Source: Planctomycetota bacterium
GTDB lineage: Bacteria; Planctomycetota; Planctomycetia; Pirellulales; UBA7805
Reading direction: 5' to 3'
DNA: 64,000 nt
NCBI GenBank assembly: GCA_003389215.1
Contig: QQVP01000024.1
Span: forward strand, 1-64,000
In this document: positions 1-64,000 of the stretch, one piece after another
Numbering within the stretch: position 1 is the stretch's first letter
Layout of the letters: each line of letters begins with the position of its first letter
Position numbers and translations under genes: made by a program
Notes under the pieces: model-generated
What the model saw: only the letters and a program-made list of their open reading frames with translations
Database searches by the model: none
Told to the model about the DNA's origin: nothing

Positions 1-1276
1 TCTCTTCGAGAATCTGGTACTGCCGCTCTCGCTCGATCTGCACCTCCGGATCGGGAATCACGCGGACCAGATAGGTGACCGGCTCTTCATTGCCGTCGGC
101 GAACCAGAAGGTGACGCTGGTGGCGCCTTGGCTCTTGCCGATGATCGAGACCTCGCGAGGCGTGAACTGGATCACGTCGCAGATGTTCGGATCGACGACC
201 GCCACGCGGTAGAGATCGTTCTCGGAGCGGAGGATCTTGCTGCGTCGCCGCGTCACGACCAGCTCGCCGCGGGAACCGAGCACCGTGAAGGGCTGGCCGC
301 CGGCCCGCTGATGGGGTCGCTGTTGGATCTCGATCGGCACGTCGCGAAACGGTCCGACCGGTTCTTCGCGCTCGACGGGTGGCGGCACCAGCGGCGGCCC
401 GTCCGGCCCGGCGCGGTCGTCCTCTTCCCGTGGCGGGTCGTCGAACGACTCGTCGTCGAAGAGGTCGTCGTCGGGCTGATAGGCGATCGCGCGGGCTCGT
501 CGCGAGGAGCGGTCGGCGGTCTCGGCCGGTGGTTGATTGAGCAGCTCGTGTTGTTCGAGCGACTCGTGTTGATCGGTGACGGGGTGGCCCGACGCGTCGA
601 CGTAGACGGGACGGTTGCGACGCCGCCGGGTCGGCTGCGGTCGTTCTTCCAGCGGCAGTCGCGCGCTGGAGGCCTCGCGGAGCGACAGCTCGGCCGAGAC
701 GGGCCGGACGGCGTCCCGCTCGTCGGCCTCGGGTGGGGCGGCGTAGTAGGCCGCCTCGCTCTCGGGCATCTGGCCCGTTGGTACTTCGCCCGTTGGCACT
801 TCGCCCGTTGTCGAAACGGTTCGTGACGGCGGTGGCACGTCGGAATGCTGGGGCGGCGGCGGAAGTCGTCTCAGCGTGGCCGTGGGCCGGGGCGAGATGA
901 GCGTGTCGTCGTCCGCATCGCCCTGGTTGATGACGTCGTGACTGTCGTCTTGCTGCGGCAGCTTGACGATCCGCGGCGCGTGCTGATGCACCTTGGGTGC
1001 GATGGCCTGGGCGGCCGGTCGGGTGCGGAAGCGGAGCGTCGCCTCGGGTCGGCTGGTGGACGTCGTGTTGCTGGACGTCGCGTTAGTGGCGGCCGCGTCG
1101 GTTGACGCCCGGTCGCCTCGGTCCGCATCGGTTGACGTCGTGTCGGTCGATGCCGCGTCGGTTGGAGCGGCGTGTAGGGGCGCAGCCCAAGCGGTGGCGA
1201 GCGTGAGCAGGACGGCGAGCGCGAACCGGACGCCGAGCGTGGCGTCGCCATCGCGGCGATGCGAGTGTAGCCTCAT
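1..1276 (-). CDS. Secretin-type protein, N-terminal part (CpaC/RcpA-like), incomplete at window edge
   Basis: The frame is open from an ATG at 1276 to the left edge (about 425 codons, no stop), so the C-terminus lies outside the window. The product starts with a basic region and a hydrophobic signal segment (FALAVLLTLATAWAAPLHA). A long Pro/Thr/Asp/Glu-rich linker with STD and TGEVP repeats follows. The last 120 or so residues (SKILRSENDLYRVAVVDPNI, then FTPREVSIIGKSQGATSVTFWF) match the N-terminal domain of pilus/type II-III secretin subunits, which carry a VxVxDPxIADV and a PRxVxIxGKxxGxTxLxxW motif. By family, such proteins form outer-membrane channels for pili or secretion. Inference: the secretin core is encoded to the left of the window. 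The low-complexity linker explains the many spurious ORFs on the other strand. The domain call is firm; the exact system is unknown. Confidence 0.8.
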   Translation of the reverse strand, partial: MRLHSHRRDGDATLGVRFALAVLLTLATAWAAPLHAAPTDAASTDTTSTDADRGDRASTDAAATNATSSNTTSTSRPEATLRFRTRPAAQAIAPKVHQHAPRIVKLPQQDDSHDVINQGDADDDTLISPRPTATLRRLPPPPQHSDVPPPSRTVSTTGEVPTGEVPTGQMPESEAAYYAAPPEADERDAVRPVSAELSLREASSARLPLEERPQPTRRRRNRPVYVDASGHPVTDQHESLEQHELLNQPPAETADRSSRRARAIAYQPDDDLFDDESFDDPPREEDDRAGPDGPPLVPPPVEREEPVGPFRDVPIEIQQRPHQRAGGQPFTVLGSRGELVVTRRRSKILRSENDLYRVAVVDPNICDVIQFTPREVSIIGKSQGATSVTFWFADGNEEPVTYLVRVIPDPEVQIERERQYQILEE

Positions 1277-1552
1277 CGAGGCGGTCCCCCCTTAGTCGTT
1301 GCGGAAGCACGCCAACGGCGCGCCGGGAGCCGACGAAACCGACGGCTCTGCGCATAAAACTATCGGGGAGCCCCGGGCCTTAAATTGAGCAAAATCTAAC
1401 GATCATTCCGGTTGTAACGACAACACCACCAAAGCTAGCAAGGTGAGAGACCTTGTTGAGAGAGCAAGAGAAGCAAGAGAAGAAGTGCAGAGGATCCAAG
1501 TCTCTTGCCTTGGCATCGATAGCGAGCGACCGTGCTATCGCACGTCAAGTTC
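1277..1552. other. Intergenic, no gene seen
   Basis: About 275 bases between the small lipoprotein and the secretin gene. It contains an AT-richer stretch around 1360-1420, which would suit a promoter for the leftward secretin gene. I cannot pick a convincing -35/-10 pair. Confidence 0.5.
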
Positions 1553-1978
1553 TTACTCGGGCGGAGCGACGAACGGGAAGCGGCGGTGGTTGTTGTTTTC
1601 CAGAATGAGCCGCTGGGCCCGCTTTCCGGTGGCCTGGCGAAGCAGGTGGTCGTTCGCCTTGAGCGTGTCGACGACAGCATCACGTTCTTCGTCGGAGCCG
1701 CCGTCAGCCTCGTCGAGCGCATCCAAGATGGCCTGCCCGATCCGCGAGTGAATCTCGTCCTCTTTGCCTGCGCGATTACGACGGGTTGCGGAAGATGCGG
1801 ACGAGGCATCCACTTCCGCGGTCGAGACGTCCGAAGCGTGCTCACCAGCGACCGAAGCGAATCGATTCTCGTCGCCACTGCCGCCGTTCGCCTGATTCTG
1901 TGGCGGTGGATCAACCGGGTCGCCGCTACAGCCCAAGGCGAATGCGCAGAGTACCAGAATGCCCGAAATACGGTTCAT
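1553..1978 (-). CDS. Small lipoprotein of unknown function
   Basis: 141-residue product beginning MNRISGILVLCAFALGCSGD. The hydrophobic stretch ending FALGC is a good lipobox, so lipidation of this Cys and outer- or inner-membrane anchoring are expected. An upstream in-frame ATG at 2014 would add 12 residues before the signal peptide, so 1978 is preferred. After the anchor come a polar Asn/Gly/Ser/Glu-rich linker and a short helical region (IGQAILDALDEADGGSDEERDAVVDTLK...) ending in a basic segment. I do not recognise a family. It lies between the dehydrogenase and the secretin gene on the same strand, but the gaps are large enough for independent transcription. Confidence 0.65.
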   Translation of the reverse strand: MNRISGILVLCAFALGCSGDPVDPPPQNQANGGSGDENRFASVAGEHASDVSTAEVDASSASSATRRNRAGKEDEIHSRIGQAILDALDEADGGSDEERDAVVDTLKANDHLLRQATGKRAQRLILENNNHRRFPFVAPPE

Positions 1979-2059
1979 ACTTTCGAGCCTAGTCGGGGCG
2001 AATTCCGCATGCAAACGAGGCGGTGCGCCACGTTGCCTGGACCGCGTCAGACCTGATCC

Positions 2060-2893
2060 CTAGGCGTAGCGTCTTAGCCACCAGTCGATCAGCGCAGGGC
2101 ACCATTTGTTGGCCCAGACCAGCAGGCTGCCCGGCCAATTCGGAATGATCTCGCGTTTTCTCTTTTCCATGGCCCGAATCGTGGCCCGAGCGACGGCGGC
2201 CGAAGTGAGGCCCTTGCCCTTGCGCCAGGGGACTTTTCCGCGGCCATGGATCACCTGATCGTAGAACTCGGTTTCCGTGGTTCCAGGACTGACCAGCAAT
2301 AAGTCGATACCCGCGGATTTCAACTCGACGCGAACGGTCTCGCTCAGTGCGCGGAGGGCGAACTTGCTGGCGCAATACTCGTTCATGCGTGGAATCGCGC
2401 GATGCCCCAAGATCGAACCAACGTTTACGACAATCGGGTCGCGACCCTTTCTCAGCAGGGGCAGGGCTTGCCGCATCAACTCGGCGGCGGCGAAGAAGTT
2501 GACCTCCATGATCTTTCGTAGCCGCGCCTCGTCGCTCCCGTCAAAGCGGCCGAAGGAGCCGACTCCCGCGTTGTTGATCAGGATATCGAGGCCGCCGAGG
2601 CTGCTCTCGGCACGCTGGCAAAGCTGCTCTCGCAAAGCCGGCTCGGTGATGTCGCCGACGACGACTTCAATCTCGGTCCCGCCGCTATCACTTTGCTGAC
2701 GTACTTCATCCGCTAGCGACGTTAGTTCCGCCTCCCGGCGGGCCGTGGCGACGCAGTGAGTGCCCAGCCGCGCTAGCTGGAGCACCAGTTCGCGACCGAT
2801 TCCGCTCGATGCCCCGGTGACGATGGCACGTTTGTCGTTTAGGAGGCGTCGGGCCACGGGGGCGCACTCCGATCGGGAATTACGGCCGGACAT
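2060..2893 (-). CDS. Short-chain dehydrogenase/reductase (SDR)
   Basis: 277-residue classical SDR with an NAD(P)-binding Rossmann fold. Visible motifs are TGASSGIG (residues about 25-32), NNAGVGSFG, and the catalytic S...YxxxK set in GSILGHRAIPRMNEYCASKF. The C-terminus is rich in Trp and basic residues and may associate with membrane, as in some SDR families (for example YqjQ/DltE-like). Arg residues after the first beta-strand (TARRE) suggest NADP(H) preference. The substrate cannot be told from sequence. The ATG at 2893 gives a normal-length N-terminus. Confidence 0.88.
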   Translation of the reverse strand: MSGRNSRSECAPVARRLLNDKRAIVTGASSGIGRELVLQLARLGTHCVATARREAELTSLADEVRQQSDSGGTEIEVVVGDITEPALREQLCQRAESSLGGLDILINNAGVGSFGRFDGSDEARLRKIMEVNFFAAAELMRQALPLLRKGRDPIVVNVGSILGHRAIPRMNEYCASKFALRALSETVRVELKSAGIDLLLVSPGTTETEFYDQVIHGRGKVPWRKGKGLTSAAVARATIRAMEKRKREIIPNWPGSLLVWANKWCPALIDWWLRRYA

Positions 2894-3309
2894 GCTACCG
2901 CGGCACGCCGCTGACCTGGAATCGCTGGGAACGGGGAATCACTGGAAACGGGTTTTGCAGGCCGCCCGAAAACGCTGCCGAGGGTGTGATTCTAACGCAG
3001 GCCTGTGGCAGAGAAGAGTGGCCGGAAGGCGGGCCTTCCCGCCGCTGCAAACCCGTTCATCCCGAGTGGTGCTGGCGCCGCTGATAGCAAGCGGGTACTA
3101 CCAGTGACTACCCGCGACGAGAGGGCGCAAGTTCGTTGGCAAACGAGGGTTGACGGCTTTCCGGGGCTTCCGTATCGTTTGGCCCGCCACCGCCGATCCG
3201 GCTGCGCGCCAGAGCAGGCGGCTTCGCGTGCTTCTAGGACGTTGGGAGCACACGAGTTACGCAAGCCGACAGGACGTCGGTTCGAAAACGTCGTGTTGGA
3301 CGCAATGGA
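2894..3309. other. Divergent intergenic region
   Basis: About 415 bases between the leftward SDR and the rightward FlgI-like gene. Overlapping ORFs exist on both strands but have no recognisable protein character or ribosome binding sites. It should hold both promoters, but I see no strong consensus. Confidence 0.5.
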
Positions 3310-5085
3310 ATGCTGAACGTACGCGCCTTCTCGTCAACCAGGTCGCTTCCAGGAGCGACCGCACGGCAGTGCTTGATGCTGTCCGTATTGGCCTGTTGGT
3401 TAATCGCGTTGTCAGGCTGCGCTCAAATCGCGGTGCGACATCAGAGCCCCGAGGCCCTGGCCGAGGCCGCCGCCGAAGCGGAGTTGGTCAGCGACCTGAC
3501 CGTACCCTATGGCATCCATCCCCACGTCGTCCATTCAACGGGACTTGTGGTGGGCCTGCCCGGTACCGGCAGCGACCCGGCACTCGGCCCGGGTCGCCAG
3601 ACCATGGTGGAAGAAATTCAGCGTCACGGCGTTCCCCAGGCCGACGCGTTTCTGTCCTCGCCGAACACGGCCCTGGTTAACGTGCGAGCCATGATCCCGC
3701 CCGGCGCTCAGAAAGGGGACCGAATCGACGTCGAGGTCCTGGTGCCGCGCGAGAGTCAAACGACGAGCCTGGCCGACGGCCGCCTGTTGGAAACGCGACT
3801 CCGCGAGTTCGTACGACTCGGCGGCCGCTACCGCGAAGGCCACGTCATGGCGCTTGCCAAAGGTAGCCTCTTGGTCGACCCCGCGCCCGAGCAGGAGCGA
3901 AATCCTGAGTCGCAACTGCGTGCCCGCATCTTGGGCGGGGCCGTCGCGGTCAAGCCGCGGCCGCTGGGCCTGACGTTGAGGCCGAGCGCTCGGAGCATCC
4001 GCAATAGCCGTCGCATCGGTACCGCGATCAACAAGCGCTTCTACACCAAACAACATGGCCGCACCGTGGGTGTGGCGAACCCCAAGAGCGACGAGTACAT
4101 CGACTTGATTGTCCATCCGCGTTACAAGGACAACATCCAGCGATACCTGGAAGTCCTCCGCAGCGTGGCGGTCGGGGAAGCGGAAACGCAACGGCGGTCG
4201 CGGGTCGCACTGCTGAGTCGGCAGTTGCTCGACTCGATCACGACCCGCGCGGCGGCGTTGCGACTGGAGGCCTTGGGGGAACACGGGCGGGAAGCACTGC
4301 ACACCGGGCTGAACAGCAGCAACTCGGAAGTCCGCTTTCACGCGGCTGAGGCGTTGGCCTATCTGGACGATCCCGAGGCGGCCGCCGTTCTGGCCGAGGC
4401 GGTGCGGGATTCCGCGGCTTTTCGCGCCGGCGCCCTGGCGGCCCTGGCGGTGATGGACTCGCCGGAGGCCTACGACGCGCTGGTCAACCTGCTCGACTCC
4501 CGCAGCGTCGAAGCACGCTACGGAGCCTTCCACGCACTGTGGAAGTTGAATCCGGGTCATCCGCTCGTCCGCGGCGAGGACCTAAACGGCACCTTGACGC
4601 TCCATCAGGTTCGGAGCGAGGGTCCTGCATTGATCCACGTCACACGAAGTCGGCGGCCGGAAGTTGTCGTGTTCGGTTCGGAGATCACCTTCCTGACCCC
4701 GATGGTCGTCGACGCCGGCCGTCACATCATGATCAACGGCGACGCGAGCGGTCAGGTTCGACTGACGCGGTTCTCGACCGATGACAGCGAGCGGACGGTT
4801 CACGTATCGAACCGCTTGGAAGACGTCATTCGCGCGATCGTCGATCTCGGCGGCAGCTACGCCGACGTCGTCGACGCCCTCTCCCAAGCGAGAGCAAGTC
4901 GTTCACTCGACTGTCGTCTGGCGGTCGACGCGCTGCCGTCGCGTGGACGCCCCAACCGGCGAACGGAGGGGCAGATGGCCGAGTCGGACACCCGCTCGCC
5001 CCAAGCGGCCGATGACGCCGGCGCCAGCGGGTTGGGCCGCCTGCGTCCGGCCAGCTGGCCCGCCGCCGAGCCTGGTGAGCCGTAA
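3310..5085 (+). CDS. FlgI-like (flagellar P-ring family) lipoprotein with HEAT-like repeats
   Basis: 591 residues. The N-terminus has a hydrophobic segment ending LSGC (Cys37), a lipobox, whereas true FlgI is an ordinary Sec-exported periplasmic protein. Residues 60-300 resemble FlgI: a GLVVGLPGTGSDP motif near the start (FlgI has GYGLVVGLxGTGD), MIPPGAQKGDRIDVEV and RARILGGAVAVKPRPLGL. Residues 310-410 are HEAT/armadillo-like helical pairs (RFHAAEALAYLDDPEAAAVL, AGALAALAVMDSPEAYDAL), followed by a beta-rich part and a Pro/Arg-rich tail. No flagellar gene lies nearby. Inference: an envelope ring or scaffold protein derived from the P-ring fold. Function unknown. Confidence 0.75.
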   Translation: MLNVRAFSSTRSLPGATARQCLMLSVLACWLIALSGCAQIAVRHQSPEALAEAAAEAELVSDLTVPYGIHPHVVHSTGLVVGLPGTGSDPALGPGRQTMVEEIQRHGVPQADAFLSSPNTALVNVRAMIPPGAQKGDRIDVEVLVPRESQTTSLADGRLLETRLREFVRLGGRYREGHVMALAKGSLLVDPAPEQERNPESQLRARILGGAVAVKPRPLGLTLRPSARSIRNSRRIGTAINKRFYTKQHGRTVGVANPKSDEYIDLIVHPRYKDNIQRYLEVLRSVAVGEAETQRRSRVALLSRQLLDSITTRAAALRLEALGEHGREALHTGLNSSNSEVRFHAAEALAYLDDPEAAAVLAEAVRDSAAFRAGALAALAVMDSPEAYDALVNLLDSRSVEARYGAFHALWKLNPGHPLVRGEDLNGTLTLHQVRSEGPALIHVTRSRRPEVVVFGSEITFLTPMVVDAGRHIMINGDASGQVRLTRFSTDDSERTVHVSNRLEDVIRAIVDLGGSYADVVDALSQARASRSLDCRLAVDALPSRGRPNRRTEGQMAESDTRSPQAADDAGASGLGRLRPASWPAAEPGEP

Positions 5086-5224
5086 GCCGGGCAAGGACCG
5101 TCGCTCCAGTTCGGCCTCAGCCGGCGGGCGGCGGATTTGATAGAATAGTGGGATTCACCCTCCCCCGCTCGTGCTGGGCGTCGACGAGGCGTCCCGGCCC
5201 GACCCACCTTCACTCCCGCCTGCT

Positions 5225-8200
5225 ATGCTCAAAGCCCTCGAGTTAATTGGCTTTAAGAGCTTCGCCGACAAGACGCGGTTCGAGTTTCCCGAGGGAATCA
5301 CGGTCGTCGTCGGCCCCAATGGCTCGGGAAAGTCGAACATTGTCGACGCGATCAAGTGGGTTCTCGGCGAACAGAGCGTGAAGAGCCTGCGGGGTAAGGA
5401 GATGGCCGACGTCATCTTCAACGGCTCGGGGGCCCGGCGGGCGATGAACTGTGCCGAGACAACGCTCACGTTCGACAACCGCGACAAGCGGCTGCCGATG
5501 GAGGCGGAGGAGGTCCACGTCGGCCGTCGCGTCTATCGCAGCGGTGAAGGCGAGTATCTGATTAACGGCCACCCGTCGCGGCTGCGGGACATTCGCGACC
5601 TGTTTGCGGGCACCGGCGTTTCGACACAGGCCTACAGCATTATCGAGCAAGGCAAGGTCGATGTCCTGCTGCAGTCTTCGCCGCGCGATCGAAGATTGAT
5701 CTTCGAGGAAGCGGCCGGCATCAGCCGGTTCAAGGCCAAGAAACTGGACGCGATTCGCCGGCTCGAACGGGTCGAGCAGAATCTGCTGCGGCTGACCGAC
5801 ATCATCGACGAAGTCGACGGACGTCTGCGCACGGTACGAAGTCAGGCCTCGAAAGCCCGCCGCTACAAGGAATACAACGACCGACTCCAGGAGCTCCGTA
5901 CCCAGGTGGGGCTCACCGACTGGCGGCGACTGACCGAGCAGCTCGAGAAGTTCGAGAAGGAGCTGGACGGGCTACGGCAGGATGTCGCTTCGACCACCGC
6001 GGAGGCCGAAACGGCCGAAGTACGCATTGTCGAGATCGAGACGGAGGTATCCGCGGTCGAAGACGAGCTGCGCCAGCGCGAAGCCGCCGTCGCCCGAATC
6101 GGTGAGCGAATCGCGGCCGCGGAATCGGCCATTCATCATGAGCGAAGTCGAAGTGAAGAGCTCGTCGGCGAAATCGAGCGCTATCGTCGACAGATTGGTG
6201 AAACCGCGGACCGCGCTGATGATCTGACCGGGCAGCTGCGGAACACCGCCGACGCGCTCTCCAAAGCTCAGCTGCATCACCAACAAGTGGCCGCCGATGT
6301 AGCGGACGGTGAGCGGCGTCTGACGGACGTCACGACTCGTTTCGATCACCTTCGCGAAGAGAGCGAAACCCGCCGCGCCGCGCTGACTGAAAAACTGCGC
6401 GATGCCGGACAGCTCGGCAAACGAATCAGCAGCGCCCAGGCCCAGGTCGAAGCCCTGAGAGCCGTCCAAACGCGTTGCGAGGATACGCTCGCTCAGTTGA
6501 GCGACGAACTGGAGAAGGCAAACCGGCAGCGCGCCGATGCCCAGCAGGAACTCGATCGAGTTACCGACGACCTGGCCAACTGCGATGCCCAATGGACCGC
6601 CCAGAAGGACACGCTCGACAGTCTGGCAAACGACCGCGACGACGCCCAAGAGCGGCTGGCGGAGCTACAGAGTGAAGTCGCCGCCGCCCGCGAGCGGGCC
6701 AGCGTTCTCGAAGAGTTGGAACAACGTCAGGAAGGCGTGGCGGCAGGGGTGAAGCAGGTTCTTCTCGCACTGCAGCAGGATCCGACCGGGCCGCTGACCG
6801 GGATTCGTGGCCTGGTGGTCGACGTACTTCCGGTCGGTGTCGAAATGGCCGGGCTCGTCGAGATTGCCCTCGCCGAGCGGGCCGGTTACCTGGTCTCCGA
6901 GTCGCCCGAACGGATTGCCGCGTGGCTGGAAACGGTGGCCGCGACCGAGATTCAGGGTCGCGTAGGAGTGGTTCCGCTGCAGCGCGAAATCAGCAACCAA
7001 CGCGAGCGGGGTGGCGATAGGCAAACCGACTTGACCCAGCAAGCCGGTGTGCTGGGGCGTGCCGACCGGTTTGTCGACGCCGACGGGGAGTACGTCGCCC
7101 TGGCTGAACGCCTGTTGGGTGACACGTGGATGGTCGAGTCGCTGGAAATCGCGATTTCCCTGTCGCGAACCTATCCTCAGTTCAACTACGTTTCCCGCTC
7201 CGGCGATTTGGTAACCCGCGACGGTGCCCTTTGCCTGGGTCGCGGTGGTGCCCCCAGCGGGCTGGTTTCGCGACGCAGCGAAGTGCGTGCCCTGGGCTCC
7301 CGCATCGAGACACTCGAGGCAACCTACGCAGAGCAGCGTGAACAGCTGGACGGAATCATTGGTCAGATGGCGGCCGCTCAGCATGAGCTCGCCGAATCTG
7401 CTCGCCAGCGTGACAAGCTGCAAGAGGAAGTCAGCCTGTTGCGGATTAAGGTCCGCACCGCCGAGGAACGGCAAACCAGCATTCAATTGCAAGAAACCGA
7501 GCTTCGCGAGCAGGCGGAATCGGCCCGGGCCGATTCCGAGACGGCCGCCACGGCCTTGGAGACCGCCAGACAGTCGCTGCAGCAAGTCGAGCAGCACCTC
7601 GCCGATCTCGAAGCACGTCTCAGCGAGGACACGGACGAGATCCAGGAGCTCGACCGTCAGCGGGTGGAATTCGGCCGCTCGGCCACCTTGGCCAAGGTCG
7701 AGCTGGCCAAGAGCGAGCAGCAGCTCGATCACCTGACGGTGCGAATGCGGCAATTTGAGCAGCATCAGGCCGAACGCCAGCGGGCGATCGAACATGCTCG
7801 TGAGCAGCTGGAGTCGGCCCAGCGGCGATCTGAGGAATCGCAGCGTCGCATCCTCGCGTCCGAGAGCGAGGTTGCCGAGCTCTACCTGGAGAAGGAGTCG
7901 GCCACCGGCGAGACGGCCAAGCTTGGCGTGCAGCGCGAAGACCTGCGGCGACAGCGGGGCGAGCTAACGGTTTCCAGCCAGCAGCTCCGCGGGCAGATTC
8001 GCAAGCAGGAAGAGCGGATCCACAAGCAAGACCTGGCGGCGGGCGAGGTACGACATCAGCGGGAGACCCTCGCCCATCGGCTCCGTGAAGACTACGGAAT
8101 CGAGCTGGCCGAACTGGAGCACGAACCCACCGACGAAGAGCAGCACGAGCGCGAGGTTGTGGAACAAGAGATCGCGGACCTGCGCCGAAAAATCAACAAT

Positions 8201-8905
8201 ATCGGCAACGTGAACCTCGAAGCCCTCGAGGAACTGGAACAGCTGGAAAACCGGTTCGCCGATTTGAGCACGCAACACGACGACCTGCGCGAGGCGAAAC
8301 AGTCGCTTGAGCGGATCATCGAGCGCATCAACGAAGACAGTCGCCGCTTGTTCATCGAGACGCTCGAAACGGTTCGCGAGCACTTTCGCGAGCTGTTTCG
8401 CAAGCTGTTCGGCGGCGGCCAGGCGGACATTCTCATCGAGGACGACGTCGATATCCTGGAAAGCGGGCTGGAGATCATGGCCCGTCCACCCGGCAAAGAA
8501 CCCCGCAGCATCTCCCTACTCAGCGGTGGCGAGAAGACCCTCACCTGTGTGGCTTTGTTGCTGGCGATCTTTCGCAGCCGGCCAAGCCCTTTCTGTGTCT
8601 TGGACGAAGTTGACGCGGCACTCGACGAGGCCAACATCGAGCGTTTCATCGGCGTGTTGCAAGAGTTTTTGGCCTGGACTCAGTTCATCGTCGTTACGCA
8701 TAGCAAGAAGACCATGACCTCGGCCGGCACGCTGTACGGCGTGACGATGCAGGAGTCGGGTATTTCCAAGCGCGTGTCCGTACGGTTCGAAGACGTAACG
8801 GAAACGGGCGAGATCTTACCAACCGCGTTGGAAAACGATGCCAACGGGGAAGTGGACGCGGCAGGCGAGTCCGCCCGCGACGACGACGAAACGCAGGCCG
8901 CCTAG
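5225..8905 (+). CDS. smc: Chromosome segregation protein SMC
   Basis: 1226 residues from the ATG at 5225, a typical SMC length; the longer reading from 5171 adds a non-homologous leader before [21 protein letters not shown]. Walker A is GPNGSGKSN. Two long coiled coils flank a hinge (around [19 protein letters not shown] to [20 protein letters not shown]). The C-terminal head has the signature [19 protein letters not shown] and Walker [24 protein letters not shown] dimers with ScpA/ScpB load on DNA and compact and segregate the chromosome using ATP. The protein continues past the usual head into an acidic tail ([20 protein letters not shown]). It sits 139 bases after the FlgI-like gene and probably has its own promoter. 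Confidence 0.97.
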
Positions 8906-8946
8906 GGCAGGATCTCTTCGCCGGCCTGCTGGCGCTCGAAGGCGAA

Positions 8947-9000
8947 ACGGGGCGACCCTTGGCCCCGTCAAAGTCGCCACGACCGTTACGGTCGTTCTCT
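8947..9000 (+). terminator. Two hairpins after smc
   Basis: Two perfect 7-bp stems in tandem: ACGGGGC (8947-8953) with GCCCCGT (8962-8968), and ACGACCG (8979-8985) with CGGTCGT (8989-8995) around a TTA loop, followed by a pyrimidine-rich TCTCTTCTCCCC. They start about 40 bases after the smc stop. A Rho-independent terminator is plausible although the T-run is interrupted. Confidence 0.5.
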
Positions 9001-9757
9001 TCTCCCCCAAGATTCGCCACCAGCAGGCCCTGCTTAGCGAGTTCTTTTTGCTCAATGCTTGGCGTCGCCATCGACCGGCAAAGGTGCCCCAGCCGTACGA
9101 GATAAGCCCAGACTCCACAATGGGTTGTAACGACACGGCTTGTGCATTCAAACCGCTTGACACCTTCGGTACGGGTCTTCTGACCGGCGTGAACACTACG
9201 ACTAGCGAAAGTTTCTAAAGGAACCACCCCCGAAAGCTCGAAACTAAACATCGGAAGGCTTGTCCGCCGAGCGACTTCGAGCAGCTCGAACGAACAAGGA
9301 GGACAGGTCCGGGGGGACCACAAGCCGCGAAGGCACCTGCCTTACGAGATTTGCCAGAGGATTGGACTGGTAGATCTTCACGCCTTGCCCTCCCTCCTTC
9401 CGCCGACGACGCCGGTCGACCGACTTCGACAGGTTAGGCAAGAAATGCAGTGTACGGGTTGCTGATAAACAGCAACGGCTGCCGTATTTTCTTTGTTTGA
9501 CGATTGCGATGTCCGTCGATTTAGTTTCGCGTAGGCGCAGATCAGAAGGAACTGAACCACTGCCCCGAGAAGCGAGTTAACAATAAAGCCCCGACCCAGT
9601 CGTTTGCGAACGGCCGGTCTTCCCCACAGCCGGCGGGATGGACCGGAAAAAAAGACAGGCCGCAAGTTCGCAGGCAAGGGGACATGAAGTGCCGTCAGGC
9701 GAGCAATCGTCACCGTCGGCCAGCATGACAACAAGCGAGAGCAATGGAGAGCCTGTA
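9001..9757. other. Long non-coding interval upstream of the HTH regulator
   Basis: About 750 bases with no ORF that has protein-like composition, a ribosome binding site or a recognised domain. Several overlapping ORFs on both strands are rich in Arg/Ser/Pro and look spurious. The part around 9440-9600 is AT-richer and carries a candidate promoter. It may hold a long 5' leader or a decayed gene. Confidence 0.5.
9497..9525 (+). promoter_or_regulatory. Candidate sigma70 promoter for the HTH-receiver gene
   Basis: TTGACG (9497-9502), a 17-nt spacer and TTTAGT (9520-9525). The implied 5' leader is about 225 nt. Match by eye only. Confidence 0.35.
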
Positions 9758-10330
9758 ATGAAGGTCTTCACTACCGGTCAGGTCGCCAAGATCTGCAAAG
9801 TGGCCCCGCGCACGGTGAGCAAGTGGTTCGACTCCGGACGTCTGAAGGGGTACCGAATTCCCGGTTCCCAGGACCGTCGAATCCCGCGTGAGTACTTGAT
9901 CAAGTTCCTCAAGGAGCACGGAATGCCCTTGGGCGACCTGGAGGACGAGGCGATGGCCAAGGTGCTGATCGTCGCCCAGGACCAGGTCCTGATGGAAAAC
10001 CTGAAGCGTGAGCTTCCGGCGGAAAAGGCCTTCAAGGTCGCCACCGCTGCCAGTGGCTTTGAAGCCGGCATTCAGTCCGAGAGTTTCCACCCGGACTGCA
10101 TCATCGTCGACTTTTCGATCGGCCACGTCGAAGCCTTGCAGATTTGCCAAAATCTGCGTCGCAACACCGAGTTCACGGAGACGATCTTGATCGCTCTCTT
10201 GCCGGACGACGGTGCCACGATGAGCTTCGATCGCTCGGCGATCAATGAGACGTTCAAGAAGCCGTTCGACGCGGCTCTCTTGGCCGAGCGTCTCCGCACC
10301 CTCATCGGTGCCAAGAAAGAGCTCGTGTAG
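9758..10330 (+). CDS. HTH (excisionase/MerR-type) plus receiver-like domain regulator
   Basis: 191 residues from the ATG at 9758, which has GGAGA 7 nt upstream; earlier in-frame starts add an unconserved leader. Residues 1-55 (MKVFTTGQVAKICKVAPRTV, then SKWFDSGRLKGYRIPGSQDR) form an excisionase-type winged helix that reads DNA. Residues 65-190 resemble a response-regulator receiver: the acceptor site is kept (CIIVDFSIG), as is the Lys of the KPF loop (NETFKKPFD), but the first acidic pair is degenerate (LIVAQDQ instead of the usual VDDD). Phosphorylation is therefore uncertain. HTH-receiver order is unusual, since most response regulators have the receiver first. No kinase is adjacent. Two strong hairpins follow. 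Confidence 0.85.
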   Translation: MKVFTTGQVAKICKVAPRTVSKWFDSGRLKGYRIPGSQDRRIPREYLIKFLKEHGMPLGDLEDEAMAKVLIVAQDQVLMENLKRELPAEKAFKVATAASGFEAGIQSESFHPDCIIVDFSIGHVEALQICQNLRRNTEFTETILIALLPDDGATMSFDRSAINETFKKPFDAALLAERLRTLIGAKKELV

Positions 10331-10337
10331 TCACACC

Positions 10338-10383
10338 CTCAGGAACGCGAAGGCTCGCACCTCGTGCGAGCCTTCGCCCTGAG
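10338..10383 (+). terminator. Long hairpin after the HTH-receiver gene
   Basis: A 14-bp perfect stem (10347-10360 with 10364-10377, loop CTC), extended across a small bulge by CTCAGG (10338) and CCTGAG (10378). It begins eight bases after the stop. There is no T-run directly after it, so it may be an mRNA 3'-end stabiliser as well as a terminator. Confidence 0.6.
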
Positions 10384-10412
10384 TCGAGTCAATTTCGCCG
10401 CTTCCGACCAAC

Positions 10413-10450
10413 CCGTCGCGGATAGACCCCCGCGACGGATAATTTTTTTT
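10413..10450 (+). terminator. Intrinsic terminator
   Basis: Stem CCGTCGCGG (10413-10421) with CCGCGACGG (10430-10438), an 8-nt loop, then ATAATTTTTTTT. This is a textbook Rho-independent terminator and ends the transcript of the HTH-receiver gene. Confidence 0.85.
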
Positions 10451-10800
10451 GGGGCTGGCGATTTCTCACGCACCCCGCTCGCTGGCACCTCTGAGCCGGC
10501 TCCGCCCCCCGCATCTGAGGCGGGTGCTTTCAATCCGCAACCATCGATGCGGGACGCTCTCTCATCACCCCGTCATCCAAACGGACCCCCACCAGACGGT
10601 TGCGCGGCCCCAGGCCTCGCGGTTATCTAACGGTCAAAGGCGTGGAGAACGGCAGGGGCCGTCCCCTCGGCCCCGACCCGATGGTCCGCACCCTGGTCAG
10701 GACGTCTACCGAACCGACCCGCGGTCGCCTTAGAATATGGCCCAGCAGGAGCTTGGAACCCCTGCCCAGGGGCCCCGTGGGGCCGCCTGCGAGAGACGGA
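10451..10800. other. Leader region upstream of moaC
   Basis: 350 bases of GC-rich sequence between the terminator and moaC. No gene seen. An upstream extension of the moaC frame to 10600 is open but has no family resemblance. The length would allow a structured leader; I could not identify one. Confidence 0.4.
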
Positions 10801-11310
10801 ATGGTCAATCTTAATGGGACTCGAGCGAGTGCGGCCTTGGGTGAATTGAGCCACTTTGACGAAGCCGGCGCCGCACGCATGGTCGACGTCGGGCAGAAGG
10901 AACCGACGCCGCGCTATGCCCGCGCCAGTGCCCGGGTCCGGATGCACCCCCACACGCTACAGCGGATTCGCGAAGGAAGTGCCGAGAAAGGAGACGTCCT
11001 GCAGGTGGCGAGATTGGCGGGCATTCAGGGAGCGAAATCGACTGCCCAGTTGATCCCTTTATGCCACCCTTTGGGCCTCGACGCTGTGACGGTCGACTTT
11101 CGCTTTGACGGCGAGGATGCCATCGACATCTCGGCGGCGGCCTCGGTCACCGCGCGAACCGGCGTGGAAATGGAAGCACTGACCGCCGCGAGCACGGCCG
11201 CCCTGACGATCTACGATATGTGCAAGTCGATGGATCGCGAGATCGTCATCGAACAAATTCAACTGGATGAGAAACGGGGCGGCAAGAGCGGGCATTTTCG
11301 CCGCGCTTAG
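10801..11310 (+). CDS. moaC: Cyclic pyranopterin monophosphate synthase MoaC
   Basis: 169 residues from the ATG at 10801, preceded by GAGACGGA. MoaC converts 3',8-cyclo-7,8-dihydro-GTP, made by MoaA, to cyclic pyranopterin monophosphate in molybdenum-cofactor synthesis. Family hallmarks are visible: SHFDEAGAARMVDVG at the start, GAKSTAQLIPLCHPL in the middle, and GVEMEALTAASTAALTIYDM followed by CKSMDREIVI near the end. The longer reading from 10600 adds a non-homologous leader. The polyprenyl synthase follows after 23 bases, so the two may be co-transcribed although their pathways differ. No other moa gene is present. Confidence 0.95.
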   Translation: MVNLNGTRASAALGELSHFDEAGAARMVDVGQKEPTPRYARASARVRMHPHTLQRIREGSAEKGDVLQVARLAGIQGAKSTAQLIPLCHPLGLDAVTVDFRFDGEDAIDISAAASVTARTGVEMEALTAASTAALTIYDMCKSMDREIVIEQIQLDEKRGGKSGHFRRA

Positions 11311-11333
11311 AGACCGCCAAAAGGAACCGGAAC

Positions 11334-12383
11334 ATGACGAACGGATCGACCGCATCCCTGCAAAATGAGGCGACCGCAAACTCGGCGACGCAAGTCGGCG
11401 AAACCGCTCTGTCGTCGCCGCTTCAACAGCTCTATCACCCGGTCCGCGAGGAGCTCGCCCAGGTGGAGGTCATGCTGGCCGCCGAGCTGCGTAGTGATGC
11501 TCCCTTCGTCGACGACCTGGTGCGACATGCCGGTCGCTTGTCCGGCAAGCGACTGCGGCCGGCCCTCTTGCTGCTGGCGGGCAAGGCGTGTGGCTCGCTC
11601 GAGCCTGCGCACATCGTCCTGGCCACCGTCGTAGAAATGATCCACACCGCCACGCTCATTCACGACGATGTCCTGGACGAAGCCGATCTGCGACGGCATC
11701 AGGAGACCGTTAACGCCCGTTGGAGCAACGAGGCAAGTGTCCTCCTGGGAGACTACTTGTTCTCGCACTCTTTCTACCTGGCGAGCACGCTCGAGAACAC
11801 GTTCGCCTGCCAGTCCATCGGCCGCTCGACAAATATCGTTTGCCGTGGTGAGATGCTGCAGGTGGCGAATCGCAGCAATTTCAATCTGAGCGAAGACGAC
11901 TATTTCGAAATCATCGACGCCAAGACGGCCGAACTGACTGCCTGCTGCTGTTTGCTGGGAGCCTGTTACAGCGGTGCGGAGATCGAGCTGCGAGATCGAC
12001 TCGAACAATACGGCCGGTATCTGGGCCTGGCCTTCCAAATCGCCGACGACTTGCTGGACGTCTGCGGCGACGAGGACTCGATGGGCAAGTCGCTGGGCAC
12101 CGACTTCGAGAAGAGCAAGCCGACGTTGCCGCTGATTCGGCTGCTTTCCACGGGCAACGCGACCGAGCGTGCGGAAATCGAAGCTCTTCTGCAACTGCCT
12201 GCCGCCCGACGACGCGAGGCCCTACTCCGGCGACTCGAAGAATCGGAGGCGATTCAATACGCTCGCGAACGCGCCCAGAGCTTTGCCGACCAGGCCCGCC
12301 GCCTCGTTGCCGACCTGCCGCTCGGCGAGGCCCAGCAGACGTTGCTGCACCTGCCCGACTTCGTCCTTGCCCGACAACAATGA
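11334..12383 (+). CDS. Polyprenyl diphosphate synthase (IspB/HepT-like)
   Basis: 349-residue trans-prenyltransferase. The first Asp-rich motif is IHDDVLDEADLRR (DDxxD) and the second is FQIADDLLDVCGDED; GKRLRPALLLL is the conserved GKxxRP region. Such enzymes condense isopentenyl diphosphate onto an allylic diphosphate to make the long side chain of menaquinone. Chain length cannot be read safely. AAGGA lies 8 nt before the ATG. The first 30 residues are a polar extension. It pairs functionally with ispG at 50.5 kb, which feeds isopentenyl diphosphate. The convergent oxidoreductase ends 47 bases downstream. Confidence 0.93.
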   Translation: MTNGSTASLQNEATANSATQVGETALSSPLQQLYHPVREELAQVEVMLAAELRSDAPFVDDLVRHAGRLSGKRLRPALLLLAGKACGSLEPAHIVLATVVEMIHTATLIHDDVLDEADLRRHQETVNARWSNEASVLLGDYLFSHSFYLASTLENTFACQSIGRSTNIVCRGEMLQVANRSNFNLSEDDYFEIIDAKTAELTACCCLLGACYSGAEIELRDRLEQYGRYLGLAFQIADDLLDVCGDEDSMGKSLGTDFEKSKPTLPLIRLLSTGNATERAEIEALLQLPAARRREALLRRLEESEAIQYARERAQSFADQARRLVADLPLGEAQQTLLHLPDFVLARQQ

Positions 12384-12430
12384 GCCCGCGCGCGGCTCGT
12401 CTCTTCCCGTGCGGACGTCGACGGTCGTCA

Positions 12431-13531
12431 CTACGTGGTGGGCATCCGGCTCACCGTGCCCGGCACGACGGGCTGGCCTGACTCGGCACTGGCGACGGCG
12501 GCGAAGCAGAGCTCGAGGCTTCGCAGATTGTTGCGAGCGTTGTGGCTCGGTTCGCGTCCCTGCTCGATAGCGCAGAGCAACTCGCCCATGGTGCCGTGAA
12601 ATCCGTCGGGAAACCAGCGGCCCTTCAGCTGCGGCGAGGCAGAGTTTTCGCCGATCGTCACCGTTGCCGTCTGTTGATTGAGGTCGGCCCCCAGGCTGCG
12701 AAACGTGCCCAGCGTGCCGGCGACGAATGTCGAGTCGTGCCCTCCGTTGGTCACGCTCCCATCGAACACCAGCGAAGCTTGAGCCTCGTCGTATTCGACC
12801 TGGGCCTGTGCCAGGAGGTGGGGTGCGATTTTCTGTTGTGGCGACCGCGAGGTCGTCGCGTAGACCCCGCGCGGCACTTCGTCTCCCATCAGGCACGTGA
12901 GCATGTCGAACCAGTGGATGGCGAAGTCGAACAGGATTAGATGTTTGACCTTCTCAAATTCCGTGCCGGCCACCCAGCTATGATCCCAATGGACGCCCGT
13001 ATGGACGGCCAGAATCTTGCCCAGCCAGCCCTCGGCGACGAGGCGACGAACGTAGCTGAAGTGGGGTGCCCAGCGTCCGTTCTGGTTGACGGCCAACGCG
13101 ACGCCCTGCCGCTCTGCCAAGTCGGCCAACTGACGACCGACGTCCAGATCGAGCACGAAAGGCTTCTGGCTCAGCACGTGCTTGCCTGCGGAAAGTGCGG
13201 CCGCGACCAGCTCTGGTCGCACGTCGGGATGCGTGGCGATGTCGACGACTTCGACGTCGTCGCGTTCCAGGACGTCCTGGGGGTCCTCGTAGATCTTGGC
13301 GTCGGGATAGAACTCTTGCTGACGCTTCCGGGCTGCCTCCCAATTGACATCGCAGAGTGCCACCACGCGATACCCTGCGGCGCGATAGGCGGTCAGGTGC
13401 TCGACCGTAATGCCGCCGCAGCCAATCAGCCCGATCGCCGGATCGTAACGGGCGGGATCCTGGGGCTCGTACCCGACCGGCGGTGCCCTCCATTTCTCAG
13501 ACGACGCGGAAGCCGCATCTTCGTTGCTCAT
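12431..13531 (-). CDS. Gfo/Idh/MocA family oxidoreductase
   Basis: 366 residues. An N-terminal NAD(P)-binding Rossmann fold begins at IGLIGCGGITVEHLTAYRAAG, and the family motif KHVLSQKPFVLD corresponds to the usual EKP lysine loop (here QKP). The C-terminal beta-sheet substrate domain contains GVHWDHSWVAGTEFEKVKHL and DFAIHWFDMLTCLMG, with the conserved catalytic-region His. Members oxidise or reduce sugars and cyclitols. The substrate is unknown, and Planctomycetes encode many copies. A strong GAGGAGA lies 2-3 nt before the ATG. Confidence 0.9.
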   Translation of the reverse strand: MSNEDAASASSEKWRAPPVGYEPQDPARYDPAIGLIGCGGITVEHLTAYRAAGYRVVALCDVNWEAARKRQQEFYPDAKIYEDPQDVLERDDVEVVDIATHPDVRPELVAAALSAGKHVLSQKPFVLDLDVGRQLADLAERQGVALAVNQNGRWAPHFSYVRRLVAEGWLGKILAVHTGVHWDHSWVAGTEFEKVKHLILFDFAIHWFDMLTCLMGDEVPRGVYATTSRSPQQKIAPHLLAQAQVEYDEAQASLVFDGSVTNGGHDSTFVAGTLGTFRSLGADLNQQTATVTIGENSASPQLKGRWFPDGFHGTMGELLCAIEQGREPSHNARNNLRSLELCFAAVASAESGQPVVPGTVSRMPTT

Positions 13532-14188
13532 AGTCTCCTCTGTTGAGTGCCGTGATTCGGGACGTGCGACGACGTTGGGGCCGCAAATGCTGGTTCCAAA
13601 GCGGCCAAGTGGGGACGTTAACGACCCATTATTGAGTCAAATCGACCCCAATTAATTGGGGCAATTCGACCCAAATGAGGCCCTCAGGGTCCAGTTGTCG
13701 ACCAAACACCTCTCGACACCTATCCAAATCGACCCATCCGAGAAATCCACAAAACCCAGAACATCTTTTATCACAAGTACTTAAGCAACGAGATTGTCGC
13801 CCCGCAACGCTCCTGGCGCACTGCTTGCATACGTAATCGCGAGATTCGAGCGCTGGCGGTGCGTATCTGCCGGCCCAAGAACCCGTGTCACAGCAGGCGA
13901 CCACAAGGAGCAGCTCATGTCCTGGAACTCGGGAGTCCTCCTCGAAGATGCCCCGGAGCGGACCGTCTTTTCCTACTCGTCGACGTCGTTCCACGGCAGT
14001 CTTCGCAAGCCCAATGAATATACCAGGAAGCGCATGCCCCAGCGATCGCGGATCGTGAAATCGCGGCGGGGCCGCACTGTTCGAAATAGCCGTTAGCCTC
14101 GTCCTTGGCATGGTCCAAGACGGGGTTCTTTTTTTGCCCCCCTTGTGTTCCATCACCCCGACAAACACTGCATTTGGAGTTAGAGCTC
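13532..14188. other. AT-richer intergenic region with repeats
   Basis: About 650 bases without a credible gene. The part nearest the oxidoreductase holds a palindrome and a repeated AAATCGACCC motif (listed separately). The remainder shows no recognisable element. Confidence 0.5.
13639..13735. repeat. Palindrome and AAATCGACCC repeats
   Basis: AAATCGACCC occurs at 13639-13648 and 13726-13735, and as AATTCGACCC at 13663-13672. A perfect 16-bp palindrome CCCCAATTAATTGGGG lies at 13646-13661, between and partly overlapping the copies. They sit just upstream of the leftward oxidoreductase (start 13531), where a regulator could bind. Confidence 0.55.
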
Positions 14189-14362
14189 ATGATGAAGTAC
14201 GAACTGGACTCTCTCATGGACGACGCGGATCGAGAAGACGAAGATCAGCAGCGATCGATCGATCCTAAATTCAAGAAACGGCGCCGTCCCGACTATTGCC
14301 GCAAGCGGACCCCCGCTCGCAGTGGTATCAGCCAGCGGAACAACTGGCGACGCACCCGCTAG
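14189..14362 (+). CDS. Small basic/acidic protein of unknown function
   Basis: 57 residues beginning MMKYELDSLMDDADREDEDQ, with an acidic N-terminal half and a very basic C-terminal half (KFKKRRRPDYCRKR, ending NNWRRTR). The upstream in-frame ATG at 14105 gives a leader without protein character. TTGGAG lies about 10 nt before the ATG at 14189, and a hairpin follows the stop. Charge segregation suggests a nucleic-acid or ribosome contact, but no family is recognised. The regulatory context makes it more credible than its length alone would. Confidence 0.55.
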   Translation: MMKYELDSLMDDADREDEDQQRSIDPKFKKRRRPDYCRKRTPARSGISQRNNWRRTR

Positions 14363-14390
14363 CCGTCTTCCCTGCCTTGCACGCGAATCA

Positions 14391-14428
14391 GCCCAGCCAC
14401 CGGTGTGCGCCGGTGGCGCGCGCTGGGC
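14391..14428 (+). terminator. Hairpin after the small protein
   Basis: GCCCAG (14391-14396) pairs with CTGGGC (14423-14428), and CCACCGG (14397-14403) with CCGGTGG (14410-14416), giving a 13-bp stem with one 6-nt bulge. It lies 28 bases after the stop and is followed by TCTCCTC rather than a clean T-run. Confidence 0.6.
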
Positions 14429-14711
14429 TCTCCTCGGAGCCTTGTAGCCGCTGCAAAATTTGTGAAGTTTACACAAACTTTGCGGCCGCTAGCACGCCGG
14501 CACCCCCAGGGCTCCGCTAACATTCTCCGGCACGCCAACCGATTGGCAACCTACCACTTGCGCGCGTCGGTCGAACGCCAGTCCGTCGCTCGTGTCGAAT
14601 TCGGCACGCGTTTCGCAAGCGATTGTTCGTCCGTGGGGCGAGATGACCGTGCTCGTTGCTTGAGATGCGGCTCGCCGACCATTCGAAAGGGAATTCGAGG
14701 GTCCGACGTTC

Positions 14712-14990
14712 ATGCTGTCGCTTTCTACAACAGGGCTTATCTGGCTCACTGTCGCAATCTACCTCGTGGGTGCCGTCTGTACTTGGGCCGCTCGTGCTAG
14801 CGAGGGGTCCTGCGGGGCCATGCCCTGCCAGTGCATCTACTTCTTCTGCCTGGCCGCCGTTAGCATCCTGAGCATCTGCCTGATGCGCATCTGCACGCCG
14901 GCCTGGCTGCTTTCCGGTGCCACGCTGGGGACGATGATCGTCGGGGCCACCTGTCGCGGTCGACGCGCGACGGAGCCCGGCATCGCCTGA
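14712..14990 (+). CDS. Small Cys-rich membrane protein
   Basis: 92 residues with two or three hydrophobic segments (GLIWLTVAIYLVGAVCTWA, CIYFFCLAAVSILSICLM, WLLSGATLGTMIVGA) and six Cys residues, including SCGAMPCQC between the first two segments. The weak site GAGG lies 11 nt upstream. No family is recognised. It is probably an inner-membrane protein. Confidence 0.45.
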   Translation: MLSLSTTGLIWLTVAIYLVGAVCTWAARASEGSCGAMPCQCIYFFCLAAVSILSICLMRICTPAWLLSGATLGTMIVGATCRGRRATEPGIA

Positions 14991-15295
14991 GAATTCGCCC
15001 TGCTGGCGAAGCTGAGTTTCGCTGCTCGCTGCGCACTCTCCTGCCGCGTGGCATCGCTAGCGTCATCGCCCAATTCCACGCCAAGACCGAAGATCTGCTA
15101 GCGACACTGGCGTGCGAATCATCGGAATTGCCCGCAAAATCGAAAAAAGTCTCCCTCTCTGCCCAATCATTAGCCGAAACCTAATGTCAGGCGAGCTGAA
15201 GATCTCGGTGCGCGGACTCCCGCGGTGACCGAACGCGGGCATCTCAATGCCCGGCGCGTCCCAGCTGAACATGCATTCGCGCGAATGAGGAGAGA
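14991..15295. other. Intergenic, no gene seen
   Basis: About 305 bases between two small genes. The part around 15120-15190 is AT-richer and may carry the promoter of the next gene. No other element seen. Confidence 0.4.
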
Positions 15296-15838
15296 ATGAT
15301 GCGACGACCTCGGATTTCACTACTGGTTGCCTGTGGCGTGATTCTGACTGCGTCGCTGGCCGAAGCGCAGGACGGGGCCCGACAGGGGGCCGTTGTCCAA
15401 GCGGTGTTGCCGCCGCAAATGAACGACTCCAGGAACGACGCCACCGGCCAACTGCAGCTACGCAGCCGCAGCCCGGTCCCGGCGGGAGCCGTTGTGCCCG
15501 CTTCGGGCATGGAGACGGCCGGCCGTGTGCGTATGGCGGGCGGTGCCGCCATGCATCCCGGGATGATGCCGCCGGGAGGCACCTATCCGGCCTACCCGCC
15601 GGGCGCCGGCACGGGCGTGGCCCGAGCCAGCTACGATCAGCCGCATCTGCCGGCCTATGCCTGGCCGAGTTATGCGGCGCACCCGAACTACGCGGCACTG
15701 ACGTACCCGCGTCAGTACTCCGCGACCGCCTGGCCGTACATCGGCCCGTTCTATCCCTACCCCCAGGTACCGCTCGGCTGGCGCAAGGTGCAATTGGAAT
15801 GGGACGACGGCTGGTGGTTCCTCGACTTCAAGGACTAA
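15296..15838 (+). CDS. Secreted Pro/Tyr/Met-rich protein
   Basis: 180 residues with a clear signal peptide (MMRRPRISLLVACGVILTAS, cleavage likely after AEA). The middle is rich in Pro, Tyr, Gly and Met (HPGMMPPGGTYPAYPPGAG). A compact C-terminal block VPLGWRKVQLEWDDGWWFLD looks like the conserved functional part. GAGGAGAG lies just before two adjacent ATGs (15296 and 15299); spacing favours the second. It has its own strong terminator, so it is monocistronic. No catalytic motif is visible; an envelope protein is likely. Confidence 0.7.
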   Translation: MMRRPRISLLVACGVILTASLAEAQDGARQGAVVQAVLPPQMNDSRNDATGQLQLRSRSPVPAGAVVPASGMETAGRVRMAGGAAMHPGMMPPGGTYPAYPPGAGTGVARASYDQPHLPAYAWPSYAAHPNYAALTYPRQYSATAWPYIGPFYPYPQVPLGWRKVQLEWDDGWWFLDFKD

Positions 15839-15883
15839 GGCGAAGCACCGCGCACGCAATCTGCCTCGCCGCCCTGTCGCATC

Positions 15884-15917
15884 GCCCCCGCTCGGCCCCG
15901 TGCCGCGGGGGCTTTTT
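15884..15917 (+). terminator. Intrinsic terminator
   Basis: GCCCCCGC (15884-15891) pairs with GCGGGGGC (15905-15912), followed by TTTTT. It starts about 45 bases after the Pro/Tyr-rich protein gene. Confidence 0.9.
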
Positions 15918-16063
15918 CGTTGGCAGCCATCACGGCCACGACCTGCCGACGCTAGCGGACGAAATTCCTGCAGAACCGGAAAAATCCGCAAGTTCCACCC
16001 AGATTAACACGATAAGTAGTTCCAGATGTCGGTCGGGTCGTTCCCCCAGTCGAGGATGCGTTC

Positions 16064-16636
16064 ATGTTGACGAAGTTCCCTAAGCACCTCCTACTGCTTG
16101 CCATGCTGTTGGCCGTCGTGGGCAACACCGGTTGCAACATGACGCAGGGTATCTATCTCGGCCCGCTGGCGATTCCCATTCCGGTCAGCCCTTACTTCCA
16201 ACATGCGTTGGAAAAGAAAGCCGAGTTCAAGGAACGCTACGGACGGGCCCCGATTCTTGGTCCGCTCAGCGCCGACACTCCAGATGTCGGCATGGACCCG
16301 CCCAGTGACGAGCAGGTCTGGCGTGAATTCCTCCGCGTCAAACAGGCCGAGGGTACCTATCCGTTCCTGCACGAGTTCCAGTTCAACGACGTGCAGATCG
16401 TCAAGGACAAGATCACCGATTACGTCGATCCGCCGCGGGTCTACCCGTTGATCGGTCCGGCCCAACTCCACCACGTCCATTACAAGTGCACGGTCTACTA
16501 TCGCGAGAAGATCCGCGTCGGGTGGCCGATTCCGCACACGATCCGCAACGAAGACGGAGCCGAAGTGATCTACATCGATAAGAACCACTTCCACATGGTT
16601 GGCAACGTCGACACCGGCCCGGGTGCCAAGTACTAG
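16064..16636 (+). CDS. Conserved-looking lipoprotein
   Basis: 190 residues. The N-terminal hydrophobic segment LLLLAMLLAVVGNTGC ends in a lipobox-like site at Cys24. The mature part begins NMTQGIYLGPLAIPIPVSPY and has a beta-rich C-terminus (LHHVHYKCTVYYREKIRVGW, EVIYIDKNHFHMVG). No Pfam-type motif is recognised. It is flanked by a terminator on each side and is probably an independent unit encoding an envelope lipoprotein. Confidence 0.7.
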   Translation: MLTKFPKHLLLLAMLLAVVGNTGCNMTQGIYLGPLAIPIPVSPYFQHALEKKAEFKERYGRAPILGPLSADTPDVGMDPPSDEQVWREFLRVKQAEGTYPFLHEFQFNDVQIVKDKITDYVDPPRVYPLIGPAQLHHVHYKCTVYYREKIRVGWPIPHTIRNEDGAEVIYIDKNHFHMVGNVDTGPGAKY

Positions 16637-16863
16637 AGCGTGTCTAGGATAGGTGTAGCGTCGTTGGCGTGGGCGCGGCAAGTTTGGCAAGGAGACCGAA
16701 GCAGACGAATTGGTAGATTCGTCGATGCAGGTCGACGACGTCAAACGCAGTCGTAGCCCGCCAAGACGCTAGAGATAAACGAGACGCGCTCTGGGCGGTC
16801 GATCGGCGATCCGGGACAGCCGTCCCGTCTCGTGACAAAGACAACGTGGCAGGTGCATCTGGA

Positions 16864-16891
16864 AACCCAGGGGGGACGCCCTCTGGGTTTT
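16864..16891 (+). terminator. Hairpin with T-run
   Basis: AACCCAG (16864-16870) pairs with CTGGGTT (16883-16889), with further G-C pairing inside the loop, then TTTTC. It lies about 230 bases after the lipoprotein stop and 70 bases before the TPR gene. Confidence 0.55.
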
Positions 16892-16961
16892 CTGCGCTGC
16901 CAGAGAAGAAGAACTGACTCGACGGAATGAAGGCGGACCAACGGTCTGCCAGAACAAGAGC

Positions 16962-19688
16962 ATGAGAGCTCTCCCGCAACAAGTGCGTCTCTGTGGCGCT
17001 CTGGTAACCCTGATTCTCACAGGCACCATCTTGCCTGCGGAGCTGCTTGCGGACGCCGGCGACGACCAATATACGGTGGCCGCCAGTCACTACGCGGCGC
17101 AGCGCTGGGAACTAGCGGTCGACGAATTCGCGGTGCTGCTCCGCGATCACGCAGAGCACCGCCGCACGGCCGACGCGCTGTTCTTTCGTGGCGAAGCCCT
17201 CATGCAACTGCGGCGTTACGAAGAGGCGACCGAGTCGTTTCACCAGCTGCTCCGTCGTGATCCCGATCACCGCTACGCCCGCCAGGCCATGTTTCGGCGG
17301 GGTGAAGCGGCCCATCTGTCGGGCGGCGGTCAAGCTGCCGCCGATCACCTGCAGGCCTTCGTCGATCACTACGGCGACGATGAACTGATCGCCTATGCGC
17401 TGCCGTATCTGGCGGCCACGCGGCTGGAACTTGAGGATCGCGACGCGGCCGTCGAACTCTACCAACAAGCGGTGGCGCGGTTTCCCACCGGCCCCTTGGC
17501 TGCGGAAGCGACACTGCGGCTGGGCGTGCTGCTCTACGAGCGGGACAAACTGGAATCGGCCGACGAGGCCCTTGCCAGATTCGACGATCAGCTTGCCGGG
17601 CGTCCGCTGGCCAATCAGGCCCGCTATTGGCGGGGCATGATCGCACTTCGCCAAGGGCAACTGGACGAGGCGACGACACATTTCGACACGGCCCTGAACG
17701 CCGAACCGAACGGCCCTTGGGCCGATGACGCGTTGCTGGGAAAGTTGCGCGTCGCCGCCGCGGCTGGCGATGGCGAATCCATCCAAGCGCTATCGACGAG
17801 TTTCCACGAACGCTTTCCGCAAAGTCCGCTGACCGACGAGGCCCTCGACGTCGCCCTGCGCTTCCGTCAGTCGCAGCAGGATTACGACGGGGTTGTGGCC
17901 CTGCTGAGACCTCGAATCGACCGCGGCACTGCCGACGACCGAAAGCTCGACCCGCGACGCTTTCAACTTGCCATGGCCTACATCGCCAGCGGCGAGCTGG
18001 ACAACGGGCTCGCCCTCCTGGATACACTCTCTGGTACGGCTGAGGGCAAGTTGCTGGGAGACGTCCTCGTTGCCCAGGCAGCCGTCAACGCCTCGCGTGG
18101 AGACCATGCGGCCGCAATCAGGCCGCTCACACGATACCTCGCTGTCCAGCCAAACGGAGAACACGCGGCCCGCTGTCTCGCGCAGCTCGCTGTCTGTCAG
18201 TTCAAGTTGGGCGAGGAAGCGGCGGCCATCGCGCGGTACAACGCGCTGGCCGAGGACTACAGCGACGATCCTCTCTTTCTTCCCACAACACTGGAGCTCG
18301 CCGAACTGGCATTACGGTCGGACAATCCCGCCTGGGCGAAACAGCTCTTCGAGCGGTTGGCCGTGGCGACGAATCCTCCCAGATTTGTCGCCCGTGGGAT
18401 CGCCGGCCAGGCGTGGTGTGCCTGTTTTGGAGATGACTTGGAAGCTTCAGCATTGGCCTTCAAACGCCTGTTGGACGAATTCCCAGACGATCCGCTGGCC
18501 GCCGAAGGAGCGATGGCCCGCGGCCGCGTGCTCGAGAAGCTGAAGCGACCCGAGGCCGCCCTGGCGATGTACCGACTTGTGGTCGAGCGTTATCCCGAGA
18601 GTGCGAACGTCGTGGCCGCGTTGCTCCGCTGGGGACAAGTGGAAGCCGAGCTGGGACACGACGGGCCGAGCGAAGCCGCCTTCCAACGCATTCTCGAAGA
18701 GCACGGCGAGGCCGCTGAAGTCGCCGAGGCCCGCTACTCGCTGGCATGGATGTACCTGGAGCACGAACAGAACTCAAAGGCGATCGCCCAGTTTCGCGAG
18801 CTCCATCAACATCACCACACGAGCGAGTTCTGGGCCGATGCAACGTATCGACTGGCCCAAGAGGCCTTCGAACGGCAGGCCTATGCGGAAGCCCAACAAC
18901 TCGCCACCGCACTTGCCGACGCGCAGGCCACCAAGGACATGCGGGCGCGTGCCCTGTACATCTTGGGTCAGGTGGCCATGTCGACTCGGCGCTGGACCGA
19001 GTTGGAAGTGCCGCTCGCGAAGCTCATCGAAGAATTCCCGAACAGCCCTCTGCGTCTACCCAGCGAGTATTGGCTCGCCGAAGCGGCGTATCGCCGCGGA
19101 GAGTTTGATCTGGCCCGGCAGCGATTTGCCACACTTGCCGAGAAGATCGACGACCGCGACGACACCTGGCTCGGCATGGTTCCCTTGAGACAGGCTCAGA
19201 TTCACGCCCAGAAGAAGGAGTGGGCCGCCGCGGAACAAGTCGCCCGAACCATCGAGGCGACGTACCCAGAATTCACTCAGCGGTTCGAGGCAGACTATCT
19301 GATCGGACGGGCGTTGGCAGCCCAGGGCAAATTCAACGACGCCCGCCGCGCGTATGAAAAGGTGACCTCCGCGGCTCCGGACAAGGGTGGTCGCAGCGAA
19401 ACGGCGGCCATGGCCCAATGGATGATCGGCGAGAGCTACCTGCACCAAAAGGACTACGACGCGGCGATCCGGGCCTACCTGCGCGTGCCGCCTCTGTACG
19501 CCTATCCTCGTTGGCAAGCGGCCGCCTTGCTGCAGGCAGGTAAGTGCCACGAGTACCGCACCGAGTGGCAGCAGGCCGTTGAGCTTTACGAGCGTGTGGA
19601 ACAAGAATTTCCAAACACCATGTTCGCCGCAGAAGTTGCCGAGCGACTGGAAATAGCGCGCCGACACCTTCGTACGGCGGCCAAGTAA
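16962..19688 (+). CDS. Exported tetratricopeptide-repeat protein
   Basis: 908 residues: a signal peptide (VTLILTGTILPAELLADA) followed almost entirely by TPR units, for example ADALFFRGEALMQLRRYEEA, EATLRLGVLLYERDKLESAD and EARYSLAWMYLEHEQNSKAI. The repeats resemble those of BamD/YbgF (CpoB)-type periplasmic proteins. It is 41 bases upstream of the ExbB gene on the same strand. TPR protein, ExbB, ExbD and a TonB-like protein in series suggest one operon. Inference: a periplasmic scaffold for a Tol/Ton-like energised complex, by analogy with YbgF beside tolQRAB. Confidence 0.88.
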   Translation: MRALPQQVRLCGALVTLILTGTILPAELLADAGDDQYTVAASHYAAQRWELAVDEFAVLLRDHAEHRRTADALFFRGEALMQLRRYEEATESFHQLLRRDPDHRYARQAMFRRGEAAHLSGGGQAAADHLQAFVDHYGDDELIAYALPYLAATRLELEDRDAAVELYQQAVARFPTGPLAAEATLRLGVLLYERDKLESADEALARFDDQLAGRPLANQARYWRGMIALRQGQLDEATTHFDTALNAEPNGPWADDALLGKLRVAAAAGDGESIQALSTSFHERFPQSPLTDEALDVALRFRQSQQDYDGVVALLRPRIDRGTADDRKLDPRRFQLAMAYIASGELDNGLALLDTLSGTAEGKLLGDVLVAQAAVNASRGDHAAAIRPLTRYLAVQPNGEHAARCLAQLAVCQFKLGEEAAAIARYNALAEDYSDDPLFLPTTLELAELALRSDNPAWAKQLFERLAVATNPPRFVARGIAGQAWCACFGDDLEASALAFKRLLDEFPDDPLAAEGAMARGRVLEKLKRPEAALAMYRLVVERYPESANVVAALLRWGQVEAELGHDGPSEAAFQRILEEHGEAAEVAEARYSLAWMYLEHEQNSKAIAQFRELHQHHHTSEFWADATYRLAQEAFERQAYAEAQQLATALADAQATKDMRARALYILGQVAMSTRRWTELEVPLAKLIEEFPNSPLRLPSEYWLAEAAYRRGEFDLARQRFATLAEKIDDRDDTWLGMVPLRQAQIHAQKKEWAAAEQVARTIEATYPEFTQRFEADYLIGRALAAQGKFNDARRAYEKVTSAAPDKGGRSETAAMAQWMIGESYLHQKDYDAAIRAYLRVPPLYAYPRWQAAALLQAGKCHEYRTEWQQAVELYERVEQEFPNTMFAAEVAERLEIARRHLRTAAK

Positions 19689-19729
19689 CCAACCAAGCAC
19701 GATTCGATAGGAAGCAAGTGAGGGACAAA

Positions 19730-20629
19730 ATGTCGACAATCCATCCATCGAATGGTCGGCTTCGATTGCTCGGTCAGCCAACGGGTCGCTCGCGAGAGAC
19801 GACGGTGCTGGCCCTCGCGTTGATCTTCGCAATGGTGGTTGCGTGGGGATGCCTGCTGGCGGTGGCACCGGCCCGCGCTCAGTCGGCCGAAGCGGCCGTC
19901 GGCAGCCAGCCCGGCGAGGAGAATCGCAGCGTCGAACCGCTTGCCGAGAATGACGTCATCCCCAGCACCAATCTACTCAGCATCGTCAAGGACGGCGGCA
20001 CGCTCATGCTGCCAATCCTCGCTTGCTCGGTCATCCTTCTGCTGTTCGTCTTCGAGCGGTCGATTAGTCTGCGGCGGGGTCGCGTCATTCCGCGACCGTT
20101 CGTAAAGAAGTTCCTCCATCAGCTTCGCGAAGGGGCTCTCGATCGCGGCGAGGCCCTGGGACTTTGCGAGGCCAATCGCAGCGTCGTCTCCGACGTGTTT
20201 GCCGCGGCCATCAAGAAGTGGGGCCGGCCCGCCGTGGAGGTTGAACAGGCGATTCTCGACGCGGGCGAGCGAGCCAGCAACGGTCTTCGGCGCTATCTGC
20301 GGTTGCTCAATGGCGTGGCCACGGTGTGTCCCCTGCTGGGTCTGCTCGGCACCGTCGTGGGCATGATCACCGCCTTTAACAACATTGCTACCGCGGACGC
20401 GATGGGGCGGCCGGAACTGCTTGCCGGCGGCATCAGTCAGGCGCTCTTGACCACGGCGGCGGGACTCTCGGTCGCGATTCCCGCGCTGATCGCCTACATG
20501 TTCTTCATCAGCCGCGTCGATCGTCTGGTGATGGATATCGATGCCCTGGGCCAGGAGATCGTGTCGATCATATCGGCCGAGGCGGACATCGCACCGGCCA
20601 AGAAGACGTCGCGGAAAAAGGCCGCCTAG
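19730..20629 (+). CDS. MotA/TolQ/ExbB proton-channel family protein
   Basis: 299 residues from the ATG at 19730 (GAGGG upstream); a GTG at 19718 is the alternative. After an N-terminal membrane segment and a periplasmic stretch come TM helices at GGTLMLPILACSVILLLFVF, the TolQ-family block NGVATVCPLLGLLGTVVGMI, and LLTTAAGLSVAIPALIAYMF. ExbB/TolQ pentamers with ExbD/TolR use the proton motive force to drive TonB/TolA-type partners. The basic tail PAKKTSRKKAA is cytoplasmic. The partner ExbD is the next gene. Confidence 0.95.
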   Translation: MSTIHPSNGRLRLLGQPTGRSRETTVLALALIFAMVVAWGCLLAVAPARAQSAEAAVGSQPGEENRSVEPLAENDVIPSTNLLSIVKDGGTLMLPILACSVILLLFVFERSISLRRGRVIPRPFVKKFLHQLREGALDRGEALGLCEANRSVVSDVFAAAIKKWGRPAVEVEQAILDAGERASNGLRRYLRLLNGVATVCPLLGLLGTVVGMITAFNNIATADAMGRPELLAGGISQALLTTAAGLSVAIPALIAYMFFISRVDRLVMDIDALGQEIVSIISAEADIAPAKKTSRKKAA

Positions 20630-20701
20630 ACGGATGCGCAAGGCCGGCGTCGTAGAGGCCTGCCTGGGCAACCGGCGAGAACCGATTCAGGGAGCCACGT
20701 C

Positions 20702-21115
20702 ATGCCGCTCAAGACGCACCACGACGAGCAGCCGTCGCTGAACCTCACCCCGATGATCGACATCGTCTTTCTGCTGATCATCTTTTTCATGGTGGGAACG
20801 AAGTTCACGGAACTCGAGCGGAAGCTGAGTTTGACGGTACCGAACGTCAGCGCTCCCAATTTGACCGCCGCGCCGGAGAAGAAGGTCGTCAATGTTTACC
20901 GAGATGGTCAGGTCGAACTCGATCGGGAAATAGTTACTTTAGAAGAACTCACGAGCAAGCTCGCCGCCGCCCGAAGCCAATATAGGGATCTTGGGGTCCT
21001 GATTCGCGGCGACGGCAGCGGATCGTATCAGTCGGTCGCCAGCGTGCTAGCAGCCTGCAAGCAAGCAGGGATCTCCAAACTCGGTGTATCCGTTCGGGTC
21101 TCTGACGGCGAATAA
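20702..21115 (+). CDS. ExbD/TolR family protein
   Basis: 137 residues with a single N-terminal TM helix (NLTPMIDIVFLLIIFFMVGT) carrying the proton-pathway Asp, then a periplasmic domain (VNVYRDGQVELDREIVTLEE... VLIRGDGSGSYQSVASVLAA). AGGGAG lies 8 nt before the ATG. With the upstream ExbB it forms the energising stator. The TonB-like gene begins 7 bases after its stop, implying translational coupling. Confidence 0.95.
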   Translation: MPLKTHHDEQPSLNLTPMIDIVFLLIIFFMVGTKFTELERKLSLTVPNVSAPNLTAAPEKKVVNVYRDGQVELDREIVTLEELTSKLAAARSQYRDLGVLIRGDGSGSYQSVASVLAACKQAGISKLGVSVRVSDGE

Positions 21116-21121
21116 CGTTTC

Positions 21122-23119
21122 ATGACCGACACGGCCCTACTCGCGACGTGGGTGCCGCAGGCTGTTCATCTCTTCTGGGTGATCGTCTGGGCTGCGCTGA
21201 TTGTCGTGCTCACGGTCGCCCTCTTCACGCTGCTGCTGACCCGCAAGGGCCGTTCGAATCCGCTGCGAATCTGCGTCGTGTTGTCGCTGTTGGTCCACGC
21301 GCTTCTGGCCGGCTATGCGACGACGATTGAAATCGTGGCCGCTACCTTCCAGGGCGAAGACGAAGCGATCGAAATTGTCGTCGTCGCCAAAAGTCCCCAG
21401 GGCACCGACGTGAGCGACGAAGAGCCGCAGCCGTGGGATCAGACTTCCACAGAGGCGATCGAGCCGGAAATCTCCCACGTCGATCGCGTCGCGATGTCCG
21501 CGTTCGATGTCCCATCGCCGGCACCGCTCCTCGAGAAGCCACAAGCGCCACTGGAGCTGCTGCCGGTCGAGGTCGAGCCGAGCACCACCGGAGCCAGCGA
21601 CGCGGTGAACGAGGCCTTGGCCGCGACCGACGCCGACACTCCCGAGCCAGAACAGATCGACGCTCCTGCGGCCGCCGCCGGCGAAGCGGTGGAAGCGGTC
21701 CGTCCCGAAGTTGCCGAGCTCGACCGAGTCGAAACGCAAGAGGCGGAAGTGAAACCCGGCCTGCCCAGCGAACAACCGGCGTCGCCGCTGCTCGAGGCGT
21801 CGTCGATTCTGCCCAAGCTCGCCGAAGTTCGCGAGGCCGATACTCCCGAGTCGGCCGTCTCCAGCGCCGACGACATTCTGGCCCGTGCCGTGGCGGCGGC
21901 GCCCGCTCCCCTGGTCGCCCTGGACGCTTCGCTACCGACCGCCAGCGGGGAGGAGACCAGCGATACGGCCGAGGCCGAGTCGAGTCCCGCGCCCGCGCCG
22001 GCAGCGGTCCATGATCTTCCGGCGCCCTATCGATTGCGAACCGATCCGAACCGGGGCGAGTTGGCGGAGCGACACGGCGGAGGACCGGAAGCCCAGTCTG
22101 CCGTCGATGCGGCGCTGGCGTGGCTCGCCTCGGCGCAGTCGGAAGACGGACGCTGGGACGTCGACCACTGGGCCGGCGGACGCGAAGGTCGCATCGACGG
22201 TACCGATCGGCACGGAGCCGGCGCGCGGGCCGACACGGGTGTCACCGGCCTGACGATCCTCGCCTTCCTCGGCGCCGGACACACGCATCAGCAGGGAGAT
22301 TATCAGCGGACCGTTGCCAACGCGCTGACCTATCTGATGCGGCAACAGCGGAGCGACGGCAATCTGGCCGGCGACGCACGACTCTACGCGCGCATGTACT
22401 GCCACGGCATGGCCGCCTTCGCGCTCTCCGAGGCCTATGCGATGACGGGCGACGAACGCCTGCTGCCGGCCGCCCAACGGGCCATCGACTACGTTGTCGC
22501 GGCACAAGATCGTCGTGGAGGAGGTTGGCGCTATCGACCCGGCGACAAGGGCGATACCAGTCAACTTGGCTGGCAGGTCATGGCGCTCAAGAGTGCCGAG
22601 CTGGCAGGCATTGAGATTCCTTCGACGACGCTCACCGGTATCGAGCGATTCCTGCGCAGCGTGAGCACCGGAAGGCACGGCGGCCTGGCGAGCTACCAAC
22701 CAGGTCGTCCGGCGAGCGCCGCCATGACGGCCGAGGCCCTCGTCTGTCGCCAGTTTCTCGGCCAGTCGACGAATCATCGAGCCGCCGACGAGGCCGCCGA
22801 CTATCTCGTGCAACGACTCCCCTCGAGCGGCAGGCTGAACCTCTACTACTGCTACTACGCGACCCTGGCACTCCACCCGCTGCAGGATGACCGCTGGTCG
22901 CGCTGGAACAGTGCGCTGCAGCGATCGCTGATCGAGTCGCAGCGGACCGGGGGCAGTAGTTTGCGCGGCCCGGTCGCCGGGAGTTGGGACCCCGACACCG
23001 TTTGGGGAGGGCACGGCGGTCGGGCTTACACGACCGCCATGGCGACGCTCTGCCTCGAAGTCTACTATCGCTACGCACCCACCGGCGAAAGCTCGCCGCG
23101 GGCGGCCTGGCGACGCTAG
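21122..23119 (+). CDS. TonB-like membrane protein fused to an alpha/alpha toroid (prenyltransferase/squalene-oxidase repeat) domain
   Basis: 665 residues. Two N-terminal TM helices (about 17-39 and 49-65) precede a long Pro/Glu/Ala-rich spacer (about 75-300), as in TonB or TolA. Residues 310-650 form a toroid with repeats of the terpene-cyclase type (SAVDAALAWLASAQSEDGRW, GGGWRYRPGDKGDTSQLGWQ, then VMALKSAELAG). I do not see a DxDD cyclase motif, so binding rather than catalysis is likely. The gene completes a TPR-ExbB-ExbD-TonB-like series. A paralogue with the same plan is at 44.7 kb. Inference: an energised envelope protein whose distal domain binds glycans or peptides. Confidence 0.8.
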   Translation: MTDTALLATWVPQAVHLFWVIVWAALIVVLTVALFTLLLTRKGRSNPLRICVVLSLLVHALLAGYATTIEIVAATFQGEDEAIEIVVVAKSPQGTDVSDEEPQPWDQTSTEAIEPEISHVDRVAMSAFDVPSPAPLLEKPQAPLELLPVEVEPSTTGASDAVNEALAATDADTPEPEQIDAPAAAAGEAVEAVRPEVAELDRVETQEAEVKPGLPSEQPASPLLEASSILPKLAEVREADTPESAVSSADDILARAVAAAPAPLVALDASLPTASGEETSDTAEAESSPAPAPAAVHDLPAPYRLRTDPNRGELAERHGGGPEAQSAVDAALAWLASAQSEDGRWDVDHWAGGREGRIDGTDRHGAGARADTGVTGLTILAFLGAGHTHQQGDYQRTVANALTYLMRQQRSDGNLAGDARLYARMYCHGMAAFALSEAYAMTGDERLLPAAQRAIDYVVAAQDRRGGGWRYRPGDKGDTSQLGWQVMALKSAELAGIEIPSTTLTGIERFLRSVSTGRHGGLASYQPGRPASAAMTAEALVCRQFLGQSTNHRAADEAADYLVQRLPSSGRLNLYYCYYATLALHPLQDDRWSRWNSALQRSLIESQRTGGSSLRGPVAGSWDPDTVWGGHGGRAYTTAMATLCLEVYYRYAPTGESSPRAAWRR

Positions 23120-23146
23120 TCCCGGCCGATTCTGGCGAGAGCGAGT

Positions 23147-23183
23147 TGTGCCTCGGCGGTACCCCATGCGGGGTCTCGGCACA
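23147..23183 (+). terminator. Hairpin after the ExbB/ExbD operon
   Basis: TGTGCC (23147-23152) pairs with GGCACA (23178-23183), and inside it ACCCC pairs with GGGGT. It lies about 30 bases after the last stop of the operon. No T-run follows. Confidence 0.45.
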
Positions 23184-23240
23184 GCACCTAACCCATTGCA
23201 CCGCTGGGCCCTAGGCACGCTCGATGCCCCGCGGCTCCGT

Positions 23241-23268
23241 TTGACACTCCGGCAGGCCGCTGTAAAAT
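23241..23268 (+). promoter_or_regulatory. Sigma70-type promoter for the tatA pair
   Basis: TTGACA (23241-23246), a 16-nt spacer and TAAAAT (23263-23268): a full -35 consensus with a 5/6 -10. The tatA start is about 170 bases downstream. Confidence 0.65.
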
Positions 23269-23443
23269 AAAGAGCGGTAGGGATTTAGACTTCGGTAGCG
23301 GGCCGCCTGGCGATCTCTACCGAGTTTTTCACGCCAGGCCGCGGAGTGCGGGCTACTTGCTCGCGGCCAAACCCGCCTTCGTGGGCCGAGATTGTCCCGC
23401 CTGGCCTATCACTTGTGATCACATACGAGGGGAGCTGTTTCCC

Positions 23444-23695
23444 ATGGAACCCATGATTGGAATGTTCGGTTTTTCGGGCCCTTGGGAGTTGATTCTCATC
23501 GCCGGGATCGTGCTGTTGCTCTTCGGCAACCGCCTGCCAGGCGTGATGCGCTCTTTGGGCCGTGGCGTGGTGGAGTTCAAGAAGGGCGTCTCGGGCATCG
23601 AAGATCAGACCGAGGCCGGCGAGTCGCAGACGTCTCCCACGTCGAGCAGCTCGACCACGGCCCCGAGTGAGAAGGAGCCGGAAACGGCGACCTAA
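23444..23695 (+). CDS. tatA: TatA/E-type twin-arginine translocase subunit
   Basis: 83 residues from the ATG at 23444 (GAGGGGAG about 9 nt upstream); the longer reading from 23357 is unsupported. The short N-terminal TM helix (GPWELILIAGIVLLLFGNRL) has the FG hinge, followed by the amphipathic helix PGVMRSLGRGVVEFKKGVSG and a Ser/Thr/Glu-rich tail. TatA oligomers form the pore for folded, cofactor-bearing proteins. A second TatA-type gene follows after 29 bases; tatC is not in the window. Confidence 0.92.
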   Translation: MEPMIGMFGFSGPWELILIAGIVLLLFGNRLPGVMRSLGRGVVEFKKGVSGIEDQTEAGESQTSPTSSSSTTAPSEKEPETAT

Positions 23696-23724
23696 CGTCA
23701 GGACTTTCAGGGCAGAGGTAGAGC

Positions 23725-24045
23725 ATGCCATTTCTTGCCGTGGCAGACATCGGATTGCTCGGGTTCATTGGTGGTCTCGGTCCCCAAGAGATGATCATTA
23801 TCGCCGTGCTCGGAGTGTTGCTTTTCGGCAAGCGTCTGCCCGAAGTCGGTCGCTCGCTCGGTAAGGGCATTGTCGAATTCAAGCGCGGCATTCAGGGGAT
23901 CGGCGACGAAATCGACTCGGCGGTCAGCGATGTCAAGCAGGCCACGCACGTGGCGGTCGACGATTATCAAGAGACGGACGTGCCGAAGTTCGAACCTCCG
24001 ACGAGCGAGCCTCAGCCGGAGAAGCAATCGGCCGAGTCGACCTAG
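23725..24045 (+). CDS. Second TatA/E-type (or TatB-like) translocase subunit
   Basis: 106 residues. The TM segment GPQEMIIIAVLGVLLFGKRL has a Glu after the initial Gly-Pro-Gln and the FGKRLPEVGRSLGKGIVEFK hinge and amphipathic helix typical of TatA. The tail is longer than in the first copy (DEIDSAVSDVKQATHVAVDD... EPPTSEPQPEKQ). AGAGG lies 6 nt before the ATG. A tandem TatA pair may supply separate TatA and TatB roles, but the helix reads as TatA. Probably co-transcribed with the first copy. Confidence 0.9.
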   Translation: MPFLAVADIGLLGFIGGLGPQEMIIIAVLGVLLFGKRLPEVGRSLGKGIVEFKRGIQGIGDEIDSAVSDVKQATHVAVDDYQETDVPKFEPPTSEPQPEKQSAEST

Positions 24046-24144
24046 CTGGCAACACGATCTGCGATCTCGCGGAGGCCGCGCCGGCGACCAGCGCTTCTGC
24101 ATCTTGACGCGAGCCGCGCGAGATGTTTCTCTGGGGGCACGATC

Positions 24145-24219
24145 GGGCGGCTAGCTCAGTTGGTTTAGAGCGCAGCTTTCACACGGCTGAGGTCACTGGT
24201 TCGAATCCAGTGTCGCCCA
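24145..24219 (+). tRNA. tRNA-Val (anticodon CAC)
   Basis: Cloverleaf by eye: acceptor GGGCGGC/GTCGCCC (one G.U pair), D arm GCTC...GAGC, anticodon stem CAGCT/GGCTG with loop TTCACAC giving anticodon CAC, T arm ACTGG-TTCGAAT-CCAGT, discriminator A. 75 nt with no encoded CCA. Its last 30 bases are duplicated at 27224-27253, marking an integration site. Confidence 0.95.
24190..24219 (+). repeat. Left attachment repeat (3' end of tRNA-Val)
   Basis: The last 30 bases of the tRNA, from the end of the anticodon stem through the discriminator base, identical to 27224-27253. Typical att site for a tyrosine integrase. Integration leaves the tRNA intact. Confidence 0.85.
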
Positions 24220-24341
24220 TTTTCTTGCAACTCTCGCCGAACTCTTCAGTTAGTACCTGCCGGCGGTTCGCAGTGCGGCCCACTCTGATCAGGCGCAAGA
24301 CGGTAATTCCTCCGTTTTGGCACCTCACAGGAGGCCGCAAG

Positions 24342-24753
24342 ATGCCGAAATTGACACGTTCCCTGTCCAAGTATCGCCGCCACAGAGCCAGTGGACAGGC
24401 CGTCGTCACGATCAATGGCCCGTGATCATTACCTGGGAAAACACGGCACCTCTGAGAGCGTGATCGCGTGTCAGCGGCACACCAACGAGTGGATCGCTGC
24501 CGGCAGCAGTTCGGTCCCTGACGGGGAAACACTCTCGGTAACCGAATTGTGCTGCCAGCACCGGACGCAGCATGCCAACGCCTACTATCGGCCCCTGGCC
24601 CAGCCGGGCATAAAGCGGGCCCTGCGTTTCCTAAAGGAACTCTACGGATCCGTGGACGTCGACCGGTTCGGGCCCAAGAGCCTCAAAGCCATTCGACAGC
24701 ACTTCGTCGAGCAGGACTTCAGTCGCAAGTACACCAACAAGAATCTAACTTAG
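24342..24753 (+). pseudogene. Tyrosine recombinase/integrase remnant (frameshifted, truncated)
   Basis: The ATG at 24342 has AGGAGG upstream and encodes MPKLTRSLSKYRRHRASGQA, ending INGP at a TGA (24423). One base out of phase, the reading continues DHYLGKHGTSESVIACQRHT, then ELCCQHRTQHANAYYRPLAQ and LYGSVDVDRFGPKSLKAIRQ. An extra C in the run at about 24418-24422 explains the shift. The joined product resembles the N-terminal arm-binding and SAM-like core-binding domains of planctomycete phage-type integrases. It stops at 24753 before any catalytic domain; no R...HxxR...Y motifs follow. It cannot be active. Confidence 0.8.
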
Positions 24754-25091
24754 TCCCCGGTATCATCGTGGGGATAGGTCAGCACCATCGAACCAGAAAC
24801 CCACAATCTCGCAATGAACCTGATTGAAGACATTTGCCAACGCTGAGTCTCGCGCAAAACAAGATGCATCCATTCCACGACGCCCGATCGAGAATCAGGC
24901 ACGACGCCAAGCGTACGGCGACATGCAAGGCCGTAGTACAGTCGGCGTAAGGCAGCCATCGTGGTCATACCACGCCATAGCCAGAGTTCGCTATCGGGGT
25001 GCGCTGTGCGCGAGAGCAGAATGTATAACGTGATCACCGCCAGGTCGATTCTGGCGTCATGAAGCGTTACTTCCGTAGTCTAGCAATGACT
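24754..25091. other. Non-coding island segment
   Basis: About 340 bases after the integrase remnant with no recognisable gene. I find no remains of the integrase catalytic domain in any frame. Confidence 0.45.
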
Positions 25092-25766
25092 TCAATCCCT
25101 GTAGGTTAGCCTGCACCTATGCCAAAGGCTGTCGATCACAATAAAGGCAATGCCACCAAGCCCCGTCACCCACCACAAGTTGTACTCCCACCCACAGAAC
25201 TTCGAGAAGAACTGTTCCTCCAAAATTGCACACCAAAAGAGCACGAGCAGCACAAAGACGAGAGACAAAGAGTTCCACGTGTTCCAGTACCACCTCCACA
25301 ACTGCCTTCGGAACAGTGGCCAGAACTGCCCCGACCAGCGGCTGGACACTCGTCTCACGGATTGTCTCAGCGATCGCTCGCAAAAACGGCGCCAAAACAC
25401 CCGCCAGAATCGCCTCCAATTTGGAGGCAGATCAGGAGTGCTTCGCAAGCAGGTTGAGAGCGTACCGTTCGCACGGTCAATGGAGTCATAGACTCTTGCC
25501 CTCAGACGTCGGAAACCGCACCCAAGGTGTACTGTGATCAGCGTCAGAAAGTAGCCAAGCCAAGCTAAGCCGCTGGTGCAGTCTTTGTCCCAGCAATAGA
25601 TCAGCAAACCACCGATGGCCGCCGCCATGATCGTCATGATCGTCCACAAGATCGTGTCGTAGTGGAGGCTTATCGTAAGGAGGTTGTCGCTGAGTGGAGG
25701 GTCTGGTGCTTCTCGATCATCGGGCACACGCCGTCCAGGACCGCCTGGCTCACCAGTGGTTGCCAT
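25092..25766 (-). CDS. Multi-pass membrane protein of unknown function
   Basis: 224 residues from the ATG at 25766 (TTGGAG 9 nt upstream; an upstream TTG at 25781 is the other option). There are two hydrophobic segments near the N-terminus (ILWTIMTIMAAAIGGLLIYC, LAWLGYFLTLITVHLGCGF), a long basic Trp/Arg-rich central region (NWRRFWRVFWRRFCERSLR, WSGQFWPLFRRQLWRWYW) and two C-terminal segments (LSLVFVLLVLFWCAILEEQF, LWWVTGLGGIAFIVIDSLW). It lies 16 bases after the broken PEP-CTERM gene on the same strand and inside the tRNA-Val island. No family recognised; a cargo gene by context. Confidence 0.65.
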   Translation of the reverse strand: MATTGEPGGPGRRVPDDREAPDPPLSDNLLTISLHYDTILWTIMTIMAAAIGGLLIYCWDKDCTSGLAWLGYFLTLITVHLGCGFRRLRARVYDSIDRANGTLSTCLRSTPDLPPNWRRFWRVFWRRFCERSLRQSVRRVSSRWSGQFWPLFRRQLWRWYWNTWNSLSLVFVLLVLFWCAILEEQFFSKFCGWEYNLWWVTGLGGIAFIVIDSLWHRCRLTYRD

Positions 25767-25781
25767 CACATCATTCTCCAA

Positions 25782-26534
25782 CTATGACGACCGTAGCGCC
25801 GCCGCCAAGGCGATCCCCGCTCCCAAGCGATGCTTGACGCGTCGTCTTCGCCAAGCGGTGGTGCCAAATCCAATAAGAACGAGCAAGGCCAAGCCATATG
25901 TCGACGGTTCGGGCACACCAATGTTGGATTCGTCGGCTCCAATCTAAATGCGAACACCGTCAACCGATGCACCAGGTAGAATGTCTCCCCAAAAGCTGAT
26001 TGCGCTGAAGGTACCGCTCAATTGAATCGTCCCATTGGCGTCCGTCGGGAATGATCCATCATCGATCGTGCCGGTTACCATATCGCCCGCGACGACAAAG
26101 GTCGACTGACCGCTGAGTTTCGTGATGACTTCACCTGGAAAGGTGAGTTCTGAGGCGAGCGATTGAAGATGAATTACCGGGTCAGTAATTGGTGTGTCAA
26201 ACGCAATGGAAAAGGTTGCCGTTTGGGACTGACTGAATGAGATTTGAAGAAAATCTGACATTGCCAATTGAGGCGTAAAGAAGGCTTGGTTGAAGAAGGT
26301 CGATGTGCCATCCAAGACGCCAGAAGCCAGATCGGTGCCCGTTAGGGTGACGCCTGCCGCACCGAGATCGCCGGTCGCGACGTTTGAGGTCGTGTTGAGT
26401 GTCTGGAAGTCCGTGAAGATGACTGCCGCACCCGCATCGCCCCCAGGAATCAGGGCAGGAATCAATCCCAAACAGACAACGGCTTTGATCAGGGTGCGGC
26501 TGGAAGTGTTTGTAGTTCGCATCATTCGCTTCAT
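25782..26534 (-). pseudogene. PEP-CTERM secreted protein interrupted by an in-frame TAG
   Basis: The ATG at 26534 has GGAGG 7 nt upstream. The first 196 residues comprise a signal peptide (LIKAVVCLGLIPALIPGGDA) and a beta-rich domain (TDFQTLNTTSNVATGDLGAA ... FSAISFWGDILPGASVDGVR). A TAG follows at 25944-25946. In the same frame reading resumes IGADESNIGVPEPSTYGLAL, then a hydrophobic helix and AWRRRRVKHR, a complete PEP-CTERM sorting signal, ending at a TAG at 25782. The C-terminal signal is normally part of the protein, so the internal TAG looks like a nonsense mutation (CAG to TAG would suffice). The protein is presumably made without its anchor, or is dead. Confidence 0.8.
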
Positions 26535-27223
26535 GGTCTTGCCTCCGTAGCTTCTGCTAATGGCCAGAAATACGATGTCGACTGCGTGGCTAACCTGAGC
26601 ACCACGATTACACGCCGCGCAACAGAAAAAGCCACCGGAAATCCCTGATTCCGGCTGATCGCCCTCGGCAAACTCCGGATGAGATTTCGAGTGGCTACGA
26701 AGTTATTGGCGATACCCCTGAACACCCTTGAGCCGTCGGAGAGATGGAAGAGCGCGAGCCGCAAAATCGCCGGTAGACTACATCGCAGGAGGGGCCCCGT
26801 CAAGCAAGTGTTTCGACATAGGTATACGCGCATCTGTAGCGACAAAGCCGAAGCGACCGAGTCGGCTTGGGATAGCGCGAAAACCAGACCCTACTAAGCC
26901 TTGTGGCTTTGGTAATCCAATGAGCTCTGGTTCCCGGGTCTTCAAGAGCTCTACCGAAAGGCAACGTCGCCTACAATCCTGAGATCACGGAACAAGAATG
27001 TTCGGACCCAACGCGCGGGACCCAGGACAACCTCTATGACTGAGTTATGGGAATGCTCGACGCGTTACCGGAAACTACCGCCTTGCGTACCGACTTGGCC
27101 ATTGGAAACCGCAATGCTCGAACGAGAAGGCAATCCTTGCAAAGAGAATTCAAGCAGCGAGAATCAGTCAGAGTCTTGTCAGAGCGGGTATTCGGAGATA
27201 GTGCACTCATGGCCACCCACCTA
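26535..27223. other. Non-coding island segment
   Basis: About 690 bases between the PEP-CTERM remnant and the right att repeat. Short ORFs have no ribosome binding sites or domain character. It should hold the leftward promoter of the PEP-CTERM gene. Confidence 0.45.
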
Positions 27224-27253
27224 AGGTCACTGGTTCGAATCCAGTGTCGCCCA
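27224..27253 (+). repeat. Right attachment repeat (copy of tRNA-Val 3' end)
   Basis: Exact 30-base copy of 24190-24219. The sequence upstream of it does not continue as tRNA, so this is an att site and not a second tRNA gene. Confidence 0.85.
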
Positions 27254-27577
27254 CTGCCACTTGTTCCTCGCGGCCATTCGTGCGCCGGCTCTTGCCGCAC
27301 CTCGCCACGCCACCTTCTCGGGCCTCACCACGCCTCGGTCTCTCTGGGGTGACCGTCGTCATTGGGTCAATTGTGACGATTGTTGCGGCAACTTGCAGGC
27401 CTGTCTTTCAGCGAACTTGCAAGCACCCCAAACGCACCGCGACCTCGGCGGTTTGGTGAGCTAGCCTTGCCGGCCGTCCCGGGGGGCGACGTCCTTCGCG
27501 GCGATGAAGGTTCCAATGACAAAGTGAATTGTCGGGCAATCGAGCGACTTGCCCGTCGTAAGAGCAGGAGAGGAACG
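27254..27577. other. Intergenic between att repeat and cheY
   Basis: About 320 bases, probably the original chromosomal sequence downstream of tRNA-Val. No gene seen; an open frame leading into cheY has no protein character before the CheY start. Confidence 0.4.
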
Positions 27578-27955
27578 ATGAGCGCAAGAGTCCTCGTTGC
27601 AGACGATTCCGCCACCATGCGCAAGATCATAATTCGCTCGTTGAAGTCTTTTGGCATTACCGACGTCGCGCAGGCGGCCGATGGTGACGAAGCGTGCGCC
27701 TTGTTCGAGCAGGGCGAATTTGACCTCGTGCTGACCGATTGGAGCATGCCAGGCAAGTCGGGATTGGAGGTCCTACAAGCCATCCGCCGTACGGGCTCGA
27801 CCGTTCCGGTCGTGCTGGTTGCCACCGAGGGCGAGAAGAGCCGCGCGATGCAAGCGATTCAACCCGGCGTGTCCGATTGCCTGGTGAAACCTTTCCAGGC
27901 TGAAGAGCTGAAGGACAAGGTCAAGAAGCAACTCAGCCTGGGAGCGAGCGTCTGA
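27578..27955 (+). CDS. cheY: CheY-like single-domain response regulator
   Basis: 125 residues from the ATG at 27578 (GGAGAGG upstream). A stand-alone receiver: acidic pocket VLVADDSATMRKII, phospho-acceptor Asp in LVLTDWSMPGKSG, conserved Thr in LVATEGEK and Lys in CLVKPFQAEELKDK. Such proteins carry a phosphoryl signal to the flagellar switch or another target. The remnant of a CheX-type phosphatase follows after 30 bases, a common pairing. No kinase is nearby. Confidence 0.92.
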   Translation: MSARVLVADDSATMRKIIIRSLKSFGITDVAQAADGDEACALFEQGEFDLVLTDWSMPGKSGLEVLQAIRRTGSTVPVVLVATEGEKSRAMQAIQPGVSDCLVKPFQAEELKDKVKKQLSLGASV

Positions 27956-27984
27956 GAAAAGACAACCGAAACGATGTCGACGAG

Positions 27985-28185
27985 GTGGGCGAACTGACGA
28001 ACATGGTCGCGGGACACGCCACGACGCAAGTGGCACAGTTCTCGCCGACGTCGAGTTCGCCAGGCGTCATCGTGGGCACGAACAATGCCGTACCGTTTTC
28101 CGGCAGGCTCACGCCGACCACGATTCCGTTCAAGTGCGAGCGAGGCACGATCGGCTTGGACGTCGTCTTTTGTCCGCCCGCTTAA
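27985..28185 (+). pseudogene. C-terminal half of a CheX-type protein
   Basis: A frame from a GTG at 27985 encodes VGELTNMVAGHATTQVAQFS, then PGVIVGTNNAVPFSGRLTPT and IPFKCERGTIGLDVVFCPPA. This matches the second half of CheX/chemotaxis phosphatases, where a GELxNMIxGxAK helix is followed by PTVIVGxNHxIxFPS and IPFxxxWGxLxVEV. The N-terminal half is missing: upstream sequence is the cheY gene in another frame. No convincing ribosome site precedes the GTG. A full CheX is about 150-160 residues; 66 remain. Likely a deletion remnant. Confidence 0.65.
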
Positions 28186-28283
28186 CCGTCCGTGGAGTTC
28201 TCGGGCAATCCCACGTAGCCGCGTAGTTCAACCTAGGAAAAAGCCGGTCGGCCGCCGTCAACCAAGATCGTAGAGATTCGACG

Positions 28284-28553
28284 ATGACCACGATTAGCAT
28301 TCTCGCCCTGCTGGGCCTTTTGAATTTCGCGGTCGGCTTCGCGCTGGGACTGTATCAGAGCGGCAAGTCGCTCCGAGATTTGGATTTTGCGCCCGCCGGT
28401 TCCGCACTGTCCGGAGACAAGCGGGACGTGGCAACGGCTTTCTGCGAAGCATCGCCCTCGAACGACGAGATCGCGACTTCCCCCGGCGTCGATGGCGACG
28501 AGGCGGACGAATCCTCGACGAGTGTCCCGCAGAGCATCGCGGCCGGTGCATAG
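28284..28553 (+). CDS. Small single-pass membrane protein
   Basis: 89 residues. The N-terminal TM helix ISILALLGLLNFAVGFALGL is followed by a polar acidic C-terminus (SPGVDGDEADESSTSVPQ). A weak GAGA lies before the ATG. No family recognised. Orientation and position after cheY would allow co-transcription. Confidence 0.4.
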   Translation: MTTISILALLGLLNFAVGFALGLYQSGKSLRDLDFAPAGSALSGDKRDVATAFCEASPSNDEIATSPGVDGDEADESSTSVPQSIAAGA

Positions 28554-28717
28554 CCAGACACCAAACGTCGGCTCGGGGTATCGGAGAAGAATGTGCCGAA
28601 GTCGGTTGGCGACAGGTGCGGCAACGAACGACGACGCCTCGGTCGACGCATGAAACAGGCGGGCAGCTTGAGCGGGGAAGCCTCGCTTTGGCATCCACCA
28701 GGCCGCCCGTGCGAACG

Positions 28718-29815
28718 CTAACGCGCACGTCGACGTCGTCGAGCGAATAGCCACATCAACAACAGTCCGGCGATGCTCGTCACGTAGCTGCTTGGTTCGG
28801 GCACGCTGGTCGTGCCGCTCCCGGTCGTCCCGCTCCCAGACTCGACGCTCTGCAGTCCCAGGGCGAAGAAATCGATCCCAATCGACTCGTTGTTGCCGTC
28901 GAGATTCAAATCGGTCGGACCGTCGAGACGCCCCGCCATGAAGGTCTCGGTTCGGATCGAGAAGATGCCGTCCGGTCCCGGCATGATTTCGTCGAAACGA
29001 ATCATGTCGTCGCTGTGACCGGTGAGAAACGCGAATGCCACGTTGGACGTGCCGAGATTTGCATTGACGAGATTCCACTCCGTCGTCAGCGTCGGCAAAT
29101 TCGTAGCAAGGTGTCCGGACCTGGTAAAGGGCCGCAGGTTTCCGCCGGCGACGCCACCGACGGACATGAATGGCGACTGCGTCGTGTTGTTCAAAAAGCC
29201 GCCCGTGGCGTCATCATTGATCAGGGAGACCTTCGAAAACCCTCCCGTGCCACGGGCGCCCCATTCGATCTGAGTCGAAAGGGCTGCAAAGGAGTATTTG
29301 CGCGTGGGATCGAGATTCGTGAACGTCAACGTGGAAGTCGAGAAACTGTGGTCGTTCTGATAGGCGCCGTTGAGTGCGTAGTTCGTACCGACAATATCGC
29401 CGAAATTGTCGTGTGCGACCGTACCGCTTACGAGGCCGCTTCCAAGCCCGCTGCGAAATGATGCGCCGTGCCAGCCCGTGGAAACGATCGTGGCCGAATA
29501 GTCGACTCCGGTGTCCGTGCCGTCGGCGAATCGCACCAGATCTCCGACGTCGCCGGTGACACGCGTCCCGCCCGAGTAAAGGGAACTGGTGTTGGTCGGT
29601 CCCTCGATGGCGGTGTCGATCGTGAAGTCGGTGACATTCGAGACGGTCGGCGGTGCCGCTGAAAACACAGGCGCCCCCGCGGCCGAGTTGTTGTAAGCCA
29701 CCCAGTCGTACGATCCAATCAGTCCTGCCTCTGCGTTCGCGGTGCAGGTCAGCAGCATCACGGTTGTAACCGTGTGACAGGTTATCGCCCGCTTCCATGG
29801 TGTCGTCCGGTTCAT
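28718..29815 (-). CDS. PEP-CTERM sorting-domain protein
   Basis: 365 residues with a signal peptide (VTTVMLLTCTANAEAG), a beta-rich Gly/Ser/Thr-rich extracellular region and an intact C-terminal sorting signal: SVPEPSSYVTSIAGLLLMWL followed by FARRRRRAR. PEP-CTERM proteins are processed by an exosortase and delivered to the surface. The region LDGPTDLNLDGNNESIGIDF resembles a dockerin-like or Ca-binding Asp/Asn motif. GGAGG lies about 8 nt before the ATG. It differs in sequence from the interrupted PEP-CTERM gene in the island. Confidence 0.85.
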   Translation of the reverse strand: MNRTTPWKRAITCHTVTTVMLLTCTANAEAGLIGSYDWVAYNNSAAGAPVFSAAPPTVSNVTDFTIDTAIEGPTNTSSLYSGGTRVTGDVGDLVRFADGTDTGVDYSATIVSTGWHGASFRSGLGSGLVSGTVAHDNFGDIVGTNYALNGAYQNDHSFSTSTLTFTNLDPTRKYSFAALSTQIEWGARGTGGFSKVSLINDDATGGFLNNTTQSPFMSVGGVAGGNLRPFTRSGHLATNLPTLTTEWNLVNANLGTSNVAFAFLTGHSDDMIRFDEIMPGPDGIFSIRTETFMAGRLDGPTDLNLDGNNESIGIDFFALGLQSVESGSGTTGSGTTSVPEPSSYVTSIAGLLLMWLFARRRRRAR

Positions 29816-30282
29816 TGGCCTATCCTCCAGGATTTCAAAGCCCTGTCAGCACGGATTCGATCCCTTGCAGCCCACGAAAAAAGCTGCCGGAAACCTCTCG
29901 CGAAAACCGTGAAGAATCTGGCGATTCACGGCGCAAGAGAGCTCTGGCAGCTCCTTGAGAATTCGGCGTTTTCGTCGGGGACACTTGCCCACTCCTGGCA
30001 CAAAGGTCGGATACGAGATTTTCCCAAAATAACCGATGCCGCGGCCCCTGCCAAGGATTTTCTCGAACAATTTCCGAGATTTTCGCGGACGTGGGCCTCG
30101 CCCAGGCGACACGCAGAAACGCCCCATCGCGGGTCGCAGATCGCCAAGGTGTGAACGCCTATAATGAGGCTGGAACGCCTTCGACTGCAGGAAGATGCGC
30201 GCTCGCGCCGGGCTGCTCGGCAAACCTGCCTGCAAGTCGACTCGGTGACATACTGGGCCCTACGACGGATCAATCGATTTCC
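29816..30282. other. Divergent intergenic region
   Basis: About 470 bases between the leftward PEP-CTERM gene and the rightward CRTAC pair. The frame of the rightward gene stays open back to 30091, but the signal peptide starts only after 30283. AT-richer stretches at 29990-30080 probably carry promoters; no clear consensus. Confidence 0.45.
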
Positions 30283-33200
30283 GTGAATCGACGCCTCTTG
30301 GTCTTCAAATTCTGGCAGCACCTTTCGACGACGGGTGCGATTCTCCTGGCGATTCTCGTCGGCTGTAGCGGCGGTGACGATCTGCAGGATCGCGCTTCGA
30401 GCGAAGCGGAGGATCGAGCGGTCGAGGTGGTGTCGGAGCAACCCCCTGTCGAGGTCAGTCCGCCCCCCGTCGCGGCAACGAATTTGCCCGACGCGAATCC
30501 GAAAGAGGCGTCGTTGCCTGAGACGCCGCTCGAACCGCTGCCGGAAATCCCACTGCCCGGCCAGAAGACCTGGGAGGAGATGGACGACCCGAGCCGAGAT
30601 GGCTGGTATACCGAGGTGCTGGCCGAAGAGGCGGGAAAACACCTTAAGAAGCTGGCCGGGCTGTTGACCAAGGGCGGCCAAAACGAGCGTGTGGCAATCG
30701 ATTCGCTGCTGAGCGAAGACGTGACTTGCCAGCCGCTCGCGATCGCACCTAATGAACGACTCGTCTACCAGGACGGAACGCTCCACGTTCAGCGCACCGA
30801 GGACAGCGGCAGTGACCGGCCAGCCGATTCCGATCCCCATCGAGGTGTCGCCGCAGTGGCCGGCGCAATCTCCGCGCTGAGCGACCGATTCAGCACGACC
30901 GGCGACCGTCGCGCTAAGTTCAAGATCTTTCGCGTTGAGCAGCACGACGGCGGATTCACCACTCATCAGTTCCTCACGTTCGTCGGCTCAGCACCGGGCG
31001 GTCGCCAAGAAGCCCATGCGACGTGGATCATCCGCTGGGCCAAACGCTCCGAGTATGCGAAAGCCCGGATCGCCCGGATCGTGGTCGAGGCCAATGAGTT
31101 CAGCGAGACCCGCGACCTGGCTCGACCGCTGCTAGCCGACTGCACCGCAGCGGTACTGGGCCAGACACCGGCGTACCAAGAGCAACTTCGGCGCGGCCTG
31201 AACTATTGGATGGAGCGTTGTCAGCAGCGCCGTCATTCGTACGTCCTGGGCACGCCCGGCGTCGCGGTCGGCGACGTCAACGGAGACGGGCTGGATGACC
31301 TCTACCTCTGCCAGGAACAGGGCCTGCCGAATCACCTGTTTCTGCAGCAGGAGGATGGCACGGTCGAGGAAGTCTCAGCGAGTTGGGGCGTCAACTGGAC
31401 CAACGACTCTCGCGGCGTGCTGCTGGCGGACTGGGACAACGACGGAGATCAAGATCTCGCGGTGGCGATGCTCGGGGGCGTCGCGATCGCCGTGAACGAT
31501 CGACAGACCGGCTTCACGATGCAAACCATGTTGAAGGCCAGCGACGACACGATGTCGTTGGCGGCGGCCGACTACGACCGCGACGGCGACCTCGACCTCT
31601 TCGTTTGCGGCTACACGGGCATTACCGACGACAGTGAGCCGACCGGAGGGATCCCCGGTGCGGCCTCCAACTTCGTCTATCACGACGCCAACGACGGGGC
31701 TCCGAACGCGCTTTTCCAGAATGACGGGACCGGCAACTTTACGGACGTGACCGTGCAAGCGGGCCTCGACGTGAACAATCGCCGGTTCAGCATGGCCGCC
31801 GCGTGGGAAGACTACGACAACGACGGCGACCTCGATCTGTACGTCGCCAACGATTACGGACGTGACAACCTCTACGAGAATCAGGACGGCACCTTCAAGG
31901 ACGTCGGCCCCCAAGCGCAGGTGGAGGACAGTGCCAGCGGCATGTCGATCAGCTGGGGAGACTTCAACCGCGACGGCTTGATGGACGCGTATGTGAGCAA
32001 CATGTTCTCGTCAGCCGGCAATCGCATCGCGTTTCAGCAGCGATTTCGAGAGGGGCTTTCCGAGCAGGTCAAGCGGCGGTTACAGCGATTCGCGCGCGGG
32101 AACACGCTTCTGCAGAACCTCGACGCGTCGGCGTTTCAGGATGTCAGTCACGCTGCCGGCGTCGAGATGGGGCGTTGGGCCTGGAGCTCGAACTTCGTCG
32201 ATTTGAACAACGACGGTTGGGAGGACATCCTCGTGGCCAACGGTTATGTCACCGACGATGATGACGGCGACTTGTGAAGTTTCTTCTGGCGGCACGTGGT
32301 GTCGCGAACGCGTGAGCGGGTCAGCGATCCGGCCGGAGGTGCGGACGTGGCCGTTTTGGAGTTTCGCCAGATGTTTCAGGAGGGTCGCTCCTTTAGCGGC
32401 CACGAGCGAAACTGCGCCTTCTTGAACGTCGCCGCGAACGGCCAAACGCGGAGATTCGCGGACGTCTCGCACCTGACCGGCTTCGACTTTCCCGACGACG
32501 GCCGGGCGATCGCCTTGGTCGACTGGGATCATGACGGTGATGTCGACCTCTGGGTCGGCAATCGCAGCGCGCCACGCCTGCGGTTCCTTCGCAATGACCA
32601 TCCGGCGACGAAACAGTCGCTGATGCTCCGACTTCAAGGTAATGGCACGTCCGTGCCGCGGGACGCGATTGGGGCCCGTGTTGCGGTCGTGACGGCGGGG
32701 GGAGGACCACCGCAGGTCAAGACGCTGCATGCCGGCGAGGGATTTCTCGCCCAATCGAGCAAGTGGCTGCACTTCGGAATCGCGGCAGACGCCGAGGTCG
32801 AGCGCGTCGTGGTGCGCTGGCCCGACGGCAGCGAGAGCACGTACACGGATCTGAATCGTGGTGGCCGCTACCGACTCGTGCAGGGCGAATCAGGCATCGA
32901 GTCGGCGGCGCCATCGGGCGCGCGTCGGGTGAACTTGGTCGCCGCGGAGCCAATCGCGTTGCCGGCAAGCTCTCGAGCCCGCGTGCCGAGCCTGGCACGG
33001 TTGAGAGTGCCGCCGCTGGCCTATCTCGAACGACCGCAGAGCGGGCGTCGTATCGTGCGCTTCGGCAAGGGTCAGGCCGTGCTGCTCAACCTCTGGGCAA
33101 GCTCTTGCCAGCCCTGCGTTCGCGAGCTGAATGAATTTCGTGAGCGGCACGCGGAAATCCAGGCCGCGGGAATCGAAGTCTTGGCACTTACCGTGGAGGC

Positions 33201-33996
33201 GATTCGGAAGGACCCCGAGGAGATCGCGGCCGCCAAGTCGTTCCTGGCTTCGCACGAGTTTCCGTTCGCGACGGGCTACGCGGACTGGAATCTCATATTT
33301 CTCTTGCAAAGCCTCCACAACAGCCTTGTCCCGAGCGGGCGTTCGTTGCCGGCCCCGTCGAGTTTTCTCATTGATGGCCAAGGCCGGCTCCTGATGATGT
33401 ACAAGGGACCGGTAGGCGTCGATCAGGTCATCGCCGATCTTGATCTCGCCGAGAGTTCCGCGGAGGTACGCTATGCCGAAATGTTCTCGTTCGGTGGCCA
33501 GGTTTTCGACAACCCGCTCTCGCGACAGCAGATCGCCAAGGCGGAAGAGAAGGCCTTTATCGATTTCGGCATGAATCTGGCAGTCGCGGGCCGTGCGCGT
33601 TCCGCCATGGCCCAGTACGAAGACGTTCTTTCGGTGAACCCCGAAAACGCGACGGCCCATCTCACGCTCGGCAACTTGCTGGCTGCGGAGAAGGAGTTTG
33701 CGGCAGCCCGGCAGCATTACGATCGAGCCATCGAAATCGCGCCGGAGTTTGATGAAGCCCACTTCCGCGTGGGCGTGCTGCATCTGCTCGAAGATCGCCT
33801 GGAAGATGCGATCCCCCATATCGAACGAGCGATCGAGATGAATGGGTCGCACATTCGGGCCCGACTGACGCTGGCCACGATCTTTGAGAAGTTGTCGCGG
33901 ACCGAGGACGCGGTGAGAGAGTTTGAGAGGATCTTGAAGCTTCAGCCCGACGAGGACCGCGCACGCCTGGCACTCGACAGGTTGCGGAAGCAATGA
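30283..33996 (+). CDS. CRTAC/ASPIC-UnbV lipoprotein with TlpA-like and TPR domains; predicted selenoprotein (UGA at 32275)
   Basis: Read as one gene of 1237 residues with Sec665 at the in-frame TGA 32275-32277. Without recoding it is two ORFs in the same frame, split at that TGA. Start: a GTG at 30283 placed just before the lipoprotein signal (TTGAILLAILVGCSGGD). Then FG-GAP/VCBS repeats (VAVGDVNGDGLDDLYLCQEQ, AAADYDRDGDLDLFVCGYT, WEDYDNDGDLDLYVANDYG, FVDLNNDGWEDILVANGYV), Sec in GDL-U-SFFWRHVV, an ASPIC/UnbV domain (DAIGARVAV ... VVRWPDGSE), a TlpA/thioredoxin-like domain with NLWASSCQPC (Cys942, Cys945), and C-terminal TPRs. CRTAC-type proteins are normally continuous across this point. The stop overlaps the next gene by ATGA. 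Envelope redox role inferred; substrate unknown. Confidence 0.8.
32275..32308 (+). promoter_or_regulatory. Predicted UGA recoding site and bacterial SECIS hairpin, copy 1
   Basis: TGA at 32275-32277. Eighteen bases later GCGGCAC (32289-32295) and GTGTCGC (32299-32305) form a 7-bp stem with one G.U pair and a GTG apical loop (32296-32298). TTC (32284-32286) can pair with GAA (32306-32308), leaving a TG bulge on the 5' side. Known bacterial SECIS elements have the loop roughly 16-37 nt after UGA, a G in the first two loop positions, and in E. coli fdhF a bulged U plus loop GU contacted by SelB. All these traits are present by eye. Confidence 0.7.
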
Positions 33997-36900
33997 ACGG
34001 CGATTCAGAGCACGCTCGCGATTGCCGCTCCCGACGACGGAGCAGGCGGCCGTGGAACCCGCGTCGGACGATCGTATCCCGGCACGGGCTGGCGATCTTG
34101 TTGGGCGTCTCGCTACTCAGCCCGTTGGGTTGCCAGCGTCCCGCCGACGATCCTTCGACAAAGGCTCCATCCGCTCTGGCCGAGACGCGCCATTCCACCG
34201 CGCCGATTGCAGACACTGCGACGCGCATCGCGGTCATCGAGGGCGACCAGGCGACTCAGCATGAAGATCACGCTGGCCAGTCGGCGGAGTCGAGCCCCGA
34301 AGCGGAGGCGGTTCGGTCGCCGGTATCGGACCAAGCTGAGAACGCGGACGACGAAGCGAGTGCGGTCGCAAGCGTCGGAGACTCTCCGGAGGCCGCCACT
34401 GCGGAACCACTACCGCTGATTCCGCTGACGGGATTGAAGACTTGGGAGGAGATGGACAACCCGACCAGCGACGGCTGGTACAGCGAAGTCTTGGCCGAAG
34501 AGGCCGGCCAACAACTGAAGCGTCTGGCCAAACTGCTCGCGGGCGACAAGCCGATCACGACGTCGCAGCTCGAACTACTGCTGACCGAAGACGTCGAAGC
34601 TCAGGCTCTGCTTCCCGCAAACCTCGACGTCGTACGGCAAGGACCTACCTACCGCGTCGAGCGGGCAAGACCGCGGTCCAGCGATGCCATGCCGTCAGCA
34701 GAGCCCCACAAAGGCATCGCCGCGTTCGCCGACGCGCTTGCAGATTTCTCGAATCGCTTTTCAACTGCCGGTTCGCGGCAGGCCAAGTTCAAGATATTTC
34801 GCGTGACGCAGCTAGATGCGGGCTTCACGACGCGGCAGTTGCTAACCGTCACCGGAGTCGGCCGGGACAAACGCACCGAGGCTCACGCGACGTGGACCAT
34901 TCGCTGGTCGAAAGGCACCAAGTACAGCAAGGCCCGGATCGCCCGCGTCGAGGTCGACCGCCTGGAGATATCCGAGACCCGCGATCGGTCACAGCCGCTA
35001 TTGGCCGACTGCTCCGAGGCCGTGCTGGGGAGCACGCCCGCCTATCAGCAGCAGCTGCGCCGAGGTTTGACCTACTGGACGGAACGCGCACAACAGACCC
35101 GCTTCACCTATATGCTCGGAACGCCGGGACTTGCTATCGGCGATGTCAACGGCGACGGGCTCGACGATGTCTATCTCTGTCAGGAGGAAGGCCTGCCGAA
35201 CCACCTGTTCCTGCAGCGCGGCGATGGAACGGTCGAAGAAGCCTCGGCCACGTGGGGCGTCGACTGGACGAACGACTCGCGAAGCGCACTCTTGATCGAT
35301 CTCGACAACGACGGCGACCAGGACCTCGCTGTCGCCGTGCTGGGCGGCGTGGCCATCGCCATGAACGACGCGAAACGGCGGTTCGAGTTTCGCACCGTCG
35401 TAGCAACGTCGCCGAATACGATGTCCCTCTCCGCTGCCGACTACGATCGTGACGGCGACCTGGACCTGTATGTCTGTGGCTATTCGAAGCCCAGCCTGGG
35501 CGCCCCGTCGACGGGCGGCACGCCTGGGGCCGCGGCGAACTTTGTCTACCACGACGCCAACAACGGAGGACGCAATGCCCTGCTTCGCAACGACGGCCAC
35601 GGCAACTTCGAAGACGTCACCACCGAAGTGGGTCTCGACGAGAACAACTTTCGCTTTAGCCTGGCCTCGGCGTGGGAAGACTACGACGCCGACGGCGACC
35701 CCGATCTCTACGTGGCCAACGACTACGGCCGTGACAGCCTCTACGAGAATCGTGACGGGCGATTCGCCGACGTGGCCGAGCATGCCCGCGTGGAGGACAG
35801 CGCCAGCGGCATGGCCATCACCTGGGGCGACTACGACCGCGACGGCGTGATGGACGCCTACATCAGCAACATGTACTCGACGGCTGGAAACCGGATTACG
35901 TTTCAGCAGCGCTTCAAGCAACACTCGTCGGACGAGGTGCGAAATCGCCTGCAGCGCTTTGCCCGTGGCAACACGCTGCTGCGTGGGCGTGGCGACGGAA
36001 CGTATGAGGACGTCAGTCGGGTGGCGGGCGTTGAAATGGGCCGCTGGGCCTGGAGCTCGAATTTCGTCGACCTCGACAACGACGGTTGGGAAGACCTGCT
36101 GGTCGCCAACGGCTACGTCACCGATGACGACAACGGCGACTTGTGAAGCTTCTTCTGGCGACACGTGGTGTCGCGAACGCGGGACGACGACGCAACGGCG
36201 TCGTCCGACGCCGGCGAAGGTCGCGTCAACTTTCAGGTGATGTTCAACTCCGGTCGTTCCTTCAGCGGTCACGAACGGAACTGTGCCTTCCTGAACACGA
36301 CCGGCGCGGCCGGTGCCGCGGGCTTCGCGGACATCTCCGCCGTCTCGGGTTTCGACTTTCCCGATGATGGACGGGCGATCGCGCTGACCGACTGGGACCA
36401 TGACGGCGACGTCGATGTTTGGGTCTCGAATCGCAACGCGCCGCGCGTCCGCTTCTTGCGAAATGACCATCCTCAAGAACACGGCTGGATTGCCATTCGA
36501 CTCGAGGGCAATGGGACGACCGTTTCACGCGACGCTATTGGAACTCGCGTGACGCTAGGAGAACCCAGCGCGTCGCATCCGCAGACCAAGACCCTCCGCG
36601 CCGGCGAGGGTTTTCTGGCCCAATCGAGCAAGTGGCTCACCTTCGGCCTGGCCGATCGCGATCTCGTAGAGCAAGTCGCCGTCGAGTGGCCCGATGGCAC
36701 TTCACAGAGCTTCACAAACCTGGTCGCGCGGCATCGTTATCGACTGCGACAGGGTTCGCCGGAAGCAGCCCTCGAAGACGGACGACGCGACAACGTACGA
36801 TTGGAGCCCTCGACACCCGGCGCCTTGCCCCCAGCCAACTCTGCCGGGATCGCCTCGGTCGCTTTGCTACAACTGCCGGGCCTGACCTACAACGCCACGC

Positions 36901-37865
36901 CACGCAGCGGCCCACGGCGGATCACTCCTGGGGCGGGTCGCTCGCTGCTGATCAATCTGTGGTCGGCAAGCTGCCTGCCTTGCCTGAAGGAACTACGCGA
37001 GTTCCAGCATCGTTTCGCAGACCTGCAGGTCGCCAAGATTGATGTGGTTGCCGTTTCCGTCGACGCGGTGCGGGGGGATCGACAGGAAATTGACGCCGCA
37101 CAAGAGCGGATTGCGGAATTCCAGTTGCCCTTTACGGTCGGCTACGCCGATCGCAAGTTGATCCGCACGTTTCAGGCATTGCACAACAGCCTGGTGCCGA
37201 GCACACGTCTGATCCCGGTGCCGTCGAGCATTTTGATCGATCAGCAAGGCCAACTGGCGGTGTTCTACAAGGGTCCGGTGAGCGTCGATCAGGTGCTCGC
37301 CGACGTCGGTCACACCGCGAGCACGGCGGAAGAGCGCTATGCCCGGATGTTCCCTTTTGGCGGCCACGCGATTCCCCATCCACGCACGGCGGAGATGATC
37401 GCTCGATCGGAAGAGCAAGCGATCTTCAATTTTGCCGAGGAACTCGATTCGGCCTACCGCACGAAGTCTGCCATGGCGTTGTATCAGCAATTGGTCGATC
37501 GATTTCCAGAGAATGCGTTCGCCCGCTTTGCGCTGGGACGTATCCTTGCCGGCGAAGTGCGGCTGCCGGAGGCTCGCCTCCAATTCCTGGAGGCGTTGCG
37601 GCTCGACCCAAGTTATTTCGATGCCCACCTGCGGCTGGGGGTCGTGCTGCTGCTCATGGAACGCCCCCACGAGGCGGTCCGCCACCTGGAACAGGCGGTC
37701 GCACTGCGTCCGACGAATGCCCGAGCCCGCGTTACCCTCGGCGCGACACTTGAGAAGTTGGGTCGGTCCACCGAAGCGCTCCAGCAGTTCGAAGCCGTGC
37801 TCGAACATCACCCCGACGATCCACGTGCCCAAGACGCCGTGCAGCGGTTAAGCCAGCCGCTCTGA
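33993..37865 (+). CDS. Second CRTAC/ASPIC-UnbV lipoprotein with TlpA-like and TPR domains; predicted selenoprotein (UGA at 36144)
   Basis: Tandem paralogue of the preceding gene, starting at the ATG of an ATGA overlap. Read through the TGA at 36144-36146 it has 1290 residues with Sec718. The signal is GLAILLGVSLLSPLGCQ (lipobox). FG-GAP repeats match the first copy closely (LAIGDVNGDGLDDVYLCQEE, WEDYDADGDPDLYVANDYG, FVDLDNDGWEDLLVANGYV), then GDL-U-SFFWRHVVSRT, ASPIC/UnbV, a thioredoxin-like domain with NLWSASCLPC (Cys994, Cys997), and TPRs. TGA is a normal stop elsewhere in the window (cheY, GH88), so this is not a genetic-code change. The two copies have diverged at many positions yet both keep the TGA and the downstream hairpin. 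Confidence 0.8.
36144..36177 (+). promoter_or_regulatory. Predicted UGA recoding site and bacterial SECIS hairpin, copy 2
   Basis: TGA at 36144-36146; stem GCGACAC (36158-36164) with GTGTCGC (36168-36174), seven Watson-Crick pairs, loop GTG (36165-36167), outer TTC (36153-36155) with GAA (36175-36177) and a TG bulge. Compared with copy 1, the single stem change (G to A in a silent Arg codon) replaces G.U by A-U, so pairing is kept. Distance from UGA to loop is 18 nt, the same as copy 1. Confidence 0.72.
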
Positions 37866-38121
37866 GTTCGCTGGTGATGGGATGCTTGCCCTTCGGCCAG
37901 GCTGCCACGGACGGGTCGCACTCTCGTTCGCTCGGGGGTACTTCTCCCGTAAAACCAAGGTGGCCGGCCGCCGTCCGCTGGTAGATAGCGAGCGAAACCG
38001 CTCGATTCACGCAGTTGGCAAAACTGCAATCGCAGGCCGAGCGGAAAGATGCCTAAAATACCGGCACCTATCTGCATAGGACGCGAACTGGAAATCGGGC
38101 CCGCACTTGGAGGCAAGGACT

Positions 38122-39468
38122 GTGTGTCGAAAGAACCGCTGGTGGTGCGTCGCTGTGAGTCTGCTTACCATTGCCTGCCCGCTGGTCGTGCTGGCCGACG
38201 ACGTGGCAGACACGGATCCGGACGAGACCACCACGTGGACCGTCGAGCACGATGAGCAGAATCACACGACGCGCCTGGTGATTCCAACTCATGAAGGCCA
38301 GATTGCTTGGAGCGACGTCCTTCGTGGGCTCGCCCGCACGACGCGACTCGACGACTCCGTGCTGTGTGACTTGCTTCCCTCCGGGTCGTTCGACATCAAT
38401 GCGGCCGGACACCAGTACACGATCATGGCGGTCAATCTTGCCCTCGCGCCCCAAGTCAGCATGGCCATTCTGCCGGCCGCTGACGACCGCAAGGAACCTG
38501 CCCTGGAGATCGTCGTCGACCATGGCAGGCGAAACGGTTTTCTCCGCACGACGACCAAGCGTATTCGCCAGGCGCTGGTCAATGGCGAATACGCCGAACA
38601 CTTCAGGCTGCACCTTGACGAGAACTGGGCAGCGGCCGACGAGTCGCTGCCGCTCGTCGTGGTCGTCCATGGCTTCAACTCCTCGGCGGAAGGAATCACC
38701 GGTCTGGTGGGCGCCGTGGGCGAAGCAAAATTGCCCGTCGGCACCTTCAACTACCCAAACGATCAACCAATTGCCGAGTCGGCGGCTCAACTTGCGGCAG
38801 AGTTGCGTAAGTTGGCCGCGGAGCATCCCAATCGGCAGATCGCCCTGCTTACCCACAGCATGGGTGGTCTGGTAGCGCGCGAGGCCGTTGAGAATCCGGA
38901 GCTGGATCCCGGCAATGTCACGCGACTGGTGATGATTGCACCGCCAACGCATGGATCGCAAGTCGCCCAGTTCTCGTTCGGTGTCGACGTCTGGGAACAC
39001 TTCGTCGGCTGGGAGAAGTTCACCGATCTGAGCCGCTTCTACGCCGCTGTGGAAGACGGCCTGGCCGAGGCGGCCGACGACCTGGTTCCGGGCTCCGAGT
39101 TTCTACGCACTTTGAACGCCCGAAAGCGAAACGAGAACGTCAGTTACACGATCTTTCTCGGCACCGATGGGCTGCTCTCGGCCGAGCAGTTGCAGTCGCT
39201 GCGCGAGGCGATCGACGCGGCCGCCGAGCGCAGCGACGCGGTGAAGTTCTTTCGGCCGCGATTGCAGCAGTCGCTCACCGACATTGCGGAAGTGGTCGAG
39301 GGCGAGGGTGATGGGGTTGTCGCCGTCGCGCGCGGTCGCCTTCAGGGAGTCGAAGACACGGTGCTGATGGAGTTTACGCATCTGGGCCCCACCGACGACC
39401 GGGTAACCGAGAGCGATCGCGACCTGTACGACGAAGTGCGCAAGCGTCTGCTTAACGACGAACAATAA
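38122..39468 (+). CDS. Exported alpha/beta-hydrolase (lipase/PGAP1-like)
   Basis: 448 residues from a GTG at 38122, with GGAGG 9 nt upstream; a TTG at 38107 is the alternative. Signal peptide VAVSLLTIACPLVVLA. The hydrolase core shows the oxyanion strand LVVVVHGFNSS, the nucleophile elbow LLTHSMGGLVARE (Ser in THSMGG instead of the usual GHSxGG) and a later APPTHGSQVAQF loop typical of PGAP1/lipase-like enzymes. A C-terminal Asp/His region (GEGDGVVAVARGRLQ ... EFTHLG) may supply the rest of the triad. It acts in the periplasm or outside; the ester or acyl substrate is unknown. Confidence 0.8.
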   Translation: MCRKNRWWCVAVSLLTIACPLVVLADDVADTDPDETTTWTVEHDEQNHTTRLVIPTHEGQIAWSDVLRGLARTTRLDDSVLCDLLPSGSFDINAAGHQYTIMAVNLALAPQVSMAILPAADDRKEPALEIVVDHGRRNGFLRTTTKRIRQALVNGEYAEHFRLHLDENWAAADESLPLVVVVHGFNSSAEGITGLVGAVGEAKLPVGTFNYPNDQPIAESAAQLAAELRKLAAEHPNRQIALLTHSMGGLVAREAVENPELDPGNVTRLVMIAPPTHGSQVAQFSFGVDVWEHFVGWEKFTDLSRFYAAVEDGLAEAADDLVPGSEFLRTLNARKRNENVSYTIFLGTDGLLSAEQLQSLREAIDAAAERSDAVKFFRPRLQQSLTDIAEVVEGEGDGVVAVARGRLQGVEDTVLMEFTHLGPTDDRVTESDRDLYDEVRKRLLNDEQ

Positions 39469-39713
39469 AGTGCACAGCGCGTCGAATGTTCTCTGGCGAA
39501 TGCGTCGCATTCAGCTCGGCTGGGGCGCCTCGTTGTGACAGACGTCGCCGGCAACAAGCGGGGCTTATCGATCGCGAACTAGCGCTCAACGTAGGTTGCC
39601 TTCGGCACTGGCGAGCGATTTCGCACCGGCTGCACAGTCCTTTCTGTTCGCTAGCAGAGCGTGAACGTTTTGCGGCGCGAACGGAAAACTTTTCGCCCGC
39701 ACCGGAAAAAGGC

Positions 39714-39795
39714 TTGACAAATCTTTGGAAAGATGGCTTGATGTACCAACGACAGGGGTGATCGTCTTCGCAATTGGAAGTTCTTTCCAAAGATT
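39714..39795 (+). promoter_or_regulatory. Promoter-like -35 with 14-bp inverted repeat upstream of the giant protein gene
   Basis: TTGACA at 39714-39719 with a poor -10 (CTTGAT, 39737-39742, 17-nt spacing). AATCTTTGGAAAGA at 39720-39733 is repeated as its exact reverse complement at 39782-39795. Each arm contains the self-complementary core ATCTTTGGAAAGAT or CTTTCCAAAG. The arms bracket the likely transcription start and end 24 bases before the ATG at 39819. Confidence 0.5.
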
Positions 39796-39818
39796 GCCTG
39801 TGTTGAGGGAACAGAGTC

Positions 39819-42800
39819 ATGGCACGCTTCTCTTCGAGTTTGGGGGATCGTTCTGCGCGCACCGTCCGACGTAGCCAATACAATCTGAGCACGTTCTTCG
39901 CCAAGCATCCCCAGCGAAAACGTCACAGTTCGTCGCGAACTTTCGAGAGCCTCGAGGCCCGCACGCTGCTCAGTGCGACCACGCTACAGCCTTCGGACAC
40001 CAACTCCGACACAGCCACCTTCGCGCAGATCATCGACAACAGCAGCGTCGGTTTTTCTACGCAGGGCGAGTGGGGAACGGCCTGGCTCTACAACGTGCCC
40101 GTCTTCGGAAGCGACTTCGCCTACGCCGCACCAAAAAGCGAAGGCGACACCGCCAACTGGACGTTCACGGGTCTGCCGAGCGGCAGCTACCATGTTTCCG
40201 CGAGCTGGGGAGCCCACGAGTATCTGGCGACAAACGCGATTTACACGATCCACACCGACGCGCACACGGTCGCCCGCGCCGCAGTGAATCAGCAGCAGCG
40301 GTCGGCCAGCGATGTCCAGCAGCGTGGCGCGAATTTTCAAACGCTCGCCACTTCGGTCAACGTCGTTGACGGACAGCTCGTCGTCCAACTACACGGCGGC
40401 AACGACGGCTTCACGATGGCCGATGCGGTTCGCATTGAACGCATCGGCGACGTCGTCGAAACGGGCGATGAACCGATCTTCTCCCTTGCTGGCCCGGTCG
40501 ACTTTAGCGGCGACGGCAGCGATTACGAACTACACCCGCACACCGACGCGCTCGAAATAGCCGAAGGAACCGTCTCGGTTCGCTTCACGGCCGATGAGGT
40601 GGAGGGCTGGAACGCCCTCTTCTCCAAGGACGCCCATGGCACGGCCGTGGGCGGTCACCTGACCGCCTTCGTCGTCGATGGCCGACTCAAGGTCCGCTTC
40701 CAGTCGACGACCCACTCCAAGTGGTTCGAGACGGCCGCAGAGACGATCGAGGCGGGCCAGGAATACCACTTCGCCTTCACCTTCGGCGAAGCGGGCGCCT
40801 GGCTCTATCTGGACGGCCTGATGCGTGACTGGAATACCGAGTTTGATCAGGGACTCGATACGAATACCGAAGATCTTGCCATTGGCGCGAACATCTGGGG
40901 CCGCTCGCCCGCCTATCCGAATTGGGCAAGCAACTTCTTCGATGGCACCATCAGCGAGTTTGAGATTTACGACACGCAGTACGACCGTCACCAGGTGGCC
41001 GATTTGGCGGGGGTCGAGCCCGACCCGCCGCTGGAAGAGCCGACCGTGATCGGGGGCGTGCTGACCGGCACGCTGGAGGACGACACCGACCTGGACGCCG
41101 GAGCCCACGGCGTCTACCAGGTCTATGGCGATTACGGCAACGACACGATCACCGGCAACAACACCCTGCCCACCCTCACCGCGGCCGCCCACAACGACGC
41201 CCCTGCCGACAACCGCCTGCCCGAGGGCAACTTCGTCAACATCCTGCGGGGAGGCCACGGCAACGACACGATCGTCGGCAGCGACTTCAGCGACCTGATC
41301 GTCAGCTTCGCCGATGGCCGGGAACCGACGATCGTCCAAGAGTGGGATGCCTCCGACGATCCCTACGGCGAGATCGATCCCGAGTCGAACACCCACTTCC
41401 CGGGTCAGCCGATCGAGGGCGACGACGTCTTCACCGGCGGCGGCGGGGCCGACCTGTTCTACTTCCGCACCCTCATCAACGCCAAGGAGCGGATCATCCT
41501 CGAACACGTCGACGAAGACGGCACTATCCACTGGGGCGGCGTGGCGGGCGAGAACCGCTACGTTCACGACCACTGGGTCGACGGACTGGGCGACGAGTTG
41601 ATCACCGACTTCAACCGCGAAGAGGGAGATCACATCCTCATCGAGGGGCATACCACCGAGGTCTATCAGATCGAGTACGTCGACAGCGACCTCGACGGCA
41701 CCTACGACTCGACCGTGTTGCACGTCTGGTCGAACCAGGGCAACGGCGGCGGAGCCCACAACAAGGATCGGCTCGGCACGATCACGGCCGCCGGCGTGTT
41801 GCTCACCGCCGACGACTTCACGGTCAACCAGGCGAACTACGGCATCGTGCCCACCATCGCCGAGCTGGACGAGGCCCTCACGCCCTATAGCAGCGTGCCC
41901 GACGACGGGATCGGTCCCGAGATCGGTCCGGTCGACGACGGCGACGGCACGGCCGGGGTCGCCCTGAGCATCGCCGGCCCGCTCGCCTTCTCCGGCGAGG
42001 AGCAGGAGGCGATCACCATCGAGCACCATGCGGGGCTCGAGGTGGCCGACGGCACGATCGCCTTCCGTTTCACGGCCGATGAGGTGGAGGGCTGGAATGC
42101 CCTCTTCTCCAAGGATGCCCATGGCACAGCCGTGGGCGGTCACCTGACCGCCTTCGTCGTCGATGGCCGACTCAAGGTCCGCTTCCAGTCGACGACCCAC
42201 TCCAAGTGGTTCGAGACGGCCGCAGAGACGATCGAGGCGGGCCAGGAATACCACTTCGCCTTCACCTTCGGCGAAGCGGGCGCCTGGCTCTATCTGGACG
42301 GCCTGATGCGTGACTGGAATACCGAGTTTGATCAGGGACTCGATACGAATACCGAAGATCTTGCCATTGGCGCGAACATCTGGGGCCGCTCGCCCGCCTA
42401 TCCGAATTGGGCAAGCAACTTCTTCGATGGCACCATCAGCGAGTTTGAGATTTACGACACGCAGTACGACCGTCACCAGGTGGCCGATTTGGCGGGGGTC
42501 GAGCCCGACCCGCCGCTGGAAGAGCCGACCGTGATCGGGGGCGTGCTGACCGGCACGCTGGAGGACGACACCGACCTGGACGCCGGAGCCCACGGCGTCT
42601 ACCAGGTCTATGGCGATTACGGCAACGACACGATCACCGGCAACAACACCCTGCCCACCCTCACCGCGGCCGCCCACAACGACGCCCCTGCCGACAACCG
42701 CCTGCCCGAGGGCAACTTCGTCAACATCCTGCGGGGAGGCCACGGCAACGACACGATCGTCGGCAGCGACTTCAGCGACCTGATCGTCAGCTTCGCCGAT

Positions 42801-44237
42801 GGCCGGGAACCGACGATCGTCCAAGAGTGGGATGCCTCCGACGATCCCTACGGCGAGATCGATCCCGAGTCGAACACCCACTTCCCGGGTCAGCCGATCG
42901 AGGGCGACGACGTCTTCACCGGCGGCGGCGGGGCCGACCTGTTCTACTTCCGCACCCTCATCAACGCCAAGGAGCGGATCATCCTCGAACACGTCGACGA
43001 AGACGGCACTATCCACTGGGGCGGCGTGGCGGGCGAGAACCGCTACGTTCACGACCACTGGGTCGACGGACTGGGCGACGAGTTGATCACCGACTTCAAC
43101 CGCGAAGAGGGAGATCACATCCTCATCGAGGGGCATACCACCGAGGTCTATCAGATCGAGTACGTCGACAGCGACCTCGACGGCACCTACGACTCGACCG
43201 TGTTGCACGTCTGGTCGAACCAGGGCAACGGCGGCGGAGCCCACAACAAGGATCGGCTCGGCACGATCACGGCCGCCGGCGTGTTGCTCACCGCCGACGA
43301 CTTCACGGTCAACCAGGCGAACTACGGCATCGTGCCCACCATCGCCGAGCTGGACGAGGCCCTCACGCCCTATAGCAGCGTGCCCGACGACGGGATCGGT
43401 CCCGAGATCGGTCCGGTCGACGACGGCGACGGCACGGCCGGGGTCGCCCTGAGCATCGCCGGCCCGCTCGCCTTCTCCGGCGAGGAGCAGGAGGCGATCA
43501 CCATCGAGCACCATGCGGGGCTCGAGGTGGCCGACGGCACGATCGCCTTCCGTTTCACGGCCGATGAGGTGGAGGGCTGGAACGCCCTCTTCTCCAAGGA
43601 CGCCCATGGCACGGCCGTGGGCGGTCACCTGACCGCCTTCGTCGTCGATGGCCGACTCAAGGTCCGCTTCCAGTCGGTCTATACGGAGAAGTGGATCAAA
43701 TCCGACGAAGGAAGCATCGCCGCGGGCGAATCGTACGACGTGGTGATCTCGTTTGGAGCCAACGGCTACCACGTTGCTCTCAACGGAGAACGAATCGGTT
43801 CGCACGCCTCCTTCACGCAAGGCTTGGACACCAACGACGAAACGCTCGTCATTGGCGCGAACATCTGGGCGCGTTCGCCAAGCAATCCGTATTGGCAAGC
43901 GAACGAGTTCACCGGCACGATCAGCGACTTTACGATCTCGGCGACCACGAGCGTCGTGCCCGAGCCGATCGGAGAAGTCTCGTCAATCGAACCGATCGCG
44001 ATTGCGACGGATGACAAGGAAGAGACCCCGGCGCCGAGCCTTCGCCAACCGACGGTCCTCTGGCTGCCCGAGATCCTGGAAGTGAACGAGCCCGTCGACG
44101 AGCTGTGGCCGGTCCCCACGGTCCGGAACCCGGCCGACGAGGCGAGCACGAACGAGGCGGCCGATCAGGTGTTCCAAGAGGTCGGCAGTCGTGCCTCGAC
44201 GTTCAGTCTCGCCGAGTCGACCTGGCGCTGGTTCTAG
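39819..44237 (+). CDS. Giant secreted protein with three LamG-like modules and RTX-like Ca-binding segments
   Basis: 1472 residues. The basic N-terminus contains FESLEARTLLSA, the LEPR-xLL type motif seen at the start of very large planctomycete exported proteins. Residues about 60-210 look like a carbohydrate-binding-type beta domain (WTFTGLPSGSYHVSASWGAH). Three LamG/concanavalin-like modules follow (RFTADEVEGWNALFSKDAHG ... LAIGANIWGRSPAYPNW), separated by Ca-binding Gly/Asp/Asn-rich stretches (YGDYGNDTITGNNTLP, RGGHGNDTIVGSDFSDLI). Two 495-residue units are nearly identical; the third is partial with a divergent second half. GAGGGA lies 8 nt before the ATG. Probable adhesin or matrix protein. 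Confidence 0.85.
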   Translation: MARFSSSLGDRSARTVRRSQYNLSTFFAKHPQRKRHSSSRTFESLEARTLLSATTLQPSDTNSDTATFAQIIDNSSVGFSTQGEWGTAWLYNVPVFGSDFAYAAPKSEGDTANWTFTGLPSGSYHVSASWGAHEYLATNAIYTIHTDAHTVARAAVNQQQRSASDVQQRGANFQTLATSVNVVDGQLVVQLHGGNDGFTMADAVRIERIGDVVETGDEPIFSLAGPVDFSGDGSDYELHPHTDALEIAEGTVSVRFTADEVEGWNALFSKDAHGTAVGGHLTAFVVDGRLKVRFQSTTHSKWFETAAETIEAGQEYHFAFTFGEAGAWLYLDGLMRDWNTEFDQGLDTNTEDLAIGANIWGRSPAYPNWASNFFDGTISEFEIYDTQYDRHQVADLAGVEPDPPLEEPTVIGGVLTGTLEDDTDLDAGAHGVYQVYGDYGNDTITGNNTLPTLTAAAHNDAPADNRLPEGNFVNILRGGHGNDTIVGSDFSDLIVSFADGREPTIVQEWDASDDPYGEIDPESNTHFPGQPIEGDDVFTGGGGADLFYFRTLINAKERIILEHVDEDGTIHWGGVAGENRYVHDHWVDGLGDELITDFNREEGDHILIEGHTTEVYQIEYVDSDLDGTYDSTVLHVWSNQGNGGGAHNKDRLGTITAAGVLLTADDFTVNQANYGIVPTIAELDEALTPYSSVPDDGIGPEIGPVDDGDGTAGVALSIAGPLAFSGEEQEAITIEHHAGLEVADGTIAFRFTADEVEGWNALFSKDAHGTAVGGHLTAFVVDGRLKVRFQSTTHSKWFETAAETIEAGQEYHFAFTFGEAGAWLYLDGLMRDWNTEFDQGLDTNTEDLAIGANIWGRSPAYPNWASNFFDGTISEFEIYDTQYDRHQVADLAGVEPDPPLEEPTVIGGVLTGTLEDDTDLDAGAHGVYQVYGDYGNDTITGNNTLPTLTAAAHNDAPADNRLPEGNFVNILRGGHGNDTIVGSDFSDLIVSFADGREPTIVQEWDASDDPYGEIDPESNTHFPGQPIEGDDVFTGGGGADLFYFRTLINAKERIILEHVDEDGTIHWGGVAGENRYVHDHWVDGLGDELITDFNREEGDHILIEGHTTEVYQIEYVDSDLDGTYDSTVLHVWSNQGNGGGAHNKDRLGTITAAGVLLTADDFTVNQANYGIVPTIAELDEALTPYSSVPDDGIGPEIGPVDDGDGTAGVALSIAGPLAFSGEEQEAITIEHHAGLEVADGTIAFRFTADEVEGWNALFSKDAHGTAVGGHLTAFVVDGRLKVRFQSVYTEKWIKSDEGSIAAGESYDVVISFGANGYHVALNGERIGSHASFTQGLDTNDETLVIGANIWARSPSNPYWQANEFTGTISDFTISATTSVVPEPIGEVSSIEPIAIATDDKEETPAPSLRQPTVLWLPEILEVNEPVDELWPVPTVRNPADEASTNEAADQVFQEVGSRASTFSLAESTWRWF
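40584..42068 (+). repeat. 1485-bp tandem repeat, unit A
   Basis: Encodes residues 256-750 of the giant protein: LamG module plus Ca-binding module. Unit B follows immediately at a constant offset of 1485 bases. The few differences I found are silent C/T-type changes near the start (for example aacgcc versus aatgcc). Confidence 0.9.
42069..43553 (+). repeat. 1485-bp tandem repeat, unit B
   Basis: Encodes residues 751-1245, identical in protein sequence to unit A as far as I compared them. Confidence 0.9.
43554..43676 (+). repeat. Partial third copy of the repeat (first 123 bases)
   Basis: Matches the start of unit A, including positions where unit B differs, then diverges after CAGTCG into another LamG second half. 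Fits duplication by recombination between LamG starts. Confidence 0.85.
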
Positions 44238-44274
44238 CACTACGTCTGGAACGCCGATGGCCCAGAAAAAACAC

Positions 44275-44306
44275 TGGCTCGGTGCGATGCGTGTCGCGCC
44301 GAGCCA
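44275..44306 (+). terminator. Hairpin after the giant protein gene
   Basis: TGGCTCGG (44275-44282) pairs with CCGAGCCA (44299-44306), 16-nt loop. It lies between the giant gene and the oppositely oriented tRNA-fMet and could stop transcription from either side. Confidence 0.6.
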
Positions 44307-44318
44307 GGTCTCCATAAA

Positions 44319-44392
<74 letters not shown>

Positions 44393-44662
44393 TTCTGTTT
44401 CGATCGTCTGCGGCAACTTGACTCTGACCGGTCCCCAGAGCATTGCCGCCAACGTGGGTAGCCCGTCATTTTAGCGGAACCAGCCGGTTCGTCCAGGAGG
44501 CGTCGCGTCGACTGTCCCTTCTGTTGTCCCTTCTGTCCCTTCGCGAGGCCCCGAAATCAGCGTCAAAATCCGCAAATTCCTCACGAAGCTTGGACGGCTT
44601 GCGACCTGCCACTAGAATGGCAGACAAGGCAAGGCCGCTCGTGCTTAACTGCCGGCTCGGCA

Positions 44663-46588
44663 ATGCCTAGCGCTGCTCGAGTAGCTTCCCCGGAAGTGAC
44701 TCGAAGACGGGACGAGGCGATGGCATCTATGGAACCGCAAGATCTGCAGCGGGTTCCGTCCGCCGTGCCAGGTTGGGACGGCCCCGCGGAGAGTGTGCCG
44801 ACGCTGTCTCAGCAGCCGGTCGAGACTCCTATTGAGCCGGGTGCCGTGGCTTCTGAACCGTCGACCTCCGCTTCGCCCGCAGAAAGCCCCCTGTCCCCGG
44901 TCGCGGTGACCGAGGCGGGCAACTCTCCGGTTCTCGCACGGCCGGTGGCGAACGCGCCTGTCCGGATCGGTCCTCCTCAGCCTCCGCCGCTGTTCGAGGA
45001 AGAAGACGTCGAACAGGAGGAGTCGCTCGCGAGTCTCTACTTTGGATTCGCCCCTGCCTGGCTGGCAAGCTTGGTGGTGCATCTCTTGCTGTTCATTCTG
45101 TTGGGCGCCCTGATGATGATCACCCCCGGCGAGCCTGAGCCGGTAACGATCCGCGTGCAGCAGTACGACGCGCTCGAGATTCCCGAGGGCGAACAGCTTG
45201 AGCTGCCCGAGGTGGAACCCGAGCTACCGGCCGAGATTGTCGAACCCGAACCGGTGGAGTTCACGGCCGATGAGCTGACGCTCGAAGAGATGGACCTGGC
45301 GTCGACGGACGAAGTCGATCCGGTAGACTTCAGCGATGTCGGCGAATTGACGCCTCACGGCTTTCGTTCGGTCGAACGTTCTACGGGTGTCGCTCCGCGG
45401 ACGAATCTCTCGGGGCGCGGTCGCGGAATGAAGCGACGCCTTTTGCATCGATACGGCGGGACCGCGGCCACCGAAGCGGCAGTCGACGCCGGACTCGCGT
45501 GGTTGGTGCGACAGCAGTTTCGCAATGGAGAGTGGCGGTTGTCGGGCCCCTTCAACAATGGAAATCGGGCGCCGGCACAAAATCCAAACGCCGCGACCGC
45601 GATGGCCTTGCTCGCATTTCAAGGAGCCGGCTACACCGATCGGGATGGCGGAAGAGACGACTACGTCTCGGCAGTCCGCAGGGGATGGTATCGGCTGCTG
45701 CGCCGGCAGGGCCGTAACGGCAGCTTTGCGGAACAGACCGATTCGCATCAGCACTTCTACACCCACGCCATCTGCACGCTGGCGGCCTGCGAGATCTACG
45801 CGATGACGCGCGACGCGCGATTTCGCGAGCCGGCCCAACGGGCGGTCAACTATCTCGTCAAGCGTCAAGATCGCGAAGGCGGCTGGCGCTACGGGTCCGG
45901 CGGCTCGGACCTCTCGGTCTCGGGCTGGGCGATGATGGCCCTGCAAAGCGCTCGGATGGGCAAGCTCAAGGTACCGAAGCCCACGCTCGATCGTTTTGCG
46001 CAGTACCTGGACAAGGTCTCGCATCGCGATCATTACGGCTCGCGCTACGGCTATCGGACCGGGTCGATGTTCACCCCGGCCATGAGTGCCGAAGGTTTGC
46101 TCTGTCGCCAGTACATGGGTTGGAAACGGAATCGGCCGCAGCTTCTGCGCGGCGTCGAGTACCTCCTGGAACACCCGATCGACTACGACAACCAGCCGAA
46201 CGTCTACTACTGGTACTACGCCACCCAGGTCCTGCACCACATGGAAGGCGATCTGTGGAACAAGTGGAATAACGTGATGCGTGTCGAGGTCCCGGCCCGT
46301 CAAGTTCAACAGGGCCCGGAGCGCGGCAGCTGGTCACCCCAAGGCGATTACTGGGGAGGCGAAGGGGGGCGTCTCTATGTGACGTGCCTTTCGATCTACA
46401 TGCTTGAGGTCTATTACCGGCACCTGCCGATCTACTCGCAGGATAAGTGGCACTCCGGCGAAGCCCTGAAGGCAGCGGCCGAAGAAGACACCCCCGGCGG
46501 CGAGGAGCCGGGTGTGGATGCGGCGACCCGCGATGCAGACTCGGCGGAGGCCCGCGAAGACGACACGGACGAACCGATCGTCGAGTAG
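44663..46588 (+). CDS. TonB-like membrane protein fused to an alpha/alpha toroid domain (paralogue)
   Basis: 641 residues, or 622 from the ATG at 44720; neither start has a strong ribosome site. The cytoplasmic Pro/Glu-rich N-terminus is followed by one TM helix (PAWLASLVVHLLLFILLGAL), an acidic Pro/Glu spacer (LEIPEGEQLELPEVEPELPA) and the toroid (EAAVDAGLAWLVRQQFRNGE ... REGGWRYGSGGSDLSVSGWA, MMALQSARMGK). It shares the last 340 or so residues' plan with the protein at 21122, including an NVYYWYYATQVLHHMEGD block matching NLYYCYYATLALHPLQDD. No ExbB/ExbD genes are adjacent here. Substrate-binding envelope role inferred. Confidence 0.78.
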   Translation: MPSAARVASPEVTRRRDEAMASMEPQDLQRVPSAVPGWDGPAESVPTLSQQPVETPIEPGAVASEPSTSASPAESPLSPVAVTEAGNSPVLARPVANAPVRIGPPQPPPLFEEEDVEQEESLASLYFGFAPAWLASLVVHLLLFILLGALMMITPGEPEPVTIRVQQYDALEIPEGEQLELPEVEPELPAEIVEPEPVEFTADELTLEEMDLASTDEVDPVDFSDVGELTPHGFRSVERSTGVAPRTNLSGRGRGMKRRLLHRYGGTAATEAAVDAGLAWLVRQQFRNGEWRLSGPFNNGNRAPAQNPNAATAMALLAFQGAGYTDRDGGRDDYVSAVRRGWYRLLRRQGRNGSFAEQTDSHQHFYTHAICTLAACEIYAMTRDARFREPAQRAVNYLVKRQDREGGWRYGSGGSDLSVSGWAMMALQSARMGKLKVPKPTLDRFAQYLDKVSHRDHYGSRYGYRTGSMFTPAMSAEGLLCRQYMGWKRNRPQLLRGVEYLLEHPIDYDNQPNVYYWYYATQVLHHMEGDLWNKWNNVMRVEVPARQVQQGPERGSWSPQGDYWGGEGGRLYVTCLSIYMLEVYYRHLPIYSQDKWHSGEALKAAAEEDTPGGEEPGVDAATRDADSAEAREDDTDEPIVE

Positions 46589-46626
46589 CCGCGGCGTCTT
46601 CGGCGACGCTCTTCTTCCTTGTGCGG

Positions 46627-47088
46627 CTATCCGCGGTTCCATTGCCGCAACGCTTCATAGGCGGCCACGGCCACCGCGTTGGAGAGATTCAAGCTGCGAA
46701 CCTCGGCTCGCGTGGGAATGCACAGGGACGACTCCGGCTCGAGCATCGCGTCGGGGAGCCCCTGCGACTCGCTTCCGAACACGAACACGTCGCCTCGTCC
46801 GTAATGTACGTCCGTGTAGGCCTTCGTCGCTCGCTTCGAAAAGAACCAGCAGGCCGCTCCGGTCAGCGCGGTTTGTAGGTGGAGCCAGTCATCGACAACT
46901 TCCCATTCCAGATGCTGCCAGTAGTCGAGACCGGCGCGGCGAAGGTGATAGTCGTCGACCCGAAAGCCCAGCGGCCGCACCAACCAGAGCTTCGCCCCCA
47001 CGGCCACGCAGGTGCGCCCCACGCTCCCCGCGTTGTGGGGAATCTCCGGCTGGTAGAGGACAACGTGAAACTGCGGCGTGTATTTCAC
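46627..47088 (-). CDS. trmL: tRNA (cytidine/uridine-2'-O-)-methyltransferase TrmL
   Basis: 153 residues, GTG start. SPOUT-class fold: FHVVLYQPEIPHNAGSVGRT at the N-terminus, then DVFVFGSESQGLPDAML and VRSLNLSNAVAVAAYEALRQ, which form the SAM-binding trefoil knot. TrmL methylates the ribose of the wobble nucleotide of tRNA-Leu isoacceptors using S-adenosylmethionine. Its length equals the family norm. Convergent with the toroid protein gene. Confidence 0.93.
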   Translation of the reverse strand: MKYTPQFHVVLYQPEIPHNAGSVGRTCVAVGAKLWLVRPLGFRVDDYHLRRAGLDYWQHLEWEVVDDWLHLQTALTGAACWFFSKRATKAYTDVHYGRGDVFVFGSESQGLPDAMLEPESSLCIPTRAEVRSLNLSNAVAVAAYEALRQWNRG

Positions 47089-47151
47089 ACGATCGGGCGC
47101 CGGAAATGGCCTGCACGGCGTTGACGCTGCCAGGGGTGATCGCTGCCGGAA

Positions 47152-48753
47152 TCAATGCTCTTCCGACTCGCCCACGTAGAACTTCTCCGGGTCCTCGTCG
47201 ACGACCCGCCGCAGCCACGTCTCGTCGTAGCCGACGGCTGCCGGCGGTCCGTCCTCCTGCTTCACGTAGCCGTCGATGTTCTTCTCGGTAATCTCGTCGA
47301 GAAGCTGCCCCCACCGTTGAAACAGGGCGTCCCCCTGATTGACGCAGAAATTGGTGATGAACTCTCGCATCTCCTCGTCGCTCTCTTTCGCCCGCTCGAG
47401 GGCCATCTTGTCGATGATGGGAATCATCGCGGCGTAGAGCTCCTCTTGATTCTGCTGCACCGTCTGAATCTCGCCGATCACCTTGGAATAGCGATCGTAG
47501 GCGTAATTCGAAACCATGTTGAACACCCACCAGGCCGACTCGCGCGAGAGCTTCTCGTAGCGGCCGCTCCGGTAGGCCTTCGGCACGTCGGTGATGCCGA
47601 CGTAGAACGGAGCGAAGCACGACGTGTAGGCGTCGTCGGGCGTGTACCAGTAGATGCCGCCAATCGGATCGGGAAGCCAATTGCGGGCTTGTGAGATCCA
47701 GGTGCAGGCCGCCTGCTGACTCGAAATCGGGCGTTCCCAGGCATACGTCTTGCCGTCGACGGTCCAGGTCAAGTCGCGGTAGCGGTAGGGCGAGCCGAAC
47801 GGTCCGGCCGCCACGCCTTTGGTCATGTCCCAGGGTGTGCCCTCGTAGTGATCCCGCATCAAGGCCATCACCGTGCGGACGTCAATCTTCTCGTCCGGCT
47901 TGATGAACAACGGGTACGGTTCCGCATCAGGAACGACGCGATAGAAGTCGCTCGACAAATTTAGGCTCGGCGCGGCCCGGCGAAAGATACTCCAAATCCG
48001 CCCCGCACAGGCGCGCTGAATGAGGCGGCTGATGTTCGGATGATAGGCATCGCGAAAGCTGAACGGCTCGCCCGACTCGGGATCATAGTAACCCTTCTGC
48101 ACGGCAAAACTGACGACATCGGGCGAGTAGAGCCAGTTCTCGGGATCGTTGAGCGGAAAGGTCGTGACGCGGCTCATGTTGGCGTGCGCGGTGATATAGC
48201 CCTCAGGCACGCGTCCGGCCACCCAAACGGCTCCCTTTTCCTCACCCTTGCCCATGATCTCCATGATCCAGACTTCGTTCTTGTCGGCCACGGAGAGCGT
48301 TTCGCCCGTGCTGCCGTAGCCGTAAGTCTGCATCAGACGATCGATCTCTTTGATCGCCTCGCGGGCCGTCTTGCAACGCTTCAGGGCCAGGAACATCAAG
48401 CGGTCATAGGTCAGTCCGCCGCTGGTGCTCGTCAGCTCGGGACGGCCATTGGTGGTTGTTTCACCGATGGCGACCTGAAACTCGTTCATGTGATTGACGA
48501 CCTTGTACGTCGGACCGGTCCAATCGCGAACGGCCTGCTCCTCCGACTCGAGATCTTGTTCGGTGCTCGCCGGCGAGATTCGCAGCTGTGCCAAGCCCGT
48601 GCCATCGACCGAGAAGCTCACGAACACCGAGCCATCGGTGCTCGCACCGCGACTTACCAGCAGGTTGGTGCAGGCCTGTGCCAGCGGCGAAACCAGAACG
48701 AGCGAACCGAGCAGGATCATGACCGGCAATGTGTGCCTAGAGAATCGACGCAT
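47152..48753 (-). CDS. Exported C69-family peptidase (dipeptidase, Ntn-hydrolase)
   Basis: 533 residues from the ATG at 48753; the longer ORF start adds a non-homologous leader. Signal peptide LPVMILLGSLVLVSPLAQA is followed directly by CTNLLVSRGASTDGSVFVS, the nucleophile-Cys start of C69 dipeptidases. Further family blocks are GETLSVADKNEVWIMEIMGK, EGYITAHANMSRVTTFPLND and VAAGPFGSPYRY. In this family Cys must become the N-terminal residue; signal peptidase cleavage after AQA would do that. Likely cleaves dipeptides in the periplasm or outside. The C-terminus is acidic and helical. Confidence 0.88.
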   Translation of the reverse strand: MRRFSRHTLPVMILLGSLVLVSPLAQACTNLLVSRGASTDGSVFVSFSVDGTGLAQLRISPASTEQDLESEEQAVRDWTGPTYKVVNHMNEFQVAIGETTTNGRPELTSTSGGLTYDRLMFLALKRCKTAREAIKEIDRLMQTYGYGSTGETLSVADKNEVWIMEIMGKGEEKGAVWVAGRVPEGYITAHANMSRVTTFPLNDPENWLYSPDVVSFAVQKGYYDPESGEPFSFRDAYHPNISRLIQRACAGRIWSIFRRAAPSLNLSSDFYRVVPDAEPYPLFIKPDEKIDVRTVMALMRDHYEGTPWDMTKGVAAGPFGSPYRYRDLTWTVDGKTYAWERPISSQQAACTWISQARNWLPDPIGGIYWYTPDDAYTSCFAPFYVGITDVPKAYRSGRYEKLSRESAWWVFNMVSNYAYDRYSKVIGEIQTVQQNQEELYAAMIPIIDKMALERAKESDEEMREFITNFCVNQGDALFQRWGQLLDEITEKNIDGYVKQEDGPPAAVGYDETWLRRVVDEDPEKFYVGESEEH

Positions 48754-49201
48754 AGGGACATCCCGTGCTAAGAGCTTTGGCGAATGGGGAGAAGGCAACC
48801 GTAACGCGTTCCGTGGAGGACACGCCCGGTAATTCGGGGGGACGCGTGGCGGGCTCAAGCGGCCAAGAACCGCTCGTCACGGCCCGCTCGGGGCAGGGTT
48901 TCTCAAGTGCCCCCATTCTAGGCGTCGGGGGCTTCGCTCGCAACCGAAACCGGTCGACCCCGAGTGACTCCGGGCTTCAGCGAGGGTTGCAAAGTTCGCA
49001 AGGTCCGGGCATCTTGCTACATCGTCGTGAGGCGTCGCGCCGCCGGGAGTCGTGAGGTGCGGGTCACCTAAGCCAGGCCGCGGTCTGGGGAGACTGAATC
49101 GTCTCCCTTCGTCGCCAACATCTTGCGAACCGTCTCGAAAGCGGCGGTTCGTGTCTTCGATTTAAACAACTGCCTCTTCCCTTTGAGCCAAGGAGTCAAG
49201 C
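48754..49201. other. Divergent intergenic region with a hairpin
   Basis: About 450 bases between the C69 peptidase and the GH88-like gene. A perfect 7-bp hairpin GGGAGAC/GTCTCCC lies at 49088-49107, about 95 bases before the GH88 start; it could be an operator or leader structure. No gene seen. Confidence 0.45.
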
Positions 49202-50329
49202 GTGTCGAGCGCCCGTCTGTCGAACTACCGTGCTGCCCTGAAGTTTGCGGAGCAGCAGGTCAGCCGTCTCATCGAGAAGCACCCCAATTACTTTCCGATC
49301 TACACGACGGACGGCCAGTGGCACCACGACGGGGAGCTGTGGACCGACTGGACCGGCGGCTTCCTGGGTGGAATGATGTGGCAGTTTCACCTCCGCAGCG
49401 GTGACTCACTGTGGCGCGAGCGGGCCGAACACTACTCACGACTGCTCGAACACCGCCAGCACGACCGCAACGTACACGACCTCGGCTTTATCTTCCTGAG
49501 CACCTATCTGCCGTGGTACGAACTCACGGGCGACGCGCCGCTGCAGGCGGTGCTCGTTCAAGCCGGACGCACCCTGGCCATGCGATTTCAGCCTCAGGGA
49601 GGCTATCTCTGCTCGTTTGTCGGCCAGCAATCGCTGTTCATCGACATCATGATGAACGTGCCGATCATCTTCTATGCGGCAATCGAGACCGAGGATGCCG
49701 ACCTCATGAAAACGGCCGAGACGCACTGTCGGACGACCCGCGATAGATTGGTGCGTCCCGACGGCTCGACCGCGCACGAAGGCGAATTCGATGTCGAGTC
49801 GGGCGAGTTTCTGGGCCAGACCACGCATCAGGGACTCTCTGGCGACAGTGCCTGGGCACGGGGACTGGCCTGGTCGCTGTACGGTTTCAGCAAGGTCTTT
49901 GCACTAACGAAGAGCCCCGAGTTCCTCGAGGTGTCGGAACGGAACGCCGGCTATTGGCTCGCGCATCTGCCAGAGGACAAGGTGCCCTACTGGGACTTTT
50001 GCGCCGACCTGAACCAGCCGCCGCCGTGGGGTGCCCAGAAGGACAGTTCGGCCGGGGCGATTGCGGCCAGCGGCCTGTTGGATCTGGCGAACCAGGCCCA
50101 AGACGCCACGCGCGCCGCGGCGTATCGGCAAACCGCCTTGGCCATGCTCGATGCCCTGGTCGCGCCCGAGTATCTGGGCAGCAGTGTGCCGAATTACGAA
50201 GGTATCCTGCGACACGGGGTCTACCACACCAAGAAGAACCTGGGCGTCGACGAATCCGTAATGTGGGGCGAGTATTTCTTCGTCGAGGCCCTCACGAAGG
50301 CCGTCCGCCAACTGGAAAGCCAAAGCTGA
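49202..50329 (+). CDS. Glycoside hydrolase family 88-like protein (unsaturated glucuronyl hydrolase type)
   Basis: 375 residues from a GTG at 49202 (AAGGAG upstream). An (alpha/alpha)6 barrel by motif: WTDWTGGFLGGMMWQFHLRS, DRNVHDLGFIFLSTYLPWYE and SLFIDIMMNVPIIFYAAIET, where the two Asp residues match the general acid/base positions of unsaturated glucuronyl hydrolases; then GDSAWARGLAWSLYGFSKVF and KDSSAGAIAASGLLDLANQ. The enzyme hydrates the double bond of unsaturated uronate-capped oligosaccharides made by polysaccharide lyases. No signal peptide, so cytoplasmic. A lyase is not in the window. Confidence 0.87.
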   Translation: MSSARLSNYRAALKFAEQQVSRLIEKHPNYFPIYTTDGQWHHDGELWTDWTGGFLGGMMWQFHLRSGDSLWRERAEHYSRLLEHRQHDRNVHDLGFIFLSTYLPWYELTGDAPLQAVLVQAGRTLAMRFQPQGGYLCSFVGQQSLFIDIMMNVPIIFYAAIETEDADLMKTAETHCRTTRDRLVRPDGSTAHEGEFDVESGEFLGQTTHQGLSGDSAWARGLAWSLYGFSKVFALTKSPEFLEVSERNAGYWLAHLPEDKVPYWDFCADLNQPPPWGAQKDSSAGAIAASGLLDLANQAQDATRAAAYRQTALAMLDALVAPEYLGSSVPNYEGILRHGVYHTKKNLGVDESVMWGEYFFVEALTKAVRQLESQS

Positions 50330-50473
50330 GGCGTGCAGGAGACGGGCCCCACAGGCAGCGGAGAACTCGTGGGTGCGAGCCGGATCGGGCCCCGCAGGCA
50401 GCCGTGACGTTGCCCGGGACACTGCGGTTAGAAAGAATAGAGCGTCAATAGTCCAGCGGGAGGCCAAGAGAGC

Positions 50474-51616
50474 GTGGAGATTTCGAGAAACCCCACCCGG
50501 AGCGTGCGGATCGGAACGGTAACGATCGGCCAGCAGCATCCGATCGCCGTACAAAGCATGACCGCCACGGCGACTCAGGACGTGGATGCCACGGTCGCGC
50601 AGGTCAACGCATTGACCGCCGCCGGGGCCGACGTCGTGCGAATCGCCGTCGATTCGAAGAAGGACGCCGAAGCCCTCGCTCCGATCCGCGCTCAGACAAC
50701 GGCCAATCTGGCCGTCGATCTGCAGGAGAACTACCGGCTGGCCGAGGTCGTGGCCCCGCATGTCGACAAGATCCGCTACAACCCGGGACACCTCTATCAC
50801 CACGAGCGCGACAAGCCCTGGCAGGGAAAGGTCCGTTCCATTGCCGATGCGGCCCGCACCCACAATTGCGCGATTCGGGTAGGCGTGAACTGCGGGAGCA
50901 TCGATCCCGCCAAGGCAGATCTCTACGACAGCGATGACTCGATTACGCCCATGCTCGAGAGCGCGTGGGAGCACTGCGAACTGCTCGACTCGCTCGATTT
51001 CACTCGCTACTGTGTCTCGCTCAAAGATTCCGATCCCCAAAAGGTTATCGAGGTGAATCGCCGATTCGCCGAGCGGCGACCCGACGTCCCCTTGCACCTG
51101 GGCGTCACCGAGGCGGGCATGCCGCCCGACGGCATCATCAAGACACGGATCGCCTTCGAGCAGCTGATCAGCCGCGGCATCGGCGACACGATTCGCGTGT
51201 CGCTGACCGTCTCCAACGCCCGCAAGCCTGAAGAGATCGAAGCGGGACGGGGTATCCTGCGGGACATCGCCGAAGGACGTGTGCGATCGGTGGTCGACTA
51301 CGGGCTTTCCACGCTGAACATCATCAGCTGTCCCAGTTGCTCGCGCGTCGAGAACGACGCCTTCGTCGAGCTGGCCGAGCAGGTCAAGGAGATGACACGC
51401 TATGCCGAGGAACACGCGGTCACGATCGCCGTGATGGGCTGCCGCGTGAACGGACCGGGCGAGACGGACGATGCGGATCTCGGCCTTTGGTGCGGGCCGA
51501 ACTACGTCAATCTGAAGCGTGGCGAGGAACTGGTGGGAGCGTTTCCGTACGACGAGATCTTGCCGAGACTGAAGCAGGAACTCGATCAGCTACTGGCGGT
51601 GCGAACCACACCGTAG
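50474..51616 (+). CDS. ispG: 4-hydroxy-3-methylbut-2-en-1-yl diphosphate synthase IspG
   Basis: 380 residues, GTG start. IspG reduces methylerythritol cyclodiphosphate to HMBPP with a [4Fe-4S] cluster in the MEP isoprenoid pathway. Visible motifs: [20 protein letters not shown], the IRYNPGH-type segment [40 protein letters not shown], and cluster ligands in [11 protein letters not shown] and [16 protein letters not shown]. Length and order match the short bacterial form. Supplies precursors to the polyprenyl synthase at 11.3 kb. Confidence 0.96.
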
Positions 51617-51747
51617 CGGGATGGCGTCGTCGCCGGAGAGACCGCTTTCTTGTCGGCGGCGTTTGCTGTTCTTGGGGTCGAGGGGCTTTGCTAAAATCCC
51701 GGCCAACCCTGGGAACGGATGCCGTGGTCGCTGGCCGCTATGCAAGA

Positions 51748-52533
51748 ATGTCGATGTGGATCGCAACGCTCGTCGCTGCGTCCAGTGGCTGCGCGATTCT
51801 TCGATCATCGCCCGAGCTTCCGGTGACCGATCGGGTGCAACTGCAGCAGCTTCTGATCCACGGAGACTTTGACGTCCCGGAAGATCACCGCGTCCTCAGT
51901 CAACTCGACCAGATGCGAGGTCGGATCGCGACGACTCTGGAATTGCCGGAGACGACCGAGCCGATTCACGTCTATCTCTTCAAGACGCCGCGTCGTTATC
52001 GCAAGTTTCTCCGTGCCCACTTCCCCGACTTTCCCAACCGGCGGGCGTTCTTCGTACAGACCGACACGAAGCTAAGCGTTTACGCCCAGTGGGGCGACCG
52101 CATCGCCGAAGATCTCCGGCACGAGGTCGCGCATGGTTACATTCATGCCGCGGTGCCCACCATCCCGCTCTGGATTGACGAAGGGTTGGCCGAGTACTTC
52201 GAGGTAGCCGATCCGCGTGGATTTCATCGGGCGCACCTCGACCAGTTGGGCGTGGCGAGCGAGCGGGACGGCTGGCGCCCTCGCGTTCTGCAGCTCGCCC
52301 AGCTACAGTCGATCGGGGACACCGAGCAACTGGACTATGCCGAGTCGTGGGCCTGGGTCCACTTCTTGCTGGAAACGACGCCGCAGCGGCGGCAGCTGCT
52401 GACCGCCTATCTGCAAGACCTCTCGCGCGGTCAGGCTCGCATGGGACTCGCCGAGCGGATCTTGCAGCAAGAGCCGCGGGCCGAAGAAGCTCTGTACGAG
52501 CACCTGCGATCGATGGCCGCCACGGCGCCCTAG
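51748..52533 (+). CDS. Lipoprotein zinc peptidase (HExxH, gluzincin-like)
   Basis: 261 residues from the ATG at 51748; the ORF is open further upstream into ispG, but the signal peptide MSMWIATLVAASSGC begins here and ends in a lipobox. The catalytic motif LRHEVAHGYIH is an HExxH zinc site, followed by IPLWIDEGLAEYFE, where the Glu of the LxEGLAxY helix would be the third ligand as in peptidase-MA/DUF1570-type proteins. Anchored in the envelope. Substrate unknown. Confidence 0.82.
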   Translation: MSMWIATLVAASSGCAILRSSPELPVTDRVQLQQLLIHGDFDVPEDHRVLSQLDQMRGRIATTLELPETTEPIHVYLFKTPRRYRKFLRAHFPDFPNRRAFFVQTDTKLSVYAQWGDRIAEDLRHEVAHGYIHAAVPTIPLWIDEGLAEYFEVADPRGFHRAHLDQLGVASERDGWRPRVLQLAQLQSIGDTEQLDYAESWAWVHFLLETTPQRRQLLTAYLQDLSRGQARMGLAERILQQEPRAEEALYEHLRSMAATAP

Positions 52534-52548
52534 AGCGCCCGACGACGG

Positions 52549-53520
52549 TCATCCTTCGAGAGTCGATGCCTTGCTGAGCACGGTGCCTTCGTCACTTTCG
52601 ACGAAACCCAGCTTCTCGATCAAGCGGATGGCCGCGCGATTCGACCGTTTGGCGTGCCCCTCGATTAGCGTGAATCCCCGTTCGTGGAGCCGACGGATCG
52701 ACTCGCCCAGCAGATACGTCGCCAGTCCCGCTTGCCGCCGTTCGGCGACGACCTCGATGTCGAGTAGCCCCAGGGCATGCACACCCAAGCTCTGGCCAAA
52801 CGGATCGCGGCACCAGAGCCGCGCTGCGGCGAGCAACTCGCCGTTGTCCCGGGCCCGCAGTTCGCTGCGAATCTGTTGAAAGCACCCCAGCGTGCAGGCC
52901 TCCCACCAATTCCGCGAGGGAGCATCCTCGATCAGCTCCACGGTCGTGTTGCGGCGGATTTGCATCTGCGTACGATCGACGATCGGCCGGAACGCGGCTG
53001 GATCGCACTGGTAGACGGCCACGGTATCCGCATCCTGGTAGTCGTGCCGGCGGAAGAACCGCTGCGCGACGACCTCCGAATTGAGCAAGCCGGGGAGCTC
53101 GCTCCCACAGTAGAGACCGACGTAGAAGGGGTCGATGGCCTGAAGGCCGCTGGCGTAGATCCGGCCCGCGCCCGCCCTGCGGAGATAATCTTCACCCCGC
53201 CGCAGCAACTCAGCCGCGATCGCAGGACGATTGTCCTGCGGATGAACGATGAGCATGCAGATGGTTCCCTCTTCGCGATCGAGGCCGTCGAGGGTCTCGT
53301 TCGGTCCGAAGCCGACGTGGACGAAGCCGACAATCTGTCCGCTTGGTTCCTCGGTCGCCACGATGAGGCCAGCCGGATCGAAGTACGGCTTGGCCAGCAC
53401 CAGCTCCTCGAAGACGAGCGGCGTCAACGCTTGGGCCAAGCGACGCGTCGGCGGAGTCCGTCGCCAGACGTCGACGAGCTGAGGTGGGTCGCTGTTGCGA
53501 AATTGGCGGTAGCTGATCAA
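52549..53520 (-). CDS. Double GNAT-domain N-acetyltransferase
   Basis: 323 residues from a TTG at 53520; an in-frame TAA lies three codons upstream, so a longer start is excluded. The first GNAT-like half has GQIVGFVHVGFGP ... TICMLIVHPQDNRPAIAAEL, and the second has ALGLLDIEVVAERRQAGLAT followed by YLLGESIRRLHERGFTLIEG and RSNRAAIRLIEKLGFVES, the motif A/B region that binds acetyl-CoA. The second half keeps a better AcCoA loop (RRQAGLAT). Such tandem enzymes resemble mycothiol synthase in layout, but the acceptor cannot be inferred. Confidence 0.85.
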   Translation of the reverse strand: MISYRQFRNSDPPQLVDVWRRTPPTRRLAQALTPLVFEELVLAKPYFDPAGLIVATEEPSGQIVGFVHVGFGPNETLDGLDREEGTICMLIVHPQDNRPAIAAELLRRGEDYLRRAGAGRIYASGLQAIDPFYVGLYCGSELPGLLNSEVVAQRFFRRHDYQDADTVAVYQCDPAAFRPIVDRTQMQIRRNTTVELIEDAPSRNWWEACTLGCFQQIRSELRARDNGELLAAARLWCRDPFGQSLGVHALGLLDIEVVAERRQAGLATYLLGESIRRLHERGFTLIEGHAKRSNRAAIRLIEKLGFVESDEGTVLSKASTLEG

Positions 53521-53596
53521 GGTGTCTTACGTCCCCACCGTGTCGGTCTTTCGCAGCGTGCGAGCCCCGCGCGTCACAGGCCACATTCGCAGCAGG

Positions 53597-53923
53597 TCAT
53601 TCTTCATCGGAGGCACTCGGCACACGAATCATGACATCTTCCCCTTCTATCCTTACCTCGAACGTCGGGTGCTTCACGCTCGCGGTGAGCTGGCTCTGGC
53701 CCGTGCGCACGTCAAATTGCCAGCCGTGCCAGGGGCAAGTGACCAAACAGCCCGAGAGTTCGCCCTTGCCGAGCGGTCCTCCCTGATGAGGACACACCCC
53801 GTCGAGCGCGAAGAACTCGCCATCGACGTTGAACAGGGCGACGACGCGTTCGGCGACGACCAACTCCATCGCCGAGCCGGGCGGACAAGCCGTCTTGTTG
53901 GTTGCGGAAACCCAATCCGACAT
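53597..53923 (-). CDS. Rieske [2Fe-2S] ferredoxin-like protein
   Basis: 108 residues with both cluster motifs: CPHQGGPLG (Cys-x-His) and CPWHGWQFD (Cys-x2-His). Starts at an ATG, no signal peptide, so soluble and cytoplasmic. Small Rieske proteins of this length serve as ferredoxins for oxygenases or as the small subunit of nitrite reductase (NirD-like). Neighbours do not name a partner. The acidic C-terminus ends SASDEE. Confidence 0.92.
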   Translation of the reverse strand: MSDWVSATNKTACPPGSAMELVVAERVVALFNVDGEFFALDGVCPHQGGPLGKGELSGCLVTCPWHGWQFDVRTGQSQLTASVKHPTFEVRIEGEDVMIRVPSASDEE

Positions 53924-54040
53924 GGAAATTCAACCTGGTAGCCGAGGGCACTTCGAGAACGCGGTTCCTCCAACCCCTTTCTTGCATTTTGTCGATCGAC
54001 GTGGAGTTGTACAGCGGAGGCGGCGGTCGCCGGCGTCGCC

Positions 54041-55030
54041 TCAGGCCACCTTCTTGACCGGTCGGCGTGCCTCGTCGCTTCCCTTCCAGCGACGATGCAC
54101 CCACCAGTATTGCTCCGGATCGCGACGGACGATCTCCTCGAGACGGGCGGTAAACCAGGCGGTGACCTCGGGAATTCCCGGCGTCGATTCCCCCGTGGCA
54201 CTGGGATCCCCCGTGGCACTTGGATCGAAGGTCCCGGCCAGGCCAATCTCGAAATGGAGCGGCCGGTCCACCCGCCGGGCGTAGTTAACCATCAGCGGGG
54301 CATCGTACGTCAGGGCAAATACGGCAATCGCCTTGTTGGTCGATGCCGGTCGTCCGAAAAAATCGACCCAACAACCCTTCTTCCCCGCGGCCTGATCGCC
54401 CAGCACGGTGAGCGTGCTGCCCATCGCCAACATCCGCTCAACTTCCCCCCGGCTCCCCTGCTTGGGCAAGATGTACTGGCCGTGGGTCGAACGCGTCCGT
54501 TCCACGAGATCGTGCAGGTAGGGATTGTCGAGCGGTCGAGCGACGGTAAAGGTCGGCAAGCCAAGCAGGCTGACGATCACGCCGGCCACCTCGAAGTTGC
54601 CAAAGTGACCGCAAACGATGACCGCCGGACGCTCGCTGAGCATGTTTCCGACCAGCGTACGTCCCTGGCGCAAGGTGACGTGTTGCCGCCAATTCGTGCG
54701 GTGGATTTTGCGCGGGGCCTGGGCGATTTCCGCGACCATCAGCAGAAAGTGTTCCCAGTTGCGGCGAATCAGATGCTCGCGCTCGCGCGCCGATAACTCG
54801 GGGAAGGCGTTACGCAGGTTCTCTTCCAGAACCCGCTGGCGGACCTTAAAGACATCGGCCAACAGCCACACCAGAGGCCGAAACCACCGCTGACAGGTGG
54901 CCATCGGGACCGCCTGAATTCCCGCGACGAGGAAGCGGACGAGAAGGTAAACGAGGTAATCGCCAGTCCGTTTCCAGGGCACGCCACGCACTCCTTTGCC
55001 ATGATCCGCCCGCCGTGTCCCTCTTGTCAT
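54041..55030 (-). CDS. Lysophospholipid/lauroyl acyltransferase (LpxL/HtrB family)
   Basis: 329 residues from the ATG at 55030; the ORF start at 55138 adds a non-family leader. N-terminal hydrophobic anchor LVYLLVRFLVAGIQAVPMA. Catalytic HxxxxE motif in CGHFGNFEVAG, with family segments NLRNAFPELS, DQAAGKKGCWVDFFGRPAST and YWWVHRRWKG. LpxL-type enzymes add acyl chains to lipid A or other glycolipids at the inner membrane. An 18-base direct repeat gives DPSATG twice, just before the C-terminal part. Confidence 0.9.
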   Translation of the reverse strand: MTRGTRRADHGKGVRGVPWKRTGDYLVYLLVRFLVAGIQAVPMATCQRWFRPLVWLLADVFKVRQRVLEENLRNAFPELSAREREHLIRRNWEHFLLMVAEIAQAPRKIHRTNWRQHVTLRQGRTLVGNMLSERPAVIVCGHFGNFEVAGVIVSLLGLPTFTVARPLDNPYLHDLVERTRSTHGQYILPKQGSRGEVERMLAMGSTLTVLGDQAAGKKGCWVDFFGRPASTNKAIAVFALTYDAPLMVNYARRVDRPLHFEIGLAGTFDPSATGDPSATGESTPGIPEVTAWFTARLEEIVRRDPEQYWWVHRRWKGSDEARRPVKKVA

Positions 55031-55158
55031 CGGCTCGAGCCCGCGTTCGCGACGAGCAGCGGCCCAGACACGGCAACTCTGGCGACCGAGAGCATTTTCG
55101 CAAGATGCGAAAATTGCGACAAGCGTGATTTCGCCCACGAAATCGAGCCGGGCACGGA

Positions 55159-56244
55159 CTACGACCTACGTCGCCGCGCTTTCAAAACCGGATCGCTCGC
55201 CAAGGGGAGCTTAACCGCGCGGCCCGTTTCGGCGGCCTTGTAGATCGCCAAGATGATCTCGACCGAACGGCGACCTTCCACGCCGTCGATGGCCGGCCGC
55301 TTGCGCGTCTTGATTGCTCGCAGCACGTCACGAAACTGGGCCGCGTGTCCGTGATGACCGATGGCCGCAGGGTCGCTGGCCCCGCCGCCGGTACTCCGGC
55401 TCGCCTGCATCTTGCGTCGCACGACGGCATCGCGACGACTCTTGGTGGCGAAATCCCACGTCTTGATGTCCTCCTCTTCCATGACGGCGGTGCCTTGGCT
55501 GCCGTGAATCTCGATGCGTTTCAGATAGCCCGGATAGGTCGCCGTGCTGGCCTCGATGACGCCTAGCGCGCCGTTGGCGAACTCGATCGTCGCGACGGCC
55601 GTGTCCTCGACCGCGATTCGCTTGTGGGCGAGGGTGGCGACCTGGGCGCGAATCTCCCGCACGGGCCCCATCAGCCAAGTCAGCAGATCGACGCTGTGAA
55701 TGGCCTGGTTCATCAGCGCGCCGCCGCCGTCGAGTTCCCAGGTCCCACGCCAGGCACCACTGTCGTAGTACTCCTGCGAGCGATACCACTTCACGTACGC
55801 GTCGCCGACGGTGAGTTTGCCGAATCGGCCATCGTCGATCGCCCGCTTCATCTCGACGCTCGATTCGTGAAACCGCGAGGGAAAGATCGTCGAGAGAGTG
55901 ACTTTGTTCTTCTTGCACGCGGCGATGATCCGATCGCAACGCTTGAGTGTGATCTCCAGCGGCTTTTCCACAACGACGTGCTTACCCGCCCGTGCGGCCG
56001 CCACGGCCGGTTCCATATGGGCACCACTGGGCGTACAGATCGTGACGACGTCGACGTCCGGATCGGCCAACATGTCCGCGAGATCGTGATAGCCGCGAAT
56101 CCCCTCCTCGTCGGCCAGTCGATCGGCGGCCGAAGCAAAACTGTCGTAGCAGGCGACCAGTTTCGCCCCGCGCGTCTCCTCGATCGCCCGCGCGTGGAAT
56201 CGCGCAATCATTCCACAGCCGACAACTCCGAAACCGTACGCCAT
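55159..56244 (-). CDS. Gfo/Idh/MocA family oxidoreductase
   Basis: 361 residues with an N-terminal Rossmann fold (YGFGVVGCGMIARFHARAIE), the EKP motif (GKHVVVEKPLEITLKRCDRI), and the substrate domain with GGGALMNQAIHSVDLLTWLM, whose His is the conserved catalytic-region residue. Members act on sugars and inositols with NAD(P). It starts at an ATG with no signal peptide, so cytoplasmic. A TATAAT lies upstream on its strand. Not closely similar to the oxidoreductase at 12.4 kb, which has QKP in place of EKP. Confidence 0.92.
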   Translation of the reverse strand: MAYGFGVVGCGMIARFHARAIEETRGAKLVACYDSFASAADRLADEEGIRGYHDLADMLADPDVDVVTICTPSGAHMEPAVAAARAGKHVVVEKPLEITLKRCDRIIAACKKNKVTLSTIFPSRFHESSVEMKRAIDDGRFGKLTVGDAYVKWYRSQEYYDSGAWRGTWELDGGGALMNQAIHSVDLLTWLMGPVREIRAQVATLAHKRIAVEDTAVATIEFANGALGVIEASTATYPGYLKRIEIHGSQGTAVMEEEDIKTWDFATKSRRDAVVRRKMQASRSTGGGASDPAAIGHHGHAAQFRDVLRAIKTRKRPAIDGVEGRRSVEIILAIYKAAETGRAVKLPLASDPVLKARRRRS

Positions 56245-56327
56245 CGCTTGTCACCTCGTATCGACAGTTGTCCGTCTACCGACCCTGCGATTGCCACACG
56301 TTCAACCGCGATCTGGGCAAAGCCGGG

Positions 56328-56333
56328 ATTATA
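56328..56333 (-). promoter_or_regulatory. Candidate -10 box for the oxidoreductase gene
   Basis: TATAAT on the minus strand, about 85 bases before the ATG at 56244. No convincing -35 at the right distance. Confidence 0.3.
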
Positions 56334-56380
56334 AGAACGAACGTCGCTATGCGACAGACGCCCGCTGGTCACGTCACCCG

Positions 56381-57439
56381 CTACGCTCCAACCTGCAACC
56401 AGCCGACCGTCAGGCTGAAGGCGTTGAGCACCATGTGGAGCGCGATGCACGGCAGCGCTCGATGCGTTCGCTGATAGAGATAACCCAGGACCAACGCCAG
56501 GAAGAAAATCGGAATCGGATCCGGGCCGTTGCCGATGTGGACCGCGGCAAAGATCGCCGAGCTGACACAGATCGGGCCCCAAGCGATCGCCGGGGCGGGC
56601 GAGACGACCGGCATCGGTTCAGCCCCTTCGCCCGCAGGCGCGAAGGTGGCCGGCGGAGCGAAGGGATCGTCGTGCGCGGCCGAAGAGCCACTTGCCCCAC
56701 CCGTGCCGGCAATCGGAAGGTCCGACGAAGGAGGCGAAGCAGACGTCGACCCAGGTAACGGGGGCACTGAAAGACCGCCCTCAGATTCGCCGACGGCGAC
56801 GGCCGTCACCGCCTCTTGTCGCGATCCCATCACGCGTTCGAGCCACCCCTGGAGAATGACGCGAAAGAACAACTCCTCGCCAATCGGAGCGACGACGACG
56901 ATACTCACGATCGCCAGCAGCCAAAATTGTTGATCGGCCTCCGCACTGAGCATCTCGAAGAAGGGATGATCGCCGCTGACCAAGAACGACAGCAGCCACT
57001 TACAAAGGAATAACCACGGTGCCACCACGAGAAATGCAATGCCACCAATGACAAGGTCACGCCCGATCGACGTCCCGGGAAATCCGAAGTCGACCGGACG
57101 CGGTCTTGAGATCAGGATGAAGGCGCCCAACGAGACGGCCGTGGCAATGAACTGGGCGACGAAGGCCTGCCGCATCCACTCGAGATCGCTGACATCCTCG
57201 ATGGGACGATCTTGCGAGAGAATTGCCGCGGCAACGACCGCCACCAGAAACAACGTCGCCATGTAGCAGGCGAAGGCCCCGAGCACGTACCATCCATTCC
57301 AGGGGACCGGCAACCGGCGGGCGTGGGCGAGCAAGGAATTCGACCCGAACGCCCGCAGGACGACCACGATCGTGGCGACCAGCGATGCAATCAGCAGCGC
57401 CGCGAAGATCGCGATCACGATTGGCGGAGTCGCGGTCAT
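56381..57439 (-). CDS. CPBP-family intramembrane glutamic protease
   Basis: 352 residues with about eight TM helices. Catalytic motifs of the CPBP (CAAX protease/bacteriocin-processing, Abi) family: APIGEELFFRVILQGWL (EExxxR), SSAIFAAVH (FxxxH) and ALHMVLNAFS (HxxxN). Between the first two sits a Ser/Pro/Gly/Ala-rich insert of about 80 residues (GGLSVPPLPGSTSASPPSSD), unusual for the family and probably a cytoplasmic loop. Related proteases process prenylated or membrane substrates; the target is unknown. Next to pgsA on the same strand. Confidence 0.88.
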   Translation of the reverse strand: MTATPPIVIAIFAALLIASLVATIVVVLRAFGSNSLLAHARRLPVPWNGWYVLGAFACYMATLFLVAVVAAAILSQDRPIEDVSDLEWMRQAFVAQFIATAVSLGAFILISRPRPVDFGFPGTSIGRDLVIGGIAFLVVAPWLFLCKWLLSFLVSGDHPFFEMLSAEADQQFWLLAIVSIVVVAPIGEELFFRVILQGWLERVMGSRQEAVTAVAVGESEGGLSVPPLPGSTSASPPSSDLPIAGTGGASGSSAAHDDPFAPPATFAPAGEGAEPMPVVSPAPAIAWGPICVSSAIFAAVHIGNGPDPIPIFFLALVLGYLYQRTHRALPCIALHMVLNAFSLTVGWLQVGA

Positions 57440-57478
57440 GTCAGCTACCGGAGCGCTTGTTGGGAATCCCGCGGCGGG

Positions 57479-58093
57479 CTAGTCCTCTGGTGGTGCCGCG
57501 GTACCGATGAGCCGAGCCGCCGCAATGACGTACTCGAGTCCAGAGTAGATCGTAATCGCCACGGCCGCCCAAATCAGCCAGAACGTGGCGTCGCCCAGCC
57601 AGCCGGGGTGCCAGCTCGACTCCGGCGCGGCCGCCAGCGACCAGAGACTGGCGGTCGCGGCAACACACTGCACGACCATCTTGAGTTTTCCCGACATGCT
57701 GGCCGAGAAGTCGGTGCCCCGCTGTTCGATAAACCCGCGCAACGCCGTCACCAGCAACTCCCGGGCGACGACCACCACGGCCATCCAACTCTTGACCTGC
57801 GACGCGGGCTCAGCCACGAGAGAAATGAAGACGCCGCAGATGATCACCTTGTCTACGAACGGATCGAAGATGCGGCCGAGCACCGTCACTTGTTCGTAGC
57901 GGCGGGCCCAGAAGCCGTCGATCCAATCGGTGCTCGCCGCCAAGACGAACAGCACGGTGGCAGCTACGTAATACCGCGGCGCGGCCTGACTCGACGACTG
58001 GGCCAAGGCCATCAGTACGAAGACGGCGATCGCCAGCACCAGGCGGATGGCCGTCAGCGTGTTCGGAACATTGAACGAGTTGCTGTTCGACAA
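57479..58093 (-). CDS. pgsA: CDP-diacylglycerol-glycerol-3-phosphate 3-phosphatidyltransferase
   Basis: 204 residues, TTG start. Integral membrane enzyme of the CDP-alcohol phosphatidyltransferase family. The full motif is readable as DWIDGFWARRYEQVTVLGR followed by IFDPFVDK (DxxDGxxARx8GxxxDxxxD). It makes phosphatidylglycerophosphate, the first step to phosphatidylglycerol. The N-terminal NVPNTLTAIRLVLA matches the usual PNxLTxxR start. Upstream is rimO (54-base gap) and downstream the CPBP protease (39-base gap), suggesting an operon. Confidence 0.95.
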   Translation of the reverse strand: MSNSNSFNVPNTLTAIRLVLAIAVFVLMALAQSSSQAAPRYYVAATVLFVLAASTDWIDGFWARRYEQVTVLGRIFDPFVDKVIICGVFISLVAEPASQVKSWMAVVVVARELLVTALRGFIEQRGTDFSASMSGKLKMVVQCVAATASLWSLAAAPESSWHPGWLGDATFWLIWAAVAITIYSGLEYVIAAARLIGTAAPPED

Positions 58094-58147
58094 GTGCTGC
58101 GCGTCTCAACTGGCGAAGGTGCGAGAGGATCCAATCCGTTGCTCAGC

Positions 58148-59503
58148 TTAATCGCCCACCGCGACCGCCACCAGATCGTAATCGCGCGAGGCAACAATCT
58201 CGGCCGACACGAAGTCACCGGCCGCCAGATTCTCGCCCGTCACGTAGACGAGCGAGTCGACGTCGGGAGCGTCGGCGTAGCTGCGTCCCACCCAGGCATG
58301 ATCCTCCAGCGACGCCGGCACGTCGACGAGCACCTCAAAGCGTCGGCCCACCTGCTCCGCATTCCAGCGGAAGGCGACCTCCTGCTGAGCCTCCATCAGT
58401 TCGCCACGCCGCGCTTCCTTGAGATCTTCCGGCAGCTGGTCGGGCAACTTCGCCGCCGGCGTGTCGGGTTCGTAGGAGTAGGTGAACACCCCCATCCGCT
58501 CGAATCGCTGCTCACGCACAAACTCGACCAATTCCGCATGCTGCTCGTCGGTTTCTCCCGGAAAGCCGCTAATGAAGGTGGTTCGCATCACCAGTTGGTC
58601 GATCGCGGAGCGCAGCTTGTCGATCAGGACTTCCGTTTCCCCGCGGGTTACCCGCCGTTGCATCCGCCGCAGCATCGTGTCATTGATGTGCTGCAAGGGC
58701 ATGTCCAGGTACGGCACGATCTTGTCGCTGGCGGCGATTGTCTCGATGAGTCGGTCATCGAAGTACATTGGGTAAAGGTACATCAGGCGAATCCACGCGA
58801 TGCCCTCCACTTCGTCGAGGGCCCCGAGCAGTTCCGTCAGCCGCGATTCACCGTAAATGTCGCGTCCGTAATAGGTCGTATCCTGGGCGACGAGAATGAG
58901 CTCCCTCACCCCGTCGGCGGCCAGCTGCCGTGCCTCGTCGATGACCTCTTCGATTGGCTTGGTAGCATGCCGGCCGCGCATCTTCGGGATCGCACAGAAG
59001 GTGCAAAGACGATCGCAGCCCTCCGAAATCTTCAGATAGGCAAAGTGCCGTGGCGTGATCCGCAGTCGATCGCGATCGTCGAGCGGACGCACCGGCGCCG
59101 GTCGAAACACGCTGCGCTGTTCGTCGAGATGGCCGATCAAGCGGTCGGCGGCCCGGGTCACCTCGTCACGGCTGAAGACGCCGACGACCTGGTCGATGTC
59201 GGGGCAGGTCTCGAGCAAGCGTTCCTTCTCACGCTCCGCAAGACAGCCCGAGACGATCACCCCCCGCAGCCGCCCTGCCCGCTTCAACTCGAGCATCTCG
59301 CCGACGGCGCCGTACGACTCGTCGCGAGCCTGCTCAATGAAGCCGCAGGTGTTCACCACCGCGAAGTCCGCGCCGTCCGGCTGGTCGACCAACTCGTAAC
59401 CGTCGACCTGCAACAGCCCCAGCATCCGCTCGCTATCGACCAGGTTCTTGGGACAGCCGAGGCTGATGAACGAATAGGTACCCTTGACGTCCGAATTTGA
59501 CAC
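58148..59503 (-). CDS. rimO: Ribosomal protein uS12 methylthiotransferase RimO
   Basis: 451 residues, GTG start. N-terminal MTTase domain (FISLGCPKNLVDSERML, VVNTCGFIEQARDES, GVIVSGCLAERE) with the auxiliary cluster Cys residues, radical-SAM core with CxxxCxxC in SEGCDRLCTFCAIPKMRG, and C-terminal TRAM region. Adds a methylthio group to Asp of ribosomal protein S12. LGCPKN distinguishes RimO from MiaB. First gene of the probable rimO-pgsA-CPBP operon. Confidence 0.96.
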   Translation of the reverse strand: MSNSDVKGTYSFISLGCPKNLVDSERMLGLLQVDGYELVDQPDGADFAVVNTCGFIEQARDESYGAVGEMLELKRAGRLRGVIVSGCLAEREKERLLETCPDIDQVVGVFSRDEVTRAADRLIGHLDEQRSVFRPAPVRPLDDRDRLRITPRHFAYLKISEGCDRLCTFCAIPKMRGRHATKPIEEVIDEARQLAADGVRELILVAQDTTYYGRDIYGESRLTELLGALDEVEGIAWIRLMYLYPMYFDDRLIETIAASDKIVPYLDMPLQHINDTMLRRMQRRVTRGETEVLIDKLRSAIDQLVMRTTFISGFPGETDEQHAELVEFVREQRFERMGVFTYSYEPDTPAAKLPDQLPEDLKEARRGELMEAQQEVAFRWNAEQVGRRFEVLVDVPASLEDHAWVGRSYADAPDVDSLVYVTGENLAAGDFVSAEIVASRDYDLVAVAVGD

Positions 59504-59638
59504 GTTGCTACCGACGACGAGTTTGTCCTACCGGGAAAATCCACGAGAGAATCCGCAGAAAGCCCGTCCCGCGCTCAGCGGTGCAACGGGCGGACGGTTC
59601 ATCGTAGTGAAAAACTGATCGACATACGAGTCCGGCAC

Positions 59639-59666
59639 TTGCAACGCCCCAGCAAGCCATTAATAT
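59639..59666 (+). promoter_or_regulatory. Candidate promoter for the ImmA-like gene
   Basis: TTGCAA (59639-59644), 16-nt spacer, TAATAT (59661-59666), in the only strongly AT-rich stretch nearby. The start codon is about 105 bases downstream. Confidence 0.4.
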
Positions 59667-59771
59667 ATACATTTGTTCACATATCCGCTTCGCTCATCCA
59701 AACCAGCCGAGCGTGTGGCCGGCTTCGATATGGCCGTCCCGATGCCTCTACATCGTGAGGGCGATCCTTCC

Positions 59772-60536
59772 ATGACAAACTCTTGGAACCTTTCCGGCAA
59801 CGCCACAACGGAGCGCGTCGGCCACGCCATCGATGTAGTCGTTGAAGAGCTTCTCATCACGGCGGGAATCGAAGAGCCGCCCGTCGATACAATTGAACTC
59901 GCCCGCCGGCTCGATCTCGATGTGGCCTGGGACCGCTCGATGCCGACGCGGGCTCGCATGGTACGGTCGGCCCGAGGAGCCGCATCTGGGCGGACATCGA
60001 TCCTCCTGAGGCCGGAACCACGCCATGAACGTCGACAGTGGGCGGTGGCTCACGAAATCGGTGAGAGCGAAGCACATCGCATCTTCGCCCGCCTTGACTT
60101 GTGTCCGAACGACGTCGCCGAGCAGGTTCGCGAACAGGTGGCGAACCTCTTCGCCAACCGTTTGCTGCTGCCGAGCCGCTGGTTCCTCACGACGGACAGC
60201 TCGGGCGACTGGGACCTCTTCCAGCTCAAAGATCGCTTCAGCACCGCCAGCCACGAGGTGATTGCCCGCAGGAGTCTGGACTTTGGTCATCATTCGATCG
60301 TGACGATCTTCGATCAGGGGAAGATCACCTTTCGCGGGGCAAGTTTCGCGAGCTCGCCGCCGGGTCCGACGATGCTGGAGAGACGCTGCCAGAAAACTGT
60401 ACACGAGCTTGGCGAGCGACATCGTGAGACCGACGAGCAGGTATCGGTCACCGGCTGGCCGATCTGCGAACCGGGCTGGCACCGTGAAATTCTGCGGCTA
60501 ACAGCCCATGACGACGGGTTCGGCCCCGCGGGATGA
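59772..60536 (+). CDS. ImmA/IrrE-type metallopeptidase-like protein with HEIGE in place of HEIGH
   Basis: 254 residues from the ATG at 59772 (GAGGG upstream). The central segment RQWAVAHEIGESEAHRIFAR aligns with the zinc helix of ImmA/IrrE proteins (HExxH) but has Glu at the second His position. REQVANLFANRLLLPSRWF is the usual continuation of ImmA-like domains (NxFAxxLLmP). ImmA cleaves phage-type repressors. With the altered site the metal may be bound differently or lost. No HTH repressor or antitoxin gene is adjacent, unlike mobile-element ImmA pairs. Confidence 0.75.
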   Translation: MTNSWNLSGNATTERVGHAIDVVVEELLITAGIEEPPVDTIELARRLDLDVAWDRSMPTRARMVRSARGAASGRTSILLRPEPRHERRQWAVAHEIGESEAHRIFARLDLCPNDVAEQVREQVANLFANRLLLPSRWFLTTDSSGDWDLFQLKDRFSTASHEVIARRSLDFGHHSIVTIFDQGKITFRGASFASSPPGPTMLERRCQKTVHELGERHRETDEQVSVTGWPICEPGWHREILRLTAHDDGFGPAG

Positions 60537-60583
60537 TCCGCCACTTGGCGAGTCGAAACCGGGCACCGATCAGCAGGCACCGA

Positions 60584-61423
60584 TCAGATCGGCGACGTCG
60601 ACGCTGCTTCCGCGTGCGCTGCGTCTCTGCCGCCGATGGCCGCGTCGAGGCAGCCGAAGAAGTCCTCCAAGCGCAGCGGTTGGGCAAGGACCGCCGTCGC
60701 GCCCTGCCGCTTCGCCATCGCCACATCCTCGGGGCGGGGAAAGTCGAGCAGCACCACAACCGGTCGTTGGGAATACTGCTCGCGCAATTTCGCGACTCGA
60801 TCGAGTTCGCCGACGCTGCCGTCCCAAACGACGACATCCGGTGCCATCGCCGTGCGGACTTCGCGGTCGCCCATCGCAATGGCGGCGTATCCCCGCGCTG
60901 CGCAGGCCTGGACGAGATAGTCGGCCGTATCGGCGGAGTTGCTAACGACCGCGACAAGTCCGCTGCGAGTCGACCACGTCGCGTCGGCCGCCTGCAAAGA
61001 TCGTTCTTCGTCGCCAGCCGAATCGGGCAGCCCCCACCATCGCAACTCGCCGTGCGCAGGTCCACCAAGCTCGTCGCGCCAGCGGGCCAGCCATTGATGC
61101 CAATACGTGCGCAACATGCCGGGCCAGGGTCGGCCAGTGCGACGTTCTCCCTCACACCAGGTCCCCAATAGTCCGACGAATCGGGCCAGCGGCGCAGCGC
61201 AGCGAAGTCGTTCGAGCAGCGTTTCGGACAGGCAACCGGGGCGATTCTGCACCAGCACGATCACGTCCGCGGGCACCTCGGCCGCTTCGATCACCTCGAT
61301 TGCGGTCGAGACGTCCGGCACCTCCACCAGCGCGGTCTCCGCCCGCAGGAACTCTGCAATCTCGGCATACTCGCGGAGCGAAGCGTCACCGATGAGCATC
61401 GTGTAAAGAGCTGCTTCGTGCAT
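60584..61423 (-). CDS. Protein with two receiver-like domains, degenerate
   Basis: 279 residues from the ATG at 61423 (AAGGAG about 10 nt upstream). The N-terminal half (ALYTMLIGDASLREYAEIAE... ADVIVLVQNRPGCLSETLLE) and C-terminal half (GLVAVVSNSADTADYLVQAC... PDVVVWDGSVGELDRVAKLR, QGATAVLAQPLRLEDFF) each follow the alternating beta/alpha plan of response-regulator receivers. The second keeps an Asp after VVVW and has QP where KP is expected; the first has no clear acceptor. Phosphotransfer is doubtful. Possibly a scaffold. It lies 58 bases from the HTH-PTS gene and probably shares its operon. Confidence 0.6.
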   Translation of the reverse strand: MHEAALYTMLIGDASLREYAEIAEFLRAETALVEVPDVSTAIEVIEAAEVPADVIVLVQNRPGCLSETLLERLRCAAPLARFVGLLGTWCEGERRTGRPWPGMLRTYWHQWLARWRDELGGPAHGELRWWGLPDSAGDEERSLQAADATWSTRSGLVAVVSNSADTADYLVQACAARGYAAIAMGDREVRTAMAPDVVVWDGSVGELDRVAKLREQYSQRPVVVLLDFPRPEDVAMAKRQGATAVLAQPLRLEDFFGCLDAAIGGRDAAHAEAASTSPI

Positions 61424-61480
61424 CAATGCGTCGCTCCTTCGGACACAGGCAGGAACGGTTCCTGGAATTTCTTGGTCCTT

Positions 61481-62191
61481 CTACGCGTCGAGTTGTGCCT
61501 CGCTCTGAACAATCAACGCCCGCGTCGCGACGGCATCGGGGGCTTCGCGCAGAGCTGGCAAGAACTCGGGGTCGCCGATCAGGCGGCTCAGACGGGCCAG
61601 TGTCCGCAGGTGCTGGGTGTCGTCGGTCGAACAAAGCAGAAAGAAGATATCGGTGAGCGAATCGCGACCGCTGGCGAACGGTATTTGCTGAACGGTGCGT
61701 CCGTAAGCTAAGAATGGTCCTCCCAGAATTCCACTGAGCGGCCGGCGCGGGTGCAGCAGCGCGACGCCTCCAGGCATCGCGGTTGGATGCATCTTCTCGC
61801 GCGAGCGGACCGCGTCGATCATCTTCGCTGGGTCCCAGAGCAAGCCCGTCGCCGCGGCCAGGTCGACCATCGCGGTGATCACGCGGTCCTTGGTCTTCGC
61901 CGCCAGCGGCACAGCCATCGCCTCCGGTGGGAGCAAACCCACCACCGTCTCGGTCGGTTCTTCCACGTCCCGACCCTGCTGCAAGACGCCTTCGACTTCG
62001 ACGAGCTCCGAGTCGGAAAGCGAGCCCATCCGCTCCTCCATCCAATGGTGAATCTCGGCTCGCGAGAAACGCCACTCGCCACCTACCCGACGAGCGGGCA
62101 ATTCGTCGCGCTCGGCAAGCTTGACCACCTGCTGTGGCGAAAGCCGCAGGTACTTTGCTAGCTCTGCTATATCGAAGTCGGCATCACCCAT
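61481..62191 (-). CDS. HTH (excisionase-type) plus PTS EIIA-like (PtsN) regulator
   Basis: 236 residues from the ATG at 62191; the longer ORF has an unrelated leader. Residues 1-60 (DIAELAKYLRLSPQQVVKLA ... RVGGEWRFSRAEIHHWMEER) are an excisionase/MerR-type helix-turn-helix. Residues 85-230 resemble the EIIA domain of fructose/nitrogen PTS proteins (PtsN): MHPTAMPGGVALLHPRRPLS with the phospho-acceptor His expected in ALLHPR, and IFFLLCSTDDTQHLRTLARL as the FxLxxP..HLxxLxxL region. A DNA-binding domain fused to EIIA suggests control of transcription by PTS phosphorylation or nitrogen status. No EI or HPr gene is nearby. Confidence 0.82.
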   Translation of the reverse strand: MGDADFDIAELAKYLRLSPQQVVKLAERDELPARRVGGEWRFSRAEIHHWMEERMGSLSDSELVEVEGVLQQGRDVEEPTETVVGLLPPEAMAVPLAAKTKDRVITAMVDLAAATGLLWDPAKMIDAVRSREKMHPTAMPGGVALLHPRRPLSGILGGPFLAYGRTVQQIPFASGRDSLTDIFFLLCSTDDTQHLRTLARLSRLIGDPEFLPALREAPDAVATRALIVQSEAQLDA

Positions 62192-62516
62192 GCGTGGATC
62201 ATTTCTGAATCGCCGCCGCCTGTCCAGGTCATGCGATTGATGGGCTGAACTCCTCGGTGTCGCCAAACCGCTTTCCCAGGCGGGAGAATCGCCAGCGGAG
62301 CCCCCGAGCGAGGTCCGGCAGGCACCGCGGTCGGGGCCGCGTGACGACGGCCCGGCCGGCCATCGTGGTGGATCGCCTGCACCGTCGCAAAAACCATCTT
62401 GACGCGATGGTCGAATTCCACCACGATGCCGCCCAAATTCGTGTCTCGCCCCCCGACTCTCTAGCATGGATGCTAGCAGAAGCGAGACCAGCGATACGGC
62501 AGGGAGGCCGACGCAG
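62192..62516. other. Divergent intergenic region with inverted repeat
   Basis: About 325 bases between the HTH-EIIA gene and murE. CTAGCAT-GG-ATGCTAG at 62461-62476 is a perfect inverted repeat about 40 bases before the murE start, a possible operator. No gene seen. Confidence 0.5.
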
Positions 62517-64000
62517 ATGATCGATTCATCGCATAGAACCCGCGGCATCGATCTCGTTCGATTGTTGCGTGAGGTGCGCCTGTTCGGCGCCAACGAGCTA
62601 CAAGTCTCTTCTTGTTGCAGCGACTCGCGCGTTTGTCGACCGGGCGATCTCTATGTGGCACTCGTCGGCACCCAGCACGATGGCCACGAGCACGTGTACG
62701 AAGCCATCGATCGCGGCGCGAGCGCCGTCGTCGCCGAGCGATACCTGCCCATCAGTGTTCCCCAGGCCGTCGTTCCCGACAGCCGCATCGCCTACGGCCG
62801 GCTCTGCCAGGCCCTGGTCGGCAACCCCAGCCGACGTCTGCGCGTCGTGGGGGTAACCGGCACCAACGGCAAGACCACGACGAGTTGCTTACTGACCTCC
62901 GTGCTGGAACGGGCCGGGCGTCCAACAAGCGTCATGGGCACGTTTGGCTACTTCGACGGCGAGCGTACGGCGCCGCCGACACTGACCACACCCGCCGCGC
63001 CGACGTTGGCCGACACACTTGCCCGCAGTCTCGCCAACGGATGCCAACATGCGGTGTTGGAGATTTCCAGCCACGCGCTCGCCCAACACCGCACGGCCGG
63101 CATCGAGCTGGACGTCGCCTGTGTGACCGGAGTCGAACGGGATCACCTCGACTTTCACAACACGCTGGAGAACTACCACGCCGCGAAGGCTCGCATCTTC
63201 GACCACTTGGGAGGTGACGGTTTCGCGGTCCTGAACGTCGACAACGCGGTCTGCCGCAGCTTCTTGGAATCTCTGAATTGCCCGGTTCTAACCGTCGCGC
63301 TGCATCGTCCTGCTGAACTGACGGCGACCGTGATCGAGCGACTGCCCAGCGAACAGACCTTCCTGCTTACCGCCGGCACCGATACCGTCCCGGTTCGCAC
63401 GCACATCATCGGCGACCACCACGTGTACAACTGTCTGACCGCCGCGGCGGTCGGACTTGGCTACGGAATCGACCTCCCGACCATCGTCGCCGGACTGGAG
63501 GGCATTCGAGAAGTCCCCGGCCGGCTTCAACGGATCGAATGCGGACAGCCATTTGGCGTGTTCGTCGACTATGCCCACACACCCGACGCCCTCCGGACGA
63601 CCTTGGCGACCTTGCGCGAAGTCACCGCCGGGAGACTGATCTGCGTCTTCGGTGCCGGCGGCCAGCGTGACCGCGAGAAGCGCCCGCTGATGGGTCGCGC
63701 GGTGGAACAGGGTGCCGACGTGGCGATCATCACCGATGACAACCCCCGGGGCGAAGATCCCGAGCGGATCGCCCGCGACCTACTCGAGGGCTTCGAGGGC
63801 TTCCATGGCGTCGAAGTCGAGCGCGACCGTGCCCGGGCCATCGAGCAAGCACTTTCGATGGCCGCGCCCGGCGATTCCGTCGTGATTGCCGGCAAGGGTC
63901 ACGAACGTTATCAGATCGTCGGCCAGCAGCGTTTCCATTTCGACGACTGCGAAGTCGTCCGCAAGTGGCTCCGCCGATCCCTGCCGTTTTCGCTTCCCTC
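62517..64000 (+). CDS. murE: UDP-N-acetylmuramyl-tripeptide synthetase MurE, C-terminus cut by window edge
   Basis: Open from the ATG at 62517 (AGGGAGG 9 nt upstream) to the right edge, 494 codons, so only the last residues are missing. MurE adds the third residue to UDP-MurNAc-L-Ala-D-Glu in peptidoglycan synthesis. Motifs: SCCSDSRVCRPGDLYVALVG (N-terminal uridine-binding domain), ATP loop GVTGTNGKTTTSCLL, EISSHAL, FVDYAHTPDALRTTL, and ITDDNPRGEDPERIARDL, where DNPR marks enzymes that add meso-diaminopimelate. It ends in GKGHERYQI. A meso-DAP wall is therefore expected, consistent with peptidoglycan in Planctomycetes. Confidence 0.96.
   Translation, partial: MIDSSHRTRGIDLVRLLREVRLFGANELQVSSCCSDSRVCRPGDLYVALVGTQHDGHEHVYEAIDRGASAVVAERYLPISVPQAVVPDSRIAYGRLCQALVGNPSRRLRVVGVTGTNGKTTTSCLLTSVLERAGRPTSVMGTFGYFDGERTAPPTLTTPAAPTLADTLARSLANGCQHAVLEISSHALAQHRTAGIELDVACVTGVERDHLDFHNTLENYHAAKARIFDHLGGDGFAVLNVDNAVCRSFLESLNCPVLTVALHRPAELTATVIERLPSEQTFLLTAGTDTVPVRTHIIGDHHVYNCLTAAAVGLGYGIDLPTIVAGLEGIREVPGRLQRIECGQPFGVFVDYAHTPDALRTTLATLREVTAGRLICVFGAGGQRDREKRPLMGRAVEQGADVAIITDDNPRGEDPERIARDLLEGFEGFHGVEVERDRARAIEQALSMAAPGDSVVIAGKGHERYQIVGQQRFHFDDCEVVRKWLRRSLPFSLP

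What the first reader, a model, noticed from the sequence alone, without database searches (positions are those of the whole stretch)
30283..37865. Two tandem CRTAC-family genes each carry an in-frame TGA: predicted new selenoprotein family
Seen: ORFs ending at 32277 and resuming at 32296, and ORFs ending at 36146 and resuming at 36165, are in the same frame with a single TGA between. The flanks are the same in both paralogues: DDxxGDL before and SFFWRHVVSRT after. Between them the differences in the first codons after the TGA are silent (AGT/AGC, CGG/CGA), so the stretch is under protein-level constraint. FG-GAP repeats lie before and the ASPIC/UnbV domain after; family members are normally a single chain. 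TGA is used as an ordinary stop elsewhere here. Inference: UGA encodes selenocysteine (Sec665 and Sec718). I do not recall selenocysteine being described for this family.
Basis: partly seen in the sequence, partly recalled or inferred. Interest (0 to 1): 0.96.

Follow-up and report, generated by a model that had tools for sequence, protein, structure and literature searches.

The report
Hidden selenoprotein family in bacterial propellers
Two neighbouring bacterial genes, and eight more like them in the same genome, carry an internal UGA "stop" codon that is predicted to be read as selenocysteine, the rare 21st amino acid; they belong to what is likely a large, uncatalogued family of exported redox proteins that the nearest public protein records cut off at exactly that codon.

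Summary
The in-frame TGAs at 32275 and 36144 recur at the same codon in all ten large paralogues of this genome. The genome has selA, selB, tRNA-Sec (UCA) and four selD genes. In 392 genomes of the phylum the flanking motif (codon TRN) carries TGA 71 times, Cys (TGC) twice, TAA/TAG never; all 39 TGA genomes have selA. A 6-bp hairpin with its loop 17 nt after the TGA meets published bacterial SECIS criteria in 126 of 138 distinct sites, covaries, and is kept far beyond what synonymous codons require. The site also occurs in Verrucomicrobiota and Acidobacteriota. The 120 listed public proteins nearest the N-terminal half all end at the site. A 2026 catalogue of 119 prokaryotic selenoprotein families does not list it. 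One complication: the 120 full-length homologues examined mostly lack Cys there (10 have it). A likely reason: the TlpA/ResA-like thioredoxin domain of the same chain keeps its CxxC in 113 of 119 Sec rows but 21 of 112 non-Sec rows, and the two traits tend to change together on the tree. Best model: an exported beta-propeller selenoprotein whose selenol is likely recycled by its own thioredoxin domain. Selenium incorporation itself is untested.

The parts
30283..33996 (+). gene 1: lipoprotein-like signal, FG-GAP propeller, Sec665 (TGA), UnbV_ASPIC, TlpA/ResA-like thioredoxin, TPR (1237 aa)
   Evidence: read-through; Pfam; signal/lipobox judged by eye (ILVGC), motif recalled
33993..37865 (+). 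gene 2: tandem paralogue, 57% identical over the matched part, same architecture, Sec718 (1290 aa)
32275..32277 (+). in-frame TGA, predicted Sec665 of gene 1
36144..36146 (+). in-frame TGA, predicted Sec718 of gene 2
32289..32305 (+). SECIS-like hairpin of gene 1: 6-bp stem, 5-nt loop CGUGG
36158..36174 (+). SECIS-like hairpin of gene 2: 6-bp stem, 5-nt loop CGUGG
32413..32415 (+). Cys711 (ERNC), 46 residues after Sec; Cys in 75 of 125 Sec rows and 20 of 120 non-Sec rows, a possible but unproven partner
   Evidence: tree-corrected test not significant, median p 0.18
33106..33117 (+). CQPC of the thioredoxin-like domain of gene 1
36972..36983 (+). CLPC of the thioredoxin-like domain of gene 2
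32665..32865 (+). UnbV_ASPIC domain, gene 1
36534..36740 (+). UnbV_ASPIC domain, gene 2
33067..33387 (+). AhpC-TSA (TlpA/ResA-like) domain, gene 1
36936..37259 (+). AhpC-TSA (TlpA/ResA-like) domain, gene 2

Best explanation
Both genes are single reading frames whose internal UGA is very likely decoded as selenocysteine by the genome's own SelA/SelB/SelD/tRNA-Sec system through a hairpin just after the codon, giving likely exported propeller-thioredoxin proteins in which the selenol is predicted to work as a pair with the thioredoxin CxxC. Shown by sequence: the frame, the conserved TGA, the covarying hairpin, the decoding genes, and the domain order (FG-GAP propeller, Sec at the start of a predicted helix, UnbV_ASPIC, TlpA/ResA-like thioredoxin, TPR). 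Inferred: that selenium is really inserted; that the protein is a lipoprotein outside the cytoplasm; that the selenol oxidises or reduces an extracytoplasmic thiol, peroxide or metal-bound partner and is returned to the reduced state by the CxxC of its own chain. Without selenium, or where recoding is incomplete, a propeller-only product ending in ...GDL would also be made.
For: Machinery: selB over cut-off, selA over cut-off, tRNA-Sec TCA, four selD over cut-off, each itself with one TGA. All ten large paralogues in the genome carry one TGA at the same codon; an RNA model finds these ten sites at E 1.3e-9 or better and nothing else below E 0.07 in the genome (the ten were in the training set, and 150 of 5675 first-look candidates were scored). 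Phylum: 71 TGA, 2 TGC, 0 TAA/TAG/TGG/TGT/TAY with fixed flanks in 392 genomes, reversed-pattern control 1 match; 39 of 39 TGA genomes have selA (weakest E 9.8e-118) against 239 of 392 overall over the cut-off (P 1e-9 ignoring relatedness). Hairpin: all six pairs formed in 122 of 138 distinct sites against 4.7 on average (max 7) in 20 synonymous-codon redraws, and against 4.4 (max 12) in 200 redraws with Ser held to AGY and Arg to CGN; in the 39 distinct sites found without those codons fixed, 36 against 1.2 (max 6). Pair 20-26 switches A-U (108) to G-C (27), which forces RQVV/RHVV versus RRVA/RRVT in the protein; 22 double-change cells, 0 of 500 shuffles; published bSECIS criteria met in 126 of 138. 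Readthrough: 150 or more open codons after the TGA in 144 of 151 sites. Function: CxxC intact in 113 of 119 Sec rows against 21 of 112 non-Sec rows whose thioredoxin domain is found; the two traits go together in 7.8 and apart in 0.3 of 14 independent pairs, median p 0.016, range 0.004-0.22. AF2 model pLDDT 91.5, pTM 0.93 with the Sec position (388) at the start of helix 387-398; folds matched: murine CRTAC1, TlpA, ResA.
Against: The 120 full-length homologues examined have Cys at the column in only 10; the rest are S, E, D, A, R, G and others, unlike the usual Sec/Cys exchange. RNAalifold unaided did not choose the hairpin on the 79-sequence alignment. The 48-nt single-sequence folds keep it in 7 of the 9 own-genome sites folded, and the MFE fold of nt 10-39 holds it in 123 of 138. 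Rfam has no match. 12 of 138 sites miss at least one bSECIS rule. No peptide or selenium data. The +46 Cys link is not significant after tree correction, and some pairings of the CxxC test are not significant either. No coordinates were available, so the distance from Sec to CxxC was not measured.
Confidence: 0.86

Rival explanations
1. The TGA is a true stop: each locus makes two separate proteins, the second restarting at the GTG codons just after the TGA (32296, 36165).
For: An open frame with a GTG start begins shortly after the TGA; protein databases call the first half that way (the 120 listed N-terminal records all end there).
Against: The codons between TGA and GTG (S-F-F/Y-W-R-Q/H/R) are conserved as protein over 138 distinct sites (partly fixed by the search pattern) and match single-chain homologues. 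TAA and TAG never replace TGA. The hairpin is kept.
Confidence: 0.04
2. Selenium-gated switch: the codon and hairpin serve mainly to let selenium supply decide between a short propeller and a full-length protein, and the Sec side chain itself matters little, so Ser/Asp/Ala homologues work as well.
For: Most non-Sec homologues examined have no Cys at the column. The start of the abstract of PMC4513850 (search listing) gives recoding of 30-40% in vivo and a need for sufficient selenium.
Against: Sec is tied to an intact CxxC on the same chain, which a mere switch would not predict.
Confidence: 0.2
3. UGA is read as another amino acid (for example Trp) by a suppressor or reassigned code.
For: The frames are open whatever residue TGA is given.
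Against: Of 107 genes of this family with their end in the locus, 44 end in TGA, as do both window genes. At the site TGG was not found among TRN codons and TGC was. SelA/SelB/tRNA-Sec are present, and a SECIS-type hairpin follows nearly all sites.
Confidence: 0.02
4. Pseudogenes or assembly errors.
For: The genome is a 135-contig draft.
Against: Same codon in ten paralogues and in 149 of 151 fetched sites over at least three phyla, with long open frames on both sides in most.
Confidence: 0.01

Closest known systems
CRTAC1 / UnbV_ASPIC (FG-GAP propeller) proteins
   Same: FG-GAP repeats and UnbV_ASPIC over Pfam cut-offs; best PDB fold match is murine CRTAC1, 9etn, E 4.7e-26; SFFWR-type motif shared with non-Sec members
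   Different: Sec before SFFWR, a SECIS-type hairpin in the coding sequence, and an added TlpA/ResA-like CxxC domain plus TPR; no selenoprotein of this family found in the papers searched
TlpA / ResA periplasmic thioredoxins
   Same: fold, CxxC, Pfam AhpC-TSA/Redoxin, NCBIfam TlpA/ResA hits below cut-off
   Different: here it is a domain of a large propeller protein and the Sec is outside it, not in the UxxC/UGC motif of the catalogued thioredoxin-like selenoproteins
Catalogued bacterial selenoproteins (PMC13188914, Table 1, 119 families/subfamilies)
   Same: UGA, bSECIS-type hairpin, SelA/SelB/SelD/tRNA-Sec
   Different: no FG-GAP, CRTAC, ASPIC/UnbV or propeller entry in the table; motif DLUSFFWR not listed; Sec replaced mostly by residues other than Cys
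Selenoproteins reported in Planctomycetes P1/P2 (PMC4807772)
   Same: probably the same phylum (inferred) and the same kind of machinery; passages seen name fdhA and fmdB
   Different: no ASPIC/CRTAC in the main text (term search); its S9 Table of candidates could not be read, so inclusion there is not excluded

Membership tests
bacterial selenoprotein | in-frame TGA with conserved coding sequence on both sides | tested here: met
bacterial selenoprotein | bSECIS criteria: stem 4-16 bp, loop 3-9 nt, G in first two loop positions, 16-37 nt from UGA, MFE at or below -7.5 | tested here: met
   criteria read in PMC13188914 section 5; 126 of 138 distinct sites meet stem, G and MFE (nt 10-39); loop 5 nt and spacing 17 nt by the fixed placement; window genes -10.6 and -11.2 kcal/mol
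bacterial selenoprotein | SelA, SelB, SelD and tRNA-Sec in the same genome | tested here: met
bacterial selenoprotein | Cys homologues at the Sec column | tested here: inconclusive
   closest two full-length homologues have Cys, but only 10 of the 120 examined; TGC in 2 of 392 phylum genomes
bacterial selenoprotein | selenium present in the protein | not testable with these tools
   needs 75Se or mass spectrometry
CRTAC1 / UnbV_ASPIC family | FG-GAP and UnbV_ASPIC domains over Pfam gathering scores | tested here: met
   FG-GAP_3 138/144 bits (cut-off 26.9), UnbV_ASPIC 58/55 bits (cut-off 23.4)
CRTAC1 / UnbV_ASPIC family | CRTAC1 fold | tested here: met
   9etn_A, TM 0.74 on the target, 0.52 on the query
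TlpA/ResA thioredoxin | thioredoxin fold with CxxC | tested here: met
TlpA/ResA thioredoxin | NCBIfam equivalog/subfamily cut-off | tested here: not met
   39 and 45 bits against cut-off 230 (TlpA), so it is TlpA-like and not filed as TlpA

The most novel reading that the evidence does not exclude
A multi-phylum family of exported selenoproteins, uncatalogued in what I could read and cut short in the public protein records examined, in which selenocysteine sits on a beta-propeller rather than in a thioredoxin fold and forms a redox pair with a TlpA-like CxxC carried by the same chain; when a lineage loses selenium the pair is lost together, which would explain why Sec gives way to Ser, Asp or Ala instead of Cys.
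Probability: 0.6. Interest if true: 0.88.

Novelty: new variant of a known kind. Interest (0 to 1): 0.85.

Why it matters
It would add a large family to the bacterial selenoproteome, in phyla of which at least the Planctomycetes go unmentioned in the two reviews term-searched. One genome alone carries ten copies; the rows seen of the deep-Sep test table list 3 to 9 selenoprotein genes per genome. It shows that proteins annotated as "VCBS repeat" or hypothetical are being truncated at a Sec codon: all 120 nearest listed records end there. It also gives the poorly understood FG-GAP/UnbV_ASPIC proteins a testable chemistry, a selenol paired with an extracytoplasmic thioredoxin domain. The Sec-to-non-Cys replacement departs from the usual Sec/Cys exchange, which may explain why the family was missed.

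Tried and rejected
Rfam scan of the first site found no SECIS family (the second site was not scanned). RNAalifold on the 79-site alignment did not choose the hairpin by itself; the hairpin was tested as a named structure instead. The idea that the Cys 46 residues downstream (ERNC) is the partner of Sec: 75 of 125 Sec rows against 20 of 120 non-Sec rows have it, but independent pairs give 6.8 versus 1.8, median p 0.18, and one own paralogue (L028) has Arg there, so it is kept only as a possibility. Sec at one origin only: the tree needs 24 changes (FastTree, 67 of 233 forks open), so single gain with many losses, transfer and repeated gain are not told apart. Neighbour genes: of 20 flanking ORFs that I picked and scanned, three carry planctomycete cytochrome (PSCyt) domains, one is a multihaem cytochrome, one DUF1501, one DUF1552 (beside a PSCyt gene), one sulfatase, one gamma-glutamyltranspeptidase, five others hit other families and seven hit none; no constant partner, so context gave only an extracytoplasmic flavour. 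The codon survey is incomplete: codons of type TYN at the site were not searched (searches cover TRN and VNN). One search gave 11 matches, of which 5 (L182-L186) are family members with A, D, Q, Q, Q; none of the 5 keeps all six pairs. The GTDB pattern fixed Ser as AGY and Arg as CG, so codon counts at those places use alone and the null was repeated with them held fixed. The public-protein count saw the best 120 of 7981 hits, among them the window's own two halves, and the length filter (365-1162 aa) leaves out the longest full-length forms. In one search the 120 non-Sec homologues are the best of 2479.
Full report
What is there. The two genes (30283-33996 and 33993-37865, overlapping by ATGA) each contain one in-frame TGA, at 32275 and 36144, inside the identical protein context GDL-TGA-SFFWRHVVSRT. 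Read through, they are 1237 and 1290 residues: a lipoprotein-like start (ILVGC in gene 1, judged by eye; weaker in gene 2), FG-GAP repeats, UnbV_ASPIC, an AhpC-TSA/Redoxin domain with CQPC or CLPC, and TPRs. Both genes end in TGA, and so do 44 of 107 family genes whose end lies in the fetched DNA, so TGA is also an ordinary stop here.

The genome. The 5.5 Mb draft has selB (370.9 bits, cut-off 242) next to selA (554.8 bits, cut-off 268), a tRNA-Sec with anticodon TCA on another contig, and four selD genes over the cut-off that each have a TGA themselves. A search with gene 1 finds ten large paralogues including itself (564 bits or more); all ten have exactly one TGA inside, while weaker, partial FG-GAP or TPR matches have none. 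All ten TGAs fall at the same codon. A covariance model of the site finds these ten at E 1.3e-9 or better and nothing else below E 0.07 in the genome (the ten helped to build it, and 150 of 5675 candidates were scored), and in the window the two sites at E 8.3e-13 or better, the next at 1.2.

Is TGA special? In 392 genomes of the phylum the pattern D-L-codon-[WS]-F-[FY]-W-R with the codon left as TRN matches 73 times: 71 TGA, 2 TGC, no TAA, TAG, TGG, TGT or TAY (reversed-pattern control 1 match). The TGA form is in 39 of 392 genomes, 27 of 267 genera (control 0). selA is over its cut-off in 239 of 392 genomes; all 39 TGA genomes have a selA match, the weakest at E 9.8e-118. Drawn at random that has probability 1e-9, which ignores relatedness. 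With other first letters (VNN) there are 11 matches, of which 5 are family members with A, D, Q, Q, Q. TYN codons were not searched.

How far it reaches. Leaving out two chance hits (L072, L172), the record titles give Verrucomicrobiota 51, Planctomycetota 40, Acidobacteriota 16, Pseudomonadota 1 and unassigned 3. Together with the own-genome and phylum loci there are 151 sites, 149 of them family members by their protein context; 144 of 151 have 150 or more open codons after the TGA, and the seven others are the two chance hits and five sites cut by the end of the locus. A search of 5.8 billion proteins with the N-terminal half gave 7981 homologues; the best 120 were listed, the window's own two halves among them, and all 120 end exactly at the site. 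The length filter leaves out the longest full-length forms, so this shows truncation, not the share of full-length members.

The hairpin. At nucleotide 15, counted from the T of TGA, a 6-bp stem begins (pairs 15-31 to 20-26) with a 5-nt loop, most often GGUCG and in the window genes CGUGG. The review PMC13188914 (section 5, read) gives the bSECIS rules: stem 4-16 bp, loop 3-9 nt, a G in the first two loop positions, 16-37 nt from UGA, MFE at or below -7.5. With loop 5 nt and spacing 17 nt, 126 of 138 distinct sites meet the stem, G and MFE rules. All six pairs form in 122 of 138. Redrawing synonymous codons from the family's own usage gives 4.7 of 138 on average and at most 7 in 20 draws; permuting observed codons among sequences with the same residue gives 103.6 on average and at most 111 in 2000 draws. 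With Ser held to AGY and Arg to CGN, as the GTDB pattern did, the redraw gives 4.4 on average and at most 12 in 200 draws; in the 39 distinct sites of the own genome and, where those codons were free, 36 have all six pairs against 1.2 on average and at most 6. In one search the Ser after the TGA is AGY in 71 of 71 matches although TCN was allowed and makes up 2386 of 3781 Ser codons further down the same genes. Pair 20-26 is A-U in 108 and G-C in 27 of 138; because these are second codon positions, the switch turns Q/H...V into R...A/T in the protein, so the protein follows the RNA. On 79 sites 95.8% of cells pair, with 22 double-change cells, 0 of 500 shuffles reaching that, and slid controls lower (70.7% of cells at best). 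Against: RNAalifold did not choose this helix unaided, 48-nt single folds keep it in 7 of 9 own-genome sites folded, and Rfam has no family for it.

What the Sec may do. The usual pattern is that Sec stands in for a catalytic Cys. Here the 120 best full-length homologues without TGA (of 2479) carry S 32, E 19, D 19, A 18, C 10, R 6, G 5, Q 4, H 4, N 2, Y 1 at the column, although the two closest have Cys (P0003, P0004). Sec and non-Sec members are mixed on the tree (24 changes). A likely explanation came from the other end of the protein. Almost all members keep the thioredoxin-like domain (Sec 119 of 125, non-Sec 112 of 120, by an HMM made here from Sec members), but its CxxC is intact in 113 of 119 Sec rows and only 21 of 112 non-Sec rows (18 of 104 other, 3 of 8 Cys). 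On 14 independent tree pairs the two go together 7.8 times, apart 0.3 times and do not differ 5.9 times on average, median p 0.016, range 0.004-0.22; a cruder motif count agrees (108 of 120 versus 21 of 120, median p 0.039, range 0.004-0.18). So the selenol and the CxxC appear to be one functional unit that is lost as a unit, and the residue left at the column then drifts. This is the main inference of the report; it is correlation, not chemistry.

Structure. An AlphaFold2 model of residues 278-1075 of gene 1 from 59 sequences has pLDDT 91.5 and pTM 0.93, and places the Sec position (388) at the start of a helix (387-398 of the model). A selenol at a helix start is where redox-active thiols often sit (recalled). 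Foldseek's best match is murine CRTAC1 (9etn, E 4.7e-26), then TlpA and ResA, including TlpA caught in mixed disulphides with a copper chaperone and with cytochrome oxidase subunit II. From this I commit to an extracytoplasmic selenol recycled by the CxxC of the same chain; the substrate (thiol, peroxide or copper-loaded partner) is open. Flanking genes gave no constant partner (20 ORFs).

Known or new. The 2026 review's Table 1 (119 families/subfamilies; section 7 parts 1 and 2 of 3 read) has no FG-GAP, CRTAC, ASPIC/UnbV or propeller entry, and a term search of its text finds FG-GAP, CRTAC, ASPIC, VCBS and Planctomycet- nowhere. A 2022 review has none of these nor UnbV (PMC9312934, term search only), nor has the deep-Sep paper FG-GAP, CRTAC or UnbV (PMC12013277, term search only). 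Full-text searches pairing selenocysteine or selenoprotein with CRTAC1, ASPIC, UnbV, FG-GAP or VCBS repeat listed no paper that by title and abstract concerns such a bacterial selenoprotein (listings only, 15 of 24 shown). PMC4807772 reports selenoproteins in two Planctomycetes; its main text has no ASPIC/CRTAC (term search), but its candidate table could not be read, and subscription papers and preprints were outside the library. NCBIfam has no model that fits these proteins over its cut-off.

Verdict. UGA decoding as Sec is as well supported as sequence alone allows. The family is best called a new variant of a known kind: ordinary bacterial Sec decoding, in an unlisted, likely exported beta-propeller scaffold with an in-chain thioredoxin partner and an unusual loss pattern.

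Noticed in passing
G000 C1:118221, C97:7857, C80:11045, C21:23446 (L019-L022): Four selD genes over the cut-off, each with its own in-frame TGA (three at GGG-U-ACKIG, one at CAG-U-AGK); the two on short contigs (C97, C80) are alike in the stretch printed and may be recent or assembly copies. L019-L021 also show another TGA followed by an open frame of 269-278 codons for a hydrophobic-looking protein.
   Followed up: partly
P0128, P0136, P0144, P0173, P0174, P0177, P0183: Records of 914-985 aa that carry TPRs as well as FG-GAP, have no UnbV_ASPIC and end at the Sec site: an architecture variant, apparently with TPRs in the N-terminal half.
   Followed up: no
L130:2965-6678 and L106 (two sites): Tandem arrangements recur elsewhere: in L130 the Sec gene is followed by another FG-GAP/UnbV_ASPIC ORF that is open without TGA; L106 holds two Sec sites in 8 kb.
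   Followed up: no
window 21122-23119 and 44663-46588: Two large ORFs on either side of the locus with weak squalene-hopene-cyclase-C / pectic-lyase-like matches.
   Followed up: no
window 39819-44237: 1472-aa ORF with Laminin_G_3 domains and a golvesin-type domain, a likely surface protein, downstream of the two Sec genes.
   Followed up: no
non-Sec homologues among P0003-P0122: Many non-Sec members keep the thioredoxin-like fold but have lost CxxC (S-C, S-S, D-S, G-C and others): apparently redox-dead thioredoxin domains kept in place, role unknown.
   Followed up: partly
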